Below are positions 1 to 64,000 of a stretch of 64,000 nucleotides of DNA, one piece after another. The translations under genes and the position numbers were made by a program. The first letter of the stretch is position 1. Each line of letters opens with the position of its first letter. The notes under the pieces were generated by a model. The model was given only the letters and a program-made list of their open reading frames with translations. It searched no databases and was not told the DNA's origin. Origin of the DNA: an uncultured Erysipelotrichaceae bacterium (GTDB lineage Bacteria; Bacillota_I; Bacilli_A; Erysipelotrichales; Erysipelotrichaceae); NCBI GenBank assembly GCA_947167125.1, contig CAMVGT010000003.1, forward strand, positions 41,207-105,206, in the 5' to 3' direction.

Positions 1-294
1 CTGGATTTATCCAGACTGCTTGTCGATATGGCGGAAACTGAGAAGTATGGCTATTATCATGCGACAAATGAAGGCGGCTATATTTCATGGTATGACTTCA
101 CCTGTGAGATTTATAAGCAGGCAGGCTATACAACAAAGATAACCCCTGTCACAACCGCTGAGTACGGGTTAAGCAAAGCGGTGCGTCCGTTCAACAGCAG
201 ACTGGACAGATCGAAACTTGCCGAAAGCGGCTTTGAACCGCTGCCTTCCTGGCAGGACGCATTGAGCAGATATCTGAAGGAGATTGAGTATTAA
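1..294 (+). CDS. rfbD: dTDP-4-dehydrorhamnose reductase, C-terminal part (runs in from the left edge)
   Basis: Frame open from base 1 (LDLSRLLVDMAETEKYGYYHATNEGGYISWYDFTCEIY...); RmlD C-terminal motif style and immediately followed by rfbC. Confidence 0.85.
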   Translation: MDLSRLLVDMAETEKYGYYHATNEGGYISWYDFTCEIYKQAGYTTKITPVTTAEYGLSKAVRPFNSRLDRSKLAESGFEPLPSWQDALSRYLKEIEY

Positions 295-295
295 T

Positions 296-898
296 ATGGG
301 ACAGATCAAAGTGACAAAGGCCCCGATCGAAGGCCTGTTTGTAATAGAGCCGACCGTTCACGGCGACAGCCGCGGCTATTTCATGGAAACCTATAACCAG
401 AATGATATGCATGAAGCAGGTCTGGATATGGTTTTTGTACAGGACAACCAGTCAATGTCGACTAAAGGCGTATTGAGAGGCCTTCATTTCCAAAAACAGT
501 ATCCGCAGGGAAAACTGGTCCGTGTCATCAAAGGAACAGTTTTTGATGTGGCTGTGGATTTAAGAAAAGACAGCGCTACCTATGGAAAATGGTTCGGCGT
601 TGAACTGAGTGAAGAAAACAAGAAGCAGTTCTATATTTCCGAAGGCTTTGCCCATGGTTTCCTTGTATTAAGCGATACAGCTGAATTCTGCTATAAGGTA
701 ACAGACTTCTATCATCCCGGCGATGAAGGAGGTCTTGCATGGAATGATCCGGAAATCGGAATCAAGTGGCCGGAAGTTGAAGGAACCTATGACGGCACAT
801 GCGCAGCCGGCGATTATCATCTGAGTGACGGAACACCGCTCAATCTCAGTGACAAAGACCAGAAGTGGCTTGGCTTAAAGGATACATTCAGCTTCTGA
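296..898 (+). CDS. rfbC: dTDP-4-dehydrorhamnose 3,5-epimerase
   Basis: GLFVIEPTVHGDSRGYFMETYNQNDM...VLRGLHFQ...GKLVRVIKGTVFDVAVDLRKDS...: classic RmlC motifs. ATG at 296 preferred over the TTG at 284. Confidence 0.93.
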   Translation: MGQIKVTKAPIEGLFVIEPTVHGDSRGYFMETYNQNDMHEAGLDMVFVQDNQSMSTKGVLRGLHFQKQYPQGKLVRVIKGTVFDVAVDLRKDSATYGKWFGVELSEENKKQFYISEGFAHGFLVLSDTAEFCYKVTDFYHPGDEGGLAWNDPEIGIKWPEVEGTYDGTCAAGDYHLSDGTPLNLSDKDQKWLGLKDTFSF

Positions 899-905
899 GG
901 AAAGC

Positions 906-1703
906 ATGATGGAACATACATTTGCCATCTGCGCCTATCAGGAGAGTCCGTATCTGGAAGAATGCATTCAGTCATTGCTGAAGCAGGAAATTCCTTCAAA
1001 TATCATTCTCTGCACTTCAACGCCGAATGCATATATTGAAGGACTTGCGGAAAAATACGGAATTGAACTGAAAGTGAATCAGCGCAAACCGAATATCGCA
1101 TCCGACTGGAATTTTGCCTATGCGCAGGCAGAAACGGAATATGTCACCCTGGCACACCAGGATGATATCTATCTGCCGTCTTATTCCAGAACCGTGATGG
1201 AATATTTCCGGGGAAATGACGACGCGCTGATTGCCTTTACAGACTATGGGGAACTGCGTGACGGCGTCAGAACAGATGAAAATACAAATCTGAAAATCAA
1301 AAGGATTCTGCTTGCGCCGATGCACAGCAGACTGCTGTCAAAAACAGTAATGATGAAACGGGGAATTCTTTCTCTTGGCAATCCGGTCTGCTGTCCGGCA
1401 GTCACCTTCCATAAAACAAAGCTTCCTGCCTGTGTATTTACGACAGGCTTCCGTTCGAATGAGGACTGGCATGCCTGGGAACGTCTCAGCCGTCTGAAAG
1501 GATCATTCGGATTCATTCCTTCCATTGGAATGTATCACCGGATTCATGAAGGAAGCGAAACATCCAATATCATCGGCGATAACAGCAGAACAGAAGAAGA
1601 TTACGCAATGTTCCGCAAATTCTGGCCTGCACCTGCGGCATATGTTCTCAGCCGCGTCTATGCTTTAAGCGAAAAATCAAACAGTCTGGGGAAGGAGGAT
1701 TGA
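906..1703 (+). CDS. Glycosyltransferase family 2
   Basis: FAICAYQESPYLEECIQSLLKQ...LAHQDDIYLP: GT-A fold with DxD-like motif. Confidence 0.8.
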   Translation: MMEHTFAICAYQESPYLEECIQSLLKQEIPSNIILCTSTPNAYIEGLAEKYGIELKVNQRKPNIASDWNFAYAQAETEYVTLAHQDDIYLPSYSRTVMEYFRGNDDALIAFTDYGELRDGVRTDENTNLKIKRILLAPMHSRLLSKTVMMKRGILSLGNPVCCPAVTFHKTKLPACVFTTGFRSNEDWHAWERLSRLKGSFGFIPSIGMYHRIHEGSETSNIIGDNSRTEEDYAMFRKFWPAPAAYVLSRVYALSEKSNSLGKED

Positions 1704-1707
1704 AAAA

Positions 1708-2421
1708 GTGAGTATTAAAGTCCTTGTGATTATCCCCGCATACAACGAAGCCGGAAATATTGAGCGGGTGGTCGGAAATCTTGAAAAGAATTATCCGCAG
1801 CTTGATTATGTTGTCATCAATGACGGCAGCAGAGATGATACGGCAGAAATCTGCCGGAAGAACAGCTTCCATCTGATTGACCAGCCGGTCAACCTCGGTC
1901 TTTCCGGAACATTCCAGACCGGAATCAAATATGCATACAGCCATGGCTATGACGCTGCTGTGCAGTTTGACGGGGATGGCCAGCACCGTCCTGAATATAT
2001 TGAACAGATGGCGGAAGAGATTGAAAAAGGCGCCGATATTGTGATCGGCAGCCGTTTTGTGAATGAAGAAAAGCCGAAGAGTTTAAGAATGTTCGGCTCC
2101 AATATCATTCAGACTCTGATCCGTCTGACATCCGGCAGAAACATCAAGGATCCGACCAGCGGCATGCGCATGTACAGCCGCAGGGTGATGCGGATTCTCG
2201 CTTTTAATATGAATATGGGACCGGAACCGGATACGGTTGCTTATCTTGCCAGATGCGGCGCAAAGGTAAAGGAAATCCAGGTCATCATGGATGAAAGAAT
2301 CGCAGGGGAAAGCTATCTCAATCTTTCCGCAAGCGCACGGTATATGATGGTGATGAGCGTTTCCATTCTTCTGATCGGCGCGTTCAGACCGAAGATCAAA
2401 CTGCAGGAGGGAAGTGTATGA
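1708..2421 (+). CDS. Glycosyltransferase family 2, dolichyl-phosphate-mannose-synthase-like
   Basis: GTG start; VLVIIPAYNEAGNIERVV...VVINDGSRDDTAEI...QFDGDGQH...IVIGSRF. Confidence 0.85.
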   Translation: MSIKVLVIIPAYNEAGNIERVVGNLEKNYPQLDYVVINDGSRDDTAEICRKNSFHLIDQPVNLGLSGTFQTGIKYAYSHGYDAAVQFDGDGQHRPEYIEQMAEEIEKGADIVIGSRFVNEEKPKSLRMFGSNIIQTLIRLTSGRNIKDPTSGMRMYSRRVMRILAFNMNMGPEPDTVAYLARCGAKVKEIQVIMDERIAGESYLNLSASARYMMVMSVSILLIGAFRPKIKLQEGSV

Positions 2422-2765
2422 GTCTGACATTCCGGATTCTGCTCATTCTTGCGGCAATATGGGCATTCCGTTTTGTGATTATTGAAATCCGCAAATCGAA
2501 ACTGCAGATCACCGACAGTCTTTCGTGGTTTTTCATCACGCTTGTTTTTATTCTGCTGGCACTGTTTCCGCAGATTGCGGAACATGCGGCAGAACTTCTG
2601 CATATCCAGTCGCCGGTCAATCTGGTGTATCTGGTTGTCATCGCCATTCTCATTTTCCGCATATTCCTGCTGACTGTCCGTGTGTCCCAGCTTGATAACA
2701 AGGTCAAGGAATTGACGCAGCGGCTGGCAATTGATGAAACCGATGAAGAGGATGAAAAAAAATGA
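2418..2765 (+). CDS. DUF2304-like small membrane protein
   Basis: Two to three TM segments and a charged C-terminus; 4-bp overlap with the upstream DPM-like GT, a common pairing. Confidence 0.65.
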   Translation: MSLTFRILLILAAIWAFRFVIIEIRKSKLQITDSLSWFFITLVFILLALFPQIAEHAAELLHIQSPVNLVYLVVIAILIFRIFLLTVRVSQLDNKVKELTQRLAIDETDEEDEKK

Positions 2766-3676
2766 GAGAGTATGATGATGTGACACTGAAGCGTCTGCAG
2801 AGCATTGAACTGATGATCGTCAATGATTTCAAGCGTCTGTGCGCAAAACATGATATTCCGTATTTTGCCTTCGCGGGCAGCGGCATCGGCGCATTGCGTC
2901 ATAAAGGATTCATTCCGTGGGATGATGATATCGATATCGGCTTCCTGCGTGAGGATTATGAAGAATTCATCCATTACGCGGATCTTGAAATGTCCGATAA
3001 ATATACGGTCATGAATGTTGAACATGATCCGAATTATCCTCTGATGACCACAAGGTGGATGTTAAAGGATACGGTATTTGTTGAAGAAGCATTCCGTGAT
3101 GTGAAATGCGAACTGGGCATTTTCCTGGATCTTTATGCATTTGATCAGGTCGCTGATGATCCCAAATTAAGAAAGAAGCAGGGATGGGAGACATGGTTCT
3201 ACAGCCATCTTCTGATTCTGCGCTCGATTCCTTTCCCTGTTCTGATGATGAGCAAGTGGAAGGCAAAGGTGATTCATGCGGCAACTGCGGCTGCCTATGG
3301 CTTACTGACTGTGACAGGTGTTTCCACTAAGAAACTTGCCGCTAAAGCCAAGGCTGCGGCAGTGCGCTATAACAACGGACCGAAAACAAAGCAGGTCAAC
3401 TATTTTTTTGATACAGTTCCGGATCTGGATTTATGGGATTATGATGAAATCTTCCCGCTGGTGGAACTGCCGTTTGAAAATACGACACTCACTTTCCCGA
3501 ATAATCAGGACCGCTATCTCAGAAAACTGTATGGGGACTATATGACCCTTCCGCCGGTGGAAAAGCGGAAGAATCATTTCCCGCATGCGCTTGACTTCGG
3601 CATTTACAGAGATGTACCTCTGGAGGATTTAAGAAATCCGGATCTCTATATTGATCCGGCAGATCTGAAACGATGA
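2762..3676 (+). CDS. LicD-family phosphotransferase
   Basis: AFAGSGIGALRHKGFIPWDDDIDIGFLREDYEEF: LicD signature. Confidence 0.88.
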   Translation: MREYDDVTLKRLQSIELMIVNDFKRLCAKHDIPYFAFAGSGIGALRHKGFIPWDDDIDIGFLREDYEEFIHYADLEMSDKYTVMNVEHDPNYPLMTTRWMLKDTVFVEEAFRDVKCELGIFLDLYAFDQVADDPKLRKKQGWETWFYSHLLILRSIPFPVLMMSKWKAKVIHAATAAAYGLLTVTGVSTKKLAAKAKAAAVRYNNGPKTKQVNYFFDTVPDLDLWDYDEIFPLVELPFENTTLTFPNNQDRYLRKLYGDYMTLPPVEKRKNHFPHALDFGIYRDVPLEDLRNPDLYIDPADLKR

Positions 3677-5157
3677 GTGAAGGAAAAGTAAGGGTTAAAA
3701 AGTCAATCACAAGAAACGCAGTGTTGAATACGATCAATACGATCATGACACTGGTTTTTCCTTTGATCACATTTCCGTATTCATCAAGAATTCTCGGACC
3801 GACCGCGATCGGAAAATACAATTTCGGCTCATCCATCATTACCTACTTTGCCTTAATGGCAAATCTTGGCGTTGCATTGTATGCAGTCAGGGAAGGCGCG
3901 AAATACAGGGATGATGAAGAAGCGATCACCCGCTTCTGCAATGAAGTCTTCTCGATCAATATGTATTCCCTGGTCATTTCCTATATCCTTCTGTTTCTTT
4001 CATTGGGCTTTATTGGAAAGCTGCAGCCTTATACGGCTGTCATTCTCATCTTCAGTATGAGAATGATGTTAAACTCACTGAATGTTTACTGGATCTATTC
4101 GATCTTTGAAGACTTCACCTATACAACGATCGTCAATATGGTGATGCAGGTACTGGCAATCGCGGTGATGTTGTTATTTGTGCATTCGCCTGCCGATCTC
4201 AATATCTATGTATTTTCATCATTGATGGCTTACAGCGGTGCCGGTCTGTTCATGTTTTTCCACAGCCGGAAATATATTAAGCTGCGCTTTATCCCGAAGC
4301 TGAATCTGAAACATCTCAAGCCGATTCTGATCATCTTCTCACTGGAAATCGGAGCAGTCATTTATGTCAGTTCGGATGTAACGCTGCTTGGCTGGATCGA
4401 TGGCGATGATGTGACAGGCTTATACAGCACATCAGCCACAATCTACAAGATTATCAAGCAGGTGCTCAACGCGATTGTCATGGTGGTTGTGCCGCGTTTC
4501 TCCTATCATATCGGCAAGTCTCTTGAACCGATGGATCAGGTTGCAGCACTGGAGCACCGGGCAAAAGCGGACAAGCTGGGATCATTATTAGTGAATACAA
4601 TGATCACGATCGGGATTCCTGCTTCGGCAGGTCTGTATATGATGGCGCCGGAAATTGTGACATTATGTGCGGGAAGCGAATTTGCGCCGGCATATTCTTC
4701 TTTAAGGATTCTCTGCTTCGCAATTCTGTTTGCGGTGCTTGCGACATTCTTCGGGGAATGTGTGCTGATGGCATTCAAGCAGGAAAAGATCTATATGATC
4801 GGAACACTTGTGACGGCACTCATCAATGTCGTTCTGAATATCATCCTGATTCCGAAATTCCATGCGGATGCGGCAGCCTTTACAACGGTGGTCGCTGAAT
4901 TCATCATGTTGGTGACAACGATTTATTATTCGCGGAAATACTACCGCATTAAAATCGGCTCCCGGGTGATTCCGAGTTCCGTGATCGGAAGTGTGCTGAT
5001 TGTGGGAATCTGTTATTTCACAAGACAGTTCATCACAAATGATATTCTGTTTATCTTAACCGGAATGGCAGCGTCCGTTCTTGCGTATCTTGGCATATGT
5101 ATTGGAATGAAAAATGATGCGGTAATGAGTTTTATCCATAAGGATACCGGCATCTGA
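3673..5157 (+). CDS. Wzx-type polysaccharide flippase / oligosaccharide exporter
   Basis: 494 aa polytopic protein starting ITRNAVLNTINTIMTLVFPLITFPYSSRILGPTAIGKYNFGSSIITYF; typical of the MOP/Wzx family. Confidence 0.88.
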   Translation: MSEGKVRVKKSITRNAVLNTINTIMTLVFPLITFPYSSRILGPTAIGKYNFGSSIITYFALMANLGVALYAVREGAKYRDDEEAITRFCNEVFSINMYSLVISYILLFLSLGFIGKLQPYTAVILIFSMRMMLNSLNVYWIYSIFEDFTYTTIVNMVMQVLAIAVMLLFVHSPADLNIYVFSSLMAYSGAGLFMFFHSRKYIKLRFIPKLNLKHLKPILIIFSLEIGAVIYVSSDVTLLGWIDGDDVTGLYSTSATIYKIIKQVLNAIVMVVVPRFSYHIGKSLEPMDQVAALEHRAKADKLGSLLVNTMITIGIPASAGLYMMAPEIVTLCAGSEFAPAYSSLRILCFAILFAVLATFFGECVLMAFKQEKIYMIGTLVTALINVVLNIILIPKFHADAAAFTTVVAEFIMLVTTIYYSRKYYRIKIGSRVIPSSVIGSVLIVGICYFTRQFITNDILFILTGMAASVLAYLGICIGMKNDAVMSFIHKDTGI

Positions 5158-5168
5158 GGAGTTTTGAA

Positions 5169-5876
5169 ATGAAGAAAATATCGGTCTGTATGGCGACATA
5201 CAATGGGGAAAAATATATTAAGGAACAGCTGGAGTCCATACTCTGTCAGCTTGGGGAAAATGATGAAGTGATCATTTCCGATGACGGATCGAAAGATTCC
5301 ACACTGGACATTGTCCGCTCTTTTCAGGATCCGAGAATCCGGATCTATATGAATACAGGCGAACATGGATTCACAAAGAATTTTGAAAATGCGTTAAAGC
5401 ACAGCACAGGCGATTATATTTTCATTTCCGATCAGGATGATGTCTGGATGAAGGATAAGGTCCGTGTCATGTGCGAAGCATTGAAATCATGGCCTCTTGT
5501 CGTACACGATGCGACAGTGACGGACGGTGATCTGAATGTCCGCTTTGAATCTTTCTTTCAGGAATACGGAATCCGCCAGGGATTCTTACGGACATTGCTG
5601 AAGACAAGATATACCGGAGCGTGCATGGCAATGCGCAGGGAATTTCTGAAACGTGCTCTGCCGTTTCCCAGGAACCAGAAGCTGTGTCCTTATGATTACT
5701 GGTTTGCCTATCTTGGCGAATATCATCATGAAGTTAAGCTTCTGCATATTCCTTTGATTTTATACCGCAGACATGAAAATACAGCTCTTCATGCGGGTGA
5801 ATACAGCACACGTTCCTTCAATGAAAAGGTCGGCACAAGACTGTACTGTCTCAAAGAGCTGAGAAAACGGAAATAG
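5169..5876 (+). CDS. Glycosyltransferase family 2 (rhamnosyltransferase-like)
   Basis: ISVCMATYNGEKYIKEQLESILCQLGENDEVIISDDGSKDST...FISDQDDVWM. Confidence 0.88.
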   Translation: MKKISVCMATYNGEKYIKEQLESILCQLGENDEVIISDDGSKDSTLDIVRSFQDPRIRIYMNTGEHGFTKNFENALKHSTGDYIFISDQDDVWMKDKVRVMCEALKSWPLVVHDATVTDGDLNVRFESFFQEYGIRQGFLRTLLKTRYTGACMAMRREFLKRALPFPRNQKLCPYDYWFAYLGEYHHEVKLLHIPLILYRRHENTALHAGEYSTRSFNEKVGTRLYCLKELRKRK

Positions 5877-5879
5877 ATT

Positions 5880-7970
5880 ATGAAATATCGGTTTGAAAGC
5901 ATTTCCTACAAAGACGGAAAACGGATCCTCAACGGCTTCGCACTCGGAAAAAATCCGGAAGCGGAGATCTTTTATGCGGTTAAGGACCAAAATGGAAAAA
6001 TGCTGAAAGCGGAAATCAAAAAGCTGACCCGCAATGATGTCGGCACAAGATTTTTAAACCGTGTTGTGGAAAATGATCTTGGCTTTACAGTCAGTGTTCC
6101 TTGTGAACAGACAGATACATTCACATTTGTGATCAAAGCAGGGAATGAAATCAAGGAACTGCGCATCAATGAGAATACAGCAGCTTATTACAACGGCCTG
6201 ATGAAGTTAAGAAACAATCCTGCTTTGCGGAATGTTTTAAACAGAATCAGAGGAATGCGGAATCATGAAATGTCCTATGACAGATGGTATACGCTTTCCA
6301 GGGCAAGTGAAAAGGAACTGGAACTGCAGAGGCGTTTTCTTGTAAGTGAAGAGATGCCGATGTTCTCCATTGTCATTCCTCTGTTCAGAACACCGCACAG
6401 TTTCTTAAAGGATCTGATTGAATCCATTCTGGCACAGACATACGGGAAGTTTGAAGTATGCTTTGCGGATGGAAGTGAAGATGATTCCTTAAAGGAAATT
6501 GTGGATAACTTTCATGACGCAAGACTTCATTACAGCTGGATTGGGGAAAACTTCGGAATTTCCGGAAATACCAACAAAGCTGTGGAAATGGCATCAGGCG
6601 ATTTTATCATGTTATGCGATCATGATGATCTGCTGACACCGGACGCATTGTTTGAAATGGCGCAGGGAATTATCAACAATCCGGAATGCGACTGTATCTA
6701 TTCCGATGAGGATAAGATCGATCAAGCCGGAAAACATGTCTATGAGCCGCATTTCAAGCCGGATTTCAATATTGATATGTTACGGTGCGACAACTATATC
6801 TGTCATCTGTTCGCAGTCAGAAAAACACTTGTGGATAACTATGGCGGATTTTTAACGGAATATGACGGCGCGCAGGATTTTGATTTCATTCTGCGGATGA
6901 CGGAACATGCGCGCAAGACAGTCCATGTGCCGAAGATTCTGTATCACTGGCGCAGCTCTCCTGCTTCAACCGCCGCCAATCCGGAATCCAAGCTGTATGC
7001 CTACAGAGCCGGCGCCAAGGCGGTAAAAGCGCATTATGAACGGGTTCTCCCCAATGTAAAGATCAATGAAGTCACCGATGGGGAAAACTACGGCCTTTAT
7101 CATGTGCATTTCCGTTTTGATGAAAAACCGCTTGTGTCGGTGATCATTCCCAACAAGGATCATAAGGATGATCTGGAACGGTGTGTCAGAACACTGCTGG
7201 AAAAAAGCACATGGGGAAATTTGGAAGTTCTGATTGTGGAAAACAATTCAGAAGAAAAAGAAACTTTTGCGTGCTATGAAAGCCTGCAGAAGGAATTCCC
7301 GCAGGTGCGTGTGATTGTTTATGAAGGAGAATTCAATTACTCCCGTATCAACAATCTCGGCGTCTCTGAGGCAAAGGGTGAATACATTCTTCTTTTAAAC
7401 AATGACACTGCATTGATCGAACCATCCTCAATTGAAGAGATGATGGGCTATGCACAAAGAGAAGATGTCGGTGCTGTCGGATGCCGTCTGCTGTATGAAG
7501 ACGGGTCGTTTCAGCATGCCGGCGTTATCATCGGCATCGGTGTCGCGGATCATGCGTTTAAGGGGACTTTTCCCGGTGACGGAACCTATTTCAACCGTTC
7601 GATGACGGCGCAGGATTATTCGGCAGTCACTGCCGCGGCGATGATGACAAAAAAGAGTGTCTATGAAGAACTGGGCGGACTGGATGAGAATCTGGCGGTT
7701 GCGTTCAATGATATTGATTACTGTCTGAAACTGAATCAGGCAGGAAAGCTTGTGGTTTATAATCCGTATGCCTGCTTCTATCACTATGAATCCAAGAGCA
7801 GGGGACTGGATACGACATCGGAAAAAAATGCCCGCTATATGCAGGAACTGAGCTTATTCACTGACAGGTGGAAGGATTTCTATCAGAAGGGAGATCCGTA
7901 TTACAATCCGAATCTGACAACAGAAAAAACCAATTTCTCACTTGGAAAACCAAGAGAAAGAATCATCTGA
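5880..7970 (+). CDS. Bi-domain GT2 glycosyltransferase with N-terminal beta-sandwich-like domain
   Basis: Two GT2 cores: FSIVIPLFRTPHSFLKDLIESILAQTYGKFEVCFADGS...MLCDHDDLL and VSVIIPNKDHKDDLERCVRTLLEKSTWGNLEVLIVENNS...LLLNNDT. Confidence 0.88.
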   Translation: MKYRFESISYKDGKRILNGFALGKNPEAEIFYAVKDQNGKMLKAEIKKLTRNDVGTRFLNRVVENDLGFTVSVPCEQTDTFTFVIKAGNEIKELRINENTAAYYNGLMKLRNNPALRNVLNRIRGMRNHEMSYDRWYTLSRASEKELELQRRFLVSEEMPMFSIVIPLFRTPHSFLKDLIESILAQTYGKFEVCFADGSEDDSLKEIVDNFHDARLHYSWIGENFGISGNTNKAVEMASGDFIMLCDHDDLLTPDALFEMAQGIINNPECDCIYSDEDKIDQAGKHVYEPHFKPDFNIDMLRCDNYICHLFAVRKTLVDNYGGFLTEYDGAQDFDFILRMTEHARKTVHVPKILYHWRSSPASTAANPESKLYAYRAGAKAVKAHYERVLPNVKINEVTDGENYGLYHVHFRFDEKPLVSVIIPNKDHKDDLERCVRTLLEKSTWGNLEVLIVENNSEEKETFACYESLQKEFPQVRVIVYEGEFNYSRINNLGVSEAKGEYILLLNNDTALIEPSSIEEMMGYAQREDVGAVGCRLLYEDGSFQHAGVIIGIGVADHAFKGTFPGDGTYFNRSMTAQDYSAVTAAAMMTKKSVYEELGGLDENLAVAFNDIDYCLKLNQAGKLVVYNPYACFYHYESKSRGLDTTSEKNARYMQELSLFTDRWKDFYQKGDPYYNPNLTTEKTNFSLGKPRERII

Positions 7971-7979
7971 ACTATGTGG

Positions 7980-8009
7980 CGGAGAATGTACATGCATTCT
8001 CCGTTTTTT
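7980..8009 (+). terminator. Rho-independent terminator after the GT2 operon
   Basis: ggagaatg-tacatg-cattctcc followed by gttttttg. Confidence 0.85.
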
Positions 8010-8129
8010 GTGCGCTTTAACATTCCTTAAAGTTTATTATTCGTTTTTTCGGAAACTGGAAAATGATGAAAAGTTAATGGAAAGCGTTAAAAATGACGAT
8101 TATTTTCAATGAACCTCCGGTTAAATCGA

Positions 8130-8156
8130 TAATTTATATACAAAATGTATATAATT
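8130..8156. promoter_or_regulatory. AT-rich palindrome upstream of the AAA ATPase gene
   Basis: aatttatatacaaaatgtatataatt: near-perfect inverted repeat (ATATAC/GTATAT). Confidence 0.4.
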
Positions 8157-8340
8157 ATTCTGGAATGGTGTAAAATATTCTCGGGACAATTGTGCAGGAA
8201 GATAAATTTGAAAGTGTGAAGTATCTGCGAGTCTTCTTGCTATGTGAAGCAGAGAAGCTTTCTGGTTCTGATATAAATGACAGGTATGTATTTTCATCCC
8301 TGTCTATACGGTACGCAGCGCATTTCTGCATGTAGAATGG

Positions 8341-9699
8341 ATGTTTAATATGAATGGAGTTTATTTAATCAGCTACGCTGTTAAGGGTATTAAGAATCTG
8401 GATGAATGGGTCTTTTTATCTTTCTACAAAAAGACAATCAAAAAAGACTTCGATGTCTATGGATACAATCTCAAAGGTATTTATGGAGCGAACGGTTCCG
8501 GCAAAACCGGTATTATCACATCAGTGAAAATTCTGAAAAGACTGCTTCTTGAACAGCACTATTTAAGCGGCAAAGTTATTCAGGATGAACTTAATGCACT
8601 GATTAACAGGAAAACAGGAAAACTGGAAATTGCTGTGGAGTATCTGTTCCCTGTACAGGATGCATTAATACTCTTTAATTATGAAATTAAAGTTGGTCGC
8701 AACAGTTTCGGCCTGTATGAAATTGAAAGTGAAAAGCTATCCTATAAAAATGCCACCTCTTCCTCGGCTTCTTCAAAATTATGTTTCAGTACTGATCATG
8801 GAAATCTTCAGATACATTCAGCTGATGTATATGCAAAGCTTGTAGATGAACTGACGAAGAATCTTTTAGCAGGTTCTGCAATGGCATCAATTGTCAGAAT
8901 GAATGACAGGCTGCGGCAGCCGGGCAGTGAGATGGAAAATGTGCTTTGGATTATGCTTATGTCTTTGATTATCTTTGCACTCAGCCTGAATATCTGCACT
9001 GAAACAGGAGATGATCACAGAAATTATCATTTGAGTAACTATCTCGATTCTGAAAATAGTCCGAATAATTTTGATCTCAAATCAATGATACAGCAGATTG
9101 ATAAGCTGAAGGGACCGGATACAGGTGTGTTTTCTGCTGAGCTGATTTCAGTCCCGAAAAGGAGTTACGGTTCTTTTGAAAAGCATGTTAATAAGCTGTA
9201 CGAGTTCCTGCATATTTTCAAAAACGATTTAGACGGAATTGACATTGATAAAAAAGATGATGGTGAGAATTATGTCTGCACTTTCATTATGAATTATGGC
9301 GATTACTCAGTTGACGCTGAATTCGAGAGCGCAGGGATCAAGAAACTGATCCGGCTGTTTTACTACATTGAAAATGCAGTGAACGGCAATATTGTTTTCA
9401 TTGATGAACTTGATTCCAGTCTTCACGATGTTTATCTTTGTGCACTTCTTGAATATCTGAAAGATAACGCAAAAGGGCAGCTGTGCTTTACCACGCATAA
9501 TGTGGGACCGATGGATATCCTGAAAACGAATAAGAAATCAATTGATTTCTTATCGACGGATCACAAAATCTATTCCTGGACAGCCAATGGAAATTATTCT
9601 CCTGCAGCTTTGTATAAAAAAGGAATGATCGAAGGATCGCCATTCAATGTTTTCCCGTTTGATTTTGCCAATGCTTTCTATACGGAGGATGAGCAATGA
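8341..9699 (+). CDS. AAA family ATPase (ABC/OLD-like AAA_21 type), candidate defence ATPase
   Basis: Walker A GIYGANGSGKTG; Walker B NIVFIDELDSSLHD; TTHN sensor-like motif near the C-terminus. Confidence 0.85.
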   Translation: MFNMNGVYLISYAVKGIKNLDEWVFLSFYKKTIKKDFDVYGYNLKGIYGANGSGKTGIITSVKILKRLLLEQHYLSGKVIQDELNALINRKTGKLEIAVEYLFPVQDALILFNYEIKVGRNSFGLYEIESEKLSYKNATSSSASSKLCFSTDHGNLQIHSADVYAKLVDELTKNLLAGSAMASIVRMNDRLRQPGSEMENVLWIMLMSLIIFALSLNICTETGDDHRNYHLSNYLDSENSPNNFDLKSMIQQIDKLKGPDTGVFSAELISVPKRSYGSFEKHVNKLYEFLHIFKNDLDGIDIDKKDDGENYVCTFIMNYGDYSVDAEFESAGIKKLIRLFYYIENAVNGNIVFIDELDSSLHDVYLCALLEYLKDNAKGQLCFTTHNVGPMDILKTNKKSIDFLSTDHKIYSWTANGNYSPAALYKKGMIEGSPFNVFPFDFANAFYTEDEQ

Positions 9700-10226
9700 A
9701 AAGCATTCAGCTGATCTTCTGTGTGGAAACCAACAAAAAAAGCGATACAGATTTCAAATATCTGCTGAGCGCTGTCCGACAGTTTTATCAGATTGGTTCG
9801 CACGTGAGAATTGACCGTGTTTATATGGATGGAAGAGGTAACTATTGCGTTCCCAAAGTGGAAAAACAGATAAGAACCCTTGTAAATCAGTTTCAGGCTT
9901 CCAACCGTGACAATGTCAGCTATGCAATCTATTGTTTTGATTGTGACAAATATGATGTCAAACCGGAAGACCGTCAGTTTCTTAGCGAGGCTTCTCAATA
10001 CTGCGCAAAAGATAAGTTCAGAAGATTTGTCTGGTTCTGCCGGGACGTTGAGGATGTTTTTCTCGGAAAGCAGATTGATGATAAACAAAAAACAAGGGAA
10101 GCGAATCATTTTCAAGTCAGGAAAATGATTCAGTCTTTTGATTTCGAAAAGCTTACAGCTAAAGAATACAAACCTCACTATAGCAATCTCTGCCTTGTGC
10201 TGGACGAATTTCTCGAGCGGAAATGA
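9696..10226 (+). CDS. RloB/TOPRIM-like partner protein
   Basis: 4-bp overlap with the ATPase. QLIFCVETNKKSDTDFKYLL and YAIYCFDCDKYD resemble the E...DxD acidic layout of TOPRIM/RloB proteins. Confidence 0.5.
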   Translation: MKSIQLIFCVETNKKSDTDFKYLLSAVRQFYQIGSHVRIDRVYMDGRGNYCVPKVEKQIRTLVNQFQASNRDNVSYAIYCFDCDKYDVKPEDRQFLSEASQYCAKDKFRRFVWFCRDVEDVFLGKQIDDKQKTREANHFQVRKMIQSFDFEKLTAKEYKPHYSNLCLVLDEFLERK

Positions 10227-10354
10227 ATAAGCGGATTGAAGCGTTTTTGGAATACTTGAAAACTGGCGGGGTGTAAACCGGCGGCTGCAGCATATTTCCG
10301 GGAATAATTGCGATGCAAGTTCAGATATTATGATGGGAATCTATTGAAATTGGC

Positions 10355-10393
10355 ATTCTACATATGTAGAATAAAATTGTACTACAAATGTAG
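10355..10393. promoter_or_regulatory. Two BlaI/MecI-type operator dyads
   Basis: ATTCTACATATGTAGAAT (10355-10372) and CTACAAATGTAG (10382-10393), both with the TACA-N2-TGTA core used by BlaI/MecI/CopY regulators. Confidence 0.8.
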
Positions 10394-10405
10394 AAGGAGG
10401 CTTGT

Positions 10406-10771
10406 ATGAAACGGCTGCCGGATGGAGAGCTGGAAGTGATGCAGGCGGTATGGGCCTGTGAAGCTCCGGTTCAAAGAGAAGAAATTGAAAAAGTGATCAG
10501 TCAGACGCATCCTATGGCGCTGACGACACTTTTAACTATGTTGACAAGGCTTTCGGAGAAAGGTTTTATCCGGATTGAGAAAAACGGAAGAAGAAGTCAG
10601 TACATTCCGCTTGTGGCACAGAGCGAATACCGGGCACAGCAGAGCAGAAGCTTTATCGACCGGATGTTCGACGGTTCAATGAGTGATTTTGCGGCGGCTT
10701 TATGTGAAAGCGGAATTCCGGATGAGGATCTCGCGGAACTGCAGAAGATGCTGGAGAAGATGAGAAAATGA
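10406..10771 (+). CDS. BlaI/MecI/CopY family transcriptional repressor
   Basis: LPDGELEVMQAVWACEAPVQREEIEKV...TTLLTMLTRLSEKGFIRIEKNGRRSQYIPLV. Confidence 0.92.
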   Translation: MKRLPDGELEVMQAVWACEAPVQREEIEKVISQTHPMALTTLLTMLTRLSEKGFIRIEKNGRRSQYIPLVAQSEYRAQQSRSFIDRMFDGSMSDFAAALCESGIPDEDLAELQKMLEKMRK

Positions 10772-11883
10772 CTGTGAATTTTCCTGATCCGCAGGCTCTG
10801 CGTGAACATGTCATCTTACTGGCGGGTCTTTCCGTGATCCTTGCGCTGATAACGCTGTATAACATAAAACATAACAGCACCGAATACGGTGAAAGGTTCG
10901 TGCCGCTGTTCGGTATGAGCTATCTGTTTGTATGCTCGTTGGTCATTACGCCGCTGATGAATTTTATATTTCTTCGTTCTGATCTGCAGCGGAATCTCAC
11001 CTACATCGGATCTGTGATGTTCCGGGTATTTCTGATTTCAGCTGTTTATTATCCGCTTCTGTTAATCGCGCACCGGTTTCTCAGAAAAAGATATCATCCC
11101 TCACTGACGGCGGTACTGTGGCAGCTGCCGTCTGTGATATACGTCCCAAATTTTATACTGAACAGCAATCTTAAAACCAGCGGAATTCAGTTTGCGATCA
11201 GCCGGAATCTTTTCAATGCATTCTTTGCGGTATGGCTGTGCGGTTTTGTTTTCTGCATGGGAAAGAAAATCATTGAGCATAATGTACTGAAAAGAAGAAT
11301 ACAGAATGACTGCATGGAAGCGGATGAACATATGATGGAAATATACCGGAAAGAAATCCGGTATCTGCGTCATCAGTCTGAACCTCCGGTCTATATCTCA
11401 TCAGCAGTAAGGACACCGCTTTCAATCAGGGGCATTCTGTTCGGTACGGACAATATCATTCTTCCGGTGAAAAACTATTCGGATGATGAGCTGCAGCTGA
11501 TCTTCCGGCATGAACTGATTCATATTCAGCGGCAGGATATCGGCGCAAAATTTATGATGGCAGTGATTCAGTCGTTTCTGTGGTTCGTGCCGGGAATCCG
11601 GGAGACTTCCAAAGCTGCCTCAGAAGATATTGAATTAAGCTGCGATCAGGCAGTGATTCTTGATCTGGATGAGGAACAGAAACAGAATTATGCAGATCTG
11701 ATTCTGCATACAGCAGGAGATGAAAAAGGATTCACAAGCTGTCTCAGTGCTTCCGGGGAATCATTGAAATACCGTTTGCTGAATCTGTATGAAACCAGAA
11801 ACAGATACGGAACAGTTCTGATTGCGGTATGTCTGTTTGTGATCCTGGTGATCAGCACTCACTTTACCGTCACAATCGGCTGA
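10768..11883 (+). CDS. BlaR1/MecR1-like M56 family membrane metallopeptidase
   Basis: Polytopic N-terminus and HELIH zinc motif (LIFRHELIHIQRQD); ELSCDQAV; overlaps blaI-like gene. Confidence 0.9.
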   Translation: MTVNFPDPQALREHVILLAGLSVILALITLYNIKHNSTEYGERFVPLFGMSYLFVCSLVITPLMNFIFLRSDLQRNLTYIGSVMFRVFLISAVYYPLLLIAHRFLRKRYHPSLTAVLWQLPSVIYVPNFILNSNLKTSGIQFAISRNLFNAFFAVWLCGFVFCMGKKIIEHNVLKRRIQNDCMEADEHMMEIYRKEIRYLRHQSEPPVYISSAVRTPLSIRGILFGTDNIILPVKNYSDDELQLIFRHELIHIQRQDIGAKFMMAVIQSFLWFVPGIRETSKAASEDIELSCDQAVILDLDEEQKQNYADLILHTAGDEKGFTSCLSASGESLKYRLLNLYETRNRYGTVLIAVCLFVILVISTHFTVTIG

Positions 11884-11943
11884 TCCTGTACAAAATATAT
11901 GTGAAATCATGTATGGTGGAAGTGAAGAAGGGAGGCTTGCATC

Positions 11944-12831
11944 ATGAAAAAACAAGGATTTGCAGGACTGGCGATGATTCTGCTTATGATTGTATGTTTC
12001 ACACTTCCTGTTTATGCGGACAGCGGTCCCAAACCATCATTGACCATTCAGTGTTCAGGCATTGATGAAAAGGCATATGTCACGGTTCTTTCGACAGTTG
12101 AACAATACGGGCCTAACAGCCCGAAGGATGAACTGGATTTTGAAATCCGTGCCAAGGAAGATCCGGTATGGTTTGAAAACACAGGGATTAATAAAGAAAT
12201 CTACATTTCCTTCTGCAAAGAAACAGAACGGCTGAATGAGGCAGGGGAGAAGCTGTATTTCTGGGGTGTTGTTTCACCGGCTGAAAAAGATTATCTGTTC
12301 GGCTACTGGCCGCCGGAAGAATTCCGGATCTTGATTTATCTTGCGGACAGCGGAAGATTTATCCTTTCCGAAAAGACATATACACGCACTGCATTCCGGA
12401 CGGTTCTGAAATGCACATATGAAGACGGAAGCCTGTCCGTCATGGATATCAGCACTGCTGAAACCAATGCCGGGGCACTGGCCTTCCGGATTCTGCTGAC
12501 AATCATTGCGGAATTCCTTGTCGGCTGTCTGTTTATGAAACATGACGGCAGAAGCCGGATTGCGATTGTATTGGTAAATCTGGTGACACAATTGGTTCTG
12601 AATTTCGGTCTGAGCATGGCGGTTTATGCATTCGGATACGGCATGGCTGCGTATTACGCAGTGCTGGCCGTGCTGGAAATTCTGATTGTAATAGCGGAAT
12701 GGAAAGCTTATGAAAAATGGATTCCTGCTCCGCAATTGAAAAATCCGTTTGTATATTCTCTGCTTGCCAACTGTGCTTCCTTTGCGGCAGGTGTGATCAT
12801 GGCTTCAATGATGCCGTTTTTCTTCAGATAA
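11944..12831 (+). CDS. Hypothetical membrane protein with signal peptide
   Basis: N-terminal signal (MILLMIVCFTLPVYAD), extracytoplasmic domain, then about 4-5 C-terminal TM helices. Confidence 0.75.
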   Translation: MKKQGFAGLAMILLMIVCFTLPVYADSGPKPSLTIQCSGIDEKAYVTVLSTVEQYGPNSPKDELDFEIRAKEDPVWFENTGINKEIYISFCKETERLNEAGEKLYFWGVVSPAEKDYLFGYWPPEEFRILIYLADSGRFILSEKTYTRTAFRTVLKCTYEDGSLSVMDISTAETNAGALAFRILLTIIAEFLVGCLFMKHDGRSRIAIVLVNLVTQLVLNFGLSMAVYAFGYGMAAYYAVLAVLEILIVIAEWKAYEKWIPAPQLKNPFVYSLLANCASFAAGVIMASMMPFFFR

Positions 12832-12845
12832 GAGAATCATTTTTG

Positions 12846-12880
12846 AAAAATCACTTCGGTCAGGAAGTGATTTTCTTTCG
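12846..12880 (+). terminator. Rho-independent terminator
   Basis: aaaatcacttc-ggtca-ggaagtgatttt followed by cttt. Confidence 0.75.
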
Positions 12881-12956
12881 GCTGAAAGTTTGTAATCCCA
12901 TGATGATCGTATATAATGCAGAGTGACAGATTTTAATCGGTCTGTCAGGAGTATCT

Positions 12957-14120
12957 ATGAATTCAGAAAATGCTATTGAAGTAAGAAATATGTACAAAAG
13001 CTTCAAGATCAGCCGTGACCGGGCGAATTCGCTCAAGGATCTTTTGCTGATCCGCGGCAGATCGAAGCCGGAGCGCCATGAAGTTCTGAATGATATCACA
13101 CTGGATATCAAAAAGGGTGAGACTGTCGCCCTGATCGGAACAAACGGCAGCGGAAAATCCACGCTTCTGAAGCTGATGACAAAGATTATATATCCCAACG
13201 GGGGAACGGTTGAGACAACCGGCAAGCTGGCATCGCTGCTGGAACTTGGCGCAGGTTTCCATCAGGACTTTACCGGACGTGAAAATATCTATTTCAACGC
13301 GGCGGTATTCGGACTGACCAAGGCAGAGATTGACGCCAAGCTGGATGAGATCATCCGCTTCTCGGAACTGGGGGATTTTATTGATGAACCGATCCGGACC
13401 TATTCATCCGGTATGTATATGCGTCTGGCTTTCTCTGTCGCGATCAATGTCGACGCGGATATTCTTCTGATTGATGAAATCCTGGCTGTCGGCGATCAGC
13501 ATTTCCAGGACAAATGCTATGCCAAGCTGGATGAACTGAAAAGAAGCGACAAGACGATTGTTTTTGTGTCCCATGACCTGGAAGCGGTGCGTGAATTATG
13601 TACCAGGGCGATCTGGATCTACAAGACCCACATCCGCATGGACAGCACACCGGAAGAAGTCATTGAGGCTTACAGAAAGCAGATTGCGGAAGACCACAGG
13701 GCTTTAAGGGAAAAGGACGCAGCCGATGGCGTTGTGCATACCGGCAAGCTGTTTATCGATCAGCCGGAAGATGGTGTGCCTGCAGATCCGCATGCGGACC
13801 ATTACATCATTGAAGGATGGAAGATCTCCGACTGCTATGAGGATCAGATCGAACTCTGGATCGGCAATACAAGAGTTCCGACAGAAGAAAAGAGAAGACC
13901 TGACGTGTTCAATGCCTTTGTTGAACAGTATGGAAAGTTTATGGATATCAACCGCCTTGGCTGGATTGCGGATATTTCCTTAAAGGATTATGCGGAAGAA
14001 ATCGGGGAAATGGGTTCGTTTAAAATCCGGGCTGTCCTGAAAGATTCCAATGGGAATCTGATTATGGAGGAAGCCAGAACGGTATTCACATCCAAGCAGG
14101 AGGCAGATCATGTTCAGTGA
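12957..14120 (+). CDS. Polysaccharide/teichoic acid ABC transporter ATP-binding protein (Wzt/TagH-like) with C-terminal accessory domain
   Basis: VALIGTNGSGKSTLLKLM, TYSSGMYMRLAFSVA, LLIDEILAVGD; C-terminal IIEGWKISDCYEDQIELWIGN...RPDVF. Confidence 0.93.
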   Translation: MNSENAIEVRNMYKSFKISRDRANSLKDLLLIRGRSKPERHEVLNDITLDIKKGETVALIGTNGSGKSTLLKLMTKIIYPNGGTVETTGKLASLLELGAGFHQDFTGRENIYFNAAVFGLTKAEIDAKLDEIIRFSELGDFIDEPIRTYSSGMYMRLAFSVAINVDADILLIDEILAVGDQHFQDKCYAKLDELKRSDKTIVFVSHDLEAVRELCTRAIWIYKTHIRMDSTPEEVIEAYRKQIAEDHRALREKDAADGVVHTGKLFIDQPEDGVPADPHADHYIIEGWKISDCYEDQIELWIGNTRVPTEEKRRPDVFNAFVEQYGKFMDINRLGWIADISLKDYAEEIGEMGSFKIRAVLKDSNGNLIMEEARTVFTSKQEADHVQ

Positions 14121-14883
14121 GCTTTATCAGTACAGGGAACTGCTGAAAACCAGCATCAAGAAGGAAATCCGCGGCAAATACAAAGCATCTGCTTTAGGCG
14201 TTGCCTGGTCCTTCATCAATCCGCTTCTGCAGGTTCTTGTCTATGCGATTGTCTTCCCGTATATTCTCGGCAACCGTGTGGATAACTATATTGTCTATCT
14301 GGTATCGGGCATTATCCCGTGGACCTTCTTTCAGACAACACTCAACCAGAGTGTTTCCTGCATCCGGAACAACTACGGTATTATCAAAAAGGTTTATTTT
14401 CCCCGTGTCATCCTGCCGATTTCGGTTGTGTGCTCGGGACTTGTCAACTTCATGATTTCCTGCATCATTATTCTTTTATTCTCCGTTCTGTGGGGTGTGG
14501 GAATTTCATGGCATATCATCTTTGTGCCTTTGATCGCATTGGTGGAAGCGATGTTTGCGCTCGGAATCGGTATGGCATTGGGTGCAGCGGACGCGTATTT
14601 CCAGGACCTGGAATACTTTGTCATGTTCCTGCTGCAGCTGTTCTTCTACGGATCTCCGATTGTATATTCGATTGATCAGTTCTCTTCTGCTCACCTTGTG
14701 GTGCAGCTGATCCGGATCAATCCGATGACCATCCTGATCAATGCGTACAGAGACTGCTTCCTTTATCATCAGATCCCGGACTTCACGGCGCTTGGCTTGA
14801 CAGCTTTATTCAGCTTCGCAGTTCTGGTGATCGGCTATTGGATTTTCCGGAAACTCGAAAGAGGTTTCGCAGAGCAGCTGTAA
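14110..14883 (+). CDS. Polysaccharide ABC-2 type permease (Wzm/TagG-like)
   Basis: TSIKKEIRGKYKASALGVAWSFINPLLQVLVYAIVFPYI; six-TM ABC-2 permease following the ATPase. Confidence 0.93.
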   Translation: MFSELYQYRELLKTSIKKEIRGKYKASALGVAWSFINPLLQVLVYAIVFPYILGNRVDNYIVYLVSGIIPWTFFQTTLNQSVSCIRNNYGIIKKVYFPRVILPISVVCSGLVNFMISCIIILLFSVLWGVGISWHIIFVPLIALVEAMFALGIGMALGAADAYFQDLEYFVMFLLQLFFYGSPIVYSIDQFSSAHLVVQLIRINPMTILINAYRDCFLYHQIPDFTALGLTALFSFAVLVIGYWIFRKLERGFAEQL

Positions 14884-14886
14884 TCA

Positions 14887-17190
14887 ATGAAAGTAAATTA
14901 TTCGATAGAAGAGTACAGAATATATGAAACAGAACCCGTCAGCCTGGCTGTCATTGACGGCTGGGCAGTCAAGGAAGACGGGTCTTTTCCTGTTTTAAGC
15001 CTGTCCGTCAATGATCAGGACAGGGAAATCAAAATGGTCCGTCTTCCCAAAGAAGACATCGTTTCAAAATATCATCTGAAAGCTTCCTCATCCATGTGCG
15101 GCTTCCGTTTCATTGCGTCTTTTGAAGAAAAGGCGGAAACATTGGTGATCAAAGCGGATGAGGAGACTGTCCTTTCTCTGGACAGAAAACAGATTGAAAA
15201 AGCATCCGTGCCCTCGGGCATTGTTTATTACATCGACAATATGTATTTTGACGGCGAAAGCCAGGGTACTGTCAGCGGCTGGGCATATGCCGTTGACGGC
15301 AGTCCTCTGCAGTATGAGATCCTGGATGAAGCCGGCAATGTGAAAACATCCAAAGTCAGAACCTATCCTAGAATCGATCAGCCGGTGATCGGGGAGGATT
15401 CTGAAAACCGCGCCGGTTTCCAGATCGGCTTTATGAGCACCGGCAAGGAAACAGTCCGTATCTATACAGAGAAGTATGAAACAAAGATTGTATACAATAC
15501 GGACCGCGCCCAGAAGTCGGATGATTCCAAAGTATCCAGAGTGCTGAAAAAGGTGAATGAAAGCAGTCTCGACAGACTGAAAAACTATTACCGCCAGCAT
15601 GGCTTCCTCGGCACATTAAAGAAAATCATCCAGACCGCAAGAGGCATTGATGCCTATCATCAATGGTTCCTGGATCATAAGGCAGATGAGAAACAGCTGG
15701 AACTGCAGAGAACGGCAGTCTTTTCCTATACGCCGAAGATCTCCATTGTTGTGCCTGTATTCAATACGCCGAAGCAGTATCTGGAAGAGATGATTGATTC
15801 GGTTCAGAAACAGACATATGAAAACTGGCAGCTGTGCATTGCGGACGGAAGCGATGAAGATCATGAATGCCGCAGAGTATTGATGGAATATGCCGCCAGA
15901 GATGAAAGAATCTGTGTCACAAGACTCGAAAAGAATTACGGCATTTCCGGCAATACCAACAGAGCGCTGGAACTGGCGGAAGGGGAATATACCGGTCTCT
16001 TTGATCATGATGATCTGCTGGAGCCGGATATGCTGTATGAAATTGTGAAGAGTCTGCAGAAGGTTCATCATGATGTGATCTATACAGACGAAGACAAGCT
16101 CAACAGCCATTCAGGAAGATTTGAATCTCCTGTTTTAAAGCCGGATTTCGATCTTTCTTTAATCCGTTCGGAAAACTACATTACACATTTCTTTGTGGCA
16201 AAGACTGCTTTAATCAAAGAAACAGGCGGTTTCCACAGTGAATATGACGGGTCGCAGGACTTCGATCTGACATTGCGGTGCATTGAAAAAGCATCGAGCA
16301 TCCATCATATTGCGAAGGTTCTTTACCATTGGCGTATGCATGGGGCTTCCACTGCGGAAGATCCCACCAGCAAGCTCTACTGCTATGAATCCGGTGAAAA
16401 GGCTGTCCGCAATCATCTGAACAGAATGGGGATTGAAGCGGATGTGAAATACCGTGAAGATCCTTTCTGGGGAACCTATCAGGTCTGCTACAGAAGTGAA
16501 AAGCCAAGGCTCAGCGTGATTCTGAAAAACTATTCTTCCAGAGAAGCGGAAGAAAAAATCACAGCCGCTTTGAAGGAAGCGTATCAGGATATTGAATTTA
16601 TTCCTCATGGCAGATCGCTGAATGAAGATGTCTGGATGACATCGGGAAGATATGTATTGATTCTGGACGGGGTTCAGATGATGAATCCGGAGAATCTTGC
16701 ATACATGACCGGCTGTCTTTCACAGAAGGATACTGCAGTTGTCAGCGGTATGGTTCTTGGAAATGACGGTATGATCAGCAGTTCAGGACTGATCCTGAAT
16801 GAAAATGACGGCGTTACCGACGCGTTTGCAGGACTGACAAAGAATGGACCGGGTCAATTGAACAGAGCTGTTGTGATGGGTGAATTCAGTGCTGTCAGCT
16901 GCCGGGCTGTCATGATCCGGAAACGTGACTGGAATGCCATCGGCGGCATTCGTGAAGAATATTCTTCTGATCTTGGATTTGCGGATTTCTGTCTGCGCTT
17001 AAGAGAAAAAGGAAGAAAGATTGTTTACTGTCCATATGCAGTATGGATGAATGAAGAGATGAAAGAGCGTGAAGAAGGAAAGGAAGAGGATGTAAAGCTG
17101 TTCCTTGAGACATGGAAGGAAACGGTTGAAAAAGGCGATCCTTTCTATAACCGGAATTATGATCTTTCAAACGGACTCTGGAGTCTGTAA
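14887..17190 (+). CDS. Large GT2 glycosyltransferase with duplicated N-terminal beta-sandwich-like domains
   Basis: IDGWAVKEDGSFP... and VSGWAYAVDGSPLQYEI... repeats, then SIVVPVFNTPKQYLEEMIDSVQKQTYENWQLCIADGS...FDHDDLL. Confidence 0.87.
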   Translation: MKVNYSIEEYRIYETEPVSLAVIDGWAVKEDGSFPVLSLSVNDQDREIKMVRLPKEDIVSKYHLKASSSMCGFRFIASFEEKAETLVIKADEETVLSLDRKQIEKASVPSGIVYYIDNMYFDGESQGTVSGWAYAVDGSPLQYEILDEAGNVKTSKVRTYPRIDQPVIGEDSENRAGFQIGFMSTGKETVRIYTEKYETKIVYNTDRAQKSDDSKVSRVLKKVNESSLDRLKNYYRQHGFLGTLKKIIQTARGIDAYHQWFLDHKADEKQLELQRTAVFSYTPKISIVVPVFNTPKQYLEEMIDSVQKQTYENWQLCIADGSDEDHECRRVLMEYAARDERICVTRLEKNYGISGNTNRALELAEGEYTGLFDHDDLLEPDMLYEIVKSLQKVHHDVIYTDEDKLNSHSGRFESPVLKPDFDLSLIRSENYITHFFVAKTALIKETGGFHSEYDGSQDFDLTLRCIEKASSIHHIAKVLYHWRMHGASTAEDPTSKLYCYESGEKAVRNHLNRMGIEADVKYREDPFWGTYQVCYRSEKPRLSVILKNYSSREAEEKITAALKEAYQDIEFIPHGRSLNEDVWMTSGRYVLILDGVQMMNPENLAYMTGCLSQKDTAVVSGMVLGNDGMISSSGLILNENDGVTDAFAGLTKNGPGQLNRAVVMGEFSAVSCRAVMIRKRDWNAIGGIREEYSSDLGFADFCLRLREKGRKIVYCPYAVWMNEEMKEREEGKEEDVKLFLETWKETVEKGDPFYNRNYDLSNGLWSL

Positions 17191-17300
17191 TTACACCTGG
17201 GCACTGTGTTCAGCAGTGCTCATTTTCGTGTGTCTGTTCATTGTCTGTGATACTGTTAAACTGTTTGAATCTGTATGCGGATATTCTGGGGAGATTTCAT

Positions 17301-19052
17301 ATGGAAAAGAAAGGTTTGAATAAAAGGCTGCGGAATGTATGGGTATGTGCTGCCTGCACTGCTCTGACTGCCATTCTGTTCAGTCTTGGGGAATACTGGA
17401 ATTTTACGGATGAAATATTCCGGGAATCCGCTTTTCTGACTGCGGACCTGTTTCTTCTGTTTGGCATTCCGTATGCCGTATACAGAAATGAAAAATGGAA
17501 TTCATGGATCGGGGAAAGAATTGACGGATTCATCCGCTTTTTCCATACCGAAACAAGACTGAAAGCAGTATGGTGTCTGCTTGTCTTCGGACTGCTGTGG
17601 CTTTTAGGGCCGTATATCTGCAGATTTGCAGGAATCGAAAATACATGGATTATGAATCTGACATTTGGATCAATCGGATTCATGATGGCAGTCTGCTGGG
17701 TGTTCCGCAGAAAAGCTTATGAACAGGCGCACCGCCTGTTTCTGATTGCGGCTTTGACTGTCGGAGCTGTGTATGTATCCATCCTGCCGGCGGAGCTTGG
17801 CTACAGCTGGGATGATCAGATTCATTTTGACCGCTCTGTTTCAGCCGCAACTCTGAACGGACCGTATTATCAGTCCGATGAATATATGTATCTCAGCGCA
17901 TGGAATCCGGCAGGAAGTCTTTCTGAAGAAGAACGGGCGGAACGAGAAACATTGATGGATGATTCGTTTGCGTCAGGGGAAAGAAAACCTTACAACCATG
18001 GCGATCTGAAGCATATTTCGATTGTCGGCTATGCCGGCTATGCGGTCGGAACAGTTCTTGCCAGAGGCTTCGGACTTCCTTATACAGTCTGTTTCCGGCT
18101 TTCCAAACTGTTCAATGTATTGATTTATTCCATTGTGATTGCGTTTGGAATCCGGAGATTAAAATACGGAAAGGTTCTTGCGGCGGCAGCCGGACTGATC
18201 CCTACCGGGCTGTATATGGCTTCTTCCTATTCCTATGATCCATGGGTGATTTCATTTCTGATTCTTGGATATTCTTATTTCTTCGGCGCACTGCAGAGAA
18301 AAGATGAAAAGCTGACAGATGGTGAGATCATGGTGATGCTTGGCGCATTCCTGATCGGCTGTCTGCCAAAGACTGTTTATGTGGTGATGATGTTACCCCT
18401 GGCGTTTATGCCGAAGGAAAAGTTTGTATCAGGTAAGCAGTACCGCAGGTATCTCTTTTCAGGAATCACGGCAGTTGTGCTGTTATGTGCTGTCTTTATG
18501 GGACCGCTGCTTCTGTTTGGAGCAGGAAGCGGGGACGCAAGAGGCGGAAGCGATGTCAATGCGGCTGAGCAGCTGCGCTTCATTCTTTCTGAGCCTGTTT
18601 CTTACATAAAGATACTCTTCCGTTATTTAACAGGTGAATTCCTGACATACCGCAATGCGGTGGAATATTCCACAAACTTTGCATATCTTGGCACAGACAG
18701 AAATCTTGGATGGTTCATTCCGGGAATTGTATGTGCGGCAGGACTGCTGGATAAAAACGGAAGCTATGGAAGAAATAAAACCATCACGGTGATGTCGATG
18801 ACTGCGTTTGTGCTGACAATCATTGCGTGTGCTTCTTCGATGTATATCACATATACGCCGGTGAGGCTGGAAACGATCAACGGATGTCAGGCAAGATATC
18901 TGCTGCCGATGATCATGCCGGCGTGGTATATCAACAGTTTTGACAGACTGAATATGAATAAATACGGCAATGTGCTTGCGGTATGTGTCATCTGCATCAT
19001 GGCGGTTCTGGGAATTCTTTCCCTTGGATTGCGTGTATCGGCAGGATATTAA
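17301..19052 (+). CDS. DUF2142-family polytopic membrane protein (paralog 1)
   Basis: ISVSILPAELGYSWDDQIHFDRS...SYSYDPWVISFLILGYSYFF...GSGDARGGSDVN; shared with paralogs at 35034 and 40268. ATG 17301 is the likelier start. Confidence 0.8.
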   Translation: MEKKGLNKRLRNVWVCAACTALTAILFSLGEYWNFTDEIFRESAFLTADLFLLFGIPYAVYRNEKWNSWIGERIDGFIRFFHTETRLKAVWCLLVFGLLWLLGPYICRFAGIENTWIMNLTFGSIGFMMAVCWVFRRKAYEQAHRLFLIAALTVGAVYVSILPAELGYSWDDQIHFDRSVSAATLNGPYYQSDEYMYLSAWNPAGSLSEEERAERETLMDDSFASGERKPYNHGDLKHISIVGYAGYAVGTVLARGFGLPYTVCFRLSKLFNVLIYSIVIAFGIRRLKYGKVLAAAAGLIPTGLYMASSYSYDPWVISFLILGYSYFFGALQRKDEKLTDGEIMVMLGAFLIGCLPKTVYVVMMLPLAFMPKEKFVSGKQYRRYLFSGITAVVLLCAVFMGPLLLFGAGSGDARGGSDVNAAEQLRFILSEPVSYIKILFRYLTGEFLTYRNAVEYSTNFAYLGTDRNLGWFIPGIVCAAGLLDKNGSYGRNKTITVMSMTAFVLTIIACASSMYITYTPVRLETINGCQARYLLPMIMPAWYINSFDRLNMNKYGNVLAVCVICIMAVLGILSLGLRVSAGY

Positions 19053-19128
19053 GAAATGCATTGGCCTTGTTATCTTTACGTTCAGTGGAAAAAATGCTAA
19101 ATTCAATAGGTATCTCATGAGGTGAAAG

Positions 19129-19851
19129 ATGAGTTTATCCCGCAGACAAAGAAGAAAAAATGCCCGGATCAATAACACCCTGTTACTGATTCTGATCGGT
19201 GTCATGGTGCTGACGATTCCGGTGTTTGTTGTGAACATGATCCGTGTGAGAAACGTGGAAACCGGTAAAGGTGAGACGATCGAAGAAACTGAAAAGATAG
19301 ATAACGAGTTTTCCAATGCCTACTATTCCATCGGCTATAACGCGACGGAAATCTCCAAAGAATACTTCCGCCAGCTAGACGAAGCAGTCTCAGCAGGAAC
19401 CGATCAGAGCGCAATCGCACAGGCTTTGGTGAAGTGCTTCGTTACCGAATATTACACATGGACCAACAAGGACGGAAACTATGACATCGGAGGAATGCAG
19501 TACATTTTCTCCGACAGACGTTCTGATTTTGAAAAATATACACGCTATGGCTTTTATGCCGATCTTGATCTGTATTTGACCCAGTATGACAGAAGTCAGC
19601 TGATTCAGGTAAAGGATGTGACTGTGGACAGCTGCGAACAGACGGAAAGCTTCACACCGCAGGGCAGCGAAGTTTCCTATAACTGCTGGACAGTGAATGC
19701 GTCATGGACATATGAGGAAGGTACTTCCATGAATACCTATGATATTCAGTCCAGTGCGGAATTCCTTGTTGTGGATCATGACGGCAGATTTGAAATTGCC
19801 GCAATTGACAGACCTGAGGAGGTGGAAGAAGATGTCTACACCGAATGGTAA
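19129..19851 (+). CDS. Single-pass membrane-anchored hypothetical protein
   Basis: Basic N-terminus, one TM, extracytoplasmic domain; overlaps the LCP gene start. Confidence 0.7.
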   Translation: MSLSRRQRRKNARINNTLLLILIGVMVLTIPVFVVNMIRVRNVETGKGETIEETEKIDNEFSNAYYSIGYNATEISKEYFRQLDEAVSAGTDQSAIAQALVKCFVTEYYTWTNKDGNYDIGGMQYIFSDRRSDFEKYTRYGFYADLDLYLTQYDRSQLIQVKDVTVDSCEQTESFTPQGSEVSYNCWTVNASWTYEEGTSMNTYDIQSSAEFLVVDHDGRFEIAAIDRPEEVEEDVYTEW

Positions 19852-21742
19852 TCCTGAAAAGAAGGCACATCAGGCTTTTGATGATATTCAGTTCCCCGAG
19901 GATCCCGGACAGATTGCATTCCCGGAGGATCCGGAAGAAGTGAGACACACATCAGCCAGAAGAAAGAAGAAAACAGTCGTTCCGGTCTGGGCAAATATTG
20001 TCATGACCGGCGCTGCGATACTTGTCACATTATTTGTAATCTTTGAACTCTTCTATACAACCAGATTCTCAGCGCTCAGCCAGCGCCTGTTCATCAAGAT
20101 CAATCTGATTGCGATGATCATCCTGCTGATTATCGATCTGCTTGTATTCCTTGCGATCCGCACCAAAAAGCTTCCGGTTCTGATTGCGGCGGCTGTCGCG
20201 CTGGTGCTCAGCGTGAGTGTGGGCGGATATGCGGCATATGCATTGACAAAGGTCGATACCAACCTGACGGAAATCACTGCCAAGGAACATGATACGGACA
20301 TCAACGTCAGCCTTGTCATCTACACCAAGGGAAGCGGCGAGCCGATCATGGAAGCGGAAGACCTGGCCGGAAAGAATGTCGGCGCGGTTGACGGAACAGA
20401 TGCCGCGAAAATCGGTAAGGCAAGACTGGAAAGCGAAGGCATTACAGTCAACTACAAGAATTACCTTTCTTTCGCGGAAGCGTTCAAGGCGCTTATCACA
20501 GAAGAAATCGACTGTGCGATCCTGCCAGCAAACTATGCCAACGCGATCGGCACGGAAGAACAGCTTGAACCGTTTATTCCGGATACAGCCGCGATTTCCA
20601 CATTCAAGGAAAGCGTTGTGCAGTCCGGAACGGAAGGCGCAGAAAAGGATCTGACAGCAGAGCCGTTCACTGTATTGATTTCCGGTGAAAACGAAGGCCT
20701 TGCGGATACGATCATTATCGTTTCGGTCAATCCGGTTTCAATGAAAGTCACAATGACATCAATTGCCCGTGACTCCTATGTACCGATTACCTGCTATAAC
20801 TATGGTTCCAGCAAGATCAATTCAGCGCACGCTGTTTCCGAAGGATGTCTCGTCGATACCGTCACAAATATGACAGGCATTGATATTGACTATACTGTTG
20901 AATTCAACTTCGCGTCAGTCATTCAGGTTGTCGACGCTGTCGGCGGCGTGGATGTATACAATCCGATTGAATTCATGGGCCAGTGCTGGGATGTGGAATC
21001 CGACAGCCTTGTCGTTCTGCCGATTCCTGCCGGACATGTTCATCTGAACGGTCAGCAGGCACTCGGATTTGTCCGTGAGCGCTATGCGTTTGAGGACGGC
21101 GACTTTGCCCGTCAGCAGCATCAGCAGGAAGTCATTGAACAGATCATGAAGAAGGTTATGGACACAAGAGATCCGAACACCTACCTCAAGATTCTTGATG
21201 CGGCAGGTGCGAACATCCGTACCAATGTCTCAACCGATCAGGCTGTTCAGTTCATCAGCTATGCGATGAAGAAGGCAAGAAGATATTACAACTCCTCCAA
21301 TCCTGTAGGAGTCCTGAATATCATCAACTCAAGAATTACCGGCTGGAGTGCCCAGAAATGGGATGACAGCCTCGGCATGTATCTCTACATCTACAACCCG
21401 TTCAACGGCGCAAGTGTGGATACATACAACTATGTGGAAAGAAACCTGAATCTCTACAGTACTGCAGGTGTTCCGGAATCAGTTTCCTGGGGTGCGGACC
21501 AGGCTGATTATGAACCCGATCCGATCTCTTATGAATGGTATGACGGAGAAGTCGGCGCAACTGTAATCGGCGGACCGCCGGAACCGGAACCCACCTATGT
21601 ACCGGAAGAGACAGCTGAACCGGAACCGGCAGAAGTGCCTGTGGAAGTGCCGGAACCTGTTGAAGAACCGGTTGAACCGGAGCCGACAGAAGCACCGGTT
21701 GATGACGGCAGCGGCGGGGAAGCGCCTGTTCCCGGAGAATAA
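19832..21742 (+). CDS. LytR-CpsA-Psr (LCP) family protein with solute-binding-like insert and Pro/Glu-rich tail
   Basis: TSIARDSYVPI...KINSAHAV...VVDAVGGVDVYNPI...GQQALGFVRERY: LCP motifs. ATG 19832 (MSTPNG) chosen over the track start. Confidence 0.9.
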   Translation: MSTPNGNPEKKAHQAFDDIQFPEDPGQIAFPEDPEEVRHTSARRKKKTVVPVWANIVMTGAAILVTLFVIFELFYTTRFSALSQRLFIKINLIAMIILLIIDLLVFLAIRTKKLPVLIAAAVALVLSVSVGGYAAYALTKVDTNLTEITAKEHDTDINVSLVIYTKGSGEPIMEAEDLAGKNVGAVDGTDAAKIGKARLESEGITVNYKNYLSFAEAFKALITEEIDCAILPANYANAIGTEEQLEPFIPDTAAISTFKESVVQSGTEGAEKDLTAEPFTVLISGENEGLADTIIIVSVNPVSMKVTMTSIARDSYVPITCYNYGSSKINSAHAVSEGCLVDTVTNMTGIDIDYTVEFNFASVIQVVDAVGGVDVYNPIEFMGQCWDVESDSLVVLPIPAGHVHLNGQQALGFVRERYAFEDGDFARQQHQQEVIEQIMKKVMDTRDPNTYLKILDAAGANIRTNVSTDQAVQFISYAMKKARRYYNSSNPVGVLNIINSRITGWSAQKWDDSLGMYLYIYNPFNGASVDTYNYVERNLNLYSTAGVPESVSWGADQADYEPDPISYEWYDGEVGATVIGGPPEPEPTYVPEETAEPEPAEVPVEVPEPVEEPVEPEPTEAPVDDGSGGEAPVPGE

Positions 21743-21803
21743 CCAAATGAAAGCGTTGAAGACCGTATGGAATTCGGCGCTTTTTCTTTTAATTATAAAA
21801 AAC

Positions 21804-21918
21804 GGTCAGTTGAAAAATCAAAATCCGGTTGGATGAAAATCTAAAAAACAGTTGGATAGAAATAGAAAAAGTGGTTGGATTAAATTGAAAAATCCGGTTG
21901 GATTGGTATAATTGGATC
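21804..21918. repeat. Tandem 23-bp repeat array upstream of the DUF4143 ATPase gene
   Basis: GTTGGA core at 21828, 21851, 21874 and 21897 (exactly 23-bp spacing), plus a degenerate upstream unit; consensus GGTTGGATnaAAATnnAAAAAnc. Confidence 0.9.
21885..21912 (+). promoter_or_regulatory. Predicted sigma-A promoter within the repeat array
   Basis: TTGAAA (21885-21890), 16-bp spacer, TATAAT (21907-21912). Confidence 0.65.
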
Positions 21919-21931
21919 AGGGAGGCAGGAA

Positions 21932-23218
21932 ATGGCTGTCGTTAATAAAGAAAAATATCTGGGGAGAATTATCGATCGGAATGTGAAGAGGTATCTTCAG
22001 ATTTTCGGAGCGGTTTGTATTGAAGGACCTAAATGGTGCGGAAAAACGTGGACGTCTTCTTTTCACTGCAGCAGTGAAATTATGATCGGTTCACCTGAGA
22101 ATAACTTCCAGAACAGACAGCTTGCCGAACTTTCCCCATCCCTTATTCTGGAGGGGGATGTCCCCCGGCTGATTGATGAATGGCAGGAGGTGCCTTCTCT
22201 TTGGGATGCGGTCAGATATGAAGTTGACCGCAGAGGGCAGAAAGCACAATTCATTCTGACAGGATCTTCCACACCGAACCGCAAGGGAGTAATGCACAGC
22301 GGTGCCGGCAGGATCGGAAAACTTCGCATGCGGACAATGTCTCTTTATGAGTCAGGTGATTCATCTGGAAAGGTGTCTTTGTCTAATCTTTGCAATGGGA
22401 TACTGACACCGGCAATGACAGGTGAAGTGTCACTGAAGGAATTAATATATCTGGCTGTCAGAGGCGGATGGCCGGGGAATCTCGGAGTGTCAGAGGCTGA
22501 TGCACAGCTGCTTCCGGAATCGTATATAAACGCGGTTCTTGATGATGATTTGCGGCGGATTGATGATGTGAAACGGGACACTCATAAAGTGAGTCTGCTT
22601 TTGCGGTCACTTGCGCGGAATGAATGTACAACAGCTTCCATCAATAAGATAGCGAATGATATCAGTGAATATGATGGCGGGCAGGTTGACCGAACAACAG
22701 CTGCAGAGTATATTGCGGTGCTTTCGAGATTGTTTTTGTTTGACAATCAGCTTCCGTTTTCCAGTAATATCCGTTCGTCGGTCAGGGTCAAACAGACAGA
22801 AAAGAGACACTTCTGCGATCCGGCGCTTGCATGTGCCCTGCTGAAGGCGACACCTGCAAAATTGCTGAATGACCTGAATACATTTGGCTTTATATTTGAA
22901 GCAATGTGCGAACGGGATCTCAGAATTTATGCGGAATCCTTCGGCGCTGAACTGCTGCATTATCAGGATTACAAAAACCGTGAAATTGACGCAGTTATTG
23001 AGCTTGAGGATGGCAGATGGTGTGCTTTCGAAATCAAACTCGGTACTAATCAGATTGACAGAGCTGCTGCAGATCTGATCGCGCTGCGCGACAGTATTGC
23101 GGCTGAAAAAGGAGGTGTTCCTCCTTCGGTACTCTGTGTTATATGCGGTATGAGCAATGCGGCTTATGTAAGGCCGGATGGCGTGTTTGTGGTGCCGGTT
23201 ACTGCTTTGAAACCATAA
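21932..23218 (+). CDS. AAA_14/DUF4143 ATPase (paralog 1)
   Basis: Walker A EGPKWCGKTWTS; PRLIDEWQEVPSLWDAVR; TGSSTP; C-terminal REIDAVIELEDGRWCAFEIKLG (PD-(D/E)xK-like). Confidence 0.92.
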   Translation: MAVVNKEKYLGRIIDRNVKRYLQIFGAVCIEGPKWCGKTWTSSFHCSSEIMIGSPENNFQNRQLAELSPSLILEGDVPRLIDEWQEVPSLWDAVRYEVDRRGQKAQFILTGSSTPNRKGVMHSGAGRIGKLRMRTMSLYESGDSSGKVSLSNLCNGILTPAMTGEVSLKELIYLAVRGGWPGNLGVSEADAQLLPESYINAVLDDDLRRIDDVKRDTHKVSLLLRSLARNECTTASINKIANDISEYDGGQVDRTTAAEYIAVLSRLFLFDNQLPFSSNIRSSVRVKQTEKRHFCDPALACALLKATPAKLLNDLNTFGFIFEAMCERDLRIYAESFGAELLHYQDYKNREIDAVIELEDGRWCAFEIKLGTNQIDRAAADLIALRDSIAAEKGGVPPSVLCVICGMSNAAYVRPDGVFVVPVTALKP

Positions 23219-23841
23219 GGAAGGACAGGATGTGAATGCATTCTGTCTTTTTTGAGCCCTCTTCCTGTACGAATCAGAATGCACAATCTTCAGAAATATT
23301 TACGGATGATGTAAAATGGAAAAGTGAAATTTATGGACCTGTCAGGATTAACCGCAAAAACAGAACTTTTGAAAAAAGCGCTGCACATCTGGGCTGTACA
23401 GTATCGTTTTGTCATTCCCCGGGAAATTCTGAAAATGTACATTCATAAATATATGCACGAGCGCATGAATATTGCCCGTTATGGCAGAAGATATTTTGAT
23501 CCTGCTGTGAATGAGGAATATGAAAAGTGGCTGACTTACCGCAAAAGCGGAACCATGCAGAAACCAAACCGCGATCTCATCTGGCTTTCCGAAACGGAAA
23601 AGCTGGATCTCAGTCAGACGGAAGACTGCGATTATGTTCTGCTTGTTTCAAAAGGATGCCATACCTATGCGGCTCTGGGAGATGTCAATCTGAAGGAAGG
23701 CGATGTCATCTATTTTGATCATGACCGCCGTGATTCCTACGGAAACCGTTCCAATCCGGTTCTGAAACCTGATTTTTCCTATAACACATTGAGAAGCTTC
23801 AATTATATCGGTCGCTGTTTCGCGGTGCGCAAGAGCCTGCT
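23123..23841. repeat. Long direct repeat, copy 1 (partner 27830-28547)
   Basis: About 719 bp, near-identical: 3' end of DUF4143 gene, intergenic region, and 5' part of a GT2 gene. Confidence 0.95.
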
Positions 23842-23905
23842 CCCGGAGAATAACCAAATGAAAGCGTTGAAGACCGTATGGATTTCGGCGCTTTTTCTTT
23901 TTTAA
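23333..23905 (+). pseudogene. Truncated 5' copy of the GT2 gene at 28039, fused to LCP-downstream sequence
   Basis: Identical protein to 28039 up to FAVRKSLL, then PENNQMKALKTVW, which is a translation of the LCP 3'-end/terminator sequence. Confidence 0.92.
23841..23901. repeat. Duplicate of the LCP stop-codon/terminator segment (partner 21730-21790)
   Basis: tcccggagaataaccaaatgaaagcgttgaagaccgtatgg(a/t)ttcggcgctttttctttt; one mismatch over 61 bp. Confidence 0.93.
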
Positions 23906-24039
23906 ACCGACAGAGAACGGAAGATGACCTTCCCGATGTCATGAATCAGCCGGCGGCGTCATTGAAGCAATGGAGGAAAAAAACTATACTAATGTTGTGA
24001 CCATCGTGGTTCAGCAGAATCACGGGAAAGGTTTCAGAT

Positions 24040-24798
24040 ATGTATTGGCTGAAAATTGCGCTGTTCAGTATCCTCGACAGTGAGGATTCCTCCAGCAATA
24101 ATTACATCATTGCAAAATTCATTCTTAAGAATTACAACACCCTTTCCGGTGTTTCTCTGACAGAAATATCAAAGAAATGCAATCTTTCCAAAGCTGCTGT
24201 CAGCCGTTTCTGCAAGGATCTTGGACTGATGGATTATATTGATCTGCAGATGCTGATCAGGGCAAGCGGGCAGGATGCGCTTAGCAGCGCAGCAATGTCT
24301 GATTCATTACGGAAAGAAGAGTTTTTCGGCGAGATGGATCAGACATTGAAAAGTGTAAGAGCAGCTGCTGAAGATCCTGCTGTGAAGGAACTCATTGCGG
24401 ATCTGAAGCAAAGCAGGACAGTATCTGCTTTCGGCCATCTTCAGGCCAGTCATATTGCCTATATTCTGGGAAATAATCTGGGAATGAATAATATTTTCTG
24501 CTTCTGTACGCAATCCTGGACAGAGCAGGCGGAGAAGATGAAAGAAGCCGGCAGGGATGATCTGTTTATCATTTTTTCCGCTTCCGGTGAATACTTTAAG
24601 CGCATGGATATGAACATGCATTTCCTTGACGGTGAAAATGCGCCGAAAGTCTATATGATCACGTTTGCGGATTCAAAGGCTGCACTGCATCCGAAGATCC
24701 GGAAGATCTGTCTCGGTATGCAGAACCAGTGGCTTCAGGCAAACGCTGCGATGGATATGTTTGTCAACTATATTTCCTACACGCTGCGTCAGGAATGA
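24040..24798 (+). CDS. RpiR-family (HTH + SIS) transcriptional regulator
   Basis: SLTEISKKCNLSKAAVSRFCKDLGLMDYIDLQ; SIS-like domain (VSAFGHLQASHIAYILGNNL). Confidence 0.82.
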   Translation: MYWLKIALFSILDSEDSSSNNYIIAKFILKNYNTLSGVSLTEISKKCNLSKAAVSRFCKDLGLMDYIDLQMLIRASGQDALSSAAMSDSLRKEEFFGEMDQTLKSVRAAAEDPAVKELIADLKQSRTVSAFGHLQASHIAYILGNNLGMNNIFCFCTQSWTEQAEKMKEAGRDDLFIIFSASGEYFKRMDMNMHFLDGENAPKVYMITFADSKAALHPKIRKICLGMQNQWLQANAAMDMFVNYISYTLRQE

Positions 24799-24835
24799 TT
24801 CATTTTCTGAAACATGAACAAATCAACAAAACAAG

Positions 24836-24880
24836 CCGCGGATTTTTGAAAAATCAAAGATCTGCGGTTCTTTTTTTGTA
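24836..24880 (+). terminator. Rho-independent terminator/attenuator between the regulator and PTS gene
   Basis: ccgcggat...atctgcgg followed by ttcttttttt. Confidence 0.7.
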
Positions 24881-24933
24881 TTCTTCCTGTGTCAGATGAT
24901 CCGGTATCCCGGACAAAAAAGGAGATAGGAAAA

Positions 24934-27706
<2,773 letters not shown>

Positions 27707-27829
27707 AAAACAATCCTGTATTGTGCAGCTTGTTTCAGGAAGCCGTATATCTCCGCACAGTCCCGGACATTCGTTTCCGGACAGATCGCCGGAACAAAAG
27801 CTGCATAGCTGGAAAAAAAGGCGCTCCAT

Positions 27830-27924
27830 CCTTCGGTACTCTGTGTGATATGCGGTATGAGCAATGCGGCTTATGTAAGGCCGGATGGCGTGTTTGCGGT
27901 GCCGATTACTGATTTGAAACCATA
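27830..27924 (+). pseudogene. 3' remnant of a DUF4143 ATPase gene
   Basis: In frame SVLCVICGMSNAAYVRPDGVFAVPITDLKP*, matching the last residues of 21932..23218. Confidence 0.9.
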
Positions 27925-28547
27925 AGGAAGGACAGGATGTGAATGCATTCTGTCTTTTTGAGCCCTCTTCCTGTACGAATCAGAATGCACAATCTTCAGA
28001 AATATTTACGGATGATGTAAAATGGAAAAGTGAAATTTATGGACCTGTCAGGATTAACCGCAAAAACAGAACTTTTGAAAAAAGCGCTGCACATCTGGGC
28101 TGTACAGTATCGTTTTGTCATTCCCCGGGAAATTCTGAAAATGTACATTCATAAATATATGCACGAGCGCATGAATATTGCCCGTTATGGCAGAAGATAT
28201 TTTGATCCTGCTGTGAATGAGGAATATGAAAAGTGGCTGACTTACCGCAAAAGCGGAACCATGCAGAAACCAAACCGCGATCTCATCTGGCTTTCCGAAA
28301 CGGAAAAGCTGGATCTCAGTCAGACGGAAGACTGCGATTATGTTCTGCTTGTTTCAAAAGGATGCCATACCTATGCGGCTCTGGGAGATGTCAATCTGAA
28401 GGAAGGCGATGTCATCTATTTTGATCATGACCGCCGTGATTCCTACGGAAACCGTTCCAATCCGGTTCTGAAACCTGATTTTTCCTATAACACATTGAGA
28501 AGCTTCAATTATATCGGCCGCTGTTTCGCGGTGCGCAAGAGCCTGCT
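27830..28547. repeat. Long direct repeat, copy 2 (partner 23123-23841)
   Basis: About 718 bp; a 1-nt indel and few substitutions relative to copy 1. Confidence 0.95.
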
Positions 28548-29613
28548 GAAGCAGTTTGATCAGACGGAATGGAATCCGTATTACTGGCTGCTGAAACTGA
28601 GCGATCAGAATCTTAACATCTGCCATATCAGCACGATTGCCTACAGCGATCAGAATCCGATGGTATGCGAAGAAGAAACACTGAGAAGATATCTCGCTGA
28701 AAGCAATACAGAGGCGGATGTGACAGTCAACCCGGACGGAGTCAGCTGCACTGTGAAATATCCGGTTCAGGATGAACCGCTGGTTTCCATCCTGATTCCG
28801 ACAAAGGACGGCGTTTCTGTACTGAAGAGATGCGTTGATTCCATTTATGAAAAATCAACCTACCGGAATTTTGAAATTATTATTGTGGATAACGGAAGCG
28901 AAATGCCGGAAACAGCCGCTTACCTGGAAGATATGACAAAGGCGCATGACAATCTGCAGACTGTGCGGATTGATGTTCCGTTCAATTTCTCCTATCTCAA
29001 TAACTGCGCGGCGGAACATGCGTCCGGAGACTATCTTGTACTGTTAAACAACGACACGGAAATCATCACGCCTGACTGGCTGGAACAGATGCTCGGCTAT
29101 GCGGCAAGGGAAAATGTGGGAAGTGTCGGTGTCAAACTCTATTACGAAGACAATACCATCCAGCATGGCGGCGTCATTGTGGGCAAAGGCGGAGCGGCAG
29201 CTCATCGCTGGTACCGCTGCGAACATGATCAGAAAGGATATCTCTATACTCTGGAAGCGCCGAATGATGTGTCCTGCTGTACAGCTGCGTGTCTGATGAC
29301 AAGCAGAAAATGCTGGGATGAGATGTGCGGAATGAATGAGGAGCTGACCGTTCAGTTCAATGATGTGGATTACGGTCTGCGTCTGTTGAAGGCAGGATAT
29401 TTCAATGTATTCCTTCCTTCAGTTGAACTGTATCACTATGAATCCAAATCAAGAGGAATTGACAAGGATCAGAAAGCAGTGAAGCGCTTCTTTGAAGAAG
29501 TGAACTGGTTCAAGGAGAAATACGGGGATTATATCGAACATGATCCGTTCTATAACGACGGCTTCGACAAGAATTATGATTACAAGCTGATCGCCGGAAC
29601 GGGATCCAACTGA
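28039..29613 (+). CDS. GT2 glycosyltransferase (rhamnosyltransferase-like), full-length copy
   Basis: VSILIPTKDGVSVLKRCVDSIYEKSTYRNFEIIIVDNGS...LVLLNNDTEIITPDWLEQMLGYA...QFNDVDYGLRL. Confidence 0.9.
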   Translation: MDLSGLTAKTELLKKALHIWAVQYRFVIPREILKMYIHKYMHERMNIARYGRRYFDPAVNEEYEKWLTYRKSGTMQKPNRDLIWLSETEKLDLSQTEDCDYVLLVSKGCHTYAALGDVNLKEGDVIYFDHDRRDSYGNRSNPVLKPDFSYNTLRSFNYIGRCFAVRKSLLKQFDQTEWNPYYWLLKLSDQNLNICHISTIAYSDQNPMVCEEETLRRYLAESNTEADVTVNPDGVSCTVKYPVQDEPLVSILIPTKDGVSVLKRCVDSIYEKSTYRNFEIIIVDNGSEMPETAAYLEDMTKAHDNLQTVRIDVPFNFSYLNNCAAEHASGDYLVLLNNDTEIITPDWLEQMLGYAARENVGSVGVKLYYEDNTIQHGGVIVGKGGAAAHRWYRCEHDQKGYLYTLEAPNDVSCCTAACLMTSRKCWDEMCGMNEELTVQFNDVDYGLRLLKAGYFNVFLPSVELYHYESKSRGIDKDQKAVKRFFEEVNWFKEKYGDYIEHDPFYNDGFDKNYDYKLIAGTGSN

Positions 29614-29658
29614 CAATTGAATTCAGGATGATTGCAAGGGGCAGAGTTCTGCTCCTTT

Positions 29659-29844
29659 TTAAAACCAGAATTGATGGTAAGAATAAAAACTGCCTGCAGA
29701 ATTATGAGTTCTGCAGGCATATTTCTTTCCTTTTTTCTTTTTGTCCTGAATGATGACATGTCTGTGCTGTCTTAAAGCCTTATGCATTTCAGGATCCGCA
29801 AAGCCATAGGAGATGACTTTGTCATTGACTTTCTTTTTCTTCAT
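29659..29844 (-). CDS. Small basic hypothetical protein (61 aa)
   Basis: Clear upstream SD on the minus strand (aaaggag then about 9 nt to ATG); Lys-rich. A dyad (gcctgcagaa/ttctgcaggc, about 29694-29719) overlaps its 3' coding end. Confidence 0.55.
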   Translation of the reverse strand: MKKKKVNDKVISYGFADPEMHKALRQHRHVIIQDKKKKGKKYACRTHNSAGSFYSYHQFWF

Positions 29845-29988
29845 CGCTGTAAAACTCCTTTCCTTCGGGAAGATTATTATACATGTTTATGAAATATCCG
29901 GAAGATGATTGTTTTTAAGATTGCAGGAATGTCATGAACGTTAATTCTTCTGCTACAATAGAGGCAGAAAACAGAAAGGAAAAAATAA

Positions 29989-31479
<1,491 letters not shown>

Positions 31480-31506
31480 TCGAAGAATCTTTGAACTGAA
31501 CAATTG

Positions 31507-31556
31507 AAGTGACATCAGGAACTGTGTACCTTTTGGTATATGGTTCCTTTTTTCTG
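31507..31556. repeat. Direct repeat containing a terminator hairpin, copy 1
   Basis: gtgacatcaggaactgtgtaccttttggtatatggttcctttttt; near-identical to 32920-32966. Confidence 0.9.
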
Positions 31557-31671
31557 CGAAGACAGGGCAACCGATGACGGTGCTGAGGTGAATAATCGGC
31601 GGGATGAATTCAGATTATTTTCTGCATTCCGTTGAAACATGTAACGTTGAGATATACAACTCTTATGTGAT

Positions 31672-31943
31672 ATAGTCATTTGCTTATATAGGACTGAAAG
31701 ATTTTTTGAAACAGGTTCTAAAAAGGGTATTCAGCCAGGACATGCACCAAAACTGGCCAGAATACTTGATAGACTTGACGCAAGTACATCAGCACAAGAA
31801 TGAATCTGCCGGGATACAGGCTTCACTCATTAAAAGGTGATCGAAAAGATATGTGGTCTGTAACTGTCAACGGGAACTGGCGAATAACTTTTTACTTTGA
31901 GAATCAGGATGCATATCTCGTGGATTATTTGGATTACCATTAA
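31672..31943 (+). pseudogene. Frameshifted HigB/RelE-like toxin
   Basis: FFETGSKKGIQPGHAPKLARILDRLDASTSAQE / (frameshift near 31800) / MNLPGYRLHSLKGDRKDMWSVTVNGNWRITFYFENQDAYLVDYLDYH*. Confidence 0.85.
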
Positions 31944-31958
31944 AGGAGGCTGTGTGAA

Positions 31959-32120
31959 ATGATCAGAAGAAAACCAACACACCCTGGAACTGCATTTCTG
32001 GAAGATGTGATGAAACCATTACATTTATCTGTCACTGAGACGGCAAGCATTATCTGAATTTGTGAATGAAAAAGCATCCCTTAGCCCTGAAATGGCTCTG
32101 AGGATCAGTAAAGCAACCAA
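31959..32120 (+). pseudogene. Disrupted HigA-like (XRE) antitoxin
   Basis: MIRRKPTHPGTAFLEDVMKPLHLSVTETASII* then, after a gap/frame change, SEFVNEKASLSPEMALRISKATNT. Confidence 0.82.
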
Positions 32121-32182
32121 TACGTTACAAGACAGTAATCCGTTCTTCAAAGCATGCGACATCAAAAGCCGAAGCAATTGTT

Positions 32183-32383
32183 GTGGAAAATTCTGATAAG
32201 CATCGGAATATTACACAAATATTGGTATCACCTGATACCGCCAGACATGGAAATGTTCCATATGTAAAAATCAGCACTAATAATGGTGGTCGATTCAAGG
32301 TGATAAACGGGACTGAATCCGAATATAAAACTGCCGGTAATGAAAATGCAAAACTGTTTTTTCGGAGGAAAATAAATGAATAA
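32183..32383 (+). CDS. Short ORF resembling a polymorphic-toxin C-terminal tail (uncertain)
   Basis: GTG-initiated ORF, HGNVPYVKISTNNGGRFKVINGTESEYKTAGNENAKLFFRRK; overlaps the next gene by 8 nt; no N-terminal delivery domain. Confidence 0.35.
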   Translation: MENSDKHRNITQILVSPDTARHGNVPYVKISTNNGGRFKVINGTESEYKTAGNENAKLFFRRKINE

Positions 32384-32822
32384 AATTTTAATTCCCTATA
32401 CGGGCATAGGTAGGTATCAATTATATCAATCAATTGAAGATACAATCTCTAAGCTGAAAGAGGACGGAGATTCGTTCGTGGAAGAATTGTGGTCAAATGA
32501 AGATCTGACTAATCCAGTGCCATGGACCATTATTCGGACAGCTTCAGGCATGAACATGTTCTTTGCTAAAAACAGGATGTTTAAGATCTACGTCGATGGG
32601 ATGTTTGACGGAACACTTCCTAATGGAATCGGGATCGGAATGAAAATGACTGATGTAGTCAAAGTGGATTCAAACATCAAATATGATGATTGGGAAGAAG
32701 ATTGGCAGTCTCCTGATGGATATTGGCTCGAGGATGATCCTTCAAATGACACAGTTCTTACCATTACCATTTTTATTAGAGAGCTTCTTAATGAAGAATT
32801 ATTTGAGCAGTATAATTGGTAA
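32376..32822 (+). CDS. Hypothetical acidic protein, possible immunity protein
   Basis: 148 aa, acidic, starts within the end of the preceding short ORF; SD-like ggagg upstream. Confidence 0.55.
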   Translation: MNKILIPYTGIGRYQLYQSIEDTISKLKEDGDSFVEELWSNEDLTNPVPWTIIRTASGMNMFFAKNRMFKIYVDGMFDGTLPNGIGIGMKMTDVVKVDSNIKYDDWEEDWQSPDGYWLEDDPSNDTVLTITIFIRELLNEELFEQYNW

Positions 32823-32919
32823 GAAATGAAGTATTCATAGTTGAGTGACTGTCAAAATCATCCACATTAGTTGGTTAGGCAAGAAGTGAGGCTGTAATTC
32901 AGTCTCACTTTTTTCAGAA

Positions 32920-32966
32920 GTGACTTCAGGAACTGTGTACCTTTTGGTATATGGTTCCTTTTTTGC
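32920..32966. repeat. Direct repeat containing a terminator hairpin, copy 2
   Basis: gtgacttcaggaactgtgtaccttttggtatatggttcctttttt. Confidence 0.9.
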
Positions 32967-33064
32967 GCAATCTGTGCAGGTGCTGTCATGTTATTCAAAA
33001 GCGAAAAAGCGAATTATCCGCATATATGGTAGAATAGCATTGATTTAAGGAGAAATTATCAATT

Positions 33065-33982
33065 ATGAAAGGGATTATTTTAGCCGGCGGAAGCGGCACA
33101 AGATTATATCCTCTGACAAGAGTGACATCGAAACAGCTTCTTCCTGTTTATGATAAGCCGATGATCTATTATCCGATCAGCACACTGATGCTGGCGGGCA
33201 TCCGGGATATTTTAATTATTTCCACACCGCATGATCTGCCGAACTTTGAACGGCTTCTGGGAGACGGAAGTGAATTCGGCGTGCATTTCTCTTACAAGGT
33301 GCAGGAAGTTCCGGACGGTCTGGCAAGAGCGTTCACGCTCGGTGAAGAATTCATCGGCGATGACTGCGCATGCCTGGTTCTCGGCGACAATATTTTCTAC
33401 GGCAACCATTTCAGCCACATGCTGAAGGAAGCGGTGCGCAACGCGGAAGAAAATCACAGGGCTACCATCTTCGGAAAATATGTCAATGATCCGGAACGTT
33501 TCGGCATTGCGGAATTTGATGAAAACGGCAAAGTGATTTCACTGGAGGAAAAACCTGCGAATCCCAAGTCCAACTATGCGGTTGTAGGTCTTTATTTCTA
33601 TGACAACCGGGTTGTGGAATATGCCAAGCAGCTGAAGCCTTCCGCAAGAGGGGAATATGAAATCACCGATCTGAACAAAGTATTCCTGGAACAGGATATT
33701 CTGGATTGCCAGGTTCTGGGCAGAGGCTTCTCATGGGTTGATACCGGAACTGTGGAATCCATGGCGGAAGCGACAACCTATGTCCGCATGATTGAACATG
33801 TGCAGGGCATCCGTATTTCCGTTCCCGAAGAAATCGCATATTACAACAAGTGGATCACTGTTGAGCAGCTGCTCAAAAGCGCAGACGCATACGGAAAGAG
33901 TCCGTATGGCGAATATCTGAGAACCATTGCCAAGGGCAAGGTGCAGGATCCGATTCATAAACAGGAGAAAAAGAAAAAATGA
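33065..33982 (+). CDS. rfbA: Glucose-1-phosphate thymidylyltransferase
   Basis: [46 protein letters not shown]. Confidence 0.97.
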
Positions 33983-34998
33983 ATATTATCGTAACAGGCG
34001 GCGCCGGCTTTATCGGCTCCAACTTCATCTTCCATATGTTAAAAGAACATCCGGACTACAGAATCATCTGTCTGGATAAACTGACCTATGCCGGCAATCT
34101 TTCCACACTGGAGCCGGTGATGGACAATCCGAACTTCCGTTTTGTGAAGCTGGATATCTGCGACCGTGAAGGCGTCTATCAGCTGTTTGAAGAAGAACAT
34201 CCCGATATGGTTGTCAACTTCGCGGCTGAAAGCCATGTCGACAGATCCATTGAAAATCCGGAAGTCTTCCTGCAGACCAACATCATCGGTACAGCCACAC
34301 TGATGGATGCCTGCAGAAAATACGGAATCAAGAGATATCATCAGGTTTCCACTGATGAAGTTTACGGCGATCTGCCTTTGGACAGACCGGATCTCTTCTT
34401 TACAGAAGAAACACCGATCCATACAAGCTCACCTTACAGCTCCTCCAAAGCAGGCGCGGACCTTCTGGTTCTTGCCTATCACAGAACCTATGGACTTCCG
34501 GTAACCATTTCCAGATGTTCCAACAACTACGGTCCGTATCATTTCCCGGAAAAGCTGATTCCGTTAATGATCATCAACTGTTTACATGACAAACCCTTAC
34601 CGGTTTATGGCGAAGGTCTCAATGTCAGAGACTGGCTGTATGTCGAAGACCACTGCCGTGCGATTGATCTGATTATCCACAACGGAAAAGTCGGTGAAGT
34701 ATACAATGTCGGCGGACACAATGAGATGAAGAACATCGACATTGTCAAACTGATCTGCCAGGCACTCGGAAAACCGGAAAGCCTGATTACCCATGTCACA
34801 GACCGCAAGGGTCATGACATGCGCTATGCGATCGATCCGACAAAGATCCACAATGAACTGGGATGGCTTCCTGAAACAAAGTTCGCGGATGGAATCAAAA
34901 AGACCATTCAGTGGTATCTCGACAATGAAGACTGGTGGCAGCCGATCGTATCGGGTGAGTATCAGAACTATTACGAGAAGATGTACAAAGACAGGTAA
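33979..34998 (+). CDS. rfbB: dTDP-glucose 4,6-dehydratase
   Basis: [21 protein letters not shown]...[10 protein letters not shown]...STDEVYGDL...YSSSKAGAD. Confidence 0.97.
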
Positions 34999-35023
34999 AC
35001 CGCAGGGAAACCTGTCTTTTTGA
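34989..35023 (+). terminator. Rho-independent terminator overlapping the rfbB stop
   Basis: aaagacaggt...acctgtctttttg. Confidence 0.8.
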
Positions 35024-35033
35024 GGTTTGAAAC

Positions 35034-36776
35034 ATGCATAACAGAAAGAGAACTGTTTTATTCAGTCTGCTGATCAACGGCATCATTGCGCTTTTATTCA
35101 TACGTGCTGAAGTATGGAATTTTCATGATGGACTGATTCATGAAATCATATACGGCGGTGCTGTATTCATTCTCTGCGCTGTGATTCCGCTTCTTGTTTA
35201 CTGTACAAAGTGGATGAGAACCATTTATGAAGCAGTTCTTGACTGGATACTGTCATTGAAAAATCATTGGAAAAAGATTGCAGTATGGACAGGCGCTGTT
35301 CTGGTTTCCATTCCGGCAGGGATTCTTTGTTCACTTTTACTGTCAGGTGTTTTTCATCTGGAACATAACCGGATGCTGGTAATGATCTGCGCATCTTTGA
35401 TTCTTTGTGTCATTGCGGTCTGCCTGTTATGGAAACAGGCAAAGCAGTATCCGGAAAAGATTTTTCTTTCTTTATGTCTGACTGCAGGTTCGTTCTTTAT
35501 CTTAGCGGCACCGGCGGAAGTCGGAATCTGCTGGGATGATAATTTCCATTATGACGGGACAATTGCGGCTGTGACGGTCAATGGTGCATATTACGCATCC
35601 GATGCGGAAATCATTGATCATGTGGCAGATGTGGCACTGGAAAAGAAATTCTATGATGAAAAGTCCAGGGAAGAAAGAACAGAACTGATCAATGATCTTT
35701 ATGAAAAGCGGGAACTGATGCCGTACAGCCATGCCAATCTTGGTCTGTATTCGATTACGTATCTTCCCCATGCGGTCGGCATTGTGATCGGAAGAGGCTT
35801 ATCGCTTCCCTATACATGGACATTCCGTCTGGAAAAGTTTATCAATCTGCTGTTTTATTCTTTAACCATTTACTTCGCGGTTAAAAAGCTAAGGTTCGGA
35901 AAGATCCTGATGGCAGCTGTGGGGCTGCTGCCGACAAATCTGTTTATGGTTTCTTCCTTTTCGTATGATCCATGGATCACGGCATTGTTAATGCTGGGAT
36001 TTGCATATTTCTTTGCGGTGATGCAGGATGAAAACCATGTGATCACAAACGGGGAGATGGCGGTGATGCTGGGAAGCTTCTTCTTCGGATGTCTGCCCAA
36101 AGCGGTTTATTTTGTGCTAATGTTTCCGCTTCTTTTCATTCCCAAAAACCGTTTTGAAAATGAAAAGAAGAGAAGATGGTGGATCTTCCTTGTATTTCTG
36201 ACGGCATTTGCCCTGGCGTCATCCTTCATTTTGCCAAGATTGATTTCCGGTGCGGGAACCGGAGATACAAGAGGCGGCGAGGATGTGAATCCGGGCGAAC
36301 AGATCCGCTTCATTCTGAACAATCCTCTTGGATATGCGGATATTCTTTTCCGGTTTAACCTGGGCTATCTCAATCCGCTGAATGCGTTTCAGTATATGGT
36401 CAACTATGCATATCTTGGATTTGGCTATAACAGATGGATCTGCACATTGATCCTGGCTGTATTGATGTTTACGGATAAGGCCGGAATCCAATCAAAGACA
36501 AAGCTGATTATCTTTGCCTTTGTCATCGCCATGACCGGCGTCATTGTCCTGGTGCCCACAGCACTGTATGTTACCTATACACCAGTCGGAGCGGATACGG
36601 TTGCCGGATGTCAGTTCCGCTATCTGATTCCGGTTGTCTTTGCGGGACTGTATATGAACAGTTTTGATAAAATCCGCAATCCGTTAAACAGTACCCTTTA
36701 TGCGGTGCTTCCGCAGGTCATGATGACGGCTGTATTTATTGCGGATATGGGTTTTTCTTTATATCAGTATTTTTAA
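35034..36776 (+). CDS. DUF2142-family polytopic membrane protein (paralog 2)
   Basis: PAEVGICWDDNFHYDGT...SSFSYDPWITALLMLGFAYFF...GAGTGDTRGGEDVN. Confidence 0.8.
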   Translation: MHNRKRTVLFSLLINGIIALLFIRAEVWNFHDGLIHEIIYGGAVFILCAVIPLLVYCTKWMRTIYEAVLDWILSLKNHWKKIAVWTGAVLVSIPAGILCSLLLSGVFHLEHNRMLVMICASLILCVIAVCLLWKQAKQYPEKIFLSLCLTAGSFFILAAPAEVGICWDDNFHYDGTIAAVTVNGAYYASDAEIIDHVADVALEKKFYDEKSREERTELINDLYEKRELMPYSHANLGLYSITYLPHAVGIVIGRGLSLPYTWTFRLEKFINLLFYSLTIYFAVKKLRFGKILMAAVGLLPTNLFMVSSFSYDPWITALLMLGFAYFFAVMQDENHVITNGEMAVMLGSFFFGCLPKAVYFVLMFPLLFIPKNRFENEKKRRWWIFLVFLTAFALASSFILPRLISGAGTGDTRGGEDVNPGEQIRFILNNPLGYADILFRFNLGYLNPLNAFQYMVNYAYLGFGYNRWICTLILAVLMFTDKAGIQSKTKLIIFAFVIAMTGVIVLVPTALYVTYTPVGADTVAGCQFRYLIPVVFAGLYMNSFDKIRNPLNSTLYAVLPQVMMTAVFIADMGFSLYQYF

Positions 36777-36859
36777 AATTAACTGCGCAATTTGGCATGA
36801 AGTGTGAATATTGGTAGAATTGAAGAAGGATTGTGATATCCGGACAGGAAATACGCATT

Positions 36860-38416
36860 ATGGCAAAGAAAGTAAAGAAAAAGCAGAAGAGATATATCAA
36901 CGCCCAGTTTATATGGCTTCTTGCCGCAATCGGCGGAGCGCTGTTCCTTGTGTCTTTCAGCAGACTTGAAATGATACCTGGAAGCTGGACCTTTATCATG
37001 GCATTGATTCTGGGTGTGATTCTGCTGATTCTGCTGCTGCTTTCTTCCCGCTGGCAGAAGAGTGTGACAATCAAGTCAGTCAACCTGATTCTGTGCGCTG
37101 CGCTTTTAATCGGATCATGGTTATTGCCTTTCTATCAGGACCGTATTACAGAACTGTTCAATATCGTGACCGGCGATGTGTCCAAGATCAATTTCTATGT
37201 GCTCAATGAAAGCTATCGGGAAGCACATCCTGAAACATTCTATTCATCCTATGTATCCGATAATCTGGGCGATCATCTGGATGAAGTATTCCTGACTTCA
37301 ATCACAGCTGACGCATTGAATGCGGCAACTGCTGTTTCCAAAGTAAAGGATGATTATGGCGTCAGTATTCAGACATCCGACCGTTCTTCCTATATAGAGG
37401 CATTACAGGCATTATATGACAACGAAGGCGATGTATTGATTATGTCGGCATCGTTTGAAGCGATGATTGCGGATAATGAGGAATATGAAAATTTCCGCAA
37501 GGATGTCAAGATCATCGGCAGTGTGGATAAAAAGGTTGAGGATAAGATTCCTGCAAGTTCCATGGCACTGACCAAAGAGCCGTTTGTGGTATTCTTCGGC
37601 GGCAATGATGAGGAAGGCGATCTGTATCTGGAAGGAAAGACCGATGTCTGTATGATTGTCACGGTCAATCCGAATACCCATCAGGTTGCGATTGTATCCC
37701 TGCCAAGAGACTCCTATGTCAACAATCCTGTTTTCGGATATGGGGATAAATTAACCCATCTCGGCATGCAGGGCATTCATAACACACTGGAAGGTCTCAA
37801 TGATTATCTGGGACAGAATATCAACAACTATGTTGTGATCAACTTTACGACATTCCGCAATATCATCAATGCCCTGGGCGGTGTGGATGTTTATAACGAA
37901 TATGAATTTACTGCTCTGAACGGACAGTACTTCCCGGAGGGCATGATTCATCTGGAAGGGGAATATGCATTGATGTTTGTGCGTGAAAGATATTCCCTGC
38001 CGGATGGAGACTTCGGAAGAAACCATCATCAGCAGCAGGTGATGCAGGCGATGATCGACAAGGTCACAAGTCCGGAAGTGATTGTCCATGTGGATGATCT
38101 GCTGGACGCATTGGAAGGAACGTTCTTGACCAACCTGACTTCCGATTCGATCTATGCGATGTGCCGCAAGCAGCTGGAAGAGAATATTGACTGGAATATT
38201 GTCAGCTATCATGTGATCGGCCTGACGGATTTTGCGGAATGCGCATCCGCTCCCGGAATGGAGCTTTCGGTTGTTTTTCCGTATGATAATCAGGTTAAAT
38301 TTGTTTCAGACGTAATGAGTGCTATTATTAACGGTGAAACTGTCGTTCAGGAAGAACTTCCGGAAGGCAGCTACGATGTGTATGAAGAACCTGCCAATGA
38401 TGAAAACGGCTGGTAG
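36860..38416 (+). CDS. LytR-CpsA-Psr (LCP) family protein (second)
   Basis: VSLPRDSYVNN...INALGGVDVYNEYEF...GEYALMFVRERYSLPDGDFGRNHHQQQV. ATG 36860 preferred. Confidence 0.9.
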   Translation: MAKKVKKKQKRYINAQFIWLLAAIGGALFLVSFSRLEMIPGSWTFIMALILGVILLILLLLSSRWQKSVTIKSVNLILCAALLIGSWLLPFYQDRITELFNIVTGDVSKINFYVLNESYREAHPETFYSSYVSDNLGDHLDEVFLTSITADALNAATAVSKVKDDYGVSIQTSDRSSYIEALQALYDNEGDVLIMSASFEAMIADNEEYENFRKDVKIIGSVDKKVEDKIPASSMALTKEPFVVFFGGNDEEGDLYLEGKTDVCMIVTVNPNTHQVAIVSLPRDSYVNNPVFGYGDKLTHLGMQGIHNTLEGLNDYLGQNINNYVVINFTTFRNIINALGGVDVYNEYEFTALNGQYFPEGMIHLEGEYALMFVRERYSLPDGDFGRNHHQQQVMQAMIDKVTSPEVIVHVDDLLDALEGTFLTNLTSDSIYAMCRKQLEENIDWNIVSYHVIGLTDFAECASAPGMELSVVFPYDNQVKFVSDVMSAIINGETVVQEELPEGSYDVYEEPANDENGW

Positions 38417-38439
38417 GATACACAAACAGAAGGAAAAAG

Positions 38440-40290
38440 ATGGATAGAGTATATAAATTTATGAGCAGGCACAGGGAGCTCATCATGGCGGTGATTGATT
38501 CCGCTCTGGTGCTGCTGGCATACCTGGCTGCGTATTATCTGAGAACGGATTTCGGAAGGCTTTCCTATGAAATGGCATGGACTTCTCTGATCCGCAATAT
38601 GCCATGGGTGATATTGATCAATCTCGGCACGATTTTGGCATTCCGGCTGAACCGTTCGCTTTGGATGTATGTGTCGATTGATGAAGCGCTGCGTGTTGCA
38701 TTGGCAGTTTTTACCGGAAATTTTATCTGGTTCCTGCTGGTGCTGATCTTCCACTTTACGGAATACATCCGCAGCATCCCCATCATTGCGGCAATGTTCC
38801 AGCTGCTGTTTATGCTGGGACTGAGGATTCTGTACCGGATTGTCAGAAGAAATGACGCGATCACAAACAGAAACCACAGGGCTTTGATTCTCGGTGCGGG
38901 AACAGCCGGTGCCACAGCGTTAAGGGAAATCACCTATTCCAACCGCTACGACGCAAAGGTTGTCGGATTCCTTGACAACAACCCGGTCAAGGTAAAGAAA
39001 GTGCTCAATGGCGTACAGGTACTCGGCACCGACGCCGATATGGAACGGATTGTGCGTGAATACAATGTCGATACCGTATTCATTGCGATCAAGAATATTT
39101 CCAGATCGGATCTGAAAGCACTGATTGAAAAGTGCCGCGATCTGCATCTGCGCACAAGAATCGTCTCATTTGAAATGCATGCGGATCCCAACAAGCCGGA
39201 AGCCTCGGTCAGAAATGTTTCCATGGATGACCTGCTCGGCAGAGGGGAACTGTCACTGAATAACGGACAGATCGGAAGCTACCTGACCGGCAAGAACATT
39301 ATGGTTACCGGTGCCGGCGGATCGATCGGATCGGAACTTGTCAGACAGATCATGGAATTCACACCGAAGCGTCTGATTCTTGTGGATATCTATGAAAACA
39401 CGATGTATGAACTTCAGCAGGAGATCAATATCGCAAGAAGAAGCGGAAAGGATCAGAAGGAAACAGAAATTATCTGCCTGATCGGTTCGGTCAGAGACCG
39501 CAAGAGAATTGATCAGATCTTCGATACCTATCATCCGCAGGTTGTCTTCCATGCGGCAGCACATAAACATGTCCCGCTTGTGGAAGACTCACCTCTTGAA
39601 GCAATCAAGAACAACATCTTCGGTACGAAGAATGTCATTGAAAGCGCCATTGCCCATAAGGCGGAAAAGTTTGTATTGATTTCCACCGACAAGGCAGTGC
39701 GTACAACCAATGTCATGGGCGCAACCAAGAGAATGTGCGAGCTTCTTGTCGAAGCCAACCGCAACAACGGCGTCACCAAGCTCTGTGCGGTGCGTTTCGG
39801 AAATGTGCTTGGATCACACGGTTCTGTCATCCCGCTGTTTGAAAAGCAGATTGAAAGCGGCGGACCGGTAACAGTCACCGATCCCAATATCATCCGCTAC
39901 TTCATGACGATTCCTGAAGCTGCCCAGCTGGTTCTGCAGGCAGGCGCATTTGCCCAGACCGGTGAAATCTTCATTCTTGATATGGGCAAACCGGTCAAGA
40001 TCGCCGATCTTGCGAAGAATTTGATTCAGCTTTCCGGTCTGGTTCCGGATGTGGATATCGAAATCCGCTATACAGGCTTAAGACCGGGTGAAAAGCTGTA
40101 TGAAGAACTGCTGGTGGATCCCAAGACATGTACCAGAACTGCCAACAATCTCATCTTCGTCGCGGAGCCGGAAACCATTTCAAAGGAAACAGTGGAAGGC
40201 AAATTAAAACGGCTTGCGGAACTCGTTGAGTCGCAAACCGCTGACAACAAGAAGATTATTGAGATTATCACCACAGACGCAGCATCATAA
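38440..40290 (+). CDS. Membrane nucleoside-diphosphate-sugar 4,6-dehydratase (CapD/WbpM/PglF-like)
   Basis: N-terminal TMs plus NITVTGAGGSIGSELVRQI-type Rossmann motif (IMVTGAGGSIGSELVRQI); STDKAVRTTNVMGATKR. Confidence 0.93.
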   Translation: MDRVYKFMSRHRELIMAVIDSALVLLAYLAAYYLRTDFGRLSYEMAWTSLIRNMPWVILINLGTILAFRLNRSLWMYVSIDEALRVALAVFTGNFIWFLLVLIFHFTEYIRSIPIIAAMFQLLFMLGLRILYRIVRRNDAITNRNHRALILGAGTAGATALREITYSNRYDAKVVGFLDNNPVKVKKVLNGVQVLGTDADMERIVREYNVDTVFIAIKNISRSDLKALIEKCRDLHLRTRIVSFEMHADPNKPEASVRNVSMDDLLGRGELSLNNGQIGSYLTGKNIMVTGAGGSIGSELVRQIMEFTPKRLILVDIYENTMYELQQEINIARRSGKDQKETEIICLIGSVRDRKRIDQIFDTYHPQVVFHAAAHKHVPLVEDSPLEAIKNNIFGTKNVIESAIAHKAEKFVLISTDKAVRTTNVMGATKRMCELLVEANRNNGVTKLCAVRFGNVLGSHGSVIPLFEKQIESGGPVTVTDPNIIRYFMTIPEAAQLVLQAGAFAQTGEIFILDMGKPVKIADLAKNLIQLSGLVPDVDIEIRYTGLRPGEKLYEELLVDPKTCTRTANNLIFVAEPETISKETVEGKLKRLAELVESQTADNKKIIEIITTDAAS

Positions 40291-42046
40291 ATTCCATCGT
40301 ATAGACCAGTGCGGCAAACTGTACACAGATCAGTACAATGTCGCACTTTTCATTTGCGGTGATCTTGTTTCCTCTGAAGGAAAGCAGAATCGGCAGCAGG
40401 ATCGGCAGGAAATATCTTCCCTGCACGCCTTCCACCGCGCCATAGGTGATTGGTGTCCATGTGATTAACATGCCGGCAATGATCATCAGGATACTGATGA
40501 AACTGAAGAGAATCATCGCTGTACGCATTTTGACGGACAGTGTTTCTGATTCATAGGAACGTCTGAAGAAGCTGATGATTAACAGGATGCCGAAGATCCT
40601 TACAAGCACCACCGGTACATAATCATTCAGCCATCCAAGCTGACTGCCGATCATGGTGTCGATATACCATGGACTCAATTGCCAGAATGTATTGCGGCAG
40701 AGATAGACAAAGTCGAGCGGATAGTTGATGAAATGCTGGATGGTATAGCGGTTTTCCGTGATCCAGGATAACGGCTTAACCGGTTCTTCCACAATCGGTC
40801 CGTAGAAGAGCGTGTATTTCAGTCCAAGTGCGATGATGGCGATCAGAGAGATGGCAATGACCGCAATCCGAATGACTTTTACAGGGATCCATTTCTTCCG
40901 GTCGATATAGACAAATAACGGAAGTAAGGCAATGAGTGAATAGACATAGGTTCTTAGCGGCAATAGACTCACTGATGAAATGATCAGTGCGGCAATGGCC
41001 GTCTTTTTATATCTGATTTCTTCAGATTTGTTATAGAAGAGATACAGCGTCAATGCGACAGTCAGGACGGCGGAAGTGATGCGGAAGACATCGCGTGAAA
41101 CTGAAGCAGCCAGCTGGATGCTCATGGGAAGAAGGCTCATGGTGTAAAGAGCGGACTTGCCTATAGGCATCAGATGAATTGCGGCTGCGATAACAGCGAT
41201 ATAGAAGATGAGATTGAAGAATCTGCCAAGCAGATACATCGAGATGGTATTCAGCCCAAGCAGTCTTCCGATTGTCATACCTAAAGCAGGAATGAGGTAT
41301 TGGTACCATTCTGTATCAAAGACCCTCGGTCTTCTTGCGTAATCCAGTGACTGCGAAGAAGACATATCATCTGTGACAGCTGTTAATGAACTGTTTTCCA
41401 AAGGCTCAGAGAGATCTTCGAGATATGCATTCATATCATTGAGATCATAATCCGGGAATGAAAGATCATAAGCGGCGTCATCGCTTCGCATCATGACGGT
41501 TTTCCCGTCTGAAGGAATTCCCATCAGGATGTTGGACAGGTTGTATGCGGTGCGCATATGCTGGGGTTCATCGGCGATTCCGTTCATCGGATAAATCAGG
41601 CAGAAGACAGTTCCTGCAAGCGCTGCCTGGATGACAAACAGTTTTGCGAAAGAATATTTCTTATGCGACATCAGAATCGTCATTGCGGCAATTCCATAGA
41701 AGATGGGGATTGTCAGCTTCAGACACAATGACGCATAGGCTCCTGCAATGTCCAGAGCACTCAGGCTCTGTGCCAGTGTGATTAAAGTCCTGAAGAGAAT
41801 CAATACGGCAGCAATGAGTACAAACCAGTATTCCTTCACCCATTCCTTCGGATGAATTTCCTGTCTAAGCAGGAAGAAAATTCCTGCCTGGCAGATCATA
41901 AATACCAATGCGGCAAGACCCACAGTCAGATAGGAACTCCCGCCGAAAAGCACACAGGCTTCTGAAATCAGGCAGAAAACAAGATTCAGCCCGAGTATGA
42001 CAGCTGTGCGGCTGCGCAGCACTTTATTTGTAAAAGAAGTATTCAT
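40268..42046 (-). CDS. DUF2142-family polytopic membrane protein (paralog 3)
   Basis: 592 aa, many TMs, NGIADEPQHMRTAYNLS region and C-terminal ITWTPITYGAVEGVQGRYFLPILLP. Confidence 0.8.
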   Translation of the reverse strand: MNTSFTNKVLRSRTAVILGLNLVFCLISEACVLFGGSSYLTVGLAALVFMICQAGIFFLLRQEIHPKEWVKEYWFVLIAAVLILFRTLITLAQSLSALDIAGAYASLCLKLTIPIFYGIAAMTILMSHKKYSFAKLFVIQAALAGTVFCLIYPMNGIADEPQHMRTAYNLSNILMGIPSDGKTVMMRSDDAAYDLSFPDYDLNDMNAYLEDLSEPLENSSLTAVTDDMSSSQSLDYARRPRVFDTEWYQYLIPALGMTIGRLLGLNTISMYLLGRFFNLIFYIAVIAAAIHLMPIGKSALYTMSLLPMSIQLAASVSRDVFRITSAVLTVALTLYLFYNKSEEIRYKKTAIAALIISSVSLLPLRTYVYSLIALLPLFVYIDRKKWIPVKVIRIAVIAISLIAIIALGLKYTLFYGPIVEEPVKPLSWITENRYTIQHFINYPLDFVYLCRNTFWQLSPWYIDTMIGSQLGWLNDYVPVVLVRIFGILLIISFFRRSYESETLSVKMRTAMILFSFISILMIIAGMLITWTPITYGAVEGVQGRYFLPILLPILLSFRGNKITANEKCDIVLICVQFAALVYTMEFMMLRLW

Positions 42047-42202
42047 AAATCAATATCCTTGTCTAAGAATTATAAATGATTCATGAAATGAGAATCAATA
42101 CAGCAGAAGGCCGCACGTGATTGGATTGCCGGTTCTGCTGTGAAAGTGCGCATTATGACAATTCAGTCTTTGAGCGGCTTTTGTGAACAAATACAGATTT
42201 TC

Positions 42203-42294
42203 TGAAAAGTGTATATTAAAAGTGTTGAAAAGTGTATATCAAAACGCCTGAAAAGTGTATATTGAAATGCTTGAAAAGTGTATATCAAAGTGCT
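42203..42294. repeat. Tandem 23-bp repeat array (4 units) upstream of the DUF4143 ATPase gene
   Basis: tgaaaagtgtatat(t/c)(a/g)aaa core starts at 42203, 42226, 42249 and 42272: exactly 23-bp spacing. Confidence 0.95.
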
Positions 42295-42299
42295 ATTGT
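42271..42299 (+). promoter_or_regulatory. Predicted promoter overlapping the last repeat unit
   Basis: TTGAAA (42271-42276), 17-bp spacer, TATTGT (42294-42299). Confidence 0.5.
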
Positions 42300-42316
42300 C
42301 AACTTGGAGGATGATT

Positions 42317-43606
42317 ATGGCTCTTACAAAAGAAGGTTACATGCGTCGTCTGATCGATGATAAGATCGAAAGATATTTGAATGTTTTCGGAGCGGTGTCC
42401 ATTGAAGGACCGAAATGGTGCGGAAAAACCTGGACCAGTCTTAATCATGCAAACAGTGCGGTATATATGACGCAGCGTCAATACTTAAATCTGGCGCGAA
42501 TTGATCCGAAATATATTTTCATGGCTGAACGTCCGCAGCTGATCGATGAATGGCAGATTGTTCCTTCCATATGGGACGCTGTACGGAATGAGTGTGATCA
42601 GGATCATAATAAGGGCAAATTTATCCTGACGGGTTCAACTACGCTTAATAGCGGAGATGGCGATAATGAAAAAGAAGTGTACCACTCGGGGACAGGCAGG
42701 ATTGCGACACTCAGAATGGACCCGATGAGTCTTTTTGAATCGAATGAATCGACTGGTGAAGCATCCATTATGCAGATGATAAATGGTGATATAAAAGAAG
42801 GTTATGTCAGAAAAATTGATCTGAAAGAGATTGCAAAACTGATCGTCCGGGGCGGCTGGCCTGAAAATATCGATATGCCTGATGCGGATATCGGTGTCAT
42901 ACCGGAAAGCTACATTGAGGCAATCATAAAAAAGGATATGCATGAGATGCAGGATAAAAAAAGAAATCCCGAAAAGATGCGTATGCTGATCCGGTCGCTG
43001 GCGCGTAATGAATCAACGATTGTGGGAGATAAAACGTTAATACGTGATATTGAGGAATATGATACCGGGGATGAACTGATCAAAAGCAGGATAACGATAG
43101 CTGATTATTTGAGTGTACTGGACAGTTTATATCTGACTGCCAATCAGGAGGCATACAGTTTAAATTACCGTTCCTCGTCCAGAGTTGGAAAATCTGCGAA
43201 GAGACATCTTGTTGATCCATCACTTTGCTGCGCTGCGCTTGGACTGACAGTGGATAAACTGATGTATGATCATGAAACATTCGGACTTCTGTTCGAATCA
43301 TTGGCTGAAAGAGATTTGAGAATCTACGCAGAGTATCTTGGCGGACATCTTTATCATTTCCGTGATAATGTTTCCGGGGACGAAGTTGATGCATTGATTG
43401 AATTTAAAGATGGTTCATATGCGGCATTTGAAATTAAGCTGAGTGACGGCAGTATACAGGAAGCAGTCAGCAGTCTGACTAAATTTTATGAGCGTGTAAA
43501 AAAGAAGCCTGTTTTTATGTGTGTTATTGTAGGTCATCTTGATGCAGTTATGAGAGATCCGGATACCGGGATCTTCATAGTACCGATTACATCTTTAAAA
43601 CCGTAA
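42317..43606 (+). CDS. AAA_14/DUF4143 ATPase (paralog 2)
   Basis: EGPKWCGKTWTSLNHA; PQLIDEWQIVPSIWDAVR; TGSTT; C-terminal DEVDALIEFKDGSYAAFEIKLS. ATG 42317 preceded by ggagg. Confidence 0.92.
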   Translation: MALTKEGYMRRLIDDKIERYLNVFGAVSIEGPKWCGKTWTSLNHANSAVYMTQRQYLNLARIDPKYIFMAERPQLIDEWQIVPSIWDAVRNECDQDHNKGKFILTGSTTLNSGDGDNEKEVYHSGTGRIATLRMDPMSLFESNESTGEASIMQMINGDIKEGYVRKIDLKEIAKLIVRGGWPENIDMPDADIGVIPESYIEAIIKKDMHEMQDKKRNPEKMRMLIRSLARNESTIVGDKTLIRDIEEYDTGDELIKSRITIADYLSVLDSLYLTANQEAYSLNYRSSSRVGKSAKRHLVDPSLCCAALGLTVDKLMYDHETFGLLFESLAERDLRIYAEYLGGHLYHFRDNVSGDEVDALIEFKDGSYAAFEIKLSDGSIQEAVSSLTKFYERVKKKPVFMCVIVGHLDAVMRDPDTGIFIVPITSLKP

Positions 43607-43766
43607 TTAAGACAAACAGCTGCAGATTTGATATAAGGGCGCTTTCATCAGCGTCCTTTTTACTGCGTACTTCTGAGACAGCTTTCTGATCGGTTTAAGC
43701 ATCAGCCATACACATGCGTTTTCTCCGGGGTTAAGACTCATATGATCACGAATCAAAAGGTCTGAA

Positions 43767-43799
43767 AAAAGCCGCATTCATTTTTCGGAATGCGGCTGA
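43767..43799 (-). terminator. Terminator for the minus-strand TagF-like gene
   Basis: Minus strand: agccgcattc-cgaaaaat-gaatgcggct followed by tttttc. Confidence 0.8.
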
Positions 43800-43804
43800 T
43801 GTGA

Positions 43805-45607
43805 TTAATGTTTGGGCTTTTTGAGAGAAATGAAATCGATCTGCTTTAACCGTTCCATCTCTTCCTGATGTGCCTTGAGTTTTGCGGTATATTCTTCCGG
43901 CATCTGATCCAGAAGGAACCAGTCAATGACGCGGTCGGAAGAATTGGTGTCGATATAATCGAAATGGTGTTCGATATACGGATCGATCTTTTCTGCTTCG
44001 AAGTCTTCATTGCGGATCGCTTCAAGAAGCTCGTCGAATGTATGGACAACTTTGCCCGGAACGCTTGTCCTGTAGTCTCTGTGGAATCCTCTTGTATAGG
44101 AGAACTGCATCTCATCAAATGCGAAGAAGAGAGAAGGCTTTCTCATTAAGGAATATTCAAAGACACCGGATGAATAGTCGGAAATATAAAGATCGGTGAT
44201 ATAGAAGAGATCATTGATATTCACGGATGCGCCGGCATCGAAGAATTTATCGCTGTACTTTTCTTCAATCGGAACACCTTTGGATACCCATGGATGCATC
44301 TTGAAGATGACGACATATTCATCTTCGCATAATTCATAGAGCTGTTCGAAATCGATCAGCTGGTAAGGATAGGAAGCAGTCTTTCTGTCTTTCCCGCGGT
44401 AAGTAGGCGCAAAGAGAATGACTTTCTTTCCTTTTGCCTGCGGATATTTTTCATAAAGCTCTTCAACGGTTGCGGAACGGTGATCCTCATCCAGATACAT
44501 ATCCATTCTCGGCATGCCGGTCGGGATGATCTGTTCATCGCTGATGCCGAACTGTTCGGAGAAGAAGTCGGCAATATTGGCACTCGGTGTGATGCACCAG
44601 TCATACTGTCTGTGGCAGCTGAACGGTGCAGGGCATCCGTCATGTCCCCATCTGCTGTAGCCGACGCCTTTATAGCCGGCTCCCGCATGCCACAGCTGAA
44701 TCAGGGTTGTCTTGGGATGCAGAACAAGCCAGTCAAACATCGGGCAGTGGTCATCGACAAAGATGATATCCGCAGCCGCGATTTTGCCGAGTGTTTCCAT
44801 CCAGCTCTTCATGCCATATTCGGATTTCTTGCCGATGATGGCACGGAAGGAGAAGAGGATGTCAAAGTCTTCATCGATTCCTCTCTGCTTCATGCGGTTG
44901 TATACAGCGACAAGGTTGGCACCCATGACATCATTCTGTTCACTCATAAACAGCAATGTCTTTTTCTTCTTCTTTTTGGCAAGGTCCGCTGCCACAAGAG
45001 CGTTGTATGCTTCGCGGAAGATGACCTTCGGCTTCTTTGCGTTCTTCAGCAGCTTCTTTGTCTCACGCTTTGCCTTTGCAATGCTGGAATCAGGATCCTT
45101 GTCGCCGCGGACTGCATAGTGAGGCAGTTCGTATTTCTTCGCGTCGATGATGTGCATCAGAGGGAAGAGACCTTCATCGCTTTCCAGAAGCGAGAAGTTG
45201 ATTGTGTAGGAAATGGATTTTCCGTTGTGCAGGAATGTCTTGGATGCGTCCGCAAGTTTTTCTGCGAATTCAAGTGTTGTCTGCACACGGCAGATCACAT
45301 CCTGATCCACACATGCATAGAGGGAATAGATTCCTTCCGGCATGCACATGTTGTATCCCGGATTGGTGATCAGTACGGAAACAATGTAATCTTTGTCTGA
45401 AACCTTTTCGCATTTGCAGTGGGCATTGGTCAGGAATGCGCCGTTGACAAAGTAATATTCAAACTGTGTGTCTTCCGGAAGGGAAGAGGAAGCGATTGTT
45501 ATAAAGAAACGTACAGTGGTGCGCACCCAGTCGATTTTGGTTATACGGATGTCAGCGAGGTGTTCATCCAGTCTGTTGTTCATCAGAATGTCCTTTGTGT
45601 TTGCCAT
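43805..45607 (-). CDS. CDP-glycerol glycerophosphotransferase family (TagB/TagF-like)
   Basis: TTLIQLWHAGAGYKGVGYSRWG...LFAPTYRGKDRK...VVIFKMHPWV...LYISDYSSGVFEYSLMRKPSLFFAFD. ATG of MANTKD with upstream gggagg. Confidence 0.9.
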   Translation of the reverse strand: MANTKDILMNNRLDEHLADIRITKIDWVRTTVRFFITIASSSLPEDTQFEYYFVNGAFLTNAHCKCEKVSDKDYIVSVLITNPGYNMCMPEGIYSLYACVDQDVICRVQTTLEFAEKLADASKTFLHNGKSISYTINFSLLESDEGLFPLMHIIDAKKYELPHYAVRGDKDPDSSIAKAKRETKKLLKNAKKPKVIFREAYNALVAADLAKKKKKKTLLFMSEQNDVMGANLVAVYNRMKQRGIDEDFDILFSFRAIIGKKSEYGMKSWMETLGKIAAADIIFVDDHCPMFDWLVLHPKTTLIQLWHAGAGYKGVGYSRWGHDGCPAPFSCHRQYDWCITPSANIADFFSEQFGISDEQIIPTGMPRMDMYLDEDHRSATVEELYEKYPQAKGKKVILFAPTYRGKDRKTASYPYQLIDFEQLYELCEDEYVVIFKMHPWVSKGVPIEEKYSDKFFDAGASVNINDLFYITDLYISDYSSGVFEYSLMRKPSLFFAFDEMQFSYTRGFHRDYRTSVPGKVVHTFDELLEAIRNEDFEAEKIDPYIEHHFDYIDTNSSDRVIDWFLLDQMPEEYTAKLKAHQEEMERLKQIDFISLKKPKH

Positions 45608-45748
45608 TGGACTTTTACCTCCCATGTTAAAAGAGTCTCTTATAAAGAGTGCAGAATTATAATACCCCGAACAGCAAAGCATGTCTAACATCGTGAATGA
45701 TCTTTTCGGATCTCAGTCAGTCTCAAAAGCTGCGAGGATCGGCAGTCT

Positions 45749-45863
45749 ATTGAGAACTTGACTAAGGAATCAAGGAGAGTTCTCAATGAATGCTTGCTTT
45801 CAATTATCTGGTGAGTATACTATTAATTGAGAACTTGGCTAAGGACTAAGGTAACTTCTCAAT
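45749..45863. repeat. Duplicated inverted-repeat operator flanking the promoter of the third DUF4143 ATPase gene
   Basis: attgagaacttgactaaggaatcaaggagagttctcaatg (45749-45788) and attgagaacttggctaaggactaaggtaacttctcaatg (45826-45864); TTGAGAAC/GTTCTCAA arms. Confidence 0.9.
45794..45821 (+). promoter_or_regulatory. Predicted promoter between the two inverted repeats
   Basis: TTGCTT (45794-45799), 16-bp spacer, TATACT (45816-45821). Confidence 0.5.
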
Positions 45864-45873
45864 GGAGTCAATC

Positions 45874-47175
45874 ATGGAGATAAAGCGTGGCAGGTATTTA
45901 AAACAGCTGGTTTCTTATATGTGGGATGGTCAGGTAAAGGTGGTAACCGGGATACGCAGGTGTGGAAAATCCTATATTCTGAATACCCTGTTCCGAAAGT
46001 ATCTTTATGAGAATGGTGTCCCGGAAGATCACATTCTGAGCTATGAACTTGATTTGGCAAAAGATATCCGGTACCGCAGCCCTCTTGAGCTGACTGATGC
46101 TGTTCGTTCTTTAATGGAAGGCAAAACGGAACAGTATTATCTGTTTGTCGATGAAATACAGATGTCAGATCAGGTTCCTAATCCTTATAATCCTGCAGGT
46201 AAGCCGATCACTTTTTATGATGCATTGAATGATTTGAATTCTTTACCTAATCTGGATATATATGTGACAGGCTCCAATTCGAAAATGCTTTCCAGTGACA
46301 TTCTTACGGAATTCAGGGGAAGAAGTGATGAAATCCGGATGCGTCCGCTGAGTTTTTCGGAATATTATTCGGCTGTCGGAGGCGATAAGACGGATGCGTT
46401 TGATGAGTATGCATTTTACGGCGGTATGCCGCTGATTCTATCCAGGCCGGATGAAACTTCAAAGATGAATTATCTGAAATCCTTGTTTTCTGAAGTGTAT
46501 CTGAAGGATATTGTGGAACGAAAAAAAATCAAGCGGCAGGATATTTTGTCTGCTGTAGTGGACTTATTATGTTCATCAGTCGGATCACTGACGAATCCGA
46601 ACAATATCTCAAATTCTCTGAACTCTATGCAGAAGCTGAGTAAAGAGAATACAGTCTCATCAAATACTGTCAAAAGCTATATCGACCAATTAATCGATGC
46701 GTATTTATTCGAAGAATGCCGCCGCTATGATGTGAAGGGAAAGAATTATTTCAATTATCCCAATAAGTACTACTGCGATGATCTGGGTTTGAGAAATGCG
46801 CGAATCGGATTCCGCCAGCAGGAAATGACCCATATCATGGAAAATATCATATACAACGACCTTCGGGTCCGCGGATGCGAAGTGGATGCCGGTGTCGTTT
46901 ACGGCAGTGAAAAGAATAAATCCGGCAATTATGCGGAAGTGGCAAGAGAAATTGATTTTATTGCGACAAAAGGACTAAAGAAGATATATATCCAGTCTGC
47001 ATATGCACTTGAAACAGAAGAAAAAACGGCAGCGGAAAACAAGCCGTTTGCGCTGACCGGTGATTCTTTTGAAAAAATCATTGTGCGGCATGATATCCGC
47101 AAGCGCTGGTATGATGACCGCGGTGTACTTAACATCGGTATTATTGATTTTCTTCTGGATGAGTCAATCATTTAA
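45874..47175 (+). CDS. AAA_14/DUF4143 ATPase (paralog 3, different subfamily)
   Basis: VVTGIRRCGKSYILNTLFRKYL; YYLFVDEIQM; TGSNSKMLSSDILTEFRGRSDEIRMRPLSFSEYY; REIDFIATKG. Confidence 0.93.
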   Translation: MEIKRGRYLKQLVSYMWDGQVKVVTGIRRCGKSYILNTLFRKYLYENGVPEDHILSYELDLAKDIRYRSPLELTDAVRSLMEGKTEQYYLFVDEIQMSDQVPNPYNPAGKPITFYDALNDLNSLPNLDIYVTGSNSKMLSSDILTEFRGRSDEIRMRPLSFSEYYSAVGGDKTDAFDEYAFYGGMPLILSRPDETSKMNYLKSLFSEVYLKDIVERKKIKRQDILSAVVDLLCSSVGSLTNPNNISNSLNSMQKLSKENTVSSNTVKSYIDQLIDAYLFEECRRYDVKGKNYFNYPNKYYCDDLGLRNARIGFRQQEMTHIMENIIYNDLRVRGCEVDAGVVYGSEKNKSGNYAEVAREIDFIATKGLKKIYIQSAYALETEEKTAAENKPFALTGDSFEKIIVRHDIRKRWYDDRGVLNIGIIDFLLDESII

Positions 47176-47214
47176 AAAACAGTTCAGATCCTGATGATCC
47201 GAACTGTTTTTTTA
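47176..47214. terminator. Bidirectional terminator between convergent genes
   Basis: aaaaaacagttc...gaactgttttttt. Confidence 0.85.
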
Positions 47215-47224
47215 AAGCTGGTGA

Positions 47225-48211
47225 TTAAGACACTTTTTCCGATACTGTTTTCATGATCAGAGAGGTCGGGAAGGAAGCTGCTTTTGTGGAAAGAATGCAG
47301 ACTTCAATCAGGGCGATGATCAGAATCCCCGGAACGCCGAATACAGAATGAGCGAGTGAAGTGTAGATACTGCGGGGAAGTATCAGAATCGCATGGAATG
47401 CGGTGGACCAGAAGTAAACCTGAACGGTTCTCTGTCCGAATACTGTGATATATGGAATTTCCTTTTCCGGTGTCAATGAGATGATTCCTGCGGACAATGC
47501 GCAGGTCAATCCATAACATGCAATTCTCAATACCGGTCCGAACGGGAAGTATTTCGGATTGAACGGATTTCTTCCGGTAAAGAGATGCCTCAGCTGAGCT
47601 GCATATTCCGGTTTGATCATACAGAAGATGAACCATACAGCCAATGCAGTGATTCCGATGATCCGGAATGTTTGATTCTGCTTCAGTTTCATGACGCCAT
47701 TTGCACGGATTAAAGAACCTGCTAAGAAGAATGGATAATAAACGATGATTCTTGATAATGCGAATGCATCGCGGATCACCGGGAAGAATCCGGAAATCAA
47801 CGGCGGAATTAAAGATATCAGCAATATTTTCTTCCGGTCAAATTGATCCAGCAGCCCGGTCAGTCCATAGAAGGCGGCTGTCGCAAACATGAACCATGGC
47901 AATCCATCCAGCTTCAATAACGGTGAGAAAGCCGGAGGACTGGGTCTCAGATACCTGTAGACAAGATGATTGAGACAGTAGACAAGGAACCACAGAATCA
48001 GATACAGAACCATATTCTTCTTTACCGAAGACTTCTTGTAGAAAAGACCGGAAAGAAAGATGAACAGCGGCATGTGGAAAGCATAGATAAAGACAAAGAG
48101 ACCTTTGTACAGATTGATGTCATCCGCAAATGATTCAATGAGATGGCCGAATACCATCAGGAATATGAGGATGAATTTGATGTTGTCAAACAATGCGACA
48201 CGTCTGTTCAT
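47225..48211 (-). CDS. Acyltransferase family 3 membrane protein
   Basis: RVALFDNIKFILIFLMVFGHLIES...FIYAFHMPLFIFLSGLFYKKS: acyltransferase_3 motifs. Confidence 0.9.
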   Translation of the reverse strand: MNRRVALFDNIKFILIFLMVFGHLIESFADDINLYKGLFVFIYAFHMPLFIFLSGLFYKKSSVKKNMVLYLILWFLVYCLNHLVYRYLRPSPPAFSPLLKLDGLPWFMFATAAFYGLTGLLDQFDRKKILLISLIPPLISGFFPVIRDAFALSRIIVYYPFFLAGSLIRANGVMKLKQNQTFRIIGITALAVWFIFCMIKPEYAAQLRHLFTGRNPFNPKYFPFGPVLRIACYGLTCALSAGIISLTPEKEIPYITVFGQRTVQVYFWSTAFHAILILPRSIYTSLAHSVFGVPGILIIALIEVCILSTKAASFPTSLIMKTVSEKVS

Positions 48212-48315
48212 AAGTTCTCTTGCACTTTCTTCTTTCTGCGGTGCTTTCCATTATAGCGAAATATAAGAAAAGGAAGAAGAGGGGACTGCCGGAGTCATGA
48301 GGATTTGAATGCGTT

Positions 48316-49812
48316 ATGGTGTATAATTTCAATACTATGAATACACAGGATAACAGAAACAGCTTTTTCAAGCATCTGGACTTTATTGTGATGGATCTGG
48401 TTCTTCTGGAACTGGCATTTTATATTGCGACATGGTTCTATGACAGGAATCATTATGTTCTGGCACATATCGGATCCGCGCCTTTCCGCAGACAGCAGAT
48501 CGCACTGGCTGCCTCTCTGGCATTGAGTCTGGTGATGGAAAGCCCGTATAAAAACATACTCAAACGTACAAAGTGGATGGAACTTGGAAAGATGTTCCAG
48601 CATACGCTTTTCCTGGCATTGATGAATGTCGTCATTCTTTTCTTCATTCATGACATCGGCATCACATCCCGAATGGTAACCGGCTATCTGTGGATTATTT
48701 ATTTCTTCACAGAACTGGCATTCCGCCTTGTGTGGAAAAAGGTCATCCGCAATTATGTCACCCACCACAAGGCTGCCAACCGTCAGGTTGTGATCTGCAC
48801 ATCCTCAAAGGAAGCCGAACAGCTTGTACACGGCATTCTGGCAAAGGATTTCATTGATTATGATGTCGCAGGAATCTGGCTGGATGATTATTCCGAAGGA
48901 ATGACAAAAGAGATTGAAGATATTCCGGTCAAAGGGAATCCGGATGACATGATGGATTATGTCACCCACAACTGGACCGATGAAGTGGTACTTTCACTTC
49001 CACATGATCCATCTGTTGCGGAAGATCTGAGAAACAGACTGAATCTTGCCGGCATTCCGGTAAGAAATGTTGTATTGAATCTCTATGGACAGAAGGATAT
49101 CGGAGCAGCCTATGTGGAAAAGATGGGCGCTCTGGTTGTGCTTTCCGAACAGAAGCGGGAAATTCCGGCTTATGAATGGATTCTGAAAAAGCTGCTGGAT
49201 ATTGTCGGCGGAATTGTCGGATGTATACTGACATGTGTCATCTTTATCTTTATTGCGCCTGCCATCTACATCAAATCCCCGGGACCGATTTTCTTCAAGC
49301 AGAAGCGTGTCGGAAGAAACGGCAAGGTTTTCAATATGTATAAATTCCGCTCGATGTATATGGATGCGGAAGAAAGAAAAGCGGAACTGATGAAGATGAA
49401 CAAAGTGGCGGACGGGATGATGTTCAAGATGGAGGATGACCCCAGAATCATCGGTTCGGAAAAGAAAGGACCGGATGGAAAGCCGAAAGGAATCGGCAAT
49501 TTCATCCGCAATACATCGCTGGATGAATTCCCTCAGTTCTTCAATGTGCTGAAAGGGGATATGTCCCTTGTCGGTACACGTCCTCCGACACTGGATGAAT
49601 GGTCGAAATACAGTGAACATCACCGCAAGAGACTGTCGATGAGACCGGGCATTACCGGTTTGTGGCAGATTTCCGGAAGATCGGATATTACGGATTTTGA
49701 GCAGGTTGTCGAACTGGATGCCCGCTACATTGACACGTGGACAGTCTGGATGGACCTGCAGATTCTTGTACAGACAGTAGGCAAAGTGCTGAAACGGGAA
49801 GGAGCTGAATAA
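48316..49812 (+). CDS. Undecaprenyl-phosphate sugar phosphotransferase (WbaP/CpsE-like)
   Basis: KSPGPIFFKQKRVGRNGKVFNMYKFRSMYMDAE...TSLDEFPQFFNVLKGDMSLVGTRPP...RPGITGLWQISGRS. Confidence 0.95.
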   Translation: MVYNFNTMNTQDNRNSFFKHLDFIVMDLVLLELAFYIATWFYDRNHYVLAHIGSAPFRRQQIALAASLALSLVMESPYKNILKRTKWMELGKMFQHTLFLALMNVVILFFIHDIGITSRMVTGYLWIIYFFTELAFRLVWKKVIRNYVTHHKAANRQVVICTSSKEAEQLVHGILAKDFIDYDVAGIWLDDYSEGMTKEIEDIPVKGNPDDMMDYVTHNWTDEVVLSLPHDPSVAEDLRNRLNLAGIPVRNVVLNLYGQKDIGAAYVEKMGALVVLSEQKREIPAYEWILKKLLDIVGGIVGCILTCVIFIFIAPAIYIKSPGPIFFKQKRVGRNGKVFNMYKFRSMYMDAEERKAELMKMNKVADGMMFKMEDDPRIIGSEKKGPDGKPKGIGNFIRNTSLDEFPQFFNVLKGDMSLVGTRPPTLDEWSKYSEHHRKRLSMRPGITGLWQISGRSDITDFEQVVELDARYIDTWTVWMDLQILVQTVGKVLKREGAE

Positions 49813-50615
49813 TGCGGAAGGATATTACAGTGATCATCGCTGCACATAAGGAATACCGGATGCCGGAAGATCCGATGTATATGCCGGTTCATGTCGGTGC
49901 TGCTTTAAGCGACCGTGATTTCGGCTATGCCAAAGACAATACAGGAGAAAACATTTCTTCAAAGAATCCTTCTTTCTGTGAATTGACAGGTTTGTTCTGG
50001 GCATGGAAGAATGTACAGTCGGATTATATCGGACTGGTTCATTACAGAAGATATTTCTCTTTGAAGAAAAAAGGAAAGGATCCGTTTGAAAACATCCTTA
50101 CCTATGATGAAATCAAGCCGATGCTGTATCATACCGCATTGTTTGTGCCGCAGAAGAGGAACTATTATATTGAAACCCTCTATTCCCACTATGCCCATAC
50201 ACATTATGCGGAACAGCTGGATCTGACCGAAGCGATCATTCAGGAACTGTATCCGGATTATATGGATGCCTATCAGAAGGCAGTCAGCCGTTCATGGGGC
50301 TATATGTTCAATATGATGATCATGAGATGGGATCTCTTTGATGAATACTGCACATGGCTGTTCGATATTCTTTTCGAACTGGAAAAACGGTATAACGGAG
50401 ATGATCTGGATGCCTTCCAGAAACGTTTCTACGGAAGAATCAGCGAGATCATTTTCAATGTCTGGCTGGAAAAGAAAAAGGAAGACGGAAGAATCCGCAG
50501 GGAACAGATCAGAGAACTTCCGTTTATCTATATGGAGCCGGTTGATCTGGTAAAGAAAGCTGTTTCCTTCTTAAAGGCAAAGTTCATTCATAAAAAATAT
50601 GAAAGGAGCTTCTGA
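49812..50615 (+). CDS. DUF4422 domain protein (capsular polysaccharide synthesis, putative glycosyltransferase)
   Basis: YMPVHVGAALSDRDFGYAKDNTGENISSKNPSFCELTGLFWAWKNVQSDYIGLVHYRRYF. Confidence 0.9.
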   Translation: MRKDITVIIAAHKEYRMPEDPMYMPVHVGAALSDRDFGYAKDNTGENISSKNPSFCELTGLFWAWKNVQSDYIGLVHYRRYFSLKKKGKDPFENILTYDEIKPMLYHTALFVPQKRNYYIETLYSHYAHTHYAEQLDLTEAIIQELYPDYMDAYQKAVSRSWGYMFNMMIMRWDLFDEYCTWLFDILFELEKRYNGDDLDAFQKRFYGRISEIIFNVWLEKKKEDGRIRREQIRELPFIYMEPVDLVKKAVSFLKAKFIHKKYERSF

Positions 50616-50617
50616 CA

Positions 50618-51727
50618 ATGAAATATGATTATCTGGTTGTCGGTGCTGGTCTTTCCGGCGCAATCTTTGCCCATGAGGCAAAGAAACACGGGAAAACCGT
50701 ACTGGTTGTGGAAAAACGGGATCATATCGGGGGAAACATCTATACAAAAGATGTGGAAGGAATCCAGGTTCATGAATACGGTGCCCACATTTTCCACACC
50801 AACAATAAGGAAGTGTGGGAATATCTGAATCAGTTTGCGGAATTCAACCGCTATACCAACAGCCCGGTTGCGAATTATCACGGCGAGCTGTATTCCCTTC
50901 CTTTTAATATGTACACATTCAATAAGATGTGGGGTGTTGTGACGCCGAAGGAAGCAGAAGAAAAGATTGAGGAGCAGAGAAAAGCTGCCGGCATCACAGA
51001 ACCGAAGAATCTCGAAGAACAGGCAATTTCCCTGGTCGGAACCGATATCTATGAAAAGCTTGTCAAAGGCTATACGGAAAAGCAGTGGGGAAGACCGTGT
51101 ACAGAATTGCCATCCTTTATTATTAAAAGACTGCCGGTCCGTCTGACTTTTGACAACAACTATTTCAATGCGCTGTATCAGGGAATCCCGATCGGCGGCT
51201 ATACAAAAATGATTGAGAATCTTCTCGGTGATATTGAAGTCAGACTGAATACAGATTACCTTGCGGATAAAGATGAATGGAACGCACTGGCTGAGAAGGT
51301 TTTCTATACCGGACCGATCGATGCATATTTCGGTTATTCAGAAGGGCCTCTTGAATACAGAAGCGTGCGCTTTGAAACAGAAGTTCTGGATACACCGAAT
51401 TATCAGGGAAATGCGGTTGTGAATTATACAGACCGTGAAACGCCTTATACCCGGATTATTGAACATAAGCATTTCGAATTCGGCACCCAGCCGAAAACGG
51501 TCGTTTCAAAAGAATATTCCAGTGAATGGAAGCCCGGCGATGAGCCGTTTTATCCGGTCAATGATACAAAAAACAATGCCCTGTATCAGAAATACAGAGC
51601 ATTGGCGGATCAAAAGACAAATGTGATCTTTGCGGGAAGGCTTGGCGAATACCGCTATTACGATATGGACCAGGCAGCCGCAAGAACACTGGAGCTGGTA
51701 AAGGAAGAATTTCAGGAAGCTATCTGA
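50618..51727 (+). CDS. glf: UDP-galactopyranose mutase
   Basis: YDYLVVGAGLSGAIFAHEAKKHGKTVLVVEKRDHIGGNIYTKDVEGIQVHEYGAHIFHTNNKEVW. Confidence 0.97.
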   Translation: MKYDYLVVGAGLSGAIFAHEAKKHGKTVLVVEKRDHIGGNIYTKDVEGIQVHEYGAHIFHTNNKEVWEYLNQFAEFNRYTNSPVANYHGELYSLPFNMYTFNKMWGVVTPKEAEEKIEEQRKAAGITEPKNLEEQAISLVGTDIYEKLVKGYTEKQWGRPCTELPSFIIKRLPVRLTFDNNYFNALYQGIPIGGYTKMIENLLGDIEVRLNTDYLADKDEWNALAEKVFYTGPIDAYFGYSEGPLEYRSVRFETEVLDTPNYQGNAVVNYTDRETPYTRIIEHKHFEFGTQPKTVVSKEYSSEWKPGDEPFYPVNDTKNNALYQKYRALADQKTNVIFAGRLGEYRYYDMDQAAARTLELVKEEFQEAI

Positions 51728-51944
51728 ACAGGGTTTTCAGAAGTTCATCTGGCCTGAATACCTGATTGGAAAATGCAAGAAAGTCTTTCGTGTTATTTGT
51801 GACAATGCAGTCGATGGAATTTGTTTCGGCGATCTGAATCAGAATATCATCCTCAAAATCTTTTCCGTTCAGATCTGCGGCTGACTCAATATCTTCTTTG
51901 CAAAAGGGAATGATTGTGAATGCTGTGAAAAGAGTGCATAACAT
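51720..51944 (-). pseudogene. C-terminal fragment of a PIN-domain protein
   Basis: DFEDDILIQIAETNSIDCIVTNNTKDFLAFSNQVFRPDELL: PIN C-terminal half without the N-terminal acidic motif. Confidence 0.7.
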
Positions 51945-52070
51945 GCGCGCATGTTATGCTTTTATTGACTGCAGTATACGGGATATTTCGGAATCCGGAT
52001 TCATTTTTTCTGTTGTAAAGATATTTTTCTTATGCTAATGTAATTAGGCATTCGCAAGGAGTTTTTCGTC

Positions 52071-52223
52071 ATGGCAAAAGATGATAAAGTCATCCTGACA
52101 TGTGAGGTGTGCCTGTCACGGAACTACACAACACACCGTTCGAAGAACAAGACGAAGAGACTGGAGCTCAGGAAATACTGCCCCAAGTGCGGCAAGGCAA
52201 CGCTCCATAAGGAAACAAAATAG
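52071..52223 (+). CDS. rpmG: 50S ribosomal protein L33
   Basis: [50 protein letters not shown]; not in the ORF track because of length. Confidence 0.97.
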
Positions 52224-52236
52224 GAGGTTTCCCATC

Positions 52237-52473
52237 ATGGCTGATGTAAAGAAAACAAACAAACCGGCTAAGGATCACTGGCTGACAATTGACGGTGTCA
52301 GAAAAGAAGCGAAGCGTGTACGCTGGCCCAAGTGGAAGAGAGAAGGCAATACTGCCGGAATCGGCGAGAATACTGCTGAAGTTCTGCTCTTCACAGGTTT
52401 CTTCGGAGCATTCTTTGTGTTCTGTGATTTCGCAGTCACATATCTTCTGAAAATTATCGGAATCGGAGTGTAA
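52237..52473 (+). CDS. secE: Preprotein translocase subunit SecE
   Basis: VRKEAKRVRWPKWKREGNTA...FFVFCDFAVTYLL; between rpmG and nusG. ATG 52237 after gaggtttccc. Confidence 0.93.
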   Translation: MADVKKTNKPAKDHWLTIDGVRKEAKRVRWPKWKREGNTAGIGENTAEVLLFTGFFGAFFVFCDFAVTYLLKIIGIGV

Positions 52474-52476
52474 CCA

Positions 52477-53058
52477 ATGAGCGAGAAAAAGATCAACCCC
52501 ATCATTGATGACGAACATGAAAAGAGATGGTATGTAGTCAATACCTATTCCGGACATGAAAACAGAGTCAAGGACAACCTGGAAAAGAGACTGGAAACCA
52601 TGGGAATTCAGGATTCCCTGTTCCGCATTGTCGTGGCTGAAGAGCCTGAAATCGAAATCAAGAACGGCAAGCAGGTTGAAAAGATGAAGAACATGTTCCC
52701 GGGATATGTCTTCGTTGAAATGAAGATGACTGATGAGGCATGGTATGTTGTCCGTAACACCCCAGGTGTTACCGGATTCATCGGTTCCTCAGGCGGCGGC
52801 GCTAAGCCGTTCCCGGTTTCTCCGGATGAAATGGAATCCATCCTGAGAAGAATGGGACAGAGCGACAAGAAGGTTGTTGTCAACTTCGAGGTCGGCGATA
52901 CTGTCCGCATCCTCAACGGACCGTTCTCCGGTATGGAAGGAAGAGTTTCCTCCATGAACGACCAGACACAGACCGCAAGTGTACTGACACTGCTGTTCGG
53001 AAGAGAAACACCGACAGATATCAGCTACAACGATCTGCAGAAGGTGGAAGAAGAATAA
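52477..53058 (+). CDS. nusG: Transcription termination/antitermination factor NusG
   Basis: KRWYVVNTYSGHENRVKDNLEKR...FPGYVFVEMKMTDEAWYVVRNTPGVTGFIG; KOW region. Confidence 0.97.
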   Translation: MSEKKINPIIDDEHEKRWYVVNTYSGHENRVKDNLEKRLETMGIQDSLFRIVVAEEPEIEIKNGKQVEKMKNMFPGYVFVEMKMTDEAWYVVRNTPGVTGFIGSSGGGAKPFPVSPDEMESILRRMGQSDKKVVVNFEVGDTVRILNGPFSGMEGRVSSMNDQTQTASVLTLLFGRETPTDISYNDLQKVEEE

Positions 53059-53071
53059 GTCAGAGTGACAG

Positions 53072-53104
53072 AAGGCATCGGATGAAATTCCGGTGCCTTT
53101 TTCT
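53072..53104 (+). terminator. Terminator after nusG
   Basis: aggcatcgga...tccggtgccttttt. Confidence 0.8.
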
Positions 53105-53220
53105 GTTTGAGGAATACACATGTATTCAGAATGCTGTAAGAAATATGCTGTCTTCTTCATCATAGGCAACTGTGATAGAATGAGCCGTGGATTGGTTAAG
53201 AAAGACTACGGTTTTTATAT

Positions 53221-55221
53221 ATGAAGAAGAGAAGAAGTACGGTATGGCATCTGGTGTATTTCACGCCGCTGATGTTAATGATGTTTACAGTGCCTGTTCA
53301 GGCATATATCGATCCATCCGTCATGACCTATGCGATTCAGGCAGTCGCGGGTATGGCAATTGCGATCGGTGCTGTATTGGGTATCTATTGGAGAAAGATA
53401 CGCAGGGCGTTTCTTTCTAAGTTCCATCTGGAACAGAAGATGAGCAGGAATTATGAATCGGATGATCTGGTATTCCATGATCCTGTATCCGGTGAAGATG
53501 TAAAGCCGGATCTCTCAAAAGCCATCGTGAAGGAAAAGACAAAAGAAGAAGAGAAACCGAAGGAAAAGTGGCTCAAAGGATTTATTCCTGCCGTCTGTCT
53601 TTCCCTCGGCCTGAGCTTCCTGTTTACTGTATACGGTCCTTTGGAACTGTATTTCAACAATCAGGCGGATTTCCTGTATGACTTCTCTGCCCAGGTTCCT
53701 GTTCTTGCGGTCATGTTCATAGGATTCTTTGCGGTCATGGTCATTGCGTTTGCGGCAGGAAGGTTCATCTTTGAGCAGCTTTATGAAGTGATGCTCGCGG
53801 CCGGTGCTGTTCTGTTCATCTGTTCATGGATTCAGGGAAGCTTCCTGGTTTCCCACATGCCGCCGATGGACGGGACAATGATTGACTGGGGATTGTATGC
53901 AAGGGATGAGCTTGTTTCTTTGATCCTGTGGGTTATTGTGATTGTACTGATCGCATTGATTTACCGTTTCTTTGAAAGAAACGGATTCCATGCGTTTGTC
54001 AAAGGCTTAAGCGCATTGCTTGGAATGACTCTGTTTGTGTCTTTGATGCATATGGGCATTTCCACAAAAGGATTTGCGGGCAAGGAAGAAACAGCAGTGA
54101 CATTTGACGGGCAGCTGGAAATGTCATCAGAGCACAATGCGGTGATTTTGGTGCTGGACGCGGTGGACGGAAAACTGTTTGCGGATACAGTGGCCTCGGA
54201 TAACAAATATTCTGAATATTTCAAAGACTTCACGATTTATCCGGATACGCTTGCGGCTTATCCGTTTACGGAATATTCCATTCCGTTTATTCTCAGCGGG
54301 AAATGGAATGAGAATACGGAAGATTTCAATACCTTTGAGACAAAGGCGATGAATGAATCTCCTCTGTTTGAAAGACTGGAAAAGGATGGCTATGAAGTTT
54401 CTTTATATGAAGATTCTTTGACCTATGGGGATGAAGCATTCAAAGAGAAGGTAAAGAACATCCATACAGCCGGGACAATGATTGCCCACAAATCCACATT
54501 CATCAAACAGATGGTGAAGATGATATGGTTCAAATACGCGCCTTTTACAATGAAGAGAACCTTCCAGCCGAGCGTCTTTGAACTGAACAGTTCCGTGACC
54601 TATGATGACGGTTCGATTGCCTTCAATTACAGCGACTTCATGTGGCGTGATTATATGAGATCTTCTGCTGTTACAGCAGCAGAAAAGAAACAGTTCAAAT
54701 TCATTCATACCGAAGGCGCGCATGTGCCGTTTGATCTGGATGAAATGGGAAATACGATTCCGACTGACAGCGGAACCTATGTCATGAAGATGAAAGGCTC
54801 AATTGAGCTGACCAATGAATATCTGCAGATGTTAAAGGATGCGGGTGTCTATGACAATACAGCCATTATCATCATGGCTGACCATGGATATAACTATGCC
54901 CAGGAGGATTCATACGGACCTGCTTCAAGAAGACAGAATGCATTATTGATGGCAAAAGGTTTCAATGAGACAAACGGAACGGTGCAGATTTCTGAGAAGC
55001 CTGTTTCCTTTGATGATCTGCAGAAAGGCTATGCAAACCTTCTGGACGGACATAAAGGAAATGAGATCTTTGATTTTGTTTCAGATGAAAGAGACAGCAG
55101 AAGATTCCTGCATTATGTCTATCTTGAAGAATATCATCTGAATGAATATGAATGGAACGGCAGGGCATATGACATGGATGCGGGCAAAGCAACCGGCAAT
55201 GTCTATGAACTGCAGAAGTGA
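53221..55221 (+). CDS. Sulfatase-like membrane protein
   Basis: N-terminal TMs; NAVILVLDAVDGKLFADTV; IHTEGAHVPFD; TAIIIMADHGYNY. Confidence 0.8.
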   Translation: MKKRRSTVWHLVYFTPLMLMMFTVPVQAYIDPSVMTYAIQAVAGMAIAIGAVLGIYWRKIRRAFLSKFHLEQKMSRNYESDDLVFHDPVSGEDVKPDLSKAIVKEKTKEEEKPKEKWLKGFIPAVCLSLGLSFLFTVYGPLELYFNNQADFLYDFSAQVPVLAVMFIGFFAVMVIAFAAGRFIFEQLYEVMLAAGAVLFICSWIQGSFLVSHMPPMDGTMIDWGLYARDELVSLILWVIVIVLIALIYRFFERNGFHAFVKGLSALLGMTLFVSLMHMGISTKGFAGKEETAVTFDGQLEMSSEHNAVILVLDAVDGKLFADTVASDNKYSEYFKDFTIYPDTLAAYPFTEYSIPFILSGKWNENTEDFNTFETKAMNESPLFERLEKDGYEVSLYEDSLTYGDEAFKEKVKNIHTAGTMIAHKSTFIKQMVKMIWFKYAPFTMKRTFQPSVFELNSSVTYDDGSIAFNYSDFMWRDYMRSSAVTAAEKKQFKFIHTEGAHVPFDLDEMGNTIPTDSGTYVMKMKGSIELTNEYLQMLKDAGVYDNTAIIIMADHGYNYAQEDSYGPASRRQNALLMAKGFNETNGTVQISEKPVSFDDLQKGYANLLDGHKGNEIFDFVSDERDSRRFLHYVYLEEYHLNEYEWNGRAYDMDAGKATGNVYELQK

Positions 55222-55235
55222 AAGGAGGGAATGCG

Positions 55236-57338
55236 ATGTCTGCGTTTGCGGCTTTTCTTGGCTCAATCATGAGCGTTTGCTACGGGATATTTAAGAATTA
55301 CGGCATTGCGATTATCCTGTTCACACTGATCACAAAAGTGATTCTGTTCCCTCTGTCTTTATGGCTGCAGAAGAATTCCATCAAGATGGTGAGGATGCAG
55401 CCGGAGATCAACAACATCAAGGTGAAATATTACGGCGACAAGGACCGGATTGCGGATGAGCAGTCCAGCCTTTATAAAAAAGAGAAATACAATGCCTTTG
55501 CGTCATTGATTCCTCTGGCAATCCAGATTGTTCTCCTGCTTGGTGTTGTGAATGTCATTTACCATCCGATCACTTATATTCTCAAAGCGCCTCAGGAAGT
55601 CAGCGACCGCTTTACGGAAATTGTCCTTGCGGAAAATCCGGATCTGGATCCGGAATCCAATTCCCTGCAGCTGATGATTGTGGATGATATTCAGGATGCG
55701 GAGAACGGACATATTGAAAGCTATCTTGCATTGGCTGAGCAGTATCCGTCTCTTCCTGTGGAAGAGACGGTGGAAAAGATTCAGTCTTTCCGCATGAGTT
55801 TCTTAGGACTCAATCTCAGCTGGATCGCTTCTGTCAAAGGCGGGATTTCAATTCTCGCACCGCTGCTTGCGGCACTGTCCGCTTTGTTATTAAGCGTTGC
55901 GGAAAATGCGGTCAATGTTCTTCAGCATGAAGAATCCGTCTTCAGCAAATACGGTATGCTGGCTTTCTCAGTACTGCTGTCGCTGTATCTTGGCTTCTAT
56001 GTTCCTTCAGGCGTTGCCTTATACTGGGTGGCGAGCAATCTCTTTGCGATTCTGCAGCAGTATATTCTGAATGCTTTGATCAATCCGAAGAAATATGTGG
56101 ATTATGAAGCACTTGAGAAGAGCAGAAAAGCATTGGAAGAGATTTCGGATTCTAAAGGAAAGAAACTGAGCAGACCGCTGGCTAAAAGAGTAAAAGCGGA
56201 TTATAAACGCTTCTTCTCGATTGCCAACAAGCATCTTGTCTTCTATTCGGAATCCAACGGTTTTTATAAATACTATGCCGGAATGATTGAATATATTCTG
56301 AAATATACTGACATTCCGATTCATTACATCACATCCGATCCGGATGATTCCATCTTTGAGATGGCAAAGACAAATGATCAGATCAAGCCGTATTTCATCG
56401 ATTCCAATACATTGATCACACTCATGATGAAGATGGACGCGGATGTTGTCGCAATGACAATGCCGGACCTTGAGACCTATCAGATCAAGAGAAGCTATAT
56501 CCGCAAGGATATTGAATATATCAATCTCTGCCATGGCATCGGTTCCTACAACCTTACGTTCAGAAAAGGCGCGGTTGATCATTTCGATACTGTTTTCCTG
56601 GCAGGAAAGCATCAGGTGGAAGAAATCCGCAAGCAGGAAGCAGTCAATCATCTTCCTGCCAAGGTTCTTGTGGAGGACGGTTATCCGCTGCTGGATGAAA
56701 TGATCGCTTCCTATGAAGCATCTGAAAAACCTGTGCATGAAAAGAAAGTGGTACTGATCGCTCCTTCCTGGCAGAAGGGAAATGTTGTGGAAAGCTGTCT
56801 GGAAGATCTGCTGGATGCATTAAAGGATCATAACTACCATGTGATTGTCAGACCCCATCCCCAGCATGTCCGCCATAACGGCGATCAGATGAAGGCACTG
56901 CAGGTGAAGTATCAGGACAATCCGGATATTGAAATCCAGACCGACTTCACTTCCACAAATACCGTCTTTGAAGCGGATATCATGATCAGCGACTGGTCGA
57001 GTGTTGCCTATGAATTCGCATTTACAACAAACAAGCCGGTTCTCTTTATCAACACACCGATGAAGGTGATGAATCCGGAATATCAGAAGATTGATACCGT
57101 ACCGTTTGATATCTGGACAAGAGATGTCATCGGCATGTCTCTGGATCCTGCTCTGATTGATCAGGCACCGGATAAGATTGCGTATCTTCTGGAACACAGC
57201 AATGATTATGAAGAGACCATTGAGAATCTGAAACATGAATATGTCTTCAATCTCGGAAACAGTTCAGAGATCGGTGCAAGATATCTGATTGATGCAGTAT
57301 TCCGTCATATTGAAGAAAGAAGATCCAATGAGGAATGA
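55236..57338 (+). CDS. Fusion: YidC/Oxa1-like insertase domain + CDP-glycerol glycerophosphotransferase-like domain
   Basis: N-terminal NYGIAIILFTLITKVILFPLSLWLQKNSIKMVRMQPEINNIKVKYYGDKDRIADEQSSLYKKEKYN and C-terminal INLCHGIGSYNLTFRKGAVDHFDTVFLAG...VLIAPSWQKGNVV...HVIVRPHPQHV...IMISDWSSVAYEFAFTTNKPVLFINTP in one ORF. Confidence 0.9.
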   Translation: MSAFAAFLGSIMSVCYGIFKNYGIAIILFTLITKVILFPLSLWLQKNSIKMVRMQPEINNIKVKYYGDKDRIADEQSSLYKKEKYNAFASLIPLAIQIVLLLGVVNVIYHPITYILKAPQEVSDRFTEIVLAENPDLDPESNSLQLMIVDDIQDAENGHIESYLALAEQYPSLPVEETVEKIQSFRMSFLGLNLSWIASVKGGISILAPLLAALSALLLSVAENAVNVLQHEESVFSKYGMLAFSVLLSLYLGFYVPSGVALYWVASNLFAILQQYILNALINPKKYVDYEALEKSRKALEEISDSKGKKLSRPLAKRVKADYKRFFSIANKHLVFYSESNGFYKYYAGMIEYILKYTDIPIHYITSDPDDSIFEMAKTNDQIKPYFIDSNTLITLMMKMDADVVAMTMPDLETYQIKRSYIRKDIEYINLCHGIGSYNLTFRKGAVDHFDTVFLAGKHQVEEIRKQEAVNHLPAKVLVEDGYPLLDEMIASYEASEKPVHEKKVVLIAPSWQKGNVVESCLEDLLDALKDHNYHVIVRPHPQHVRHNGDQMKALQVKYQDNPDIEIQTDFTSTNTVFEADIMISDWSSVAYEFAFTTNKPVLFINTPMKVMNPEYQKIDTVPFDIWTRDVIGMSLDPALIDQAPDKIAYLLEHSNDYEETIENLKHEYVFNLGNSSEIGARYLIDAVFRHIEERRSNEE

Positions 57339-57561
57339 AGGAGCAGTGAAAGCTGTTCCTTTTTTCTGGTGTCGGACTGATTTGAATCGTGCAGTTTCGA
57401 GGAACTGAATGTTTATGATGGTCTCCGGTAAATTACTTTTACCAATCTATTGAAATTAAGTCCCCACTGGTGCTGACGAATCCGGAAATGTTTTTTGGAA
57501 ATTCCTTAAGTTGTGCATCTCTTCGCAGAAAAAACACATAACTGTGTTAAATTATTAGATT

Positions 57562-60195
57562 GTGATGGGGAGGACAGGAATGAAGAAGACGTTTGCGATT
57601 ATTCATACAGTATTTGTTTCATTCTTTTTTATTCTGTCCATATTGATCGGACTGTCTGCGCAGTGGATGCTTGACACATGGCCGAATCTGAAGATGGAAG
57701 AAGTGATGTTCCAGTTCCAGCAGGGACTCGGCGGTACCGGCGGAGACATGATCATGCAGTTTATGATTCACTGCGGCTTCCCGGTGATTGCGGTACTGAT
57801 CATGTTGATTGTCCTGCTGGTTTCCATGAAGGGAAAACCGAAGAGAAAACTGCGTGCTTCGATGGTCATTATTTCACTGGCTTCTTTGATTTCTGCAGGT
57901 GCTGCGGCTTATACAAGAGTCGGGGTTGGTGAATATATTGCGGCGCAGTCAACCAATTCGGAATTCATCATGGATCATTATGCAGATCCTGCCACAACAC
58001 CGATGACATTCCCTTCAAAAAAGAGGAATCTGATTTATATCTTCCTGGAATCGATGGAGACAACCTATGCCGATACGGATAACGGCGGAGGATTTGATTA
58101 TAACTGCATTCCTGAACTGACAGAACTTGCAAAGGAGAATGAAGATTTCTCAGGAAATGATGAAAAGCTGAATGGAGGCATTTCTCTTCCTTATACAACA
58201 TGGACAATGGGTGCGATGTTCGGTCAGACAAGCGGACTGCCTCTGCAGACAAGCGTTGACCGCAATGACATGGATACCCAGGAATCCTTCTTCCCGGATA
58301 TCACCACACTGGGAAATGTGCTGGAAAACAACGGATACAACAATGTGCTTTTATTAGGTTCTGATGCCAAATTCGGCGGAAGAAAGACCTATTTCACCCA
58401 GCATGGCAATTATGAGATCCGCGATTACTACTGGGCTGCGGAAAACGGCTATGTTCCGGCAGGACATTATGTCTGGTGGGGAATGGAAGATACCTATCTC
58501 TTCAACATGGCAAAAAGCACACTGGAAGAATATGCGGCGAAGGATGAACCGTTCAACATGACCATGTTAACGGTGGATACGCATTTTGAAGATGGATATG
58601 TATGCAGTCTGTGCGGGAATGATTATGAAGAACAGTATGCCAATGTCATGGCATGTTCTTCAAAGCAGATCATTGAATTCATTAATTGGTGCAAGGAACA
58701 GGACTGGTATGAAAATACATCCATTATCCTGACAGGCGACCATCCGACGATGGATGTGGATTTCTGCAATGATATTTCTGCGGATTATACAAGAAAAGTC
58801 TATACATGCTATATGAATTCAGCGGTACAGCCGGTGGATCCGACTTTAACAAGAAGCTTTTCCACACTGGATGAATTCCCGACTACACTGGCATCTCTAG
58901 GTGTTTATATTGAAGGCGACCGTTTAGGTCTGGGCACGAATCTTTTCTCTTCAAAGAAAACACTGACGGAAGAAATGGGTGTTTCGGAAGAAACACTTGA
59001 GATTTCCAAGAAATCCAAATTCATGGAAGCTTTATCCGGTGTTGATCTTACCAGCAAGGACTTACTGACAACCGGTCATATGAAAGCGGATGCGACTGTC
59101 AAAGTGCTTGGCTATGATGAAGAAAGCGAAACACTTTCGATTGCGGTGGATGACATCCTGGCGGAAGACGGACCGGTTTACCATGTCATGGCTGTGACGG
59201 AAACAGAAGAAGGCGAAATGATTTACCGGGCTTCTGCACAGAAGGATGGTTCCTGGAAAGCAGATCTGCATGTGCCGAAGGATGAGATGGATACAACCGG
59301 ACTGAGGATTGTGATTTCGGAAAAGAACGGGAAGCCGGGTTCCGGCATTGCCGGTACAACGGTATTCACATACAGCGGAGCTGACCTGATGTGGTTAGGT
59401 GCTGTACAGAATGATCCGGCTGCTTATCTTGATACATTGGCAACACTGGACAGAGATAAATATGCAATCTTCATTACATTAAAGGATAATGCCGTCAACG
59501 GCATTACCGATGAGATTCAGGAAAGCTTATTCAATCTTGGAACAGAGATTGATTTAAGAGGACAGCAGGACTATTATTGGTTCGCTGTCATTTCCGGTGA
59601 CAGGGTTCATGAAGAAGCGAGCCCATGGTTCCTGGAAAGATACGGAGTCACATCCGGCGGATATCCGTATATTGTGGTATCTTCCGCTTCCACAGCACCT
59701 GTATATATTGCCAACAGGTATTACTGGGGATATGAACAGTACAGCCCGAGCGCCAAGGGAATGAATATTGTTGTCTGGGATCAGGAAAACGGCGAGATGG
59801 TTACCAACACCTTTTTCGATACCAGATGGGGTGTTCCCAAAGCGGATGTGAGAATTACACAGCTGAATGAAGAAACCGGACTGATGACACTGCGTATCAA
59901 TAACATCACAGGTATTCGTGATGAGGTTGCGGATGTCAGAGTGACAGTCTTTGATACAATGCATCCGGACAGACAGTACCGCTATCAGCTGGAGAATACG
60001 GAAAACTACGGATGGGCGGAGAATATCGATATTTCTGATATCGATGTTACCGACTGTGTGATCAAGATTGATGTGCTGAACACATCCGGTGAGTATTCGC
60101 ATCTTCCGGACATCAAAGGCAATTTAAAAGAATATCAGGCATCGCAGTCTTCTGTGTGGACGGATGAAGAAACAGAAGAGACTGCGTCAAATTAA
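57562..60195 (+). CDS. LTA synthase/phosphoglycerol transferase-like sulfatase with C-terminal ILEI-like region (start may be 57580)
   Basis: IYIFLESMETTYAD...LPYTTWTMGAMFGQTSGLPL (catalytic Thr region)...ILTGDHPTMD; C-terminal GMNIVVWDQENGEMVTNTFFDT. Confidence 0.85.
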   Translation: MMGRTGMKKTFAIIHTVFVSFFFILSILIGLSAQWMLDTWPNLKMEEVMFQFQQGLGGTGGDMIMQFMIHCGFPVIAVLIMLIVLLVSMKGKPKRKLRASMVIISLASLISAGAAAYTRVGVGEYIAAQSTNSEFIMDHYADPATTPMTFPSKKRNLIYIFLESMETTYADTDNGGGFDYNCIPELTELAKENEDFSGNDEKLNGGISLPYTTWTMGAMFGQTSGLPLQTSVDRNDMDTQESFFPDITTLGNVLENNGYNNVLLLGSDAKFGGRKTYFTQHGNYEIRDYYWAAENGYVPAGHYVWWGMEDTYLFNMAKSTLEEYAAKDEPFNMTMLTVDTHFEDGYVCSLCGNDYEEQYANVMACSSKQIIEFINWCKEQDWYENTSIILTGDHPTMDVDFCNDISADYTRKVYTCYMNSAVQPVDPTLTRSFSTLDEFPTTLASLGVYIEGDRLGLGTNLFSSKKTLTEEMGVSEETLEISKKSKFMEALSGVDLTSKDLLTTGHMKADATVKVLGYDEESETLSIAVDDILAEDGPVYHVMAVTETEEGEMIYRASAQKDGSWKADLHVPKDEMDTTGLRIVISEKNGKPGSGIAGTTVFTYSGADLMWLGAVQNDPAAYLDTLATLDRDKYAIFITLKDNAVNGITDEIQESLFNLGTEIDLRGQQDYYWFAVISGDRVHEEASPWFLERYGVTSGGYPYIVVSSASTAPVYIANRYYWGYEQYSPSAKGMNIVVWDQENGEMVTNTFFDTRWGVPKADVRITQLNEETGLMTLRINNITGIRDEVADVRVTVFDTMHPDRQYRYQLENTENYGWAENIDISDIDVTDCVIKIDVLNTSGEYSHLPDIKGNLKEYQASQSSVWTDEETEETASN

Positions 60196-60219
60196 AGGTT
60201 TATAAGAGGCAGGCAGAAC

Positions 60220-62775
60220 GTGAAAAAAGGGATAGGCATAATATTAAAGGCAATCGGCTATATCCTGTTTGTATTCACGGTATTGCTTGCCTTTTCCTGT
60301 CTTTGGATGTTAAAGACATGGCCGAATCTGAATATGAATGAGCTGGTATTCCAGCTGAAGCAGGGATTCGGCGGAACCGGCAATGACATGCTGGGAAGCT
60401 GGTTTATTTCAGCCGGGCTTCCTTCTTTGATTGTGGGAATTCTGATGGGAATTGTGCTGATCATCTTTCACCGTGGAAGAGGAAAACAGGCATTGTGTCT
60501 GACAATCAGTGCAGTTTTATGTCTCTGCCTGTCAGCTGTTTCATTGTATGAAAATGTGGATGTGGAAGAATATGTGGTTTCACAAAGTGTGGAATCGGAA
60601 TTCATCCAGGAAAACTATGCCGATCCTGCAAATGTGAATCTGACATTTCCTGAAAAGAAACGCAATCTTATCTATATCTTTCTGGAATCCATGGAAACAA
60701 CATATGCGGATCAAGATAACGGCGGTGCCTTTGATTTCAACTGCATTCCGGAACTGACAGAGATTGCGGAAGAAAATGAATGCTTTGCTGGAAACCATAC
60801 AGAACTCAACGGCGGCTATTCCATGCCGGCAACCACATGGACAATGGGCGGCATGTTTGCGGAAACAAGCGGACTGCCTCTGAAAGTCAGTGTCAATGGC
60901 AATGACATGGGCAATCAGTCTGTTTTCTTCCCAGGCATTCAGACAATCGGAGATGTTTTAAAGAATAACGGCTATACCAACCGCCTGCTGATTGGATCGG
61001 ATGCGGAATTCGGCGGAAGAAAACTTTACTTCACCAGCCATGGCGATTATCAGATCCATGATTATGTCTATTCAGAAGAAAACGGAGAAATCCCATATGG
61101 CTATTATGTCTGGTGGGGATATGAAGACAATAAGCTTTTTGACATTGCCAAAGAGAATCTCAATGAACTTTCATCAAAGGATGAACCGTTCAATCTGACA
61201 ATGTTGACAGTGGATACACATTTTGAAGATGGATGGGTATGCGAAGACTGTCCGGATACATTCAATGATAATCAATATGCCAATGTAATAGCATGTTCAT
61301 CAAAGAAAATCGCAGAATTCCTTTCCTGGTGTCAAGAACAGCCATGGTATGAAGATACGGCAATTGTTTTATCCGGAGATCATCCGACCATGGATGTGGA
61401 TTTCTGTGAAAACATCGATTCTTCCTATGAAAGAAGAGTCTATACGGCTTTTATCAACTCTGCTGCGGAAAATGAAGATCCGCAAAGACACAGGCTTTAT
61501 ACAACCTTTGACCACTTTCCCACAACGCTTGCGGCAATGGGGGTGGAAATTGAAGGAGAAAGGCTTGGCCTGGGGACAAATCTTTTTTCCGACAAAGATA
61601 CACTGACGGAAGAACTTGGAAGGGAGGAAGAAGCTTCCTTCATCCGTCAGAAATCACGCTTTATGGAACAGAAGTCAGGCGTGACTGTCAGCATTTCTGA
61701 CCTAAAGAAAAAGGGTGATTCCTTAATCAAAGCAGATGTGACAGTCAAGGGCTGTGAAGAAGGGATTCTCACATTGAATGTGGATCATATTCCGCAGGAA
61801 GAAGGTATTCTGCATAATGTGAGGATCATGACAGAGAATGAAGAAGGAACAGTTTATACCGATTGTGTTCCTTTAAAGGATGGCTCCTGGCAGGCAGATC
61901 TGAAGATCAGTCCTGAACAGATGGATCTGACACATCTTAAAGTCATTGGATTGTATGAAAAGAACGGAAAGTTCTTCGGGGAATCCTTATTTGAATATTC
62001 CGGTGGAGATCTGTTATTTATTTCAGGTGTACAGAATGATCCGGTCGGTTATATGAATGTTTTAAAGATGCTGGATCCGGAACGTTACAGCATTCTGATG
62101 AGCGGAGCAGGAAATGCGGCAGAAGGAATTGATGATTCCATTCAGAATGCATTGTATGAACTTGGATTTGAATATGATATCCGCAATTGGCCGGAAGCTT
62201 CCTTCTATTTTGCAAAGAACGGGGACAGAATCCTGCAGGATGCGGGAGAACGGTATCTCGAACGTTATGGATATACGATATCCTGGCTGCCGTTCATCAT
62301 TGTAAGCGGCGCATTGGAATCAGGCAATGTGTCATCCATACGTATATCCAACGGAAGGACATATGATGAATACAGTCTGAACGAATACGGCATGAACTTT
62401 GTGATCTGGGACAATGAGAAGGGAGAAGCGGTTAATACTGCCGCATTTGATACAAGAAAGAAACCGGCATCTATCACAGTTTCTGTAAAGAACGATGATA
62501 ACAGTTTGAAGCTTAGTGTGAATGAAACAGAGAATATGGGTTCTGTTTCAGTTATATTTGCGGAAGTGTTTGATGAAGAACATCTCTGTCATAAGAAAAC
62601 AGTTCAGTTTGAAAAGGAAGAAGACGGAACATATACTGCATTGCAGGATATGACAGACCTTACAGATGCATTTACGGTAAGAATCTGTGTAATGGATAAA
62701 GAAGAACAAAGATACTGGTTCCGTCTTACAGCCATTGATCAGGGAGAGATGACATTGGTTCAGGAGAATCGATGA
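60220..62775 (+). CDS. Tandem paralog of the LTA synthase-like sulfatase with ILEI-like region
   Basis: IYIFLESMETTYADQDNGG...MPATTWTMGGMFAETSGLPL...VLSGDHPTMD; C-terminal GMNFVIWDNEKGEAVNTAAFDT. Confidence 0.85.
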   Translation: MKKGIGIILKAIGYILFVFTVLLAFSCLWMLKTWPNLNMNELVFQLKQGFGGTGNDMLGSWFISAGLPSLIVGILMGIVLIIFHRGRGKQALCLTISAVLCLCLSAVSLYENVDVEEYVVSQSVESEFIQENYADPANVNLTFPEKKRNLIYIFLESMETTYADQDNGGAFDFNCIPELTEIAEENECFAGNHTELNGGYSMPATTWTMGGMFAETSGLPLKVSVNGNDMGNQSVFFPGIQTIGDVLKNNGYTNRLLIGSDAEFGGRKLYFTSHGDYQIHDYVYSEENGEIPYGYYVWWGYEDNKLFDIAKENLNELSSKDEPFNLTMLTVDTHFEDGWVCEDCPDTFNDNQYANVIACSSKKIAEFLSWCQEQPWYEDTAIVLSGDHPTMDVDFCENIDSSYERRVYTAFINSAAENEDPQRHRLYTTFDHFPTTLAAMGVEIEGERLGLGTNLFSDKDTLTEELGREEEASFIRQKSRFMEQKSGVTVSISDLKKKGDSLIKADVTVKGCEEGILTLNVDHIPQEEGILHNVRIMTENEEGTVYTDCVPLKDGSWQADLKISPEQMDLTHLKVIGLYEKNGKFFGESLFEYSGGDLLFISGVQNDPVGYMNVLKMLDPERYSILMSGAGNAAEGIDDSIQNALYELGFEYDIRNWPEASFYFAKNGDRILQDAGERYLERYGYTISWLPFIIVSGALESGNVSSIRISNGRTYDEYSLNEYGMNFVIWDNEKGEAVNTAAFDTRKKPASITVSVKNDDNSLKLSVNETENMGSVSVIFAEVFDEEHLCHKKTVQFEKEEDGTYTALQDMTDLTDAFTVRICVMDKEEQRYWFRLTAIDQGEMTLVQENR

Positions 62776-62865
62776 TTGTTGAAAAGAGTGTCCTGTCTGG
62801 AATCTTGTCAGATCAGCGGTTGTAAAAGATAATGGACAAAGAGAATATGAAAAAGGAAACCGTTT

Positions 62866-63408
62866 ATGAAACTGAGTGAAGCTGACAGCAGACTTTTCTA
62901 CAAACTTTTCTTTCCGCTTCTTGATTTTGCAAATCAGAAATTCAAAGTCAATGAACTGAAAAAACTGACAGGGGCGAAGAGCCTGAATCCTGCAAAGGTA
63001 AAAGAAATTGCGAATGCAGTATGGGAGAATCCTTCGTGCATCGACGAATATGTAGAGAAGAATGAAACTTCTTTAAACGATGAGGAAAAACAGATTCTTC
63101 TCTCCTGGAAGAAATCCATTTCAGGAAGGTTTGTTCTGGAAAGACATCTGAAAAAGGGATCTGTTTTCATTGGAGAGCATAACGATGTGTATCTTGTGAA
63201 AGGCATTATTTCAAGCTTTGAAGAAATGTTCTGGTTTCAGAAACCGCCGATCGCAATGGACATCACGATCCTGCCCTTTAAAGATTGCTTGATTACTGAC
63301 GGTCTGAATCTGCCGCTTAATATCACATTCGGCGGAGGGATTAAGAGCATCCTGAAGAATGTATACATGGATGCGAAAAAGGAAGAACGCATTATCACAC
63401 AGCTATAG
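62866..63408 (+). CDS. Hypothetical protein (180 aa)
   Basis: Intact ORF, codon usage similar to neighbours; no family recognised. Confidence 0.6.
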   Translation: MKLSEADSRLFYKLFFPLLDFANQKFKVNELKKLTGAKSLNPAKVKEIANAVWENPSCIDEYVEKNETSLNDEEKQILLSWKKSISGRFVLERHLKKGSVFIGEHNDVYLVKGIISSFEEMFWFQKPPIAMDITILPFKDCLITDGLNLPLNITFGGGIKSILKNVYMDAKKEERIITQL

Positions 63409-63642
63409 CTATCTATTGAACAAAATGCGAAATCTGTACTTAATGTGCGGGTTTTATTTGCGGCAGTCGAAAAGTAAAAGAGATTTTGTGGAAATTTGTA
63501 ATATCGGATGAATAACCCTGTTGAGAAAGATCGGATTGCATTTCACATATCTGATCAAAAACTCAAAAATAGTGCAAATATATAAAATTTAAGCTAAATA
63601 ATGCGTATTTAAATGAATTAAATGTGAAATAATAGCGGAAAA

Positions 63643-63819
63643 TATCAAAAAGAACTGATGGAATATCTTGGCCTGACTTCCACAACAGATGCAATTCAGA
63701 CCTATATCAATCCATTGATTGAAAGGGGACTGGTCAGAATGACTGAACCGGATAAACCTAAAAGAAAACGGCAGAAATTCATCAGCACTCGTAAACAAAA
63801 ACAGGCGGGTGGATTATAA
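63643..63819 (+). pseudogene. C-terminal remnant of an AlbA_2/HTH-type ATP-binding regulator
   Basis: YQKELMEYLGLTSTTDAIQTYINPLIERGLVRMTEPDKPKRKRQKFIS: winged-helix tail typical of those proteins, without the N-terminus. Confidence 0.55.
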
Positions 63820-63827
63820 AGACTTTT

Positions 63828-64000
63828 CATCAGTATGTCCGAAATGAAACTGACAGTTTATGTGAATGGATAGATGATCTATGTTATCGTGTGAAGTTAC
63901 CCCACCCAATTGCTGAGCAATATGGATGGGGCTTCTGTGTGCCCGGGACGCTTGCGCTTCCCGGACATCCGGAAATGTATCTGGTTGATACACTCCATTC
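63828..64000 (+). other. Open frame running off the right edge, no clear start; identity unknown
   Basis: FHQYVRNETDSLCEWIDDLCYRVKLPHPIAEQYGWGFCVPGTLALPGHPEMYLVDTLHS. Confidence 0.3.

Follow-up and report, generated by a model that had tools for sequence, protein, structure and literature searches.

The gene at positions 55,236 to 57,338 of the window (the whole 64,000-nucleotide stretch of DNA that we analysed) encodes a genuine, conserved fusion of a YidC/Oxa1 domain to a divergent TagF-like domain. Sequence comparisons give good support to its association with AlkP-superfamily genes, with a small membrane module (YIDPS), and with genes for activated donors. Because the fusion is found beside genes for activated choline or aminophosphonate, its probable role is to assist in placing these groups on the cell surface. 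As to how, we tentatively propose that the fusion forms the core, within the membrane, of a system for decorating the surface that would work by "load – cross – transfer"; we give this reading a little less than an even chance.

Two domains in one open reading frame

The fusion starts with an ATG at 55,236 and has no internal stop in 700 codons. Both halves match their Pfam families above the cut-offs: 60KD_IMP covers amino acids 22–279 (118.9 bits, E = 2.9e-34; cut-off 35 bits) and Glyphos_transf covers amino acids 357–605 (48.4 bits, E = 8.9e-13; cut-off 22.1 bits). The NCBIfam model TIGR03592 (yidC_oxa1_cterm) also matches, with 109.7 bits against a cut-off of 84.3. These results bear out the first-pass annotation, which had read the gene as a single-ORF fusion of a YidC/Oxa1-like insertase to a CDP-glycerol glycerophosphotransferase domain. 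The features of the gene are as follows (with the evidence for each in parentheses):

55,221–55,228, + strand: ribosome-binding site AAAGGAGG, which overlaps the stop codon of the AlkP gene and lies just 5′ of the ATG of the fusion (sequence)
55,236–57,338, + strand: YidC–TagF-like fusion gene, 700 amino acids (open frame, Pfam, TIGR03592, AlphaFold)
55,236–56,099, + strand: YidC/Oxa1 domain, amino acids 1–288, with five predicted membrane helices (Pfam, TIGR03592, alignment, AlphaFold)
55,563–55,841, + strand: predicted extracytoplasmic insertion between TM2 and TM3, about amino acids 110–202 (comparison with relatives, AlphaFold)
56,226–57,335, + strand: predicted cytosolic TagF-like CDP/CMP-dependent transferase domain, amino acids 331–700 (Pfam, motif alignment, AlphaFold, structural match)
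56,532–56,534, + strand: motif H433 of the TagF half (alignment)
56,850–56,861, + strand: motif RPHP, amino acids 539–542, of the TagF half (alignment)
56,988–57,002, + strand: motif SDWSS, amino acids 585–589, of the TagF half (alignment)

In the YidC half, K34 (codon 55,335–55,337) lies in the TM1 groove and aligns with the conserved groove arginine of solved YidCs. K34 is invariant in 65 of 65 aligned fusions, and the PxxxQ of TM2 and the YW..N of TM5 are likewise kept in all 65. In the TagF half, H433, R539-P-H541-P, and D586-W-S588 are invariant across the 65 aligned sequences. The TagF-like domain is nevertheless divergent: it scores 48 bits, versus 244 bits for the genome's other Glyphos_transf protein.

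An AlphaFold model of the fusion, built from 65 relatives, has a mean pLDDT of 91.6 and a pTM of 0.61, so each domain is confidently modelled and the mutual orientation of the YidC and TagF halves is unsettled. The best structural match for the TagF half is the TagF crystal structure 3l7j (E = 1.8e-10). The Foldseek matches that were listed are led by the TagF half; the YidC half resembles solved YidCs by sequence profile, and its helix layout and high pLDDT are consistent with YidC. The modelled helix order is the classical YidC layout, which would place the transferase in the cytosol and the insertion outside. The extracytoplasmic insertion, which had also been noticed at the outset, is present here and is optional, since many relatives do without it. 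The fusions come in two size classes, of about 690–710 amino acids with the insertion and about 632–640 amino acids without it. (One genome, G004, has a second copy of the fusion, at L037:10250-12949, that lacks the insertion and has a tail of about 200 amino acids of acidic Glu/Thr/Lys repeats.)

The fusion is widespread and patchy

How widespread the fusion is could not be told from the window alone. The domain search and census proposed in the first-pass annotation settle this. A scan of a species-representative collection gave at least 541 relatives, and the best 80 of these (the top scorers, not a random sample) are, every one, single-ORF fusions. The fusion is thus present in at least 80 species, mostly gut Bacillota, with a patchy distribution. 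Carriers among the best 80 include gut Erysipelotrichaceae ("Solobacterium sp." MAGs), Lachnospiraceae, Oscillospiraceae, and MAGs labelled Saccharibacteria. Some carriers are cultured, such as the isolate Roseburia inulinivorans DSM 16841. Within the genus of the host, 20 of 70 genomes have the full-length fusion, some with an additional copy; in a sample of 392 genomes from the phylum around the host, only the host itself has it. The MAGs labelled Candidatus Saccharibacteria (L098, L100, L101, L102, and L118) are either misbinned or evidence of a true transfer into this reduced phylum.

The two halves share a history. Pairwise distances for the YidC and TagF halves are correlated (Mantel r = 0.62; the largest value in 1000 permutations was 0.24), so the halves have travelled together. 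The chance that two genes were joined by a hidden frameshift or a chimeric assembly, which had been named at the outset as what could undo the fusion, is negligible. We found nothing in its favour, and against it stand no fewer than 80 full-length copies, each in a single ORF and independent of the others, some of them from isolates, with congruent halves. The 20 same-genus genomes and the single ORFs at the best 80 loci rule out such an artefact.

We also dropped a viral or plasmid origin. A scan of viral contigs for the fusion gave zero matches, and no plasmid record contained most of the query. Three human-faecal contigs labelled "Bacteriophage sp." (MT838376.1, MT836947.1, and MT836777.1) do contain most or all of the fusion; they are probably mislabelled bacterial DNA.

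The fused domain is not the housekeeping YidC

The host has its housekeeping yidC elsewhere, in the order rnpA-yidC-jag (G000:C20). The fused YidC lies outside this context and outside the housekeeping clade, so it is not the housekeeping orthologue. In a tree, the fused YidC domains form one clade (support 100/99) apart from the housekeeping YidCs. (This tree disregards the row YA_L162, which had been excised at a wrong position, and long branches make its placement of the fused domains relative to the YidC-AlkP form, described below, tentative.) The separate rnpA-yidC-jag copy led us to reject the idea that the fusion replaces the housekeeping YidC. We also rejected a recent duplication of the host's yidC: the clades are separate, and the groove residue is lysine rather than asparagine. 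One YidC paper describes the positive charge in the groove as strictly conserved (PMC8920935). The host and 17 relatives (L002 and L018–L034; Erysipelotrichales) have asparagine at this site in their housekeeping YidCs.

A two-gene operon with an AlkP-superfamily enzyme

Upstream of the fusion, and 14 nt away, is a gene for an AlkP-superfamily membrane protein. The features of this operon are:

53,070–53,101, + strand: intrinsic-terminator-like site after nusG, at the upstream border of the operon (13-pair stem and T tail)
53,221–55,221, + strand: AlkP-superfamily (sulfatase/LtaS/EptA-like) putative membrane phosphotransferase, 666 amino acids, with an N-terminal YIDPS membrane module (Pfam, profile, fold)
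53,304–53,411, + strand: YIDPSVMTYAIQ... (YIDPS) module within the AlkP gene (single match in the 64-kb window)
57,337–57,362, + strand: intrinsic-terminator-like site just 3′ of the fusion, at the downstream border (fold of -18.9 kcal/mol, z = -4.75)

The terminator-like sites enclose the AlkP gene and the fusion only, which points to a two-gene operon. The first-pass annotation had placed the fusion in an apparent operon with a sulfatase-like gene and two LTA-synthase-like genes. The sulfatase-like gene is the AlkP gene and stays in the operon, but the other two (LTA-synthase/OpgB-like genes at 57,577 and 60,220) lie beyond the second terminator-like site.

The AlkP partner matches Pfam's Sulfatase family (27.2 bits; cut-off 25), and its profile matches LtaS. 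Its predicted structure (pLDDT 86.5) resembles the folds of PbgA, MCR-1, EptA, and sulfatases. The active-site residues D313, T350, H501, D554, and H555 are invariant. The protein has a membrane N-terminus, a threonine nucleophile, and metal ligands, as is required of a lipid head-group transferase.

Elsewhere in the window, the first ~180 amino acids of a glycosyltransferase gene are duplicated (23,324–23,905 and 28,030–29,613). The two copies flank a segment with a phosphosugar regulator, a PTS EIIC, and a beta-glucosidase, which resembles a duplication-mediated insertion. Three AAA-ATPase/DUF4143-like genes (identified by eye) are dispersed over the polysaccharide region (21,932–23,218, 42,278–43,606, and 45,862–47,175).

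Partner genes across relatives

Among the 80 best loci, 57 have an AlkP gene within 8 kb or in the same ORF. The YIDPS module is near 42 of the 50 well-flanked fusion loci and near 0 of 21 control regions; it forms a stand-alone membrane protein of ~90 amino acids at 50 loci and is inside a longer ORF at 17. A LicC/PntC-like nucleotidyltransferase is found at 50 of the 80 loci (30 of the 41 that are fully flanked), and some activation gene is found at 31 of those 41. PEP mutase and AEP transaminase each occur at 10 of the 80 loci, phosphonopyruvate decarboxylase at 8, and choline kinase at 7. In 20 control regions, we found neither the nucleotidyltransferase nor PEP mutase, AEP transaminase, phosphonopyruvate decarboxylase, or choline kinase; these controls (270 kb in total, from the same genus) are few and are unmatched for polysaccharide regions. 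A nearby activation gene or AlkP is absent at about a quarter of the well-flanked loci. (At 18 of the 80 loci, a small S26 signal-peptidase-like gene lies less than 8 kb from the fusion, for example at L079:14467-14958.)

In some relatives, all three domains are in one protein, and in more than one order. Two proteins have the order YidC-TagF-AlkP (L111, 1420 amino acids, and L112, 1359 amino acids; both checked with Pfam). In L105 (1192 amino acids; Pfam) the order is AlkP-YidC-TagF, and L106 (1180 amino acids) has the same layout, as judged by phmmer and length. There is also an alternative pairing: three same-genus genomes without the fusion have a YIDPG-TagF gene followed by a YidC-AlkP gene. 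(The reading of this arrangement is complete in two of the three.) The YidC-TagF and YidC-AlkP systems co-occur in 0 of 70 genomes; a sample of three genomes is too small to test exclusivity statistically. The YidC-AlkP form has asparagine at the groove position, which implies that a charged groove is not essential to all versions.

The YidC part could be a mere anchor or scaffold that holds the transferase beside AlkP while a separate flippase moves the lipids. We consider this unlikely, if still a serious competitor. The flexible pairing of domains fits a scaffold, as does the missing groove charge in the YidC-AlkP version. But the YidC core (K34, PxxxQ, and YW..N) is complete in all 65 aligned fusions, which would be needless for a bare anchor.

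Alternatively, the YidC domain might be a dedicated insertase or chaperone for AlkP or the YIDPS protein, with the transferase tethered to it for assembly. The fusion retains the motifs of YidC and its C1 hairpin in the cytosol, and the partners encoded in the same operon are multi-TM or small membrane proteins. We nevertheless find it improbable: an enzyme stands where the C-terminal tail should be, the host already has a housekeeping YidC, and the covalent AlkP-YidC fusions make it unlikely that AlkP is inserted by its own YidC.

Donor-synthesis genes near the fusion

The nearby donor genes differ between loci. In R. inulinivorans DSM 16841, the fusion is the first gene of an AEP-phosphonate operon, followed by genes for the YIDPS protein, AEP transaminase, PEP mutase/cytidylyltransferase, and phosphonopyruvate decarboxylase. 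In the 22 kb that we read around this fusion, AlkP is absent. Two genomes (G008 and G035) have a BCCT-type transporter, LicC, and a wHTH-NTP-choline kinase protein directly beside AlkP and the fusion. The genome of the window has the same BCCT-LicC-LicA (wHTH-NTP-choline kinase) operon, which shares a contig with the fusion (C3:31791-35822) but is some 60 kb distant from it; a search of this genome for PEP mutase gave zero matches. (A LicD-like gene at 2,762–3,676 of the window, judged by eye, could consume the same CDP-choline.) Two other genomes (G004 and G022), which gave no match to PEP mutase, have beside the fusion a nucleotidyltransferase with a fused CobD-like decarboxylase/aminotransferase; this is a possible route to CDP-ethanolamine. 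The theme common to the donor loci is CDP- or CMP-activated phospho- or phosphono-groups that bear an amine.

TagD-like cytidylyltransferase genes adjoin only a few relatives, and the donor genes are mostly of the LicC/PntC type. At two loci (L036:2329-3723 and L039:16650-17954), a TagD-like cytidylyltransferase is fused to a Gfo/Idh-type dehydrogenase, beside a class-V-type aminotransferase; together these may make a CDP-amino-glycerol.

These genes bear on whether the fusion is a membrane-tethered poly(glycerol-phosphate) teichoic-acid polymerase that uses CDP-glycerol as its donor. TagF is both the Pfam family and the best structural match, and some relatives do have the nearby TagD-like/dehydrogenase fusion. 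But the domain belongs to a divergent subfamily (48 versus 244 bits), and the neighbouring genes chiefly make CDP-choline or CMP-AEP. Divergence and gene context thus weaken the ordinary TagF reading, and we judge it quite improbable. The first-pass annotation had called this half a TagB/TagF polymerase; the domain family holds, while the label of polymerase is doubtful.

A proposed mechanism for surface decoration

Our preferred reading, load – cross – transfer, has four steps. First, dedicated enzymes would produce an activated amine-bearing head group. The donor here is probably CDP-choline, given the BCCT-LicC-LicA operon; in relatives it would be CMP-aminoethylphosphonate or probably CDP-ethanolamine. 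Second, the TagF-like domain would shift the head group from the nucleotide to a lipid acceptor at the inner face of the membrane. Third, the YidC fold would offer the lipid product a thinned and hydrophilic route across to the outer face. Fourth, the LtaS/EptA-like AlkP partner would take the head group off the lipid and pass it to a glycan or polymer outside the cell. The small YIDPS membrane protein, which is fused to AlkP here, would be the fourth part of the machinery, alongside the transferase, the YidC fold, and AlkP.

We favour this reading because the transferase is predicted to be inside, the YidC fold in the membrane, and AlkP outside, and because these are joined in several orders. 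Three points here are inferred rather than read from sequence: which donor the window strain uses, which lipid accepts the head group, and, most of all, that the YidC domain has a part in lipid crossing. For lipid crossing by the fused domain we argue by analogy with E. coli YidC, Oxa1, and Get1, all of which scramble phospholipids in vitro (PMC10491306). A lipid donor for the transfer of the head group is similarly suggested by ChoP pathways that differ from Lic-1, among them that of PptA, for which lipid-linked ChoP is described as the donor (PMC10434233). It had been suggested earlier that the insertase domain couples polymer synthesis to membrane insertion. A synthesis step that is tied to the membrane fits our data, but the glycerol-polymer part of that idea is unsupported.

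More broadly, evolution may have diverted the YidC fold away from inserting proteins and made it a conduit devoted to lipids. It would then be one of four parts of a machine, together with the activation enzymes, the cytosolic transferase, and the extracellular AlkP transferase with the YIDPS protein. This machine would carry out the step after CMP-AEP or CDP-choline in many gut Bacillota. We regard this as a real possibility that we would not bet on. If it is true, then many gut Bacillota share an undescribed route by which their surfaces come to carry choline, phosphonate, or other zwitterionic groups of this kind. Zwitterionic surface groups matter in host mimicry and immune recognition.

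Comparison with known systems

The component families are known, but their combination, and its link to phosphonate and choline activation, appear to be undescribed. A literature search that reached few subscription papers found no description of a YidC/glycerophosphotransferase fusion. Automatic labels such as "YidC" or "CDP-glycerol transferase" conceal the fusion protein.

With the YidC/Oxa1/Alb3 insertases (YidC2/SpoIIIJ; PF02096), the fusion shares the five-TM core (as predicted), the C1 hairpin, the P-x3-Q and YW..N motifs, and a positive groove residue (K34). Unlike them, it has a 370-amino-acid enzyme as its C-terminal tail, and its genomic partners are genes for decorating glycans or lipids. 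The fusion offers a test case for whether lipid scrambling by the Oxa1 family is ever a dedicated biological function. With TagF and TagB (PF04464), it shares the GT-B-like fold and the H, RPHP, and SDxSS motifs. Unlike them, it has a weak score for the family and an attached polytopic membrane domain, and its neighbours supply CDP-choline or CMP-AEP.

The Pnt (phosphonyl tailoring) pathway shares with our system the enzymes that form CMP-AEP, which, with PEP mutase, adjoin the fusion in R. inulinivorans and other relatives. Rice et al. (2019; PMC6697681) described the formation of CMP-AEP and called the later Pnt steps enigmatic. They named LicD-like transferases in the gene neighbourhoods, and YidC is nowhere mentioned. 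With the fusion, these steps gain a specific candidate for the transferase, and one that occurs in a cultured species.

The window strain also shares the LicA/LicC supply of the Lic-1 system (LicA/B/C/D), which is encoded in its genome, and the AlkP partner has the intact metal and threonine site of the PptA/EptA/LtaS-type transferases. What would set our system apart from these is that transfer takes place in two stages, loading in the cytosol and transfer outside the cell, with the YidC fold as the physical link between them.
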